From Ichthyobacteriaceae bacterium (GTDB taxonomy: Bacteria; Bacteroidota; Bacteroidia; Flavobacteriales; JADGDT01), in NCBI GenBank assembly GCA_016744755.1, contig JADGDT010000023.1, positions 1 to 36,169 of the forward strand: a stretch of 36,169 bases of DNA, given 5' to 3'. Position numbers and translations under genes: made by a program. Shown in pieces: positions 1-36,169 of the stretch (its first letter is position 1; each line of letters opens with the position of its first letter). The notes below the pieces were generated by a model. It did no database searches. It saw nothing but the letters and a program-made list of their open reading frames with translations, and was not told where the DNA came from.

Positions 1-523
1 CAGAATCTGTTTCATCTAAAATAGCAAGAGTTGGCTCTAGCATAGCCATCTGGAAAATTTCGTTTCTCTTTTTCTCTCCTCCCGAAAAACCTTGGTTTAA
101 AGATCGAGATAAGAATTTCCTATCTAATTCTAGTAAAGCAGATTTTTGTTTTATAAGTTTCAAAAGCTTAGAAGGACTTATATCTTCCTTTCCTTGTGAA
201 GCTCTTTTTGCATTAATCGCAGCTTTAATAAAATTAGTTACTGTTACACCAGGAATTTCAACAGGATGTTGGAAGGACATAAAGATACCCTTGTTAGCTC
301 TTTCTTCTGGAGCAAGCTCGTTTATCACTTCTCCTTGAAACTCTATAGTACCACCATCTACATCAAATGTATTTTTACCTGCAATAACTGCCGAAAGTGT
401 ACTTTTTCCAGAACCATTTGGTCCCATAACTGCATGTACTTCTCCTGGTTTTATTTCGAGGTTTAATCTTTTCAATATTTCTTTGCCATCTATCGAGGCA
501 CTTAAATCTTTTATTTTTAACAT
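1..523 (-). CDS. sufC: SufC, Fe-S cluster assembly ATPase (C-terminus beyond window)
   Basis: ABC-type ATPase that powers the SufBCD scaffold for Fe-S cluster assembly in the cytoplasm. It is absent from the ORF track because it runs off the left edge. Reading the minus strand from the ATG at 521-523 gives 174 uninterrupted codons. Visible motifs are the Walker A GPNGSGKST near residue 33, the Q-loop region SFQHPVEIPG, the ABC signature FSGGEKKRNE and the Walker B LAILDETDS at the truncation point. The ETDS variant after Walker B and the EKKRNE signature are typical of SufC rather than of transporter ATPases. It follows sufB by about 135 nt on the same strand, so the two are probably cotranscribed; sufD and sufS would be expected further left. 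Confidence 0.96.
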   Translation of the reverse strand, partial: MLKIKDLSASIDGKEILKRLNLEIKPGEVHAVMGPNGSGKSTLSAVIAGKNTFDVDGGTIEFQGEVINELAPEERANKGIFMSFQHPVEIPGVTVTNFIKAAINAKRASQGKEDISPSKLLKLIKQKSALLELDRKFLSRSLNQGFSGGEKKRNEIFQMAMLEPTLAILDETDS

Positions 524-561
524 AACAAAATGTTGTTTATTCGTTTATTTGTTTACTATAT

Positions 562-620
562 CATTTCGACTAAGCGACAGTGCATGGAGAAATCTATTCT
601 AGTAGAGATATCTCCACTAT
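562..620. repeat. Dispersed palindromic intergenic repeat (TTCGAC/GGAGA type)
   Basis: The sufB-sufC spacer contains a CATTTCGACTAAGCGACAG block followed by an imperfect hairpin with arms GGAGAAATCTA and TAGAGATATCTCC. Related TTCGAC...GAGC/GGAGGAATC sequences recur at 3432-3454, 13849-13880 and 14580-14670 in this window, so it is a dispersed family. Its function is unknown. It may fold in the sufB-sufC mRNA. Confidence 0.55.
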
Positions 621-658
621 GTTCATTTCATTCTCTTCATTAGATATGACGTATAATG

Positions 659-2113
659 TTATCCTACAGACCCCTCTAGCGAAATCTCAAGTAATTTTTG
701 AGCTTCAACAGCGAATTCCATAGGTAGTTTATTTAGTACTTCTTTACCAAAACCATTTACAATTAATGCAACTGCTTTTTCTGTGTCAATACCACGCTGA
801 TTGCAGTAGAATAATTGATCTTCAGATATTTTTGAAGTTGTTGCTTCGTGCTCGATATGAGATGTAGAATTTTTAGCTTCGATATAAGGGAAGGTGTGAG
901 CTCCACAAGTATCTCCCATCAACAACGAATCACACTGGCTAAAGTTTTTTGTGTTTTTTGCATTTGGAGCAATCTTTACCAGACCTCGGTAGCTGTTTTG
1001 TGAATTACCTGCCGATATACCTTTCGAAATAATTGTACTCTTGGTATTGTTTCCAAGGTGAATCATTTTTGTGCCAGTATCTGCTTGTTGGTAATTATTT
1101 GTTACAGCAATCGAATAAAATTCGCCTACAGATCCATCTCCTTTTAAAATTGTAGAAGGATATTTCCACGTTACAGCAGAACCAGTTTCAACCTGTGTCC
1201 ACGAAATTTTAGCATTTTTTTCTGCTAAAGCTCTTTTTGTAACGAAATTGAAAACTCCCCCTTTACCTTCTTTATTTCCAGGGTACCAGTTCTGAACAGT
1301 AGAGTATTTTATTTCGGCATCCTCCATAGCTATTAATTCTACAACAGCTGCGTGAAGTTGGTTTTCATCTCGTTGAGGAGCAGTACAACCTTCTAGGTAA
1401 CTTACTCTAGCACCTTTGTCGGCAATAACAAGTGTTCTTTCGAACTGACCTGTACCGCTTTCGTTAATTCTAAAATATGTAGAAAGTTCCATTGGGCATA
1501 AAACACCTTCAGGGATATAACAGAAAGATCCGTCAGTAAATACAGCAGAATTTAATGCCGAATAGAAATTGTCTTTCACCGGAACAACTGATCCCATATA
1601 TTTTCTAACTAATTCAGGATGTTCTTTTATAGCATCTGAAATACTCATGAAAATAATTCCTTTTTTTGCAAGAGTATCTTGGAAAGTAGTTTTTACAGAA
1701 ACAGAATCCATTACTACATCTACTGCAACGGCAACTCCCGAAAGTCTTTTTTGTTCGTCTAAAGAAATTCCTAAACGTTGGAAAGTATCTAGTAACTCAG
1801 GATCTACTTCATCTAAACTTTCTAATTCAGGCTTAGGTTTTGGAGCTGAGTAGTAAGAAATATCTTGGAAGTTAGGAGTAGGATAATCTACATGTGCCCA
1901 ATTAGGTTCTTCCATTTCTTTCCATGCTTTGAATGCGTTTAATCTCCATTCTAGCAACCATTCTGGCTCTTCTTTTTTAGCCGAAATTCCACGAATAACA
2001 TTTTCGTTCAAACCCTTAGCAAATGTGTCAGACTCTATGTCTGTTACAAATCCGTATTTGTAGTCATTTGATGTTAATTCATCTATAATTTTATCTTCTT
2101 CTTGTTTTGCCAT
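659..2113 (-). CDS. sufB: SufB, Fe-S cluster scaffold protein
   Basis: SufB is the scaffold subunit of the SufBCD complex, receiving sulfur from SufS/SufE or SufU and building clusters with SufC ATPase and SufD. The ORF is about 484 residues, the normal size, and the C-terminal half shows the β-helix core with motifs such as [23 protein letters not shown] and [19 protein letters not shown], including the conserved Cys of the sulfur-transfer region, then the [18 protein letters not shown] block. The ORF track starts at 2128, but the internal ATG at 2111-2113 (MAKQEEDK) matches the usual SufB N-terminus and is preferred. It is first in the minus-strand suf operon, and sufC follows. Identification is secure; the start is slightly uncertain. 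Confidence 0.97.
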
Positions 2114-2229
2114 AAAGCTAAGCTTCAATTTATATCGTTTTCACGACTTAAAAAACTTAAAATTTTAAAATCCAAATAGTTAGTATTTATATTTAGATTT
2201 AATATAAATAAAGTTTTGTATTTAGGTCG

Positions 2230-2237
2230 CAAATGTA
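2230..2237 (-). promoter_or_regulatory. Candidate Bacteroidota -7 box upstream of sufB
   Basis: The minus strand reads TACATTTG, fitting the Bacteroidota TAnnTTTG element, about 115 nt upstream of the sufB ATG in an AT-rich stretch. No clear TTG element is seen at the -33 position, so the call rests on the -7 box alone. Confidence 0.4.
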
Positions 2238-2330
2238 ATGATTTTAGAGGTAATAGCCTTTAATCTTATGATGAATTGCTATTCTAATGTTTTATTTGAA
2301 AATAGAGCAAATCTATAGTGGGTCTTGAGT

Positions 2331-2363
2331 TGTTGAATTGTTTAACTGTTAAACAGTTTAACT
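2331..2363. repeat. Short octamer-type repeat with palindrome
   Basis: TGTTGAATTGTTTAACTG followed by TTAAACAGTTTAACTG. On the minus strand this reads as 8-nt units of the form CAGTTAAA/CAATTCAA, the same family as the longer array at 36022-36109. It contains the perfect 15-nt palindrome AACTGTTAAACAGTT. It lies in the sufB-tadA intergenic region, which is otherwise featureless AT-rich sequence. Confidence 0.5.
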
Positions 2364-2408
2364 GAAGAGAGGAGGTGTGTTTATTGAAAAAATATGATAA
2401 TTTTGTAA

Positions 2409-2483
2409 CATCAAACATCAAACATCAAACATCAAACATCAAACATCAAACATCAAACATCAAACATCAAACATCAAACATCA
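2409..2483. repeat. Heptanucleotide tandem array (CATCAAA)10
   Basis: Ten perfect copies of the 7-nt unit CATCAAA plus a partial copy, ending 2 nt before the tadA ATG. If translation started at the upstream ATG of the ORF track, the array would encode a repeated NIKHQTS heptapeptide. Because 7 is not a multiple of 3, gain or loss of one unit would shift that frame. The array more likely forms the tadA 5' leader, where copy-number changes would alter spacing from the promoter. Confidence 0.9.
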
Positions 2484-2485
2484 GT

Positions 2486-2932
2486 ATGGAAAGTGTATTG
2501 CAGTACGACGATAATTATTTTATGAGGAAAGCTTTGGAGGAAGCAGAGTATGCAATGGAGATGGGAGAAGTACCTGTTGGAGCGATTATAGTTGCTAATA
2601 ATCAGATTATTGCAAGAGCTCATAATCTTACTGAAACATTGAATGATGTAACTGCTCATGCCGAGATGCAAGCAATTACAGCTGCAGCAGATGCAATAGG
2701 AGGGAAGTATCTGAAAGATTGTACCATGTATGTAACTATGGAGCCTTGCCAGATGTGTGCCGGGGCTTTGTATTGGACTCAGATTAAAAGAGTGGTTTTT
2801 GGAGCATCTGACGAAAAGCGGGGTTATAGAAATATGGGTACTCAAATTCATCCTAAAACAGAAGTTACACAAGGAATAATGGTAGAGGAGTGTTCTAGTA
2901 TTGTAACAGACTTTTTTAAGAAAAAGAGATAG
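2486..2932 (+). CDS. tadA: TadA, tRNA-specific adenosine deaminase
   Basis: Zinc-dependent deaminase converting A34 to inosine in the wobble position of tRNA-Arg(ACG). The protein of about 148 residues has the HAEM motif (zinc His and catalytic Glu) near residue 53 and the PCQMC motif with both zinc cysteines near residue 83, in the order and spacing of the CDA/TadA fold. The ORF track begins at 2375 and would add 37 residues encoded by a tandem repeat. The ATG at 2486 gives the standard N-terminus and is preferred. The gene is flanked on both sides by tandem arrays, which is unusual for an essential housekeeping gene. Other nucleoside deaminases of the family (guanine deaminase) are less likely given the motif context. 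Confidence 0.92.
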   Translation: MESVLQYDDNYFMRKALEEAEYAMEMGEVPVGAIIVANNQIIARAHNLTETLNDVTAHAEMQAITAAADAIGGKYLKDCTMYVTMEPCQMCAGALYWTQIKRVVFGASDEKRGYRNMGTQIHPKTEVTQGIMVEECSSIVTDFFKKKR

Positions 2933-2946
2933 AGGGTTTCATTAAG

Positions 2947-3081
2947 CTGGTTCGGCTCTGGTTCGGCTCTGGTTCGGCTCTGGTTCGGCTCTGGTTCGGC
3001 TCCGCTCACCAACCACGCTCACCAACCACGCTCACCAACCGCGCTCGCCAACCGCGCTCACCAACCACGCTCACCAACCAC
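2947..3081. repeat. Composite tandem array, copy 1 (11-nt units then 13-nt units)
   Basis: Five copies of CTGGTTCGGCT (11 nt) are followed directly by six copies of GCTCACCAACCAC (13 nt, with CCGC and GCTCG variants). The junction reads GGTTCGGCTCCGCTCACC and continues AACC, an imperfect palindrome, as if its left and right halves had each been amplified independently. GC content is conspicuously higher than in the surroundings. It lies 3' of tadA with no ORF. Confidence 0.85.
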
Positions 3082-3102
3082 ACTCAGGAATAAAGTTCAA
3101 AT

Positions 3103-3270
3103 CTGGTTCGATTCTGGTTCGATTCTGGTTCGGCTCTGGTTCGGCTCTGGTTCGGCTCTGGTTCGGCTCTGGTTCGGCTCTGGTTCGGCTCCGCTCACCA
3201 ACCACGCTCACCAACCGCGCTCACCAACCGCGCTCACCAACCACGCTCACCAACCACGCTCACCAACTAT
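3103..3270. repeat. Composite tandem array, copy 2
   Basis: Same architecture as copy 1: eight 11-nt units (the first two ending CGATT instead of CGGCT) followed by six 13-nt GCTCACCAACCAC-type units, with the identical CCGCTCACC junction. It is separated from copy 1 by about 20 nt. The two copies together occupy most of the tadA-lysE intergenic region. Confidence 0.85.
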
Positions 3271-3322
3271 ACCCACTAATCAAGTTCACTGTCTTATGGT
3301 AAACAAGGACAAAATGAAAAAA

Positions 3323-3372
3323 GTTTAAAGTCAAAAATTTAAAGTCAAAAGTTAAAAGTCAAAAGTTAAAAG
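3323..3372. repeat. A-rich imperfect tandem repeat (AAAGTCAAAAGTT)
   Basis: Three to four imperfect units of AAAGTCAAAAGTTA in the intergenic region downstream of the composite arrays. Similar AAAGTTAAAAG/AGACAAAAG runs occur at 4680-4760 and 35960-35990. No coding potential is seen. Confidence 0.6.
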
Positions 3373-3396
3373 GTAGAAATATGATTTTTTAATTTT

Positions 3397-3431
3397 GCAA
3401 CACGCAACACGCAACACGCAACACGCAACAC
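3397..3431. repeat. Heptanucleotide tandem array (GCAACAC)5
   Basis: Five perfect copies of the 7-nt unit GCAACAC, 3' of the lysE stop codon on the minus strand. It has the same unit length as the CATCAAA array before tadA but a different sequence. Confidence 0.8.
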
Positions 3432-3454
3432 GGTTTCTGAGCGTAGCCGAAGGA
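3432..3454. repeat. Dispersed repeat fragment (CCTTCGGCTACGCTCAG type)
   Basis: GGTTTCTGAGCGTAGCCGAAGGA; its reverse complement TCCTTCGGCTACGCTCAGAA resembles the junction of the composite arrays (GGTTCGGCTCCGCTCACC) and the palindromic repeats at 562-620 and 14580-14670. It supports a common origin for these intergenic elements. Confidence 0.5.
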
Positions 3455-3472
3455 CGTAACTAGCAACACGCT

Positions 3473-4108
3473 CTACAACATAGAAACAATCAATTTTAAT
3501 CCAAAGAATATCAAAACAGAACCTAGAATTTTATTTATTAAACCTTCTTGTTTTAAGTATATCGATTTTATTTTAGGTTTTGTAAAGAAGTAGGCTACTA
3601 GGCCAAACCAAATAAATGTAATTAAAATCATTATTAGTCCAATTCCAAAAGATAGAGATTTAGGAGAATCAGGAGAAATCACAACTGTAAAAATACTGAT
3701 GAAATAAAGTGCTGCTTTTGCATTTAGTAGGTTGGTAATTATACCCATCTTAATTGCTTCAAAAATTGATATTTCTTGTACTTGTTCTACCTCCGATTTA
3801 TTCTTTTTTACCTCTAACTTTGATTTGATTATCCCAAATGCTTGTAGCCCAATGAAGATTAGATAGATTGCTCCTAGCACTTGAACAACGTTCATCAACC
3901 ACGGATTATTATCAATGTACTGTACTCCAAAAATACTGTAAGAGATATGGAATATATTCCCCAAAGCAAAACCTAAGCCTGTGTAAATTCCAATTTTGCG
4001 TGAGTATTGGAGTGTATTTTTTATCTCTAAGAAAAAGTCAGGCCCTGGAGAACTAACTGCTAGCATGTGTATTAGAACTACTGCTAGAGTTTCGTTTAAA
4101 TACTCCAT
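3473..4108 (-). CDS. LysE/RhtB-family amino-acid exporter
   Basis: Inner-membrane exporter of the LysE/RhtB superfamily. The 211-residue length is standard for the family, and the N-terminus carries the diagnostic SPGPDFFLEIKNTL segment (the family's PGP motif). There are about five or six hydrophobic segments, separated by a polar loop near residues 90-115 (KSKLEVKKNKSEVEQ). The GIITNLLNAKAALYF block matches the conserved NxxNPKA-type motif, with Ala in place of Pro. The substrate cannot be read from sequence; amino acids such as threonine, homoserine or lysine are typical. The acyltransferase gene ends 2 nt before this start, so the two are probably cotranscribed. Confidence 0.85.
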   Translation of the reverse strand: MEYLNETLAVVLIHMLAVSSPGPDFFLEIKNTLQYSRKIGIYTGLGFALGNIFHISYSIFGVQYIDNNPWLMNVVQVLGAIYLIFIGLQAFGIIKSKLEVKKNKSEVEQVQEISIFEAIKMGIITNLLNAKAALYFISIFTVVISPDSPKSLSFGIGLIMILITFIWFGLVAYFFTKPKIKSIYLKQEGLINKILGSVLIFFGLKLIVSML

Positions 4109-4110
4109 TA

Positions 4111-4674
4111 TTACTCTTTGGGTCTGATTATAGGATTGTACAATTCAGGATGTTTACCTGTTACATTCTTATAGAAATCTTGAATTATTTTGAAGTCAGC
4201 ATCCATATCATCAGTAGGAGTAACTAATTTTCCTATTCCAATTTCTTTGGTCTTATAATCTAAAAATCCTAAAGCTATAGGTACTTCTGCTTTTTTAGCA
4301 ATATGATAAAATCCTGTTTTCCATTTTTCAACGTACGATCTTGTCCCCTCTGCAGGTACAATTAGTACAAGATTATCTCTATTTTCTAATAATTCACTTG
4401 CATAATCTACAAGATTACTGCCTTTACTTCTATCAACACCTATGGCTCCCATAGAACGTAGAATCCCACCTAAGAAAGATTTTGTATAGCTGTCTTTGAT
4501 AAAAAAACCTATATTAGTTTCATACTTCCAAAAGGTAAGTATGGTATAAGGGAAGTCCCAATTACTTGTATGAGGAGCTGCAATTATAACACACTTGTTA
4601 ACGTTATTAAGAGTATCAAAAGATGTTTTCCAACCAAAAAGCTTGAGTAATATTGATGCTATTATTTTTTTCAT
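4111..4674 (-). CDS. PlsC-like 1-acyl-glycerol-3-phosphate acyltransferase family protein
   Basis: A 187-residue membrane-associated acyltransferase of the PlsC/LPLAT family. The catalytic HxxxxD motif appears as APHTSNWDF near residue 34 and the substrate-binding EGTR motif as PAEGTRS near residue 109. It is shorter than classic PlsC and resembles the compact bacterial LPLAT group, so its role could be phospholipid or lipid A/ornithine-lipid acylation. It lies immediately upstream of the LysE-type exporter on the same strand. A second, more canonical PlsC is at 24737-25468, so this one is probably not the housekeeping enzyme. Confidence 0.85.
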   Translation of the reverse strand: MKKIIASILLKLFGWKTSFDTLNNVNKCVIIAAPHTSNWDFPYTILTFWKYETNIGFFIKDSYTKSFLGGILRSMGAIGVDRSKGSNLVDYASELLENRDNLVLIVPAEGTRSYVEKWKTGFYHIAKKAEVPIALGFLDYKTKEIGIGKLVTPTDDMDADFKIIQDFYKNVTGKHPELYNPIIRPKE

Positions 4675-4788
4675 ATAGTTTTAAGACAAAAGTAAAAGTA
4701 TTAATGTAAAAGGATTTTGCAAAAGTAGAAAGTTTTAAGACAAAAGGCAAAAGTTACTTCTTCTATGTATTTTTACTGTTCTTATACA

Positions 4789-4876
4789 TTGGTTTGACTC
4801 TGGTTCGACTACGCTCACCAACCACGTTATTCAATCACGTTCATAAACTAAGATCATCAACCACACTTATAAATTA
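4789..4876. repeat. Degenerate third copy of the composite repeat
   Basis: TTGGTTTGACTCTGGTTCGACT (two 11-nt-type units) followed by ACGCTCACCAACCACG and decayed ATTCAATCACG, TCATAAACTAAG and TCATCAACCACA units. It has the same left-unit/right-unit order as 2947-3081 and 3103-3270 but is strongly diverged, so this is an older copy. It sits in the 244-nt helicase-acyltransferase spacer, which shows nothing else apart from AAAAGT-type runs. Confidence 0.6.
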
Positions 4877-4918
4877 CACATGGTAAGAAAACAAAGCCAA
4901 AATTTAATTGTCAATCTA

Positions 4919-6346
4919 TTATTCTTCGAAATATTCATCTTTGAAACCTATAAGATATAATTTCTTTTTTGCTCTGGTAACTGCTGTGTAAAGCCACCTT
5001 AAGTATTCTTTATCAATCTCTCCTGTAGGGAGCCAAGCTTGCTCAACAAAAACATTACTCCACTGTCCACCTTGCGATTTATGACAAGTTACAGCGTAGG
5101 CAAATTTAACTTGAAGTGCATTAAAATATGGATTTTCTTTTACTTTTTTATATTTCTTGGATTTACTTTTCTCGTCTTCGTAATCTTTGTTAACTTCCTG
5201 ATAAAGCTTATTGCTCTCCTCGTATGGTAACGATGGACCATCAACAGTTAGTGTATCTAGCATTATTACAGTTTCAAAACTTGCCTCATCAGGATAATCT
5301 ACTAACTGTACTTCAACTTCGGCAAACCGGAATCCATATAATTCTTTTATGGATTGTATTCTTAATACTTCAATAGTATCGCCATTAGCAATAAATCCAG
5401 GAGCTGATGTTGAATCTAGCCAAAAGTAATTGTTCTTTACAACCATAAGAATATCACCTGTAGCAATTTCGTTTTCGAGCATACGAATTTGAGCTCTGAT
5501 TTGTTGATTGTACAAATTTGCCCTTTTGTTTGATCTTACAATAATTGTAGTATCTTCAATTCCAGCATTAGAGTAACTATCAGCAATAGCACTTTCAATG
5601 TCGTACCCGTCAGTTAACCTGATAACTTCAGTCTGGTTATCAAGATTGAATTTAAAATCATCGAAATAATTATTCTCTTGATTGAATCTTAAAGTAGTTG
5701 CATTTTTCAAAATACCAGAATCAGCATCTTGCCTAAGAACTTCTTTAAGTTGGAATTCTAGCACTTTTTTGTTGTATCTAAGCGATAGGTTATTTGCATC
5801 AAGAGCTGGGCTGATATCGAGGTGTACAGGAGGAAGTTGAGCTTCGTCGCCAATAAAGATAATCTTACATCTCTTTCCGCCATCAACAAATTCCATAAAA
5901 TCATCTAGTAATGATCCACCTGCAAACATTTTACCATCAATTTGAGTGTCAGGAATCATAGATGCTTCATCAACAATAAAAATTGTATCTGCGGATGTGT
6001 TATTTTGTTTTACAAACTTAACACCAATATCGCTACTAGGTTTTGGTTTGTAGATTCTACGATGTATTGTGAATGCTTTCTTCTTTGAATACGATGCAAT
6101 TACTTTAGCAGCTCTACCTGTAGGGGCAAGTAATGCGGATTTCTTTTTTACATGCCAAAGTAAATTTACTACAGTAGAAATTACTGTAGTTTTTCCAGTA
6201 CCAGCATATCCCTTTAACAGTAACAATTCGTCCTTATCATCAGAAAAAATATACTTTGATATACCTCTTATAAGTTCGTGTTGATCTTTTGTAGGGGTGA
6301 AAGGAAATCTACTTATGATTAATTTTTGAAATTTATCTGCATCCAT
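4919..6346 (-). CDS. RecD-like superfamily 1 DNA helicase / AAA ATPase
   Basis: SF1B helicase of about 475 residues. The Walker A motif is GYAGTGKTT near residue 48 and motif II is FIVDEASM near residue 124. FIGDEAQLPPVH is motif III, and the C-terminal UvrD_C_2-type block contains AVTCHKSQGGQW and LYTAVTRAKKKLYLIG (motifs V and VI). It lacks the long N-terminal domain of RecD2 and matches the short RecD-like exonuclease/helicase proteins common in Bacteroidota. It acts on DNA in repair or replication-associated processing; no RecB or RecC partner is visible. The ORF track starts at 6361; the ATG at 6344-6346 (MDADKFQK) seems the better start. It is divergent from the next gene. Confidence 0.88.
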   Translation of the reverse strand: MDADKFQKLIISRFPFTPTKDQHELIRGISKYIFSDDKDELLLLKGYAGTGKTTVISTVVNLLWHVKKKSALLAPTGRAAKVIASYSKKKAFTIHRRIYKPKPSSDIGVKFVKQNNTSADTIFIVDEASMIPDTQIDGKMFAGGSLLDDFMEFVDGGKRCKIIFIGDEAQLPPVHLDISPALDANNLSLRYNKKVLEFQLKEVLRQDADSGILKNATTLRFNQENNYFDDFKFNLDNQTEVIRLTDGYDIESAIADSYSNAGIEDTTIIVRSNKRANLYNQQIRAQIRMLENEIATGDILMVVKNNYFWLDSTSAPGFIANGDTIEVLRIQSIKELYGFRFAEVEVQLVDYPDEASFETVIMLDTLTVDGPSLPYEESNKLYQEVNKDYEDEKSKSKKYKKVKENPYFNALQVKFAYAVTCHKSQGGQWSNVFVEQAWLPTGEIDKEYLRWLYTAVTRAKKKLYLIGFKDEYFEE

Positions 6347-6489
6347 AAAAATAAAATACAAGCGCGTAAAAAGCTTGTTTTAATGATTTTAAAAGCTGTT
6401 TGTTATAGTTTTTCATTGAAGACACAAAGTTACCTAATATATTATATATTGATAGTTGCTTAAAAACTTTTATGATTAAAAAAAAATTG

Positions 6490-6497
6490 TAGATTTG
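6490..6497 (+). promoter_or_regulatory. Candidate -7 box for the 6554-8642 gene group
   Basis: TAGATTTG followed by C, a match to TAnnTTTG, 56 nt before the ATG of the next gene and preceded by AT-rich sequence. No TTG -33 element is clear at the usual distance. It would drive the plus-strand run of the 216-aa protein, DUF3822 and rsmD. Confidence 0.5.
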
Positions 6498-6553
6498 CAG
6501 GATTAAGTGAATGAAATTTTAGTAAACAACATAATAACAATTAAAGCTTAGAG

Positions 6554-7204
6554 ATGAAAATTTTAAGAATACTTCTTTGGATTCCTATTGCGTTTTTAGC
6601 GTATATCGTTTATAGTTCAGTAATGGATCCTATTCAGTTTGGCATTGAGAAACAAGCTCGTTACACAGATGCTATTGGTAACTTAATCGATGTTCGTAAA
6701 TCGGAGATTGCATACAAATCTGTAAATGGTAAATTTACAAACAATTGGGATAAGCTAGTTGAATTTGTAGATTCAGGGAAATTTACCCTTGTTTCTAGAA
6801 GAGATACAAGTTTTATGGATTACAATGAAACTTATCGTATGGATATGCTTAAAGAGGAGATAATAATTGATACTTTAGGGGTTGTTTCTGTAAGAGATTC
6901 ATTGTTTAAAACTAGTCTTTCTTATAAAACAATGATGAATGTACCTCATACTGATGGTATGAAATTTGAATTGAAGACTACAGTTGTCAATAAAAATGGG
7001 ATAAAAGTACCTGTATTTGTTGCACGTATTAAGAAAGCAGATTTGTTGAATGGTTTGAATTCTCAATTAGTACAAGAGGCTGTTGATGCTTTTGATGTGA
7101 AAGGACTTTATTTACAAGTTGGAGACTTAGAGCAATCAAGTGTTAGTGGAAACTGGCCTAAACCTTACGAGCCAGGGTTTAAAACTGGTAAAGCAAAAAA
7201 ATAA
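6554..7204 (+). CDS. Conserved hypothetical membrane-anchored protein
   Basis: 216 residues with an N-terminal hydrophobic segment (residues about 4-22, ILLWIPIAFLAYIVYSS) without a clear signal peptidase site, so it is probably a single-pass anchor with a periplasmic domain. The rest is soluble, with charged β-rich stretches and a C-terminal VGDLEQSSVSGNWPKPYE segment. The family looks like one restricted to Bacteroidota and has no known function. It is immediately followed by the DUF3822 gene (30 nt) and then rsmD, suggesting an operon. Confidence 0.75.
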   Translation: MKILRILLWIPIAFLAYIVYSSVMDPIQFGIEKQARYTDAIGNLIDVRKSEIAYKSVNGKFTNNWDKLVEFVDSGKFTLVSRRDTSFMDYNETYRMDMLKEEIIIDTLGVVSVRDSLFKTSLSYKTMMNVPHTDGMKFELKTTVVNKNGIKVPVFVARIKKADLLNGLNSQLVQEAVDAFDVKGLYLQVGDLEQSSVSGNWPKPYEPGFKTGKAKK

Positions 7205-7234
7205 GATACAAAAAGATGCAACTGATTTCGAACT

Positions 7235-8080
7235 ATGTTGATACCTGTTTTACACAATGTTGATAAATCGTTAGAGTCAGACCATTTTAAGAAATTAATA
7301 TTATCCATCCAGTTAAAGCTGGATGGATTTTCTTTTTCTATACTTAACCAAGAACTGAATAAAGTTGTAGCCATTGTAGACCATAAGTTTGAAGATGCTA
7401 AGCATCCATTACAACTTTTAGAAAAAATTAAGGATATTTATAAAGAGAGTTCATTGTTAAATATGAATTTTTCTCAGGTAAAGGTATCTCATGTTAATAG
7501 AATTTCTACCCTTGTACCTATTGCCTTGTTTGATGATGATAATTTAAGGACATACCTCGAGTTTAACCATAAGTTATTGGAAAATGAATATATTACCTTC
7601 GACTTAACAAATACCGAAGACATTGCTAATGTTTATTCTCCATTTACGGTTGTAAATGATTTCTTTTTCGAGAAATATGGAGAGTTTACTTTTAAACACT
7701 TTTCAAGTGTTTTGATTGATAATTTTATAGATCAATCAAGTGTAAATCAAGAATTGAAAATGTTTGTACATGTGCAGAGCAATCAATTTGAGATTGTTGT
7801 GGTAGAAAATAAAAAGTTGATACTTTACAATTCATATCAATATAAAACAAAGGAAGACCTAGTGTATTACATCTTATTTGTTGCAGAGCAGTTAAGACAA
7901 AATCCAGAAGATTTTGACCTTGAGCTTTATGGAGAAATAGAACCTTACTCTGAGATTTACGCTTTAATTTACAAGTATGTAAGAAACGTATATTTTGGTA
8001 AAAGATTAGATAAACATCAATACTCGCATGAGTTAGATGGTATTAATGAGCATGATTTTTTTGTATTAATAAATCAATAG
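7235..8080 (+). CDS. DUF3822 family protein
   Basis: 281-residue soluble protein resembling the Bacteroidota DUF3822 family, which has an ASKHA-like (actin/Hsp70 ATPase) fold according to family knowledge. Visible traits are an N-terminal LILSIQLKLDGFSFSIL strand pair and a conserved middle with FVHVQSNQFEIVVVENKKLILYN, typical of β-strands in such folds. It lies between the membrane-anchored protein (30 nt upstream) and rsmD (10 nt downstream). DUF3822 followed by rsmD is a recurrent pairing in Bacteroidota, hinting at a link to rRNA maturation, but no activity is established. The ATG at 7235 is the first in frame. Confidence 0.8.
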   Translation: MLIPVLHNVDKSLESDHFKKLILSIQLKLDGFSFSILNQELNKVVAIVDHKFEDAKHPLQLLEKIKDIYKESSLLNMNFSQVKVSHVNRISTLVPIALFDDDNLRTYLEFNHKLLENEYITFDLTNTEDIANVYSPFTVVNDFFFEKYGEFTFKHFSSVLIDNFIDQSSVNQELKMFVHVQSNQFEIVVVENKKLILYNSYQYKTKEDLVYYILFVAEQLRQNPEDFDLELYGEIEPYSEIYALIYKYVRNVYFGKRLDKHQYSHELDGINEHDFFVLINQ

Positions 8081-8090
8081 AATTACACAG

Positions 8091-8642
8091 ATGAGAATTA
8101 TTTCAGGAAAACATAGAGGAAAGAAGTTAAGGGCACCAAAAACACTTCCAGTTAGACCAACTACCGATATGGCTAAGGAATCGCTTTTTAATATTCTTAA
8201 CAATCATTATTACTTTGATGGGGTTAAGGTTCTTGATTTATTTGCAGGTACAGGAAATGTAAGTTTAGAGTTTGCCTCAAGAGGATCGGAAGATGTGACT
8301 GCTGTAGATTTGGATTCTGGTTGTATTAAATTTATTAGACAAATGTCTGATGAGCTTAAGTTAGAAGAAGGATTTACAATTGTACAGGAAGATGTTTTCA
8401 AGTATTTGAAGAAAGCTAAAGCCAAGTCAAATATTATTTTTGCTGATCCACCTTACGCTTTCGAGCAAGATGAATTTGAATCTATTCCAAAAATAATATT
8501 TGAAAGAGGACTTCTAGAAGAAGGAGGAATGTTGATAGTTGAGCATTTCCAAAAAATGGACTTGTCTCATCTAGAAAATTATAGTTTCAATAGAAAATAC
8601 GGTTCATCTGTATTTAGTTTCTTCGAATTGCCAGAGAAATAG
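8091..8642 (+). CDS. rsmD: RsmD, 16S rRNA (guanine966-N2)-methyltransferase
   Basis: SAM-dependent methyltransferase that modifies G966 of 16S rRNA in the 30S subunit. The 183-residue protein begins MRIISGKHRGKKLRAP, the family's RNA-binding start, followed by RPTTDMAKESLFNIL, the SAM-binding loop VLDLFAGTGNVSLEF near residue 45, and the catalytic NPPY-type motif as FADPPYAF near residue 117. The order and length match RsmD. It is the last gene of the plus-strand group and converges with the CNNM gene, whose stop is 8 nt away. Confidence 0.96.
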   Translation: MRIISGKHRGKKLRAPKTLPVRPTTDMAKESLFNILNNHYYFDGVKVLDLFAGTGNVSLEFASRGSEDVTAVDLDSGCIKFIRQMSDELKLEEGFTIVQEDVFKYLKKAKAKSNIIFADPPYAFEQDEFESIPKIIFERGLLEEGGMLIVEHFQKMDLSHLENYSFNRKYGSSVFSFFELPEK

Positions 8643-8649
8643 CAATTAC

Positions 8650-9714
8650 TTATTCATCGTTTTTATTAAGCTGGTCTAGAATATTATATTTAGTTTGTTT
8701 TTCTTTCCACCTATCTCTCGCATGTTTTTGCATATCGATTATGGTATCTTTTTCATCCATTATTTCAAGTCCTAGAAGTGTTTCAATAATATCTTCCATT
8801 GTTACAATTCCATCTAAACCGCCATATTCATCTACAATTAAGGCTATATGTTCTTTCTTTTCTAGTAGTTTTTCCCATAGGTTATAAAGAACCATGCTAT
8901 TGGGTACAATGACAATATTACGTTTAATATCTTTCAGTTTTAATTGATGTTGATCTTCTGCTAATTTTTCAAAAACTGTTTGCCTAATAACGTAACCTGT
9001 TATATTTTCATCATTATTAGAATATACAGGTATTCTAGAGAATTTTAAATAGTCTTTATTTTTTAGGAAATCATCTAAAAGTATATTTTCAGAAGCAACA
9101 GCAACAACAATTCTAGGAGTCATAATTTCTGTTACTTTCACATTTTTAAGCCTAAGTAAATTTTGAATTATTTTATGCTCTTTTTCGGTAAAAATACCTT
9201 CATCTGTACCTATGCTTGCCAATGCGGCAATTTCTTCCCTGCTAGTTGTTTGTTCGTTATTGTTTTTAGAAATAACTCTGGTGATAACAGATGAAATTAC
9301 AACTAACGGATAAGTAATAACTATCATTCCTTTAATCGTATAAGCTGTAATTTTAGTTATGCTCCTCCAATACCTAGCACCTATGGTTTTTGGGATAATT
9401 TCGGTTAAAACTAAAATCAGTATTGTCAATATTGCAGATACAATTCCAAAATATGATTCGCCATATATTTTTACAGCTTGAGCTCCTACTCCTGCTGCAC
9501 CAACTGTATGGGCTACGGTATTCAAAGATAAGATAGCAGATAATGGTTTGTCAATATTTGTTTTTAGGTCAAGAAATATTTTAGCCCAAGGTTTTCCATC
9601 TTCATGTTTTACGATAAGGAAAGATTTGGGAGTAGAAAGCAAAACTGTTTCCATTATAGAGCATAGAAATGAAACAAATAATGCAAGGAATAAATAGGCT
9701 AAAAGAGTTATCAT
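8650..9714 (-). CDS. CNNM/CBS-domain protein (hemolysin C-like, putative Mg/Co transporter)
   Basis: 354-residue inner-membrane protein with an N-terminal CNNM (DUF21) domain of about three to four transmembrane segments (residues 1-145), including SFLCSIMETVLLSTP and the AHTVGAAGVGAQAVKIYG segment. A pair of CBS domains follows (residues about 190-320), with EIMTPRIVVAVASENILLDD and the second repeat ending in IALIVDEYGGLDGIVTMEDI. The C-terminal CorC_HlyC domain found in some homologues appears absent, as the protein ends soon after CBS2. The family includes CorC/YhdP-type magnesium export/homeostasis proteins. The annotation 'hemolysin' is historical. It is monocistronic and convergent with rsmD. 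Confidence 0.87.
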   Translation of the reverse strand: MITLLAYLFLALFVSFLCSIMETVLLSTPKSFLIVKHEDGKPWAKIFLDLKTNIDKPLSAILSLNTVAHTVGAAGVGAQAVKIYGESYFGIVSAILTILILVLTEIIPKTIGARYWRSITKITAYTIKGMIVITYPLVVISSVITRVISKNNNEQTTSREEIAALASIGTDEGIFTEKEHKIIQNLLRLKNVKVTEIMTPRIVVAVASENILLDDFLKNKDYLKFSRIPVYSNNDENITGYVIRQTVFEKLAEDQHQLKLKDIKRNIVIVPNSMVLYNLWEKLLEKKEHIALIVDEYGGLDGIVTMEDIIETLLGLEIMDEKDTIIDMQKHARDRWKEKQTKYNILDQLNKNDE

Positions 9715-10174
9715 ATTTTTTTTATCAAAGATACATTATTATGGGTTTATTCCATTTATAGTGGATAATTTAAATACTAATTTTTTTAAAAAGCATAATT
9801 TGTTCATTTTCTTAATTTAAGTACTTGTTTTTATTGGTTTTCATGATTGCTTCGCAGGAGCTTGCCCAAAGAAAACGAACCAAAAGGATAGCCACGACAA
9901 GGATATTCCTCAAATTACCTTTTTAGTAACCCACTACAAACGGCATTGAGCCATTATTATTATTATTATGTATTAACATTAACCTTAGCTCGTATAACAT
10001 TGCTGTAATGTATAACTTTTATCATCTCGTGGTCTAAGTTTTTTCTTAAAAAGCTCCAAGTGGATGGCAATTTGAGTCTCGCAAAGTCGCAAAGACGCTA
10101 CATAACTACATAGGCATAGGTAGCAAAGTCTATAAATCTTAGTTTAGAGAATAATAACTCTCCATGCGCTGTAG
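9715..10174. other. Intergenic region with repeat fragments
   Basis: 460 nt between the aminotransferase stop and the CNNM start, with no convincing gene. It contains a GCTTGCCCAAAGAAAACGAA segment near 9860, a run of TTA/ATT triplets near 9953-9969, and TCTCGCAAAGTCGCAAAGAC near 10077. The last matches a short repeat type commonly dispersed in Bacteroidota genomes. It looks like a sink of decayed dispersed repeats downstream of the glycan cluster. Confidence 0.5.
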
Positions 10175-11311
10175 TTAGTCGAGATTAAGTAGCAAAATGT
10201 CTTTAATTCCGCCAACAACTCTATCTAAATCATCCTGACTTAAGTTAGACCCTGAAGGTAGACAAAGTCCAACATCAAATAAAAATTCTGAAGTTCTATC
10301 ACCATAAAAAGGGTATTTCTCAAAAACAGGTTGCATGTGCATGGGTTTCCACAGCGGTCGAGTTTCTATATTTTGTTTTTCGAGAGCAAGTCTAACATCC
10401 TCGCGAGTTTTTCCGTTAAACTTTTTAGGATCAATGGTTATACAAGTCAACCAACGGTTAGAGTAGGTGTCATCAAATTCTTTTATAAATTCAATTCCAT
10501 CTACATCTAGTTCATTTTTATAAAATTCAAAATTACCTCTTCGTAGTTTTACGTGCTTATCTAGTATTTCTAACTGACCAACACCTATGGCAGCACTTAC
10601 GTTGCTCATTCTGTAGTTGTAACCTATTTGTGTATGCTGATAATGAGGAGCGTTATCTCTGGCCTGTGTAGCAAGGAACTTAGATTTAGATATGTATTCT
10701 TCATTTGTAGATACCAATGCTCCACCTCCAGAAGTAGTAATTATTTTGTTCCCGTTGAAAGAGAATATTCCCATCTCTCCAAATGTTCCCAGAGCTTTGC
10801 CTTTGTAGGTTGCACCTAATGCCTCAGCAGCATCTTCAATTAATGGAACATCATATTTATTGGCAATAGCAATTATCTCATTAACTTTAGCCGCTCCTCC
10901 GTAAAGGTAAACTAGTATTATAGCTTTTGGCTTCTTGCCTTTTGAAACCCTATCTTTTATTGCTTCCTCCAAATATTCTGGAGACATGTTCCAACTTTCA
11001 TTTTCCGAATCTACGAATACAGGAGTAGCGTTAACGTAAGTAATTGGATTTGCCGAAGCAGCAAAAGTGAAAGATGAACAAATTACTTCGTCACCTTCTC
11101 CAATATCGAGTAACATTAAAGCTAAATGTAAGGCAGCCGTTCCCGACGATAAAGCTGCAACTTTACTGCCACCAATATATTTTTGAATGTCTTCTTCAAA
11201 TTTATTTAAGTGAGGTCCAATAGGAGCAATCCAGTTTGTGTCGAAAGCCTCAGTTACGTATTTGTATTCATTGCCAGACATGTGTGGCGATGATAGCCAT
11301 ATTTTTTTCAT
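10175..11311 (-). CDS. PglE-like DegT/DnrJ/EryC1/StrS aminotransferase
   Basis: PLP-dependent sugar aminotransferase of 378 residues. The PLP lysine is in FSFNGNKIITT near residue 190, and the cofactor region shows ALSSGTAALHLALML and LIEDAAEALGATYKGK (Asp/Glu clamp). The N-terminal IWLSSPHMSGNEYKYV and GPHLNKFEEDI match the PglE/PseC subgroup that aminates UDP-4-keto-6-deoxy-GlcNAc at C4. With the PglD-like acetyltransferase upstream it would make UDP-N,N'-diacetylbacillosamine or a similar sugar. It is the last gene of the minus-strand glycan cluster and is separated from pglD by a toxin-antitoxin module. Exact sugar specificity cannot be read directly. Confidence 0.88.
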   Translation of the reverse strand: MKKIWLSSPHMSGNEYKYVTEAFDTNWIAPIGPHLNKFEEDIQKYIGGSKVAALSSGTAALHLALMLLDIGEGDEVICSSFTFAASANPITYVNATPVFVDSENESWNMSPEYLEEAIKDRVSKGKKPKAIILVYLYGGAAKVNEIIAIANKYDVPLIEDAAEALGATYKGKALGTFGEMGIFSFNGNKIITTSGGGALVSTNEEYISKSKFLATQARDNAPHYQHTQIGYNYRMSNVSAAIGVGQLEILDKHVKLRRGNFEFYKNELDVDGIEFIKEFDDTYSNRWLTCITIDPKKFNGKTREDVRLALEKQNIETRPLWKPMHMQPVFEKYPFYGDRTSEFLFDVGLCLPSGSNLSQDDLDRVVGGIKDILLLNLD

Positions 11312-11364
11312 TGCTTTGTGTTTATTTGTGAATGTGTAGATTAGAGCTTTAAAAGAGTAAAGAT

Positions 11365-11667
11365 TTATAGAGATAGTTTATTTGGGTTTTGAAGAACATT
11401 AAATACTGTTAATATCTCAACAATATTTTCTGATTTATATATTTTATAAAAAAGCAAATTGTGTTTTGTCAGAGGAACCTTAAAAATATTATATTGTTTT
11501 TGGTATGAAATAAAAACTTCAGGCATATTTTCTAGTTGTGATAATAGTTTGTCTAGTTTATTTTGGAATACAGAAACCTCTTTTAAGCTCCAATCATTTG
11601 AAAAGTAATTCATTATGTTTAGAATTTCAGACTGAGCTTTTTTTGAAATGATTACTTTATAAACCAT
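11365..11667 (-). CDS. RelE/ParE-family toxin
   Basis: 100-residue basic protein with the RelE/ParE fold signature: an N-terminal YKVIISKKAQSEILNIMNYF helix region, a central LENMPEVFISYQKQYNIFKVPLTKHNLLFYKI strand set, and a C-terminal EILTVFNVLQNPNKL strand. These match ParE/RelE toxins that act on gyrase or on ribosome-bound mRNA; the subtype cannot be decided here. It overlaps the upstream antitoxin gene by 11 nt, the expected translational coupling. It lies between two genes of the glycan cluster. Confidence 0.85.
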   Translation of the reverse strand: MVYKVIISKKAQSEILNIMNYFSNDWSLKEVSVFQNKLDKLLSQLENMPEVFISYQKQYNIFKVPLTKHNLLFYKIYKSENIVEILTVFNVLQNPNKLSL

Positions 11668-11965
11668 ATTTTTCTCTAGTTTCTTCTAGGAAAGAACCAA
11701 ATTCTTGATAGTTGCCATTAGCAATATCATCCAATCCTTCTTGTATTGCATTTTCTAAACGTGAAGTAGAATCAACATCGTCATACATTTTGGCTAAAGT
11801 TTTCACTTCCTCTAAAGTGAAATTATTTGTTTTTCGTTTGTTATAAAATGTTGTTCTGCTGATGTTTAGTTTTGTTAGAATGTATTCTAATTTATAAGGA
11901 CCATTACTAATAAATTCTAATAATTGTTTTACCCGATCTTCATATTGTACAATTTCTAGATACAT
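11657..11965 (-). CDS. Antitoxin of the RelE/ParE pair, with N-terminal HTH-like region
   Basis: 102-residue acidic protein encoded first in the toxin-antitoxin operon. Residues about 25-60 (LEYILTKLNISRTTFYNKRK, then TLEEVKTLAKMY) look like a helix-turn-helix DNA-binding unit. The C-terminal tail (about 70-102, NAIQEGLDDIANGNYQEFGS) ending EKYGL resembles the toxin-wrapping region of ParD/RelB-type antitoxins. The combination is consistent with a self-repressing antitoxin. A perfect inverted repeat overlapping a promoter-like sequence lies just upstream, which fits autoregulation. No family name is claimed. Confidence 0.8.
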   Translation of the reverse strand: MYLEIVQYEDRVKQLLEFISNGPYKLEYILTKLNISRTTFYNKRKTNNFTLEEVKTLAKMYDDVDSTSRLENAIQEGLDDIANGNYQEFGSFLEETREKYGL

Positions 11966-11975
11966 AGTTGTTTAG

Positions 11976-12019
11976 ATTTTAACACAAATATAGTTAAAAT
12001 ATTGAACGTATTAATCAAA
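11976..12019 (-). promoter_or_regulatory. Promoter with palindromic operator for the toxin-antitoxin operon
   Basis: On the minus strand a TATATTTG -7 box (11985-11992) is preceded 23 nt upstream by TTTG (12016-12019). The perfect inverted repeat ATTTTAAC-N9-GTTAAAAT (11976-12000) is centred on the -7 box, so a dimeric antitoxin bound there would block transcription. The distance to the antitoxin ATG is about 20 nt. Confidence 0.65.
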
Positions 12020-12041
12020 TACAATGATTGAATCTGTAAAA

Positions 12042-12623
12042 TTAAAGTACTCTACCAGGGTTCCCTACAACAGTCACGTTATCGGGTACATTTTTTATTA
12101 TTACTGTTCCAGCTCCAATTGTAACCCATTTTCCAACTTTAATACCTGGAATAATAGTAGCACCTGCTCCTATGTGAGATCCTTCTCCAATACTTACACT
12201 ACCACATAAAGTTGCATTTGGAGATATATGTACATAATTTTCAAGAATACAATCGTGATCTATTGAAGATGCAGTATTAATAATACAGTGTTTGCTTATT
12301 TTAGTTGAAGAATTTATAACTGCGCCTGCCATTACTACTGTTCCTTCTTCAATTTCTACTGTAGGATCTATTATTGAATTTGGGTGAATAGCTTTACTAA
12401 ATCTAGTATTCAATTTATCGGCAACTAATTTTCTAGTTTTGTTGTTTCCTATAGAAATAATGAAGGTGTCATCTTTATCTATTTCAGAAGGATGTGATAT
12501 TCTAATTCCCAATATATCACTAACATCTTTACTATCGTCAAATATTTTGGATATTTTCTGTTTAGATTTATTTAGAATGTCTATTATCACTTTAGCGTGA
12601 CCACTTGCTCCGTATAGGTTCAT
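12042..12623 (-). CDS. PglD/NeuD-like sugar O/N-acetyltransferase
   Basis: 193-residue left-handed β-helix acetyltransferase. The N-terminal MNLYGASGHAKVIIDIL is the Rossmann-like sugar-nucleotide binding domain of the PglD/NeuD family. The hexapeptide-repeat region starts near residue 80, and the catalytic His lies in SSIDHDCILENYVHISPNA, the position of PglD His125. The C-terminus GAGTVIIKNVPDNVTVVGNP matches the acetyl-CoA site region. It probably acetylates the 4-amino group made by the PglE-like enzyme to complete a diacetamido-trideoxy-hexose. It precedes the toxin-antitoxin module on the same strand. Confidence 0.88.
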   Translation of the reverse strand: MNLYGASGHAKVIIDILNKSKQKISKIFDDSKDVSDILGIRISHPSEIDKDDTFIISIGNNKTRKLVADKLNTRFSKAIHPNSIIDPTVEIEEGTVVMAGAVINSSTKISKHCIINTASSIDHDCILENYVHISPNATLCGSVSIGEGSHIGAGATIIPGIKVGKWVTIGAGTVIIKNVPDNVTVVGNPGRVL

Positions 12624-12626
12624 ATT

Positions 12627-12780
12627 TTAATCTGTAAATTTATTTCGTATTGTATCTAAAACTCCATCAGTATCATCAAACACAAAATGGTTTTCAAATC
12701 TAATAATTTTAAATTCCATTTCCACTAAATCCTTATTTCTTAAGAAATTTTTTTCTAGAGCTATTGGGCTGAAGAATTTA
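12627..12780 (-). pseudogene. DUF559 (endonuclease-like) C-terminal remnant
   Basis: Minus-strand translation ending at the TAA at 12627-12629 reads LRNKDLVEMEFKIIRFENHF, then VFDDTDGVLDTIRNKF. This is the typical C-terminal end of DUF559/Vsr-like endonuclease-fold proteins (consensus L...GF.VIRF.N..V.....VL..I). Only about 45-50 residues remain, with no start codon or N-terminal catalytic region, so it is a truncated remnant. Such DUF559 genes are often embedded between glycan genes in Bacteroidota. Confidence 0.6.
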
Positions 12781-12928
12781 GAAATAGTTGAGATAGAAAT
12801 AGTGAAAGTGTGAAGGGATGATATTTATAAGATAATTGGGATTTATTTACTCATCATTAAAGGCTCCATTTTTCAGGGGTTACGAATCATATTTATTAGT
12901 TTGCCTTTGATGAAATTATATTTTTCAT

Positions 12929-13138
12929 TTAACTTTTGTAATCGTCATCAGTGATATATTTACATGATAAAGAAAAGTCTAGCCAAACTTGAGTTTCTGT
13001 GGCTTCTCCTTCTGCAATAGACAACTTAGAAACAATAGATTTTGGATATCTTCTAAATCTCCATGCCTCAGCAATATTTTCAGATACATATCTTGACGAT
13101 TTCCTAATCTGATCAGTTAACTAATACAACTCCTCTCT
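12929..13138 (-). pseudogene. Four-helix-bundle (23S rRNA IVP-type) protein remnant
   Basis: Minus-strand codons read EELY-stop-LTDQIRKSSRYVSENIAEAW, then RRYPKSIVSKLSIAEGEATE and TQVWLDF, ending at the TAA at 12929-12931. The pattern LTDQIR(R/K)SS...NIAE.W.RR...F..KL..A.GE..E is that of the S23/IVP four-helix-bundle proteins that are found in 23S rRNA intervening sequences and scattered in Bacteroidota genomes. An in-frame TAG interrupts it and the N-terminal third is missing. It lies just behind the sugar transferase stop. It is a pseudogene, not a functional gene. Confidence 0.72.
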
Positions 13139-13148
13139 CTACATCCAT

Positions 13149-13754
13149 CTAATCATCACCAGTAAAGACCTCCATAGTAGCTTCACCATCTGCGCTTATA
13201 CCTTCGCTCTTAAAAACCTTAAATACCGTCATAAAAATAATTTTCAAATCAAGCATAAAAGAAAGATTATCTACATACCAAACATCGTATTCAAATTTCT
13301 GTTTCCACGAAATTGTATTTCTTCCATTAACTTGTGCCCAACCAGAAATGCCTGGTCTTACTTTGTGTCTGCGTTTTTGCGTGGTATTGTAAAGAGGTAA
13401 GTACTGAACGAGTAGGGGACGAGGACCAATTAAACTCATATCTCCTTTAATTACATTTAATAACTGAGGTATTTCGTCTAAACTTGTTTTCCTTACAAAA
13501 GAACCTATAGATGTTAACCTTTCTGCATCAGGTAATAAATTTCCATTAACATCCTTTTGATCTGTCATGGTTTTAAATTTTATTACCCTAAAAATTTTAT
13601 CAGATTTGCCAGGACGTTGTTGAAAAAAGAATGCTTTCCCTTTGTTGGATATTGCTAAAAGTAATGTTACTAAAAGAAATATTGGAGAAATAAGTAAAAA
13701 GGCAAAAGCTGCAAGGCAAAAGTCTAAGGGACGCTTTATGTAGTTATTGTACAT
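13149..13754 (-). CDS. PglC-like initiating phosphoglycosyl transferase (bacterial sugar transferase)
   Basis: 201-residue monotopic phosphoglycosyl transferase that moves a sugar-1-phosphate from UDP to undecaprenyl phosphate on the inner membrane. It has the short PglC architecture: a re-entrant hydrophobic helix at residues about 10-35, FQQRPGKSDKIFRVIKFKTM, the catalytic Asp-Glu dyad in SLDEIPQLLNVIKGDMS, IGPRPLLVQYLPLY, and RPGISGWAQVNGRN. The C-terminal SADGEATMEVFTG is typical of the bacillosamine-type branch. With the GT, acetyltransferase and aminotransferase it forms a pgl-like set. It starts glycan assembly and lies directly after the GT gene. Confidence 0.93.
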   Translation of the reverse strand: MYNNYIKRPLDFCLAAFAFLLISPIFLLVTLLLAISNKGKAFFFQQRPGKSDKIFRVIKFKTMTDQKDVNGNLLPDAERLTSIGSFVRKTSLDEIPQLLNVIKGDMSLIGPRPLLVQYLPLYNTTQKRRHKVRPGISGWAQVNGRNTISWKQKFEYDVWYVDNLSFMLDLKIIFMTVFKVFKSEGISADGEATMEVFTGDD

Positions 13755-13848
13755 TTATTTAGTGTGAGTTAGTGTGAGTTAGTAGGTGTTGATTTAATTG
13801 TTGATGAGTTTATTGTTTATATTGTGAAATATAGTTTAAGTTATTTAT

Positions 13849-13880
13849 CCTCATCCCGACCGTAGTGGAGGAATCTTTTT
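13849..13880. repeat. Dispersed palindromic repeat fragment
   Basis: CCTCATCCCGACCGTAGTGG followed by AGGAATCTTTTT, a member of the CATCCCGAC...GGAGGAATCT family seen between genes in many Bacteroidota and related to 562-620. It sits in the 271-nt spacer between the glycosyltransferase and the sugar transferase, which holds nothing else recognisable apart from a short GTGAGTTAGT duplication near 13760. Confidence 0.5.
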
Positions 13881-14025
13881 CTTACGAAAAGCTATTTATA
13901 TTATTGCCAATATATATTTCAACTCTATTTATTGTTATACAGGTATGTTGTGCTTTTATTAACATGGTGTCCATTCTTCACTACTTAATTATTCTATCTT
14001 TTTATGAACGGGAGTAGATGGGGGC

Positions 14026-15222
14026 TTATTTCTTAACTAAACCAAGGAGTCTATTATATTCTTTAAGTAACTCTTCCCAAACAAACTTTTGGTCATATCT
14101 ATCAATTATCATTTTACGAGAGTTCTTAGCAAGTTTGTCTCTAAGTCCTTTATTGTTGTAAAGAAGTTTCATTTTATCGTAGATGGCTTGTTCATCCTTT
14201 ACAGGAATTATTATTCCGTTTACACCATCTTCAATAATCTCGTTGCTACCGTTAATATTTGTTACAATAGAAGGCAATTCCAAAGCTCCGGCTTGCATTA
14301 CTACATTGGGGAATCCTTCTCTGTACGATGGAAAAACAAATACATCTGATGCCGCAAGGAATGGTCTTACATCTTTTTGAAAACCAATACTAATCACATG
14401 TTTGTTACTTTCAATTATCTCTTGACTTTGTTTACTTATAGGATCTAGTTTTCTTTCTTCGCCACCTACCAAAAGTAATTTTGCATTGGCATATTTAGCC
14501 GAAAGTTTATTGAAAGCAGAAAGCAATTCGTTTATTCCTTTGTCTTTAACTATACGACCAACGAAACAAAAAGTAACACCGTCATTATGAGCGGAACGCT
14601 GTGTATTTGAAGAATTTTTTCTATCCTCCAACATGTCTTTCGACTTCGTTGCACTTTGCTCAAGATGACGTTTCGAGAAAAACTCAGTATTTATCCCATT
14701 ACTACTACCATTGCCAATAACCGTCAGCTTAGATCTAGGTGCTAATCCTTCTTTTTCCATAAACTCTCTAAGAGCATTAGAATTAGGATAAACATTTGTT
14801 GCACTCCACGAAGTTAAACGTTCTACAAAATTAAGGACTTTACGTTTTATACCAGTAGCTTCCATCAGTGGTAAACCTGCCACTGTGTGCATGCGTATTG
14901 GTATTCCTGAGAGTTTTGCAGCAAGCATTCCTACTACACCAGCTTTGGGTGTGTGAGTATGTACAATTTTCGGCTTTTCTTTTCTGAAATATTTATAGGT
15001 AAGCCAAAGAGCTTTCAAATCTGTAAGAGGAGATATTGTTCGGGTATATGGAAAAGTTTTTACGACTATACCAGTATCTTCTTTTATGAAAGGGATTTCT
15101 TCGCCTTCGGAACTTAATAACTGAACTTCAAAACTATGCTTTTGCATAAAGTTTGGTTGTCCTTTAATAAGAGAGTGTAGCGAAGTAGGTACTGTTGTTA
15201 TTCTTATTAGTTTTATTTTCAT
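14026..15222 (-). CDS. GT4-family glycosyltransferase (PglA-like) carrying an in-frame repeat insertion
   Basis: 398-residue GT-B glycosyltransferase. The N-terminal acceptor domain has KPKIVHTHTPKAGVVGMLAA and IRMHTVAGLPLME, as in PglA-like enzymes that extend an undecaprenyl-linked sugar. The C-terminal donor domain has FVGRIVKDKGINELLSAF and the GT4 EGFPNVVMQAGALELP segment with the E-x7-type retaining motif. Residues about 185-215 (after GINTEFFSK) are unlike the rest: they are translated from a palindromic intergenic-type repeat inserted without breaking the frame, in the linker before the donor domain. It is first in the minus-strand glycan cluster. Whether the enlarged linker affects activity is unknown. 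Confidence 0.9.
   Translation of the reverse strand: MKIKLIRITTVPTSLHSLIKGQPNFMQKHSFEVQLLSSEGEEIPFIKEDTGIVVKTFPYTRTISPLTDLKALWLTYKYFRKEKPKIVHTHTPKAGVVGMLAAKLSGIPIRMHTVAGLPLMEATGIKRKVLNFVERLTSWSATNVYPNSNALREFMEKEGLAPRSKLTVIGNGSSNGINTEFFSKRHLEQSATKSKDMLEDRKNSSNTQRSAHNDGVTFCFVGRIVKDKGINELLSAFNKLSAKYANAKLLLVGGEERKLDPISKQSQEIIESNKHVISIGFQKDVRPFLAASDVFVFPSYREGFPNVVMQAGALELPSIVTNINGSNEIIEDGVNGIIIPVKDEQAIYDKMKLLYNNKGLRDKLAKNSRKMIIDRYDQKFVWEELLKEYNRLLGLVKK
14580..14670. repeat. Palindromic dispersed repeat inserted in a coding sequence
   Basis: 91-nt element with terminal inverted repeats CGTCATTATGAGC and (reverse complement of the right end) CGTCATCTTGAGC, 11 of 13 identical. Its interior has the TTCGACTTCGTTGCACTTTG signature of the intergenic repeat family found elsewhere in the window. 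Read on the minus strand it encodes residues RHLEQSATKSKDMLEDRKNS and onward to SAHND within the glycosyltransferase. Confidence 0.75.
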
Positions 15223-15295
15223 TTTTTTTTAATCTTTTTGGTACCCTTTTCTATTTGTATAAGAATAGTAAGAGATTAAATTGCTCTTACTTTCA

Positions 15296-15469
15296 ATTTA
15301 TCACTTAGCCAAATTTACAATTTTTTCTTTTTTAATTAATACGCAAAATTTACAATTTTGCGGACATTATAAAATGCACTGAACTTTGGGTTAAGCACTA
15401 AATCCCTTATTATTTTTACACCGTGTTGAACTAAATCCGCCAACGGCGGCTAGCTTATCTCTAGTTCAA
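15296..15469. repeat. Cassette-spacer repeat, diverged copy, plus cruciform
   Basis: CACTTAGCCAAA ... GCGGAC ... GCACTGAACTTTGGGTTAAG and CACTAAATCCCTTATTA align with the spacer at 17732-17911 (CACTTAGCCAAA ... GCGGAC ... ACTAAACTTTGGGTTAAGCA). It is followed by a nested palindrome with outer arms TTGAACTA/TAGTTCAA (15426-15433, 15462-15469) and inner arms CCGCC/GGCGG. It marks the left side of the cassette-like array. Confidence 0.7.
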
Positions 15470-15529
15470 AAGTAGTGAATTCAAAAAAATAGGATACTAT
15501 TATCTAAGTTACAGTAATATTACAGAACT

Positions 15530-15555
15530 ATAAAAGCCTTATTTTCATAAGGCTT
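15530..15555 (-). terminator. Hairpin terminator between cassette array and glycan cluster
   Basis: Perfect 8-bp stem AAGCCTTA/TAAGGCTT with a 6-nt loop, followed on the minus strand by TTTTA. It would end minus-strand transcripts from the cassette array before the glycan genes. The rest of the 15223-15812 gap holds the repeat copy above and a possible short ORF. Confidence 0.5.
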
Positions 15556-15673
15556 GGATTTATATTGTCTAAAATATTGGGAGAATAAGCAGAAAAAATA
15601 ATATTGTATATTGGAGTAATAATTTCAACTAAAATATATTCGTAAAATTTAGCAGTCAAAGCTATTTATCTCT

Positions 15674-15787
15674 TCATAAAGTTTCAAATTCAGAAGTAAA
15701 ACCACTAAATCCTTCAACAGGTACATAGCAGAATGCACGGATGTAGTTCAACACTAGACTCATCGCTGGGTCTTGCAGACCGCTCAT
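15674..15787 (-). CDS. Possible short ORF or gene remnant (37 codons)
   Basis: ATG at 15785-15787 to TGA at 15674-15676. The product starts MSGLQDPAMSLVLNYIRAFC and ends with GFSGFTSEFETL. It is below the ORF-track cutoff. The amino-acid composition is protein-like and it is oriented like the cassette genes, directly left of the first cassette boundary. I do not recognise the family. It may be the C-terminal end of a displaced gene or chance. Confidence 0.25.
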   Translation of the reverse strand: MSGLQDPAMSLVLNYIRAFCYVPVEGFSGFTSEFETL

Positions 15788-15812
15788 AGTCCTATTTATT
15801 ATGGGCTGCCAT

Positions 15813-16453
15813 TTATTCTTTCATTTGATAAATCATATCGTAATCGTGAGCCGTTGCAAGAATTGGAATTTTTATCCATTCACTTCCTTTTTCTTTTGCG
15901 TCTAAAAAGGTCTGCTGAAAAAGTTGTTGAAGTCGAAGAATAATTAATAATTCACATATCTCCATAGATTTTTTTAGTTCTTCGTCATTCCATTTTTCAT
16001 ATAGTCTTGAAAAGTAGTCTGTATTTCCTCAAATCCCGTTATAGTTAAACTTTTCGCACTGTCAAATTCAAATTCTGCAAGCCAATCAATGTCTTCTAAA
16101 CCATTGTAGAAACTGTAAGCAAATAAATCAATAAACCATCTATCATAATTGATTGTAAAACCATTCATTTCACTATAAATGGCTTTCAACCCTTTTTCTG
16201 GATTAGTATTCTTCTTTTTGAAAATTGAACTTATTAATCCTTTTTTACCGATATAAAATTTTGAAGCAGAATTATAAAAGTCAGTCAAATATTTTGATAA
16301 GTCAGATTTTAAATGAAGAAGGTCATTATTCAAAACTTTATGAAAATCTGAATTCGGAAGTTCTTTCAGTTTTGTCTCTGCAATATTAATTGCTACTTCA
16401 ATATTATTCTCTTGAAGCAAATTATCAAGTTTGTCTGCTAATTCAAAATTCAT
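15813..16453 (-). pseudogene. Unknown cassette gene with a probable frameshift
   Basis: The ORF track gives 159 residues ending at 15974 (MNFELADKLDNLLQENNIEV...). Coding sequence continues in the -1 frame without a stop to 15813: YEKWNDEELKKSMEICELLI and on to LATAHDYDMIYQMKE. One extra T in the T4 run at 16010-16013 (minus strand ...ACTTTTCAAG...) would join both parts into a 213-residue protein. The joined ORF would end 6 nt from the left inverted repeat of its cassette, as in the neighbouring cassettes, which supports the reconstruction. The protein is soluble and helical, with no recognised domain or signal peptide. It is either a decayed gene, a sequencing error or, less likely, programmed frameshifting. 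Confidence 0.65.
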
Positions 16454-16493
16454 ATTATTCTATTCAAAATTACTGTTTTGTCTTTTTTTGGTT

Positions 16494-16628
16494 GCCCATA
16501 ACGACTGGGCTATGCGTAGTTTGGGGTTTTGAAACAATTAATTTTCAATTTACAAGGAAGTTCAAACGGACTACAAGCCTTGATACTACTACTGTCCCGC
16601 TTATTTTTTATATACATTGTTGCCAGTA
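16494..16628. repeat. Palindromic spacer between cassettes 1 and 2
   Basis: Begins GCCCATAACGACTGGGCTAT and ends ACATTGTTGCCAGTA. The outer edges are halves of the inverted repeats of the adjoining cassettes (GCCCATAA with 15799-15806; GTTGCCAGTA with 17722-17731). The motif GGCTATG..TAGT..GGG is shared with the spacer at 17722-17922, and the reverse complement of the right end (AATG.ATATA...AATA..CGGG) matches the other end of that spacer. Canonical attC core sites (RYYYAAC/GTTRRRY) are not seen. Confidence 0.7.
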
Positions 16629-16632
16629 GTTT

Positions 16633-17712
16633 TTATTCACTTTTAAATTCTCTCAAAACAGGTAAGGCATTATTATCAAAGTCAAACAATGCTTGATTTT
16701 CCCAAGGGGAAGCATCTGTAGATTGATTTCCTTTCCAAGCAATTAATTCAGCTCCCCAATAACAAAATCCTATTCCGTTTTCTAATTCTTTGGTCAATGT
16801 TTTTATTTGTTTTATAAAGTCTCTTTGACCTTCAGGAGTTGCTGGATATTCAGGTAAAATTAAATGTTCGTCTGAACCTACAATATTATTTGTCCAGTCA
16901 TTCCATTCGAGTGTAAAAGGGTAGGCTGTTTCTGCAATAACTATTTTTTTATTGTGGGTTTTACTTAAATTTTGCATTTTAGTTTTGAGGTTATTTAAAG
17001 ATTTTCCTTGCCAAATTGGATAATATGATAAGCCTATAATATCATAATCTAATGTATTTACTTGATTAAAAAACCAATCAGAACCTTCAATACCTGCAAA
17101 ATGTAAAATTATCTCAGTTTCAGTTGAATTTGCTCTTACTGCCGTAATCCCCATATTCATTAATTCTTTAAATTTTTGATAATTATTTGAAATATGACCA
17201 GATGGGTGAAGTAATCCAGAATTGATTTCATTTCCAATTTGAACATAATTTGGTTGTAATTCATTAATAATTTTTTCAGTATAATTATATACGCTGTCTT
17301 TCAATTGGGCAAAACTTATTCCTTGCCATTGTGTTGGAGTTTCTTGATGAGCAGGGTCAGCCCAAGTATCAGAATAATGAATAGTTAGCCAAGTTTTAAA
17401 ACCGTAAGTTCTTAAGGTTTGGGAAAACTGTTTTACTTCATTAAATCCAGAGTGTTCACTACTTGGATTTACCCAAATTCTCAATCTAACAGTATTTATT
17501 CCATTATCTTTAAGTATTGTTAAGAAATCATTTTGATTTCCTTCCAAATCATAGAACGTAGGATTTGAATTTGATATTTCAGGATAGCTTGAAATGTCAA
17601 CAGCAGAAATAAATGTCGAATTTTCATTCTCTGGAATAGGTACATTTATATCATCTTTATTACAAGAAACGAAAATCAAAAAAGTTATTAATATATGTAG
17701 TGTTCTATTCAT
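16633..17712 (-). CDS. GH53 arabinogalactan endo-β-1,4-galactanase, lipoprotein
   Basis: Secreted or surface lipoprotein hydrolysing β-1,4-galactan side chains of pectin or arabinogalactan. The N-terminus has a lipoprotein signal with lipobox ILITFLIFVSC (Cys about 16). The TIM-barrel domain shows NGINTVRLRIWVNP, WLTIHYSDTWADPAHQ, the acid/base Glu in VQIGNEINSGLL and the nucleophile Glu in IVIAETAYPFT, all at GH53 positions; the 359-residue length is normal. It is an orphan: no SusC/SusD pair or other glycosidase is near, unlike a polysaccharide utilization locus. It sits in cassette 2, bounded by GTTGCCAGTA/TACTGGCAAC inverted repeats 4 nt after its stop and 9 nt before its start, so acquisition as a single gene is likely. 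Confidence 0.93.
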   Translation of the reverse strand: MNRTLHILITFLIFVSCNKDDINVPIPENENSTFISAVDISSYPEISNSNPTFYDLEGNQNDFLTILKDNGINTVRLRIWVNPSSEHSGFNEVKQFSQTLRTYGFKTWLTIHYSDTWADPAHQETPTQWQGISFAQLKDSVYNYTEKIINELQPNYVQIGNEINSGLLHPSGHISNNYQKFKELMNMGITAVRANSTETEIILHFAGIEGSDWFFNQVNTLDYDIIGLSYYPIWQGKSLNNLKTKMQNLSKTHNKKIVIAETAYPFTLEWNDWTNNIVGSDEHLILPEYPATPEGQRDFIKQIKTLTKELENGIGFCYWGAELIAWKGNQSTDASPWENQALFDFDNNALPVLREFKSE

Positions 17713-17721
17713 TTTTCAAAT

Positions 17722-17922
17722 TACTGGCAACGTCTCGGCTATGGTTAGTACGGGAGTTAAAAGTAGTGAACTTCCGATTAAGCACTTAGCCAAAACTTTT
17801 TATTTTGTTTTATCTTTTTCTATTTTAAAGCCAAATCAAAAGATTTGGCGGACTTGGTTAAAAGCACTAAACTTTGGGTTAAGCACCAAAACCCGTATTA
17901 ACTATAGCCATTGTTGGCAACA
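17722..17922. repeat. Palindromic spacer between cassettes 2 and 3
   Basis: Left end ACTGGCAACGTCTCGGCTAT continues GGTTAGTACGGG. The reverse complement of the right end, TGTTGCCAACAATGGCTATA, continues GTTAATACGGG, so the ends form an imperfect inverted repeat of about 30 nt. A perfect central hairpin GCCAAATC-AAAA-GATTTGGC lies at 17830-17849. It contains GCACTTAGCC and CTTTGGGTTAAGCAC blocks shared with 15296-15425. Confidence 0.8.
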
Positions 17923-17937
17923 GTATTTTTTTCATTT

Positions 17938-18519
17938 TTATGGTAAAAGCAAAAATCTAATTCCGCTCCAATGGTTTCTATAATTCTGTTCAAAACTCAA
18001 AAGTTCATTTGATTTCGGCAATTTATTATTTTCCGCATATTCATTAAATTCAGATTCTGTTTTGAATTCAGTCATTTCGTCCGTTTTCAAGTCCAATACA
18101 AAATATGAGTTCTGAAAGTCATAAAACCAACTTTTTAGGTTTCCACATAATTTGTCATCCACAACTTTGAATTGTGTCGTTTCAATGTCATTTCCATCAC
18201 TTGTTTTTTGTCCTTTTAAGTACCCATATTCAGTCCAATTCGTGTTTTCAATCGTTTCCCAGTGTCCAATTGGAATCATTGGTCCATCTCCAAGTCCGTG
18301 ATTTCCCCAATAAGTAAACGAGTAAATAAAAAGTCCGATTGAGATTAAGAAACCAAAAGAAAACCAATATTTTTTCTTTTCCGATTTTACCCTTTTCAGA
18401 AATTCATTCGGTTTAAATTTTCCGATAATTAATAAAATTCCAATTAAAATAAACGAGTAAACCGATGCGAGAATTCCTATTTTAATTAACTGAAATATGA
18501 AGTGAAAAAGTACTTCCAT
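17938..18519 (-). CDS. Hypothetical membrane protein in cassette 3
   Basis: 193 residues with two N-terminal transmembrane segments (about 10-33 and 50-70), separated by a basic loop KFKPNEFLKRVKSEKKK, so both ends may face the same side. The C-terminal soluble part (GHWETIENTNWTEYGYLKGQ, then LKTDEMTEFKTESEFNEYAE) is unlike any family I recognise. It fills cassette 3, bounded by TGTTGGCAACA (17912-17922) and TGTTGCCAACA (18535-18545). It has the same orientation as the other cassette genes and no partner gene. Confidence 0.7.
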   Translation of the reverse strand: MEVLFHFIFQLIKIGILASVYSFILIGILLIIGKFKPNEFLKRVKSEKKKYWFSFGFLISIGLFIYSFTYWGNHGLGDGPMIPIGHWETIENTNWTEYGYLKGQKTSDGNDIETTQFKVVDDKLCGNLKSWFYDFQNSYFVLDLKTDEMTEFKTESEFNEYAENNKLPKSNELLSFEQNYRNHWSGIRFLLLP

Positions 18520-18915
18520 TGATTTGGGTTATATTGTTGCCAACACTTGTGTATAAAACACTAAGGTGTTATAGGTTTATTAATTACTATATTCCTAATA
18601 CAATAGTAATCATAAATATTGTAATTATCCGATTCTATAAATGCAACTTTGATACTTTTTAAGTTGCTTAAAAATTCACTATTAAATAAGAAAAATTCTT
18701 ACACTAATTTTACTTAGTGAAAGGGCTTTTAATATTTTAGGGTTGAAATATTTGATGCTAAATATTATGTAAAGCTTCTAGATTTGGTATGCTACAGAAG
18801 AATATGTTAGTTCGTAACTGTGAGTATAAATCTCGAATACTATTCCGAAAGGGTCTTAAACGTAAGCTATTTTATAGACCAATCTTAAAAGGGTAAGCCT
18901 CTGGTGTAACTTAGC
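18520..18915. other. Right boundary of the cassette array and unassigned spacer
   Basis: Contains the TGTTGCCAACA boundary repeat (18535-18545) right after the cassette 3 start, then AACACTAAGGTGTT and a TACAATA/TATTGTA hairpin near 18599-18623. From about 18630 to the mtaB stop nothing recognisable is seen: no ORF, tRNA or clear terminator. Confidence 0.5.
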
Positions 18916-20229
18916 CTATAAGAAAGATATAATTATATCGCCATCTTCATCTATTTTATCTAGTCTTACTTTTTTAGTTTTATTAACTAAATCAGGATTC
19001 CATTCGGTTTTTACTTTCACGTAATTTTCGGTAAATCCGTGCATGAATCCATTTTTATGATCAGCTTCAAAAATAACAGTTTTTTCTTTACCAACCTGAG
19101 ATTCGTAGAATGCTCTCTTTTTCTTAACAGACAACGCTCTAAGCATTTTACTTCTTTTATGACGTACATTACCAGGTACAACCCCATCCATTTCTATGGC
19201 TTCGGTATTGTCTCTTTCGGAGTAGGTGAATACATGGAAGTATGCAACATCAAGATTTGTTAAATAATGGTAAGTATCTAAGAAATGTTCGTCAGTCTCG
19301 CCAGGGAATCCAATAATTACATCAACTCCAATCGCCGCATCTGGCATTAGAGTTTTTATTTGAGTAACCCTATCTGTATACAACTCACGGTTATATCTTC
19401 TTTTCATCAATTTCAACAAATCATTATTTCCCGATTGTAATGGAATGTGAAAGTGAGGAACAAATGATTTTGAAGTAGAAACATAATCAATTGTTTCGTT
19501 TTTCAATAGGTTAGGTTCTATAGAAGATATTCTAACTCTAGCCAAACCATCAACTTTATCAAGTGCTTTTACCAGATCAAAGAAAGTATTCTCGTGATTT
19601 TTATCTCCCAATTCACCCTTACCATAATCTCCAATATTTACACCAGTAAGAACTATTTCTTTAATTCCTTGTTGTGTAATTTTTTTAGCGTTTGAAATAA
19701 TATTTCCTAGATTGTCTGATCTAGAAATTCCACGGGCAAGAGGGATTGTACAGTAAGTACATTTGTAGTCGCAACCATCTTGTACTTTTAGGAAAGCACG
19801 AGTTCTATCGCCAATAGAGTAGGAGCTCTCGTAAATGCTCACTTCTTCAATCTCACAAGAATGAACTTCACCAAAATCTTTTTTAGTTAAGTCGTTCAAA
19901 TAGTTTGTAATCTTGAATTTTTCGTTAGCTCCCAAAACTAAATCTACTCCCTCTAAATCGGCTAATTCTTCTGGCTTAAGCTGAGCGTAGCAACCTATTC
20001 CAATAATAAAAGCTTTAGGGTTCACTTTAAGTGCAGACCTAACTATTGTTTTAAATTTTTTATCGGCATTATCAGTAACCGAACATGTATTAATTACATA
20101 GATATCGGCAAACTCTTCAAACTCAACTTTATCGTAGCCTTTTTGTACAAATTGTCTAGATATTGTTGATGTTTCAGAAAAATTCAATTTACACCCCAAC
20201 GTGTAAAATGCAACTTTTTTATTATTCAT
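18916..20229 (-). CDS. mtaB: MtaB, tRNA t6A37 methylthiotransferase
   Basis: Radical-SAM enzyme that converts t6A37 to ms2t6A37 in ANN-decoding tRNAs. The N-terminal UPF0004 domain carries cluster-binding cysteines in FYTLGCKLNFSE, VINTCSVTDNAD and GIGCYAQLKPEEL. The radical-SAM motif CxxxCxxC is CDYKCTYC near residue 152. ISSIEPNLL and IPLQSGNNDLLKLMKRRYNR are typical of the family, and a C-terminal TRAM domain ends the protein. The LGCKLN start and 437-residue length favour MtaB over MiaB or RimO. A TAATTTTG box at 20247-20254 (minus strand) could be its -7 element. It is divergent from the DUF4290-murA pair. Confidence 0.93.
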   Translation of the reverse strand: MNNKKVAFYTLGCKLNFSETSTISRQFVQKGYDKVEFEEFADIYVINTCSVTDNADKKFKTIVRSALKVNPKAFIIGIGCYAQLKPEELADLEGVDLVLGANEKFKITNYLNDLTKKDFGEVHSCEIEEVSIYESSYSIGDRTRAFLKVQDGCDYKCTYCTIPLARGISRSDNLGNIISNAKKITQQGIKEIVLTGVNIGDYGKGELGDKNHENTFFDLVKALDKVDGLARVRISSIEPNLLKNETIDYVSTSKSFVPHFHIPLQSGNNDLLKLMKRRYNRELYTDRVTQIKTLMPDAAIGVDVIIGFPGETDEHFLDTYHYLTNLDVAYFHVFTYSERDNTEAIEMDGVVPGNVRHKRSKMLRALSVKKKRAFYESQVGKEKTVIFEADHKNGFMHGFTENYVKVKTEWNPDLVNKTKKVRLDKIDEDGDIIISFL

Positions 20230-20375
20230 CTTTGTTCTTCTCTTTACAAAATTAATTCAGTGGTACTAAGTGTTTTAGATAGTTTATAACTGAATTTAAG
20301 CGGGCAAATTTAATTCATTCTTTTGTATAAGTTCAAGTTTTATGTCTAAATAGTGATATAAAATGATATTTTGTT

Positions 20376-20383
20376 TAGATTTG
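20376..20383 (+). promoter_or_regulatory. Candidate -7 box for DUF4290-murA
   Basis: TAGATTTG followed by CAACAC, fitting TAnnTTTG, about 105 nt upstream of the DUF4290 ATG. No evident -33 TTG lies at the standard spacing. It is the same motif as at 6490. Confidence 0.45.
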
Positions 20384-20488
20384 CAACACTACAAAGAAGA
20401 TTAATTCCCATATGAACTTCTTCTTTAATTGATTATACACCAGATAACAAGTTGCCAATTAGCAACATTGAAAGCAAAAAATACAAAG

Positions 20489-21148
20489 ATGGAATACAAT
20501 ACTGATAGATCGAGGTTGATTATACCTGAATATGGTAGAAATGTACAGAAAATGATAGATTACTGTTTGAGCATTGAAGATATAGTTATCAGAAATGAGC
20601 AGGCACAATCCATAATTGAAGTGATGGGGAACTTAAACCCTCATTTGCGTGATGTTCCAGATTTTAAGCACAAATTATGGGATCAGATGTTTATTATGTC
20701 TGATTTTAAATTAGATGTTGACTCACCATATCCTATTCCATCAAAAGAGACTTTTATGGAAAGACCTGAGATGATACCTTACCCTGAAAAAAGTAGGAAG
20801 TATCGTTTTTATGGAAACAATCTTAAGTTGATGATTAACGAAGCCATTAAGCGTGAGGACAATGATGAGAAAGAGGCTTTGATAAAAGTCTTGGCAAATC
20901 ATATGAAAAAAAGTTTCCTTAATTGGAATAAAGATGTTGTTGACGATAGAACTATTTTCAATCATCTATTTGAACTTTCTCATGAAAAAATTGACTTGCG
21001 TGATAAAGGTATAAAACTTTCATTTTCGAGTGATTTATTAAGAAAAAAACCTTCTGATTTTTCTGATAACAAGCCAAAATCTAATCATGGTAGTCAGAAT
21101 CGTGGACAAAGTAACAGTAGTAATTACCAAAATAGAGGAAGAAAATAA
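20489..21148 (+). CDS. DUF4290 family protein
   Basis: 219-residue soluble protein of the DUF4290 family, conserved in Bacteroidota and of unknown function. Visible conserved segments are RLIIPEYGRNVQKMIDYC near the N-terminus, GNLNPHLRDVPDFKHKLWDQ and RKYRFYGNNLKLMINEAI. The C-terminal tail is low-complexity and rich in Ser, Asn, Gln and Arg (SNHGSQNRGQSNSSNYQNRG). The ORF-track start at 20429 adds 20 residues of poor quality; the ATG at 20489 (MEYNTDRS) fits the family. Its stop overlaps the murA ATG (TAATG), so translation is coupled. The pairing suggests a role near peptidoglycan synthesis, but this is unproven. Confidence 0.88.
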   Translation: MEYNTDRSRLIIPEYGRNVQKMIDYCLSIEDIVIRNEQAQSIIEVMGNLNPHLRDVPDFKHKLWDQMFIMSDFKLDVDSPYPIPSKETFMERPEMIPYPEKSRKYRFYGNNLKLMINEAIKREDNDEKEALIKVLANHMKKSFLNWNKDVVDDRTIFNHLFELSHEKIDLRDKGIKLSFSSDLLRKKPSDFSDNKPKSNHGSQNRGQSNSSNYQNRGRK

Positions 21149-22461
21149 TGGGTAGTTTTCAGATAGAAGGTGGAATACAACTCAAAGGGGAAATTACACC
21201 GCAAGGAGCAAAAAATGAAGCTCTACAGATTTTATGTGCAGTTTTACTTACTTCAGAAAAAATAACTATTAGTAATGTTCCTGATATTAGGGATGTAAAT
21301 AAACTGATAGAGATACTTGGCGATTTAGGAGTTAAAATTCAGAAAACAAAACCTGGAGAATACGTTTTTCAAGCTGATGAGGTTAACCTTGATTATCTTC
21401 AATCTGATGTTTTTAAACAAAAAGGAGGATCTCTTAGAGGTTCCATAATGATAGTTGGTCCTTTGTTGGCTCGTTTCGGACAAGGATTTATACCTAAGCC
21501 TGGAGGAGATAAAATTGGTCGTAGAAGACTAGATACTCACTTTGATGGTTTCAAAATGCTAGGTGCTAAGTTCCGTTACAATGAAGAGGAATCTTTTTAT
21601 GGAGTTGAAGCAGAAAAACTAGTAGGTACTTACATGTTGCTAGATGAAGCATCTGTAACAGGAACCGCAAACGTTTTGATGGCTGCAGTACTTGCCGAAG
21701 GAAAAACTACAATTTACAACGCAGCTAGTGAGCCTTACATTCAACAATTATCTAAGTTGTTGAACAAGATGGGAGCTAAGATTGCAGGAATAGGTTCAAA
21801 CTTACTTCACATTGATGGTGTAAATAAAGAAGATTTAAAAGGAGCTAGCCATAAAATTTTACCTGATATGATTGAAATAGGATCGTACATAGGTTTGGCG
21901 GCAATTACAAAGTCAGAAATTACAATTAAAGATGTTAGTTGGGAAAACTTAGGTCAGATACCTAATGTGTTTCGTAAGCTAGGTATTCAGCTAGAGAAAA
22001 AAGGAGACGATATTTATATTCCTTCTCAAGATTCGTACGAAATTAACGGAGATATTGATGGATCTATTTTAACTATTTCCGATGCACCTTGGCCTGGGTT
22101 TACTCCTGATTTGTTGAGTATAGTTTTGGTTACGGCTACACAAGCTAAAGGATCGGTGCTTATCCACCAGAAAATGTTTGAGAGTAGATTGTTTTTTACT
22201 GATAAGCTTATAGACATGGGGTCTAAGGTTATTCTTTGTGATCCGCACCGTGCTACTGTTATAGGTATGAATCACGAATATTCGCTTAAATCAACAGTAA
22301 TGACTTCGCCAGATATTAGAGCAGGAGTATCGTTGTTGATAGCTGCCTTATCTGCAAAAGGTACAAGTACAATTCATAACATAGAACAGATAGATAGAGG
22401 TTACGAAAGAATTGACGAAAGACTTAGAGCTTTAGGTGCTAAGATTATTAGAATAGACTAG
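21148..22461 (+). CDS. murA: MurA, UDP-GlcNAc enolpyruvyl transferase with Asp in place of active-site Cys
   Basis: Catalyses the first committed step of peptidoglycan synthesis, transferring enolpyruvate from PEP to UDP-GlcNAc in the cytoplasm. The 437 residues have the two-domain EPSP-synthase fold, with the catalytic Lys-Asn in GAKNEALQILCAVLLTSE, the active loop in KPGGDKIGRRRLDTHFDGF, and the C-terminal TSPDIRAGVSLLIAALSAKG. The loop residue equivalent to E. coli Cys115 (PGGC) is Asp here (PGGD). Cys-to-Asp MurA enzymes are known to be active and fosfomycin-insensitive, so intrinsic fosfomycin resistance of the target is inferred. It is cotranscribed with DUF4290, overlapping by 1 nt, and followed by a terminator hairpin. 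Confidence 0.97.
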   Translation: MGSFQIEGGIQLKGEITPQGAKNEALQILCAVLLTSEKITISNVPDIRDVNKLIEILGDLGVKIQKTKPGEYVFQADEVNLDYLQSDVFKQKGGSLRGSIMIVGPLLARFGQGFIPKPGGDKIGRRRLDTHFDGFKMLGAKFRYNEEESFYGVEAEKLVGTYMLLDEASVTGTANVLMAAVLAEGKTTIYNAASEPYIQQLSKLLNKMGAKIAGIGSNLLHIDGVNKEDLKGASHKILPDMIEIGSYIGLAAITKSEITIKDVSWENLGQIPNVFRKLGIQLEKKGDDIYIPSQDSYEINGDIDGSILTISDAPWPGFTPDLLSIVLVTATQAKGSVLIHQKMFESRLFFTDKLIDMGSKVILCDPHRATVIGMNHEYSLKSTVMTSPDIRAGVSLLIAALSAKGTSTIHNIEQIDRGYERIDERLRALGAKIIRID

Positions 22462-22487
22462 ATTTAGTCTCACATAATTTTATATTA

Positions 22488-22515
22488 ACACATATCATAT
22501 TGATATGTGTTTTTT
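22488..22515 (+). terminator. Rho-independent terminator of murA
   Basis: Perfect 10-bp stem ACACATATCA/TGATATGTGT with a 3-nt loop, followed by TTTTT. It begins 26 nt after the murA stop. Confidence 0.85.
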
Positions 22516-22792
22516 ATGATTGATACTAAATGATATTTTTTCTAAATGTATACCACTAGGGGGGATATGTGAATTTGAAATATTACTAGAACTATTTTTA
22601 CTATAGTTATGAATAATTTTTATGAAATATTGATGTAATCAATTGTGTTTCACAGTAGTATCATTTTTGACTAAAATATTTTATTATATATTGTAAAATA
22701 ATCTTTTTAGTATATACTTACGTTTATAATTATATGCTCCTACATGGAAAATGTAAGTTATTGACTTAGGCTAAATTTAATTAAAAATAAAT
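22516..22792. other. Intergenic region before the solute-binding protein
   Basis: Very AT-rich sequence with no ORF or repeat that I recognise. It should hold the promoter of the next gene, but no TAnnTTTG with a suitable TTG was found. Confidence 0.4.
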
Positions 22793-23602
22793 ATGAAAGA
22801 GAGATCAAATTTTTTAGTAATTGCACTGGTAATGCTTGGATTAACGACAATGTTGTCTTCATGTGGTCAGGCAGAAAAGAAATCAGCTACTGAAAGAATT
22901 AAAGAAACAGGGGAGTTGGTAATTGCAACTTCAGCTAATCAATTTCCATTTTCTTTTAAAGATAAAGAAGGAGTATTGAAAGGAATAGACATTCAGCTTG
23001 GAGATAAAATAGCTGAAGAAATGGGCGTTGAAGCAAAATATGTAGAACAAGATTTATCTACGATTATTGATTTTGTAGCAAGCGGGAAAGCTGATCTAGC
23101 AATTTCTTCATTAACTGTAACTGATGAAAGAAGTAAACTTGTTTCATTTTCTGATCCTTACTTTGTAACAGGAAAAGGAATGTTATCTAAATTTAAGGAT
23201 TTAAGAGGTCGTGAAGAAGGAGCAGAAGTAAAAGAAGAAAAATATACAATTGCTGTTATAGAAAATTCTTCAAGTGTAGATTATGCAAAAGAGAATTATC
23301 CTAAAGCTAATTTGTTGATGACTAAAAATATTAAAGAAAGTAAAGAAGCTTTGTACACTGGAAAAGTAGATGGATTACTTGCTGATTATGAAATTTGTGA
23401 AACTTTATCTTTTGATGAAAGAAATACTGGAGAATATAATTTCCACAGAGTTGGAGATTCAAGTGTAAAACAAAATATTTCTATCGCTGTAGTACCTAGT
23501 GATTCATTATTGTTGAATAATGTTAATATACTTGTTCATAAAATCAAAAAAGGTCTAATTGATCAAATGGTTGAAAACGAATGGATGAACCAACTAAACT
23601 AG
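22793..23602 (+). CDS. Solute-binding lipoprotein (SBP_bac_3, amino-acid type)
   Basis: 269-residue periplasmic-facing lipoprotein. The signal peptide ends at the lipobox TMLSSC (Cys about 25). The mature part is a two-lobed family 3 solute-binding domain: GELVIATSANQFPFSFKDKE, GIDIQLGDKIAEEMGVEAKY, VASGKADLAISSLTVTDERS with the Arg that binds an amino-acid carboxylate, and SFSDPYFVTGKGML. No permease or ATPase gene is adjacent. It could serve a distant ABC transporter or act as a sensor. It is monocistronic, followed by a bidirectional terminator. Ligand identity is unknown. Confidence 0.88.
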   Translation: MKERSNFLVIALVMLGLTTMLSSCGQAEKKSATERIKETGELVIATSANQFPFSFKDKEGVLKGIDIQLGDKIAEEMGVEAKYVEQDLSTIIDFVASGKADLAISSLTVTDERSKLVSFSDPYFVTGKGMLSKFKDLRGREEGAEVKEEKYTIAVIENSSSVDYAKENYPKANLLMTKNIKESKEALYTGKVDGLLADYEICETLSFDERNTGEYNFHRVGDSSVKQNISIAVVPSDSLLLNNVNILVHKIKKGLIDQMVENEWMNQLN

Positions 23603-23613
23603 TTTAACTTTTA

Positions 23614-23655
23614 AAAAAAAAGGCAAATACTGTTAAAGTATTTGCCTTTTTTTGT
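23614..23655. terminator. Bidirectional terminator
   Basis: 10-bp perfect stem GGCAAATACT/AGTATTTGCC with a 5-nt loop, preceded by an A9 run and followed by T7, so it works on both strands. It separates the convergent solute-binding gene and the small lipoprotein gene. Confidence 0.9.
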
Positions 23656-23657
23656 TT

Positions 23658-24323
23658 CTACTTAAGTATTGTGCTTATGTCTATAGGTAATAGTTCTGTT
23701 ATTTTTTCATAATCTATGTATTCTGCCTTTTCAAAATTTCCTTTTACTTGAAGAGGGGATGAAGTTAAATCAGGTTTTTTGGCTTCTAAATCAATTTTTA
23801 TAATAGTTCCATCAAAATCACCACTTATAGAATTACCTACTTCATAATTATTGATGACAATATTATATTTTCCAATTTCTATAGGAGGAGTACTCGCATC
23901 TACAATTACATGAGTAGCCATATATTTTTGAGATGCATTTAACGAAATACTTAAATCTGTATTAAGTATAACCTTATTGTAATTAATTGCTCCAATTTGA
24001 TACTTTGCTAAGTCAGGAAAAACACCTTCCGTAGCAGGATAAACTCCAAGGTAAAATATTTGATTAGGTGTATTTAAACTCTCATTATCAGTTGATTTCT
24101 TTTTTAATACATCATTAATTTCACCTAATTTAAATTGAGAGAAAAGGACAACCAATTTACCATCTTCCAATGTAGTGAATACTGCATGTTTTAAATGCGA
24201 GAGATCTTTATTTTCTATTTCAACACTTGCATTAAAATCATTCTCAATTTCAAATACATCTGTTTCTTCTTTATTGCATGATAATATTGATAGCATCAAT
24301 ATACTTATGATCAATTTCTTCAT
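23658..24323 (-). CDS. Small lipoprotein of unknown function
   Basis: 221 residues with a lipoprotein signal (MKKLIISILMLSILSC, Cys about 16). The mature part is acidic and β-rich, with YLGVYPATEGVFPDLAKYQI and a late NNYEVGNSISGDFDGTIIKI. The late segment resembles β-sandwich proteins of the surface or periplasm in Bacteroidota whose members carry a GxFxGTI motif. No enzyme motif is seen. Monocistronic. Confidence 0.75.
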   Translation of the reverse strand: MKKLIISILMLSILSCNKEETDVFEIENDFNASVEIENKDLSHLKHAVFTTLEDGKLVVLFSQFKLGEINDVLKKKSTDNESLNTPNQIFYLGVYPATEGVFPDLAKYQIGAINYNKVILNTDLSISLNASQKYMATHVIVDASTPPIEIGKYNIVINNYEVGNSISGDFDGTIIKIDLEAKKPDLTSSPLQVKGNFEKAEYIDYEKITELLPIDISTILK

Positions 24324-24736
24324 TATTATAAATTTTCTACAAATATATAATTAATGAAGAAGTATTCAATAAGGTAATAGATAAAAAATCAACATTAATC
24401 ATTCACTAACTTATGTGAGTAATTAGGCACTTTCAGAAGTACTATAATTCCTTGAATACCAGTATTTAATATTGTATATTGGAAAGAAATAAACCTCGTA
24501 ATCATAGGGTTAGCGCTCTAAACGGGGTTTTCACATTCTTAATATGGGCAAATTACAAAGAATATCTGGTTTACAGTACAAATTTTCACTTTTCAATCTT
24601 ACAGAAGATTTTGATACTTATTACAACCGTTTTTTACAGAGAGATCTTGGAAAGATATATTTAGGAATTACTTGGAATGAATTAATCAAATCATCTCCCT
24701 ATTAGATATCGTGACAATAGTTAAACAAATCTACGC
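24324..24736. other. Intergenic region with one hairpin
   Basis: 413 nt without a convincing gene. A hairpin with arms AAACCTCGT (24491-24499) and ACGGGGTTT (24522-24530) could end the minus-strand acyltransferase transcript, although the loop is long and the T-run short. The 61-codon ORF at 24479 lacks a ribosome-binding context and protein-like features. Confidence 0.4.
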
Positions 24737-25468
24737 CTATTGCCTTACAGCTGCATGCACCTGTCTTTCACATTCTTTTACTACTTCAGCTTCAGTTTTG
24801 TAATCTTTAGGTTCAATATCTTTTAATCTCTCAAAAGTTATAGTCATACCAAATGGAAAGGGGAATTTTTGTAGCCTCCACGTACCAGAAATAGCAACAG
24901 GGATAACCAAAGCAGACGGTGCATTTTTAATTAAAGATGCAGTACCTCCAGGTTTAAAGGACCTTAATAAATCTCCCTTGTGTTCTCTAGTTCCTTCGGG
25001 GAAAATAACTGTTGTAGATTTATTGCTCTCTACATGTTTAGCTAATTTCAATATCTCATTAATAGCTTGTTCTCTATCTTTTCTTTCTATCAATGCCGAT
25101 GAGCTTTTTCTAAGATTATAAGATATACTTGGTATATTTTTACTTAATGCCGCTTTTGAAACAAACGAAACATCAAACTTTCTTAAAACCCAGTTTAGGT
25201 TAGATATATCGTGTATGTGGTGGTGATTTGCTACAATTATAAGAGGACGTCCCTCAGGTATATTTTCGAAGTTTATAAAGCGTTGATGTATCCCTGCTAA
25301 ATACATTGATTTTGATAATATAAATAACATTACATTTAAAACCTTTCGTTGCCAGAACCTACCTCCTAGCGTGTAAGCAATAACCTGTAGAGGATGAAAA
25401 ATAATTATTGTTATAATAAAAACTATGTAATGTATTGGAGTGAAAATATAACCTAGTAGCTTCTGCAT
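24737..25468 (-). CDS. PlsC-type 1-acyl-sn-glycerol-3-phosphate acyltransferase
   Basis: Inner-membrane acyltransferase for phosphatidic acid synthesis. About 243 residues, with an N-terminal hydrophobic region (about 5-35), catalytic NHHHIHD (NHx4D) near residue 80, the EGTR motif FPEGTREHKGDLL near residue 155, and IPVAISGTWRLQKFPFPFG near the C-terminus. The ORF track starts at 25507; the downstream ATG at 25466-25468 (MQKLLGYIF) gives the usual N-terminus. It is followed on the same strand by nothing for 413 nt and preceded by a PH-like protein 50 nt upstream, which may be cotranscribed. Confidence 0.9.
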   Translation of the reverse strand: MQKLLGYIFTPIHYIVFIITIIIFHPLQVIAYTLGGRFWQRKVLNVMLFILSKSMYLAGIHQRFINFENIPEGRPLIIVANHHHIHDISNLNWVLRKFDVSFVSKAALSKNIPSISYNLRKSSSALIERKDREQAINEILKLAKHVESNKSTTVIFPEGTREHKGDLLRSFKPGGTASLIKNAPSALVIPVAISGTWRLQKFPFPFGMTITFERLKDIEPKDYKTEAEVVKECERQVHAAVRQ

Positions 25469-25518
25469 TTTATAATTTATCAAAATTAAACTCGATATGA
25501 AATACAAATATATTATTG

Positions 25519-25995
25519 TTACTGTAAAAACTCAATAACTTTTGCTAATTCTTCCTCTTTCTGTGTTCCTATCAAAAATTTATTGCCATTTTTAAGCTCT
25601 ACAAAAAGGCCTCTATCTCCTTTTATATTGTAAACTGTTCCATATTTAGTAAACAACCTAACTCCCCAACCACCAACAAAACCATATTTAAGCACACATG
25701 CATTTTCAACCTCAGACCAAACAACTGCCTTACTTACAAAAGGGGATATTCTCATTTTAATACCATCAGAATCAATACAAGTTCTAAGTCTTACAAAGAG
25801 AAACATCAAAAACAGTATTAAAACTAATAAAGTAAAAATAACTAACCCAGCATCAGACATAGGATTATTTCCCCACGGAACACCCATAAATAACTGTTTA
25901 TAAGATCCATAAACAAATAAACCAATAATAGACACTAAAATTAACCATAACCACCATTGAGTAACCCTCTGAGATTCTTTAAATTCTACTTTCAT
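25519..25995 (-). CDS. Two-TM protein with PH-like domain
   Basis: 158 residues with two transmembrane helices (about 15-33 and 48-68), followed by a short β-rich domain (FVSKAVVWSEVENACVLKYG to VELKNGNKFLIGTQKEEELA) ending in a helix. This layout resembles bacterial PH-domain membrane proteins. No catalytic residue is evident and the function is unknown. It is upstream of the PlsC gene on the same strand. Confidence 0.7.
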   Translation of the reverse strand: MKVEFKESQRVTQWWLWLILVSIIGLFVYGSYKQLFMGVPWGNNPMSDAGLVIFTLLVLILFLMFLFVRLRTCIDSDGIKMRISPFVSKAVVWSEVENACVLKYGFVGGWGVRLFTKYGTVYNIKGDRGLFVELKNGNKFLIGTQKEEELAKVIEFLQ

Positions 25996-26084
25996 ATTAA
26001 ATTAGATAAATTTTAAATGTAGTAAATATAAGTTAATCAGATACCTAAGGTCTCAATAATCCGTGTTAATAAATTTAATTACAA

Positions 26085-26130
26085 GACATAAAACCGACCT
26101 CCAAAATAAATTGAAAGTCGGTTTTTAAAC
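26085..26130 (-). terminator. Terminator after nrdB (shares 32 nt with 30131-30162)
   Basis: Stem AAAACCGAC/GTCGGTTTT around the loop CTCCAAAATAAATTGAAA. On the minus strand the stem is followed by TTTTATG. It lies 10-20 nt past the nrdB stop. The 32-nt sequence from AACCGACC to GTCGGTT is identical to a hairpin behind pruA. Confidence 0.8.
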
Positions 26131-26138
26131 CTACCAAT

Positions 26139-27248
26139 TTAAAAATCAAAATCATCATCAGCAGCATTCATATCCAAGCTACCTACAACGTAAGACGAAA
26201 TCTCAGTTTCTTGTGGTAGCACTTCTACCCCATCGCTAGACAACCAATTATCCATCCACGATAATGGATTATCTTTTTCGTTGTAAATTGGATTTAAACC
26301 AATTCCTGCAAGCCGCTTATCTGTCATAAATTTCATATATTTTATTAGAAGTTTATCATTTAACCCTATTATAGATCCATCCTTGAAAAGATATTCTGCC
26401 CATCTCATTTCTTGCTCAGCTGCATCTTTATACATTGCATAAACCTCTTCTTCTAATTCAGCAATTATTTCAGCAAATCCCTCATCTTTATTATGTTTTA
26501 GATCTGCTATCATTTTTTGGGTTATTGCCAAATGTTCATTTTCATCTCTAGCAATGAATTTAATAATCTTAGCATTACCTTCCATTTTCTTATTTTCGGC
26601 AAAAGCAAAAGAACATGCAAACGAAACATAAAATCTTACTCCTTCCAATATATTAACCGAAACCAAAGCTAAGTAAAGCTTCTTTTTTAATTCTTTTAAG
26701 CTGATGTATTCAAGTTCTTTTACTCCTAGTTGCTTTGCTTGGTAGAGCATTAAATACCTATAAAATTCGTTGTACTGCTCTGTTACAGAACCAGCACGCT
26801 CACGAATCATATCATTCTCCATTACATCATCAAAGACTACTTCAGGATCGGGATATACGTTTTTAATTATATATGAATAACTCATAGAATGAATCATCTC
26901 GAAAAAATCCCAAATAATAATGGCTTCTTCAACCTCTGGCAAAGTTGTTACTTGCCCGAAGGTTAGAAATGGTGACCTACCTTGAACACTATCTAATAAA
27001 ACCTGATACTTTAGATTTTGTGTGAAAATAAATTCTTCTTGATCTGTTAGTCCGTTAAAGTCATTTATATCTTTTATCAACGAAATTTCTTCTGGTCTCC
27101 AAAAGAATCCTAACATACGCTGCGATAATTCTTCGTAAAAAGGATACTTCTGCACATCGTAACGTTGCATATTTTTACCTGTGCCAAAAAACATTTTTTC
27201 TTTAGTAAAATCAATTTTTTTATCTGTGTATAATGATGGCTTATTCAT
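26139..27248 (-). CDS. nrdB: Ribonucleotide reductase class Ia, β subunit
   Basis: Diferric-tyrosyl-radical subunit of class Ia ribonucleotide reductase, about 369 residues. Metal ligands and the radical Tyr are visible: IIIWDFFEMIHSMSYSYIIK contains the Glu-x2-His ligand pair and the radical Tyr of the HSxSY motif, and FIARDENEHLAITQK contains the second Glu/His pair. The C-terminus ends with an acidic DDDFDF tail that binds NrdA. The ORF track begins at 27296, but MNKPSLYTDKK at 27246-27248 is the usual start, 35 nt after the nrdA stop. It is cotranscribed with nrdA under the cobalamin riboswitch. Confidence 0.96.
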   Translation of the reverse strand: MNKPSLYTDKKIDFTKEKMFFGTGKNMQRYDVQKYPFYEELSQRMLGFFWRPEEISLIKDINDFNGLTDQEEFIFTQNLKYQVLLDSVQGRSPFLTFGQVTTLPEVEEAIIIWDFFEMIHSMSYSYIIKNVYPDPEVVFDDVMENDMIRERAGSVTEQYNEFYRYLMLYQAKQLGVKELEYISLKELKKKLYLALVSVNILEGVRFYVSFACSFAFAENKKMEGNAKIIKFIARDENEHLAITQKMIADLKHNKDEGFAEIIAELEEEVYAMYKDAAEQEMRWAEYLFKDGSIIGLNDKLLIKYMKFMTDKRLAGIGLNPIYNEKDNPLSWMDNWLSSDGVEVLPQETEISSYVVGSLDMNAADDDFDF

Positions 27249-27283
27249 AATTTTTATTTTTTTGTTTTGATAAATATTTAATT

Positions 27284-29560
27284 TTATACCGAACACGCTC
27301 CTCCTTCACATGCTTCATCCGTATATACTTCTTGTGCTTTTTCTTGTGAGGATTCTCCCGAATTATCGTGTGTGTTTAAATAATACAAAGTTTTAATTCC
27401 GTATTTATAAGCTACATTCTCATCTTTAATAATTTGCTTTACAGGAACTCTACCCCCTTCGTAATCCGATACTACATAATACTGGTTTGTACTTATACTT
27501 TGATCTAAAAATTTTTGTATTACCGCTATCATTTTTATGTAATCAACATTGTTGATATTCCATGCTGTTTGGTACTTTTCTGCTAACACTTCAAAATCAG
27601 GAACTAACTGTTTTAATGGGCCGTACTTACTAGTTTTTGCAATCAACAATTTACGAGGTGGGTCAATTCCTGCTGTTGAATTAGAAACTATAGAACTAGA
27701 AGCTGCTGGAGGAATTGCACTTAGAGTAGAATTACGCAATCCATATTTTTTTATGTCTTTACGCAATTGTTCCCAATCATTTGTCAACCCTACACTTGTT
27801 AGCTCATCTATATTTTTACAGTAAGTATCTATTGGCATAACTCCATCAGCATATTTTGTTTTATTGAAATCTGCGCATGATCCTTTTTCTTTTGCTAATT
27901 GATTAGATACTTTAAGTAATTCGTATTGGAATTTATCCATATAAGTATGAACCAAATTTCTTCCTTCTTCGCTACCATAACTAATTCCTTCTTTAGCTAA
28001 AAGGTGAAATAAATCTGAAATTCCTATACCTAAACTTCTACGTCTTTTTGTTGATTTCTCTGCCGAAAGTACAGGGTAATCTTGATAATCTATAAGTTCA
28101 TCTAAAAAACGGACTAACAGGTTTGTTAATGTTTCAATCTCATTGATACTATCTATTTTCCCGATATTAATATTACTAAGAATACACATCGCTAATTCTC
28201 CTTCTGCTTTGTTTACATCCTCAAAAGGAGAAGTTGGCAATGTTATTTCCTGACAAAGATTACTCATGTAAATATTATCTTTAAAAGCACTATGAGTATT
28301 TACATGGTCGGCATTAAAAATGTATATTCTCCCTGTTTCGTAACGTTCTTTTAGTATTGATAAATACAGTTCTCTAGCATTAATCTTCTTTTTCCTTTTT
28401 GTAGTGTCTTTTGAATACTTCTCGTATAGTTTTTTGAATTTATTCTGATCTGAGCTATAAAAAGCTTCATAAAGATCGCTTACCTCTTCCATAGAAAAAA
28501 GAATAATATTCTCATTTGCCTTTACTTTATCTCTAAAAAAACCATTCATTGCTATGGAGTAATCCATTCTACGGACTCTATTTTCATCGTTACCTTTATT
28601 GTTTTTTAATTGGATAAATATTTCTATTTCCCAATGAAAAAATGGCATAGTAGTAGTACTTCCTCCTCCACGAATAGAGTTTTGAGTAAATCCTTTAGTT
28701 GTAGATTCAAATATTTTAAGGAATGGAACTAAACCTGTGTGAATAACCTCTCCATTTCTGATGGAAGCATCTATTCCTCTAACCCTTCCAACATTAAGTC
28801 CAATACCTGCTCTGTTGGCTGTGTAATATCCTACAGCAGTATTAGAATTTAAAATTGACTGTAACGAGTCACCAACATCTATTAAACAACAAGACGAATA
28901 CTGACGAAGTGGTGTTCTAACCCCAGACATTATTGGTGTAGGCAAACTAATTTTGTGTGTAGATATTGCTTCGTAAAATTCAATAATCAATTTCTTTCGT
29001 ACATCTTTTTTGTAATTCTTAAACATGTACATTCCAATAAGCATAAATGCTTCTTGAGGTGTTTCAAATAACTCTCCTGTATTCCTATCTTGAAGCAAAT
29101 ACTTATCGGTCATTTGTCTTAAACCTGCATAAGTAAACAGAAAATCTCTATCGTAATCTATTTGTTTGCCAAAGAAAACTAATTCTTGTTTTGTATATTT
29201 TTCTAGCAAGATATTATCGTAAACACCTCTATTTAAATTATTGTACAACAAATACTCAAAAGGTATAGGATTAGATTGTTGGTAAACTCTTTTACGCAAA
29301 TCCATAAGTAGCAAACGAGATGCTACAAACTGATAATTCGGTTTTTCTTGACTAATCAAATCAGCGGCAGAACGTATCATTACCTTCTGAATTTCTTCGG
29401 TAGTAATTTGATCAAACAACTGTAGTTTCGAATTGATTTCGATGTCGGATGTAGAAACATTAGAATATCCATTACAAGCCCAATCCACTGCATCGTGAAT
29501 CATGGTCAAGTTTAAATTTTCTAAAGTACCATCACGTTTAATAACACGGATATTATCCAT
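27284..29560 (-). CDS. nrdA: Ribonucleotide reductase class Ia, α subunit
   Basis: Catalytic subunit that reduces NDPs to dNDPs. It has 758 residues, starting with an ATP-cone (residues about 3-90, IRVIKRDGTLENLN), the allosteric activity site. The active-site Cys pair partner is in YSSCCLIDVGDS near 225, the thiyl-radical Cys and its Asn/Glu partners in MSNLCQEITLPTSPF near 440, the second redox Cys in ELAMCILSNINIG, the radical-transfer Tyr pair in KTLYYLNTHD, and the C-terminal shuttle cysteines in CEGGAC. It is preceded by a cobalamin riboswitch leader of about 70-280 nt and followed by nrdB. Confidence 0.97.
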   Translation of the reverse strand: MDNIRVIKRDGTLENLNLTMIHDAVDWACNGYSNVSTSDIEINSKLQLFDQITTEEIQKVMIRSAADLISQEKPNYQFVASRLLLMDLRKRVYQQSNPIPFEYLLYNNLNRGVYDNILLEKYTKQELVFFGKQIDYDRDFLFTYAGLRQMTDKYLLQDRNTGELFETPQEAFMLIGMYMFKNYKKDVRKKLIIEFYEAISTHKISLPTPIMSGVRTPLRQYSSCCLIDVGDSLQSILNSNTAVGYYTANRAGIGLNVGRVRGIDASIRNGEVIHTGLVPFLKIFESTTKGFTQNSIRGGGSTTTMPFFHWEIEIFIQLKNNKGNDENRVRRMDYSIAMNGFFRDKVKANENIILFSMEEVSDLYEAFYSSDQNKFKKLYEKYSKDTTKRKKKINARELYLSILKERYETGRIYIFNADHVNTHSAFKDNIYMSNLCQEITLPTSPFEDVNKAEGELAMCILSNINIGKIDSINEIETLTNLLVRFLDELIDYQDYPVLSAEKSTKRRRSLGIGISDLFHLLAKEGISYGSEEGRNLVHTYMDKFQYELLKVSNQLAKEKGSCADFNKTKYADGVMPIDTYCKNIDELTSVGLTNDWEQLRKDIKKYGLRNSTLSAIPPAASSSIVSNSTAGIDPPRKLLIAKTSKYGPLKQLVPDFEVLAEKYQTAWNINNVDYIKMIAVIQKFLDQSISTNQYYVVSDYEGGRVPVKQIIKDENVAYKYGIKTLYYLNTHDNSGESSQEKAQEVYTDEACEGGACSV

Positions 29561-29629
29561 ATTTTTTTATAAATAAAAATTAAACAATGATAGCCCGAGA
29601 ATAAAAAGTGTGGAAATAATACTGATATA

Positions 29630-29840
29630 CAAGTACCTTCTCCAGCCTTTCACCCGAAAGCTAAATAAAAAGAGTACTTGGCAGGTCTTCCGGCTCACTT
29701 CAAACTTTTAAAGCCTTCCCATTCTTAAAAGAACAGTGGCGATAGATATAAAAGTCTTATCGAAGTTTACGGCTGCGGGGACAGCTGTTGATTTTCACAA
29801 CATTCCCTATTAATCTCAACAATTGAGAACCATAACTCTG
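29630..29840 (-). promoter_or_regulatory. Cobalamin (AdoCbl) riboswitch controlling nrdAB
   Basis: The minus strand shows the consensus blocks of the cobalamin riboswitch in order: GGTTCTCA, AATAGGGAATGTTGTGAAAA, TCAACAGCTGTCCCCGCAGC (the AGCTG.CCCCGCA core), CGTAAAC, GCCACTG, GGGAAGGC, and the B12 box GCCGGAAGACCTGCC. A possible P1 stem is AGAGT/ACTCT (29835-29839 with 29671-29675). Downstream, GTACTTG at 29630-29636 can pair with CAAGTAC at 29674-29680, a stem that would compete with P1, so this is the likely expression platform. nrdA begins about 70 nt further. Confidence 0.93.
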
Positions 29841-30126
29841 TAAGTTCAAATATATGGTAGAATGAAATATAATTTGATAGACTGCGAAAATAGTTTTCAA
29901 ATAAAAAAAGAAAAATTATGTTGATAACCTCGTTAGGTTTATATTTTACAACACCTTTGAAGAGTAAAACGGTTAGTGATAGAAACGATACCCCACAGCA
30001 CAAAAACACATTGAATAAACGTATGAGGAGGCGACTGCAAGAAGCCCCCGCAGTAGTTTTATGAAAGTGTTTTTATGCGAAGAGTAAAGTGTATAGCACG
30101 TTAAAACTGCCAAATAATTATCATAA
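29841..30126. other. Leader/promoter region upstream of the riboswitch
   Basis: No convincing gene. An 80-codon ORF (29767-30009, minus strand) ends inside the riboswitch core and is judged spurious. A GC-rich hairpin ACTGC/GCAGT with a CCCCC-containing loop lies at 30033-30055, unusual for this AT-rich region. The nrdAB promoter should lie here, but no clear TTG/TAnnTTTG pair was found. Confidence 0.4.
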
Positions 30127-30166
30127 AAAAAACCGACCTCCAAAATAAATTGAAAGTCGGTTAGTA
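30127..30166 (-). terminator. Terminator after pruA, shares 32 nt with 26092-26123
   Basis: Stem AACCGAC/GTCGGTT with the 18-nt loop CTCCAAAATAAATTGAAA, followed on the minus strand by eight T residues (the A-run at 30125-30132 on the plus strand). The stem-loop is identical base for base to the one behind nrdB. It ends pruA transcription before the nrd leader. Confidence 0.8.
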
Positions 30167-30210
30167 TTATATCTTTTAGCTTTAAGCATTCAGCTTCGAG
30201 CTATAATAAT

Positions 30211-31848
30211 CTACTCACCCATATAAGGGTAACGGAAATCTGTAGGAGAAACAAAGTTCTCTTTTATTAAACGTGGAGATACCCAACGAACCAAGTTCAA
30301 CATAGAACCTGCCTTATCGTTAGTTCCCGATCCACGAGCTCCACCAAATGGTTGCTGACCTACAACAGCACCTGTTGGCTTATCGTTTATGTAGAAATTA
30401 CCTGCAGCATTCTCTAGGTATTGTGTAGCCTCGATTGCAGCATATCTATCGTGAGAGAAAATAGCACCTGTAAGAGCGTAGATTGATGTAGTATCAACTA
30501 GTTTTAATGTTTCTTCCCACTCTTCGTCTTTGTAAACGTAAACTGTAAGTATTGGTCCGAAAAATTCAGTTTCCATAGCCCACGATTTAGGATCACGAGA
30601 AACAGTAACAGTATTATCTATGAAATAACCTTTAGAACCATCGTAAGATCCACCAGCAATAATTTCCATTCCATCATCAGATTTCATGTCATCTATTACC
30701 CCCGATAATTGATCGAAAGCTTTCTTAGAAATTACAGCACATGTAAAGTTAGTCATATCATCAGGAGAACCTTGCTTCATTGCAGCTAAGTCTTCTTGGA
30801 CATATTTTTTAACCTCTTCCCACTTGCTCTCTGGAATATATGCACGAGATGCAGCAGAACATTTCTGACCTTGGAATTCGAAAGCTCCACGGCTCATTGC
30901 TGTAGCAACAGATTTAGAATCGGCAGAAGGATGCATAACAATAAAGTCTTTTCCTCCAGTTTCTCCAACAATTCTTGGGTATGTAGCGTAGCTGGCAATA
31001 TTTTTACCAATCTTAGCGTAGATACCTTGGAATACTCCTGTTGATCCTGTAAAGTGAACACCAGCAAACGCTTTGTGATCGAAAATTGTATCGGAAATCA
31101 TTGCAGAGTTACCAGCAACTAAATTAATAACACCTTTTGGCAAACCAGCTTCTTCAAATAAATCCATAAGAATTTTAGCCGAATACATTTGAGTTGCCGA
31201 TGGTTTCCAAACAACAACGTTACCCATCATTGCGGCAGATGTTGGTAAGTTACCAGCAATAGATGTAAAATTGAAAGGAGTAATCGCATACACAAATCCT
31301 TCTAGCGGACGGTGCTCAACTCTATTCCACTCATTTGGTGCATTCTGCGAAGGTTGATCGCTATAAATCTCAGTCATGTATTTTACGTTGAACTTAAAGA
31401 AGTCAACCAACTCACATGTTGCATCAATTTCAGCTTGATGTACAGTTTTAGATTGTGCAATCATAGTTGCAGCATTCATTTTTGCTCTGTATGGTCCAGC
31501 CAATAAATCTCCCATTTTCAAGAAAATAGAAGCACGGTGTTCCCATGGCATTTTCGACCATTTTTTTCTAGCCTCCAATGCAGTTTCAATTGCATTGTTA
31601 ACCATAGTTTGGTCGGCCTTATAATATTGTCCAATTACGTGTTGGTGATCGTGAGGAGAAGTTATCTCAACAACATCAGCAGTTGTAATTTTCTCTCCAT
31701 TAATAGTTAATGGAATATCCATTTTAGAATTCCAAAGTTTGTTGTATTCTACAACAACCTCAGCTCTTTCAGTAGTACCTGGAGCGTAGCTCTTAACAGG
31801 TTCGTTCTTTATTTCAGGAATGTTAAAAAATCCAGTAGCCATAGCCAA
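30211..31848 (-). CDS. pruA: Δ1-pyrroline-5-carboxylate dehydrogenase
   Basis: NAD-dependent aldehyde dehydrogenase that oxidises glutamate semialdehyde to glutamate, the second step of proline catabolism. The 545-residue single-domain form (no proline dehydrogenase domain) shows the ALDH Rossmann motif HFTGSTGVFQGIYAKIG, the general-base Glu in RIVGETGGKDFIV and the catalytic Cys in FQGQKCSAASRAY, at family positions. The start could be M1 or M3 (MAMATGFF). A TAACTTTG box at 31897-31904 (minus strand) is a plausible -7 element about 50 nt upstream. No putA-type partner is adjacent. Confidence 0.95.
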   Translation of the reverse strand: MAMATGFFNIPEIKNEPVKSYAPGTTERAEVVVEYNKLWNSKMDIPLTINGEKITTADVVEITSPHDHQHVIGQYYKADQTMVNNAIETALEARKKWSKMPWEHRASIFLKMGDLLAGPYRAKMNAATMIAQSKTVHQAEIDATCELVDFFKFNVKYMTEIYSDQPSQNAPNEWNRVEHRPLEGFVYAITPFNFTSIAGNLPTSAAMMGNVVVWKPSATQMYSAKILMDLFEEAGLPKGVINLVAGNSAMISDTIFDHKAFAGVHFTGSTGVFQGIYAKIGKNIASYATYPRIVGETGGKDFIVMHPSADSKSVATAMSRGAFEFQGQKCSAASRAYIPESKWEEVKKYVQEDLAAMKQGSPDDMTNFTCAVISKKAFDQLSGVIDDMKSDDGMEIIAGGSYDGSKGYFIDNTVTVSRDPKSWAMETEFFGPILTVYVYKDEEWEETLKLVDTTSIYALTGAIFSHDRYAAIEATQYLENAAGNFYINDKPTGAVVGQQPFGGARGSGTNDKAGSMLNLVRWVSPRLIKENFVSPTDFRYPYMGE

Positions 31849-31896
31849 TTAGTTTATAGTGTGTTTAATATAGTTTCGTTTATTTTTAAACGCGAC

Positions 31897-31904
31897 CAAA
31901 GTTA
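31897..31904 (-). promoter_or_regulatory. Candidate -7 box of pruA
   Basis: The minus strand reads TAACTTTG (TAnnTTTG), about 50 nt before the pruA ATG. No TTG element is at the expected -33 distance. Confidence 0.4.
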
Positions 31905-32444
31905 ATAAATAAACTCTAGTTTATATTTAAGTTCATCCCTCAAAAGTTATAGTTTATAATAAATTTAACATATTAGCACAACAAAATTTATGGTATTTGA
32001 ATATACACCCAATAATTCTTACAATTTTGATTCGGCGTGCTTTGGAATTTCACCTATACTCCTCACAAAAAGGGGCTTTTAAAAAAGTATTTTATAAGCT
32101 CATAAAATCGCTTTTAAAATATTTTTTAGTAAATATCAATCACAAATTAAAATAACACATATAAATTATTCTTACAGAAAAAGATTTAGAGCATAACTGA
32201 AAAGGGAAAGATTAAAACACAAATTTTAAATAGAGTAGAAGAGTAGTTTTCAGGCTCTTGTTAAAAAACAACTTTGCACTTTAAGTGCAAAAATATGCAA
32301 ATGGACTACATAAATAATTACATTATTTATAATGGATTCGGATAAACAATGAACTACTTTAAATGTTGTGTCTTCAATCATTTTTTGTTATTTTCAGGCT
32401 TGTTGATGTAACTTATAAGTAGTGTTCCCAATCTAAAGTTAATT
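31905..32444. other. Divergent intergenic region with palindrome
   Basis: 540 nt between pruA and the araC-type gene with no ORF. A perfect 9-bp inverted repeat TTTGCACTT-T-AAGTGCAAA lies at 32273-32291 and may be an operator or hairpin. The rest is AT-rich, with short TTTTAAAA runs around 32075-32125. Confidence 0.45.
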
Positions 32445-33338
32445 ATGAATAATTTTACCAAATACATAACTTCAAATGATGAGTCTGAAAACTGGGGCAT
32501 CTATATACACGCAATTGGTAGTTACCTTTTACCTCCAAATGAAAACTATCCTTTACCAAACCATCCTGAAAAATATCGTTTTAATTGGGAATTGGGTAGA
32601 ACACACGAAGATTATCATTTGATTTATATTACACATGGTAAAGGTGTTTTTGAAGATAATAATCAGGAGTATTCTGTTGTAGCGGGAGATATTATTTTAT
32701 TGAAATCAGGAGAATGGCACAGGTATAAACCAGATATTATAACTGGTTGGCACGAGAATTTTATTGGTTTTAATGGCGACGTTGCAAAGCATTTTATTGA
32801 AAAAGTTTCAGAATATTCTAAGAGCCCTATTTTTAGTTTAGGTAAAAATGAGACTATGCTTAAATTATTTGAGCGTGTATTTGATATAGTTAATAATGAG
32901 AAATTATGTTTTCAGTTAACAGCATCAGCTGTAGTTATAAATATACTTAGCAGGATAGTATCTTTTATTAAACAAAAAGATTTCGATTCATCTTCAAACA
33001 AAACTGCAGAGATAATAAACGAGGTTCGTTTCTTGATGATAGAAAATGTAGAAAAAGATATTAACCTTCAGGATATATCCAAAAAGCACAATATTGCCTA
33101 TTCTTATTTTAGAAAAATATTCAAAAAATATACAGGTTTTTCTCCTCGCCAATATCATCTTCACTTAAAAATTAATAAAGCAAAAGAATTACTGCTTGAG
33201 ACTAATAAATCAATAAAAGAAATTTCTTTTGAGTTGGGTTTTAAATCTACAAATTACTTTGGAAGAGTTTTTAAACAAAAAACAAAGCAGAATCCTAGTG
33301 ATTTACGTAGGCAAAATACAGATATGAAAATTTATTAA
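32445..33338 (+). CDS. AraC-family transcriptional regulator
   Basis: 297 residues. The N-terminal half (about 20-120) is a cupin-like AraC_binding effector domain, with EDYHLIYITHGKGVFEDNNQ and VVAGDIILLKSGEWHRYKPD. The C-terminal 100 residues are a double helix-turn-helix HTH_18 domain: NLQDISKKHNIAYSYFRKIF and the second motif SIKEISFELGFKSTNYFGRV, followed by FKQKTKQNPSDLRR. It probably senses a sugar or small molecule, but no adjacent catabolic operon shows which. Its own upstream region has a long palindrome. It converges with the outer-membrane-protein gene. Confidence 0.92.
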   Translation: MNNFTKYITSNDESENWGIYIHAIGSYLLPPNENYPLPNHPEKYRFNWELGRTHEDYHLIYITHGKGVFEDNNQEYSVVAGDIILLKSGEWHRYKPDIITGWHENFIGFNGDVAKHFIEKVSEYSKSPIFSLGKNETMLKLFERVFDIVNNEKLCFQLTASAVVINILSRIVSFIKQKDFDSSSNKTAEIINEVRFLMIENVEKDINLQDISKKHNIAYSYFRKIFKKYTGFSPRQYHLHLKINKAKELLLETNKSIKEISFELGFKSTNYFGRVFKQKTKQNPSDLRRQNTDMKIY

Positions 33339-33418
33339 ATCAATTCTGACGTAGTTGATGCGCATAAAGAACCTGTGTAATTTTAATAACACAAGTTTAA
33401 TGATTATCAATATTATTC

Positions 33419-34465
33419 CTACAAGCCAAATCTATATTGGAGACCAGTCATAAAAAATGTTTGCTCGGCAGAATATCCAATTTCGGCTCTATACATCCAG
33501 CTAGGAGAAATTTCCCAGTTTAAACCTATTTGAGTACTCCAAGCATTAATAAGTTCCTTTTTTATACTATAGCTAACTGTGCTTGGAGGCGAATTTTCTA
33601 TTTTGCTTGAAACCTCATTTAAAAGTACATTTCTAGTTCTTAGAGTTACTTTTGATGGATCTTCAGCACTGTAAGGATAATTAGGGTCTGCTATTTTATC
33701 TTCATTTATTGTAATTCTAGTATCTATACCTGTAACAATACCATCTTTTAATTCAGGAAAGTACTCATCTAACATAACGTTACCATTATTTGCTTCGTGC
33801 CCTACAAAGTTCCTATACATTGCTCCAATATATACTGCCAATGCCATACCATTATCAAACTCAGCTCTTCTCCCTATTCTAGCCGATGCTACTACAAACT
33901 TAACATTGTCTTCTAAGATATTAGAACTAGAACTGGTGTAGTTTGCATCTACACTAACAAAATAATTGTTCCATCCATATACAAATGTAGAGCCTATACC
34001 TAATGTTTTAGACCTAAAAGGAACAGGGTCTAAGTTGATTAATCCGGTATTAAATGGATTCATAGATACTTCTGTAGAACCATTGCTTTCGTTATATATT
34101 CCATAGAAATTTAAGAAAGGGAGTATCCAAACATCTGCTCTTAAATTTATACCAGAAGTAATAGCTATTATAGGTTGAAATCCTAATTCTTCAAGCCCAA
34201 TTGCTTCAATTGGTCTGTCGTTTAAGTTCATTGAAAAACCTGTCATTTCTAGTTCCATACGGTTATATACATAATTTGCATTTAAACCAAATGGTAATTG
34301 AAACTTAATATTTTTATCTGTTAGTTTTTGCCCCCAAATAGGTAAAACATAAGGGTAATCTTTATTTACAGATGTTGAGTCAGATTTAGGAAATTGTATT
34401 CCACTTTGAGCAAATGAACCTATATAAAAAGATGATAGTAGCAAAGTGAGTATAATTTTATTCAT
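33419..34465 (-). CDS. Outer-membrane β-barrel-like protein
   Basis: 348 residues with a signal peptide (MNKIILTLLLSSFYIGSFAQ, cleavage after the AQ-like site near residue 20). The mature chain has alternating hydrophobic/polar strands (RTLGIGSTFVYGW-type, VDANYTSSSSNILEDN, RIGRRAEFDNGMALAVYIGA). It ends in a C-terminal Tyr-Arg-Phe-Gly-Leu, a typical barrel end with an aromatic near the terminus (QYRFGL). It overlaps the end of the XRE regulator gene by 8 nt and is thus translationally coupled to it. The substrate or role is unknown. Confidence 0.75.
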   Translation of the reverse strand: MNKIILTLLLSSFYIGSFAQSGIQFPKSDSTSVNKDYPYVLPIWGQKLTDKNIKFQLPFGLNANYVYNRMELEMTGFSMNLNDRPIEAIGLEELGFQPIIAITSGINLRADVWILPFLNFYGIYNESNGSTEVSMNPFNTGLINLDPVPFRSKTLGIGSTFVYGWNNYFVSVDANYTSSSSNILEDNVKFVVASARIGRRAEFDNGMALAVYIGAMYRNFVGHEANNGNVMLDEYFPELKDGIVTGIDTRITINEDKIADPNYPYSAEDPSKVTLRTRNVLLNEVSSKIENSPPSTVSYSIKKELINAWSTQIGLNWEISPSWMYRAEIGYSAEQTFFMTGLQYRFGL

Positions 34466-35186
34466 ATGTTTTTTTTAATGGACGGATAAAGTGATTGATT
34501 GTTTTTTTAATGACTGCATTTATTTTATAAAATGCAATTACATCTTTTTTATTTATGATGATAGGCTGAAAATTAAGATTTACAGCATTAAGAATAACCT
34601 TATTATCTTTTATGATAACCTTTCGCAAATATATTGATTCTTTAGTAACTACTATATATGTGTAGTTATTAAAAATATTGTCAATATTTATTAATTCGGC
34701 AAATACAGTATCAGTCATAGCAATGCCTTCGTTATTTATACCCATAGCATTGTCGTTGTGTTCAAATGCAATTGAGGTTTCTGATTCTATATTAGGAGGT
34801 AGTTCAATTGTTTTTCCCTTCCATTTGTTAGATTCAACAAGGTGCTTTATAAAATTATGACTTGTATTATTGTTAATATAAATTATTTGCTTGCTTTCAA
34901 CAACCTCTTTTTTTATTAGATTGTTATCTATACCAGTTACCATCTTGCTATCTGTAAGTTTAAAACCACTAATTTCATTAACCGATAATTCTTTTTTTAG
35001 TAATAAACTTAAATCAATACTAAAATAACTAGCAATTTCAATTATTTTATCAATTTTCGGTTCTGCTCTTTCCTCTTCGTATGAGCCTACTGATGCTCTA
35101 GAGATATTGAATAACTCAGCAAAATTACTCTGATTGAGTTTTTTTACTGATCTTATTTTTTTTATGTTTTTCCCAATTAAAGACAT
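34458..35186 (-). CDS. XRE-family regulator with serine-less S24-like C-terminal domain
   Basis: 242 residues. Residues about 5-60 form an HTH_3/XRE domain (IRSVKKLNQSNFAELFNISR, then ASVGSYEEERAEPKI). The C-terminal part (about 130-235, IAFEHNDNAMGINNEGIAMT, YTYIVVTKESIYLRKVIIKD, NAVNLNFQPIIINKKDVIAF) aligns by eye with the LexA/S24 peptidase-like fold. The nucleophile Ser of the usual GDSM motif is Ala here (DNAM), so self-cleavage is unlikely and the domain may serve dimerisation or ligand sensing. It is divergent from the small membrane protein/YjfI/PspA operon, and two copies of TTACTAAAAATA lie just upstream of its start, overlapping the opposite promoter. Confidence 0.85.
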   Translation of the reverse strand: MSLIGKNIKKIRSVKKLNQSNFAELFNISRASVGSYEEERAEPKIDKIIEIASYFSIDLSLLLKKELSVNEISGFKLTDSKMVTGIDNNLIKKEVVESKQIIYINNNTSHNFIKHLVESNKWKGKTIELPPNIESETSIAFEHNDNAMGINNEGIAMTDTVFAELINIDNIFNNYTYIVVTKESIYLRKVIIKDNKVILNAVNLNFQPIIINKKDVIAFYKINAVIKKTINHFIRPLKKTYE

Positions 35187-35187
35187 T

Positions 35188-35230
35188 TTACTAAAAATAT
35201 TTGCATTACTAAAAATAATAGTTATCTTTG
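35188..35230 (+). promoter_or_regulatory. Promoter with direct-repeat operator (psp-like operon, XRE autoregulation)
   Basis: TTTG (35200-35203), 19-nt spacer, TATCTTTG (35223-35230): a close match to the Bacteroidota -33/-7 promoter. The 12-nt sequence TTACTAAAAATA occurs twice (35188-35199 and 35206-35217, 18 nt apart, about two turns), flanking and following the -33 element. An inverted TTTAGTAA lies at 35270-35277. A repressor bound here would control both divergent transcripts. Confidence 0.7.
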
Positions 35231-35297
35231 TTCCTGTATTTAGCTAAAATATAAAATTATTCTTGAAAGTTTAGTAATATATGTTTTTTAATTAATC

Positions 35298-35507
35298 ATG
35301 GATAAAATAATTCAGATAGTACAATATGTAATAGCTATATTTTTAGCATTATTTATTTTAATAAATTTTGGATTGGTAGGAGTATTAGTTTTCGGTGGAC
35401 TAAGTTTTATACTCGGAACCACAATTATTATGCTTGGAGTGATATTATCTTACATGATGTTTACATTTATTAGAAATGTGATAATCAAAAGTATTAATGA
35501 ATTATAA
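35298..35507 (+). CDS. Small two-TM membrane protein
   Basis: 69 residues, nearly all hydrophobic, with two predicted transmembrane helices (about 8-32 and 35-60) and a Gly-rich turn (GLVGVLVFGGLSF). It is the first gene after the divergent promoter, 46 nt before the YjfI-like gene start, and thus probably belongs to the psp-like operon. PspB/C-like membrane partners are small too, but no sequence similarity is visible. Confidence 0.65.
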   Translation: MDKIIQIVQYVIAIFLALFILINFGLVGVLVFGGLSFILGTTIIMLGVILSYMMFTFIRNVIIKSINEL

Positions 35508-35552
35508 TTGTTACTATATTTGGTCTAGAAATTAAAACTAAAATTGAAAATA

Positions 35553-35951
35553 ATGGAAAATACAAATTTTATTAAAGTAGGTGAATATTTATTAGACCTA
35601 GGTTTTGCAATTGTAAATCAAGATGCCGAAGCAGAAGTATATATTGTACAGAAAGAAGAAGACGGAATTGTAAACCTTTTTATTGGTGTAGCCGACCCAA
35701 TAATTATTATTGAGCAATATCTTTTTTCGTTAGATGCTGATTCTCCAGAGGTCTTCAAAAATCTTTTAATGAAAAATAGAGATATTATTCACGGAGCATT
35801 TTCTTTGGATGAAGAAGGCAATAAAGTTATTTTCAGAGATACACTACAAGTAGAAAATCTTGATTTAAATGAGCTAGAAGGTACACTTAATTCTCTTAGC
35901 CTTTTGCTAAACGAGTATTCAGATGAATTGATAGCGTTTTCAAAGAAGTAG
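35553..35951 (+). CDS. YjfI/DUF2170-like protein
   Basis: 132 residues (start at MENTNF, 35553; the track starts three codons earlier). It is soluble and acidic. The C-terminal part HGAFSLDEEGNKVIFRDTLQ, then VENLDLNELEGTLNSLSLLL, matches the DUF2170 pattern of E. coli YjfI, whose gene is adjacent to the PspA/IM30 gene yjfJ. Here too a PspA-like gene follows 168 nt downstream, so context supports the call. It may bind the PspA-like partner. Confidence is moderate because recognition is by pattern only. Confidence 0.7.
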   Translation: MENTNFIKVGEYLLDLGFAIVNQDAEAEVYIVQKEEDGIVNLFIGVADPIIIIEQYLFSLDADSPEVFKNLLMKNRDIIHGAFSLDEEGNKVIFRDTLQVENLDLNELEGTLNSLSLLLNEYSDELIAFSKK

Positions 35952-36021
35952 AAAAGAGTTCGAAGCTAAAAGGTGAAGGCTAAAAGTTAAAAGATTCTAA
36001 CTCACTTAAACACAATGCCTT

Positions 36022-36109
36022 CAATTAAACAATTAAACAATTAAACAATTACACAGTTCAACAGTTACACAGTTCAACAGTTATACAATTAAACAGTTCA
36101 ACAATAAAA
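36022..36109. repeat. Octanucleotide tandem array (CARTTMAA)11
   Basis: Eleven 8-nt units of CAATTAAA, CAATTACA, CAGTTCAA, CAGTTACA and CAGTTATA type, the last being CAATAAAA. It ends 10 nt before the ATG of the PspA-like gene, so it forms its leader. The same family appears in reverse upstream of tadA (2331-2363). Confidence 0.8.
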
Positions 36110-36119
36110 TTAAAAAGAG

Positions 36120-36169
36120 ATGAATTTATTTAAGCGCATATTTAACGTAGGTAAAGCAGAAGCACATTC
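36120..36169 (+). CDS. PspA/IM30-family protein, N-terminus only
   Basis: ATG at 36120, translating as MNLFKRIFNVGKAEAH before the window ends. The amphipathic LFKRIFNVGKA start resembles the membrane-binding helix of PspA/YjfJ proteins. Its position after a YjfI-like gene, as in E. coli yjfIJ, supports this, but only 16 residues are visible. Confidence 0.6.
   Translation, partial: MNLFKRIFNVGKAEAH

Follow-up and report, generated by a model that had tools for sequence, protein, structure and literature searches.

Can a row of single genes, each held between short inverted repeats and with no integrase beside it, be the product of a gene-capture system? Integrons are the best-known route by which bacteria collect single genes, and they have spread resistance genes. 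In Bacteroidetes, IntegronFinder 2.0 reported only In0 and one Salinibacter integron, leaving the phylum nearly empty (PMC9024848). The question is raised here by a 36,169-nt contig of an Ichthyobacteriaceae bacterium (JADGDT010000023.1), the whole of which we refer to as the window. Three consecutive minus-strand genes had been predicted to fill segments bounded by inverted repeats, and inspection of the sequence and its open reading frames confirmed all three repeat pairs and all three genes at the predicted positions. Taken alone, the repeats are unconvincing: the window holds 16 perfect 10-nt inverted repeats spaced 400–1300 nt apart, against 13.0 ± 5.4 in shuffled versions, which is not significant. 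Since statistics from the window could not settle the matter, comparison with other loci was needed, and in the light of that comparison of sequences the repeats can be taken as real.

Cassettes and their ends

Each cassette consists of one gene and a 3' hairpin site, and, as in integrons, paired inverted repeats are opposite ends of a single cassette. The repeat pairs of the original prediction are genuine, now understood by this logic. Its spacers do recur, but they are not separate elements: read in the minus-strand sense, each belongs to the preceding cassette as its 3' site. In a super-array of 75 sites and 67 kb from a complete genome, the ends match within the cassette in 69 of 73 cases, as they do in 29 of 59 pairs at other loci. 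Ends matching within a site are found in 4/73 and 9/192, respectively, with 2–5% expected at random. The rule for the ends is GTT plus seven matching nucleotides, then A at the cassette start versus G in the reverse complement of its end; position 11 of the start is A in 74/74 cassettes and its partner is G in 69/75. Each site of the super-array carries two unrelated outer arms. The longest open reading frame is sense-oriented in 70 of 74 cassettes, and its start and stop lie a median of 21.5 and 12 nt from the cassette limits.

Cassettes A and B of the window obey the same rule, which was drawn from 75 cassettes elsewhere. Cassette A (17732..18544, minus strand), delimited from sequence, open reading frame and end rule, carries a SieB-like membrane protein gene (17938-18519, minus strand; 193 aa; Pfam SieB E = 0.0011, below the cut-off) and its 3' site, site 1. 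It starts with GTTGGCAACA-A, and the reverse complement of its end reads GTTGGCAACA-G. Cassette B (16503..17731, minus strand) carries a gene for a GH53 endo-galactanase-like lipoprotein (16633-17712, minus strand; 359 aa; Pfam Glyco_hydro_53 E = 4e-90) and site 2, with GTTGCCAGTA-A and GTTGCCAGTA-G as its ends in the sequence. Cassette C (15755..16502, minus strand) carries an EAD11-like gene (15974-16453, minus strand; 159 aa; weak Pfam EAD11 match, E = 0.0097), and its own site is interrupted in the sequence. Its start is GTTATGGGCA-A and its eroded end GCAGCCCATAAT.

The interruption is the remnant of an IS91-like element (15425..15754, minus strand) with a 17-nt inverted repeat at 15423-15439/15738-15754, whose terminus GCCGTTGGCGGATTTAGTTC abuts the AAC of site 3 (15251..15427, minus strand). 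Because this remnant splits site 3 from cassette C, the first repeat pair, TTATGGGC/GCCCATAA, matches the start of cassette C to its eroded end. Site 3 (AACACGGTGTAAAAATAATAAGGG...CTCTTACTATTCTTATACA) is a diverged long-type site that has lost its terminal GTT and shares 70% identity with site 1 over 108 nt (E = 1e-13). The stretch at 15296-15425, earlier described as a diverged copy of the spacers, is indeed related, and is more precisely this third, long-type site. Site 3 and cassette C are the eroded parts of the window.

Distribution and transfer of the sites

The attC-like sites share the consensus AAC-n3-GGCTATA...TATAGCC-n5-GTT and are about 123 or 187 nt long. Site 1 (17729..17915, minus strand; AACAATGGCTATAGTTAATACGGG...CCCGTACTAACCATAGCCGAGACGTT) belongs to the long 187-nt type and site 2 (16500..16621, minus strand; AACAATGTATATAAAAAATAAGCGGG...CTACGCATAGCCCAGTCGTT) to the 122-nt type. 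Both were matched by a covariance model (R1) built without any window sequence, at 17728-17915 (E = 1e-10) and 16499-16621 (E = 0.0016). Site 1 also has relatives dispersed over five contigs of its own genome. The 17.7–17.9 kb spacer thus has dispersed relatives as well as counterparts in other Bacteroidota, and the conditions named for refuting the original prediction were not fulfilled. Altogether, sites occur at more than 119 loci, nearly all in Bacteroidota. An overly strict sequence pattern recovered them from just 22 of 298 genomes, the covariance model from 81. Rfam held nothing for the sites above gathering scores, only sub-threshold chance matches.

One cassette is about 99% identical in Mangrovimonas and Echinicola, which belong to different orders, with exact boundaries and unrelated flanks. 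At the level of sequence, this shows precise horizontal transfer of a whole cassette between two orders. The genome sample contained one genome per species; in two same-genus genome comparisons for empty sites, the intergenic DNA was too diverged or the gene order different.

A tyrosine integrase at the array heads

The window holds an integrase-less cluster of three cassettes, and the earlier statement that an integrase is missing holds for their immediate neighbourhood. It does not hold beyond it: a dedicated integrase lies on another contig of this genome (C133), and others stand at array heads elsewhere. In 19 of 26 loci a tyrosine integrase gene precedes the array, which starts 16–138 bp after its stop codon (upstream control, 0/26). 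The array head in 19/26 loci is an exact 9-nt-ended cassette, a median of 39 nt past the integrase stop (1.7% in shuffled sequence). An attI-like site follows the integrase stop codon and, in the 75-site array, is abutted by the first cassette. Array and integrase share one orientation, whereas in well-known integrons intI points away. In the order (298 genomes), the integrase is present in every one of the 25 genomes that have at least seven sites, whereas none of the 217 integrase-negative genomes reaches that number. A clear integrase is lacking in 27 of 81 site-bearing genomes, and a detected site in 27 of 81 integrase-bearing ones. These associations come from Fisher tests uncorrected for relatedness or genome size.

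The integrases are about 375–400 aa long, of which an additional N-terminal domain makes up about 95 aa, and the catalytic R-K-H-R-H-Y positions are invariant in 9/9 aligned members. Many copies contain in-frame stops. Against TIGR02249 they score at best 196–227 bits (cut-off 265), with the insert region unaligned; residues 189-243 of the IntI4 structure in the PDB face only 10 aa, and the KGxKDR-to-LRHS spacing is 60–63 aa versus 102 aa in IntI. The new integrases fall outside the 100%-supported IntI clade, and their placement relative to IntI, as sister or paraphyletic, is unresolved (supports 80–86). For the N-terminal domain, Pfam HARP matched 3 of 35 members (best 9e-5), and Foldseek proposed an XPB damage-recognition domain with probability 0.93 but an E of 0.23. 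We regard its HARP/XPB-like nature as a lead only.

An integron-like reading and its alternatives

We conclude, with a probability of roughly 86%, that the three gene cassettes in the window belong to an integron-like system, with recombination as such inferred rather than demonstrated. The starting points are features that we regard as established in the sequences: sites, cassette boundaries, end pairing, array-integrase linkage, covariation, folding strand bias and precise transfer. In the proposed mechanism, a Bacteroidota tyrosine integrase would recombine the folded bottom strand of a cassette site with other sites or with an attI-like partner located just behind its own stop codon. The crossover would fall within the C-GTT common to both ends, so that cassettes could enter, leave and accumulate as co-oriented arrays, possibly read on from the integrase gene. 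The window cluster may have been laid down in trans by an integrase elsewhere, here the one on the separate contig. We infer, rather than show, that the integrase catalyses the reaction, that its substrate is the bottom strand in single-stranded form, and where exactly the crossover occurs.

An unlikely alternative is that the same integrase acts on ordinary double-stranded Xer-type sites, with 10-bp arms around GTT, and that the hairpin is incidental or a transcription terminator between genes. In its favour, the integrase finds its best-scoring relatives among Xer/XerA enzymes and lacks the IntI insert, and the cassette ends do form perfect 10-bp arms. Closest to the catalytic part in sequence and fold are XerA-type or 'simple' tyrosine recombinases (NF040815; PDB 4a8e, 5hxy), which act on dif-like duplex sites. 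The integrase described here differs from them in its additional N-terminal domain and in its linkage to arrays of hairpin sites. Nor did we meet the 28-bp dif-like sites of XerCD/dif (pdif) modules; the sites here are 122–187 nt hairpins with cassette-specific outer arms. In their alignment, unpaired spacers lie between the outer and inner arms, and the loop is variable. The inner stem of 11 bp is 98.4% paired and covaries, with 64 cells changed on both sides versus 22 in shuffles. The bottom strand folds more stably than the top in 182/194 sites (p = 2e-31; for site 1, -29.9 versus -24.5 kcal/mol), and conserved A.C mismatches on the top strand are T.G pairs on the bottom strand. Stem covariation and the consistent extra stability of the bottom strand, with these conserved pairs, would serve no purpose in a duplex; with a terminator, the sense (top-like) strand would be the favoured one; and a duplex site would poorly tolerate two unrelated outer arms.

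That these are classical integron cassettes, served by IntI through divergent attC sites as in CALINs, seems to us very improbable. The AAC/GTT outer triplets, inner stem, unpaired spacers between the arms, better-folding bottom strand and cassette logic all agree with it. Integrons and the arrays described here also have in common single-gene cassettes with the hairpin in 3' position, a variable loop, co-orientation, end complementarity at the level of the cassette and an integrase with an adjacent attI-like site. Like CALINs, the window cassettes lack a neighbouring integrase, and true IntI is present in 84 of 297 genomes of the phylum sample. However, no IntI was found at E ≤ 1e-60 in this genome or the sampled genomes of its order, which also led us to reject IntI acting in trans. 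The arrays stand behind an integrase of another type, and the sites fail the attC R-box consensus: GTTRRRY is met by 3/74 R boxes in the super-array and 11/192 elsewhere, only GTTR being general, so the predicted absence of canonical attC cores is upheld. The R box here is GTTR-n6-A, of 10 bp instead of 7, and the inner stem GGCTATA is conserved across a class. That the spacers are no more than REP or MITE-like dispersed repeats, between which homologous recombination shuffles genes, is strongly disfavoured; they are repeated and conserved across species, but this leaves unexplained the matching 10-nt end code, fixed start and stop distances, single orientation and integrase at the head.

The integron-like system thus works like an integron, yet lies outside the IntI/attC family as defined. 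Membership has been tied to an IntI-family integrase with an integron-specific catalytic-domain insert, and that insert has been described as essential to the function of integrons (PMC8138268); the new integrase is outside that clade, lacks the insert and has an extra N-terminal domain. The suggestion of an undescribed single-gene mobility system of Bacteroidota is supported by widespread sites, arrays of up to 75 single co-oriented genes and the inter-order cassette, and the system is apparently both widespread and undescribed. We lean, with reservations, towards a second, separately evolved integron-type gene-capture system that is widespread in Bacteroidota. It would have an integrase, an attI and bottom-strand hairpin sites of its own: the integrase without the insert but with an N-terminal domain, perhaps HARP/XPB-like and able to bind DNA that is unpaired or annealing, and the attI following the integrase gene. 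Its arrays would be of super-integron size and its cassettes would move between orders. If the system works as inferred, the phylum, which is dominant in seas, soils and guts, has had an extensive and overlooked cassette pool to itself, made up mainly of genes of unknown function and transferred between orders. With such a system one could also test directly if hairpin recombination on single strands depends on the IntI insert, and cassette boundaries would become available for annotating thousands of orphan genes.

An IS91-like guest element

The IS91-like element of this genome is fused with a tyrosine recombinase. One-ended transposition of the IS91/ISCR type was a candidate cassette mover since the element adjoins three sites. 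We rejected it: its terminus occurs at seven places in the genome, and all seven copies merely abut an attC-like site, so the element is a guest. Like IS1111-attC insertion sequences, it enters cassette recombination sites at one position; it differs in being an IS91-like element with a fused tyrosine recombinase, found in 7/7 copies at the AAC of the site.

The spacers belong to a family of attC-like sites

The array in the window is a small cluster without an adjoining integrase, and the window itself is a single contig within a draft genome of 3.64 Mb. Between 15.25 and 18.54 kb it carries three minus-strand genes, whose products are a membrane protein resembling SieB, a GH53 endo-galactanase-like lipoprotein and a protein that matches EAD11 weakly; the genes are flanked by a glycosyltransferase gene on one side and a MiaB/MtaB-type radical SAM gene on the other. 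Elsewhere, the named matches were mostly to Flavobacteriaceae (among the matches listed). The inverted repeats reported around these genes in the original prediction, and their coordinates, proved correct when checked against the sequence. Taken alone, the window's inverted repeats were not above chance (16 ten-nt inverted repeats versus 13.0 ± 5.4 in shuffles).

Relatives of the 17.7-17.9 kb spacer occur at five further places in the same genome. Every copy follows a common plan, which in gene sense begins with AAC, 3 nt and GGCTATA, continues with a stem, its loop and the stem partner, and closes with TATAGCC, 3-6 nt and GTT. When one genome per species was searched with a degenerate pattern, at least 119 stretches matched, and nearly all matches listed were from Bacteroidota: mainly Flavobacteriaceae, but also Cytophagales, Saprospirales and Bacteroidales. 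The pattern also matched a contig from a MAG labelled Peptostreptococcaceae (Bacillota; L156), which is probably a misbinned Bacteroidota contig. Site length was 122 or 123 nt in 124 of 134 sites, though the pattern permitted about 98 to 131, and a second length class of ~187 nt includes the window's site 1 (17729..17915). With a looser regular expression, 1.13 Mb of loci yielded 205 sites, and the reversed sequence yielded none.

Of 194 sites folded with DNA energy parameters, 182 had a bottom strand more stable than the top one; mean folding energies were -21.4 and -18.3 kcal/mol, respectively (random segments, -8.3 and -8.4). The 11-pair inner stem was 98.4% paired on the bottom strand and showed covariation, with 64 cells changed on both sides compared to 22 in shuffles and 3-19 when slid. 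At one conserved position, G pairs with T on the bottom strand, where the top strand has an A.C mismatch. In integrons, the attC bottom strand is the one recombined (PMC8352920).

Cassette ends pair as in integrons

A covariance model located 75 sites over 67 kb, all on one strand, in G282, a complete genome (3.63 Mb) from the same order as the window's. In integrons, a site's outer arm is common to neighbouring cassettes, and the two ends of one cassette are therefore expected to be complementary, rather than the two sides of a site. When G282 cassette starts were compared with reverse-complemented ends, at least 5 nt after GTT matched in 69 of 73 neighbouring pairs, and all 7 nt in 55 of 73; the controls gave 4/73 within sites and 4.8% with random pairing. 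At position 11 the cassette start carries A (74/74) and its partner G (69/75), likewise giving G.T on the bottom strand and A.C on the top. Among 59 neighbouring pairs taken from other loci, 29 also followed the pairing rule; the failing pairs are mostly far apart, probably with undetected sites between them. The window's cassettes A and B (SieB-like and GH53) obey the rule exactly, and the repeats first seen as bounding individual genes, although real, are now read as the two ends of one cassette.

The longest ORF was in sense in 70 of 74 G282 cassettes, with a median start 21.5 nt past the cassette start and a median stop 12 nt ahead of AAC, the same tight limits as those described for the window in the original prediction. 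The few Pfam matches among 66 G282 cassette proteins (L258-L261) were to SUKH-4 immunity, ParD antitoxin, AraC regulator, amidohydrolase and TPM; most are unknown, like those of integron cassettes.

A non-IntI tyrosine recombinase adjoins the arrays

Arrays are adjoined by tyrosine recombinases of about 375-400 aa, whose catalytic residues are invariant across the 9 aligned. At 19 of the 26 loci, the integrase stop is followed on the same strand, 16 to 138 nt later (median 39), by the start of a cassette whose ends match exactly over 9 nt (upstream, 0/26; shuffled sequence, 1.7%). In one clade, this attI-like place has a conserved left half, TATATTTGTnnnnnATATAAC[ACG]A|GTT. In G282, a place of this kind is abutted by the first cassette, with the array continuing onward from the integrase. 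The window's genome has one such integrase gene, which encodes 382 aa and ends a short contig (C133). In the 298 genomes searched from the order (integrase at E<=1e-45, sites at E<=1e-4), 54 had both integrase and sites, 27 integrase alone, 27 sites alone and 190 neither; all 25 genomes with at least 7 sites had the integrase (relatedness uncorrected). Many integrase copies (L212, L214, L217, L220, L221, L222 and others) contain one or two in-frame stops, and integrase loss with retention of arrays therefore seems common.

The enzyme is not IntI, because it scores below the TIGR02249 cut-off, lacks the IntI insert, and falls outside the clade that unites 16 IntI with full support. By fold it matches both XerA and IntI4, and it carries a conserved extra N-terminal alpha/beta domain of ~95 aa (residues 1-95 in integrases L194-L244). 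Weak similarity of this domain to HARP (Pfam) and the XPB damage-recognition domain (Foldseek) suggests that it is perhaps HARP/XPB-like and might act on unpaired or annealing DNA, as a module of an enzyme taken to use DNA hairpins. As far as can be judged from sequence, the system behaves like an integron in almost all respects, yet it lies outside the IntI/attC family by the two defining features tested, an IntI-type integrase with the insert and GTTRRRY R boxes. We found no description of it in open-access full text; the search did not extend to preprints or subscription papers, and an earlier description is not excluded. Apart from In0 elements, IntegronFinder 2.0 reported a single integron in Bacteroidetes, from Salinibacter (PMC9024848). 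True IntI, above the TIGR02249 cut-off, was present in 84 of 297 genomes of our phylum sample, almost all of them from classes other than the window's; this is far above the few Bacteroidetes integrons in the literature.

An IS91-like element targets cassette sites

The far end of the window array was struck by an IS91-like element, whose remnant (15425-15754) is followed by the diverged third site. The element's ORF fuses a tyrosine-recombinase part to an IS91-transposase C-terminus. In 7/7 copies in the genome, its terminus, GCCGTTGGCGGATTTAGTTC, precedes the AAC of an attC-like site at the same base and in the same orientation (the window remnant and C129:17301, C186:1386, C193:17999, C198:3029, C219:100 and C236:3065). 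The element is a site-specific parasite of cassette sites, and the seven abutting copies are an independent sign that these sites are recognised targets.

Cassettes occur in unrelated surroundings

A ~782 bp cassette is ~99% identical between Mangrovimonas yunxiaonensis and Echinicola shivajiensis, which belong to different orders; identity starts at GTT and stops at CCGTT, the flanks are unrelated, and in E. shivajiensis an attI-like sequence precedes the cassette. Another, 87-92% identical, occurs in differing surroundings in L140, L149, L161 and L218. The 404-kb Persicobacter psychrovividus plasmid pPP2 (NZ_AP025294.1) contains at least 16 attC-like sites, and its 301-372 kb region is a run of >60 annotated genes, mostly hypothetical and almost all in one orientation.

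In the window's genome, a lone cassette lies between aroQ and xerD (C237, 4492-5480). A compared genome, G002, is without it, and divergence of the intergenic DNA prevents the empty site from being placed; ACAACAAGTATAT is retained next to the insertion in both.
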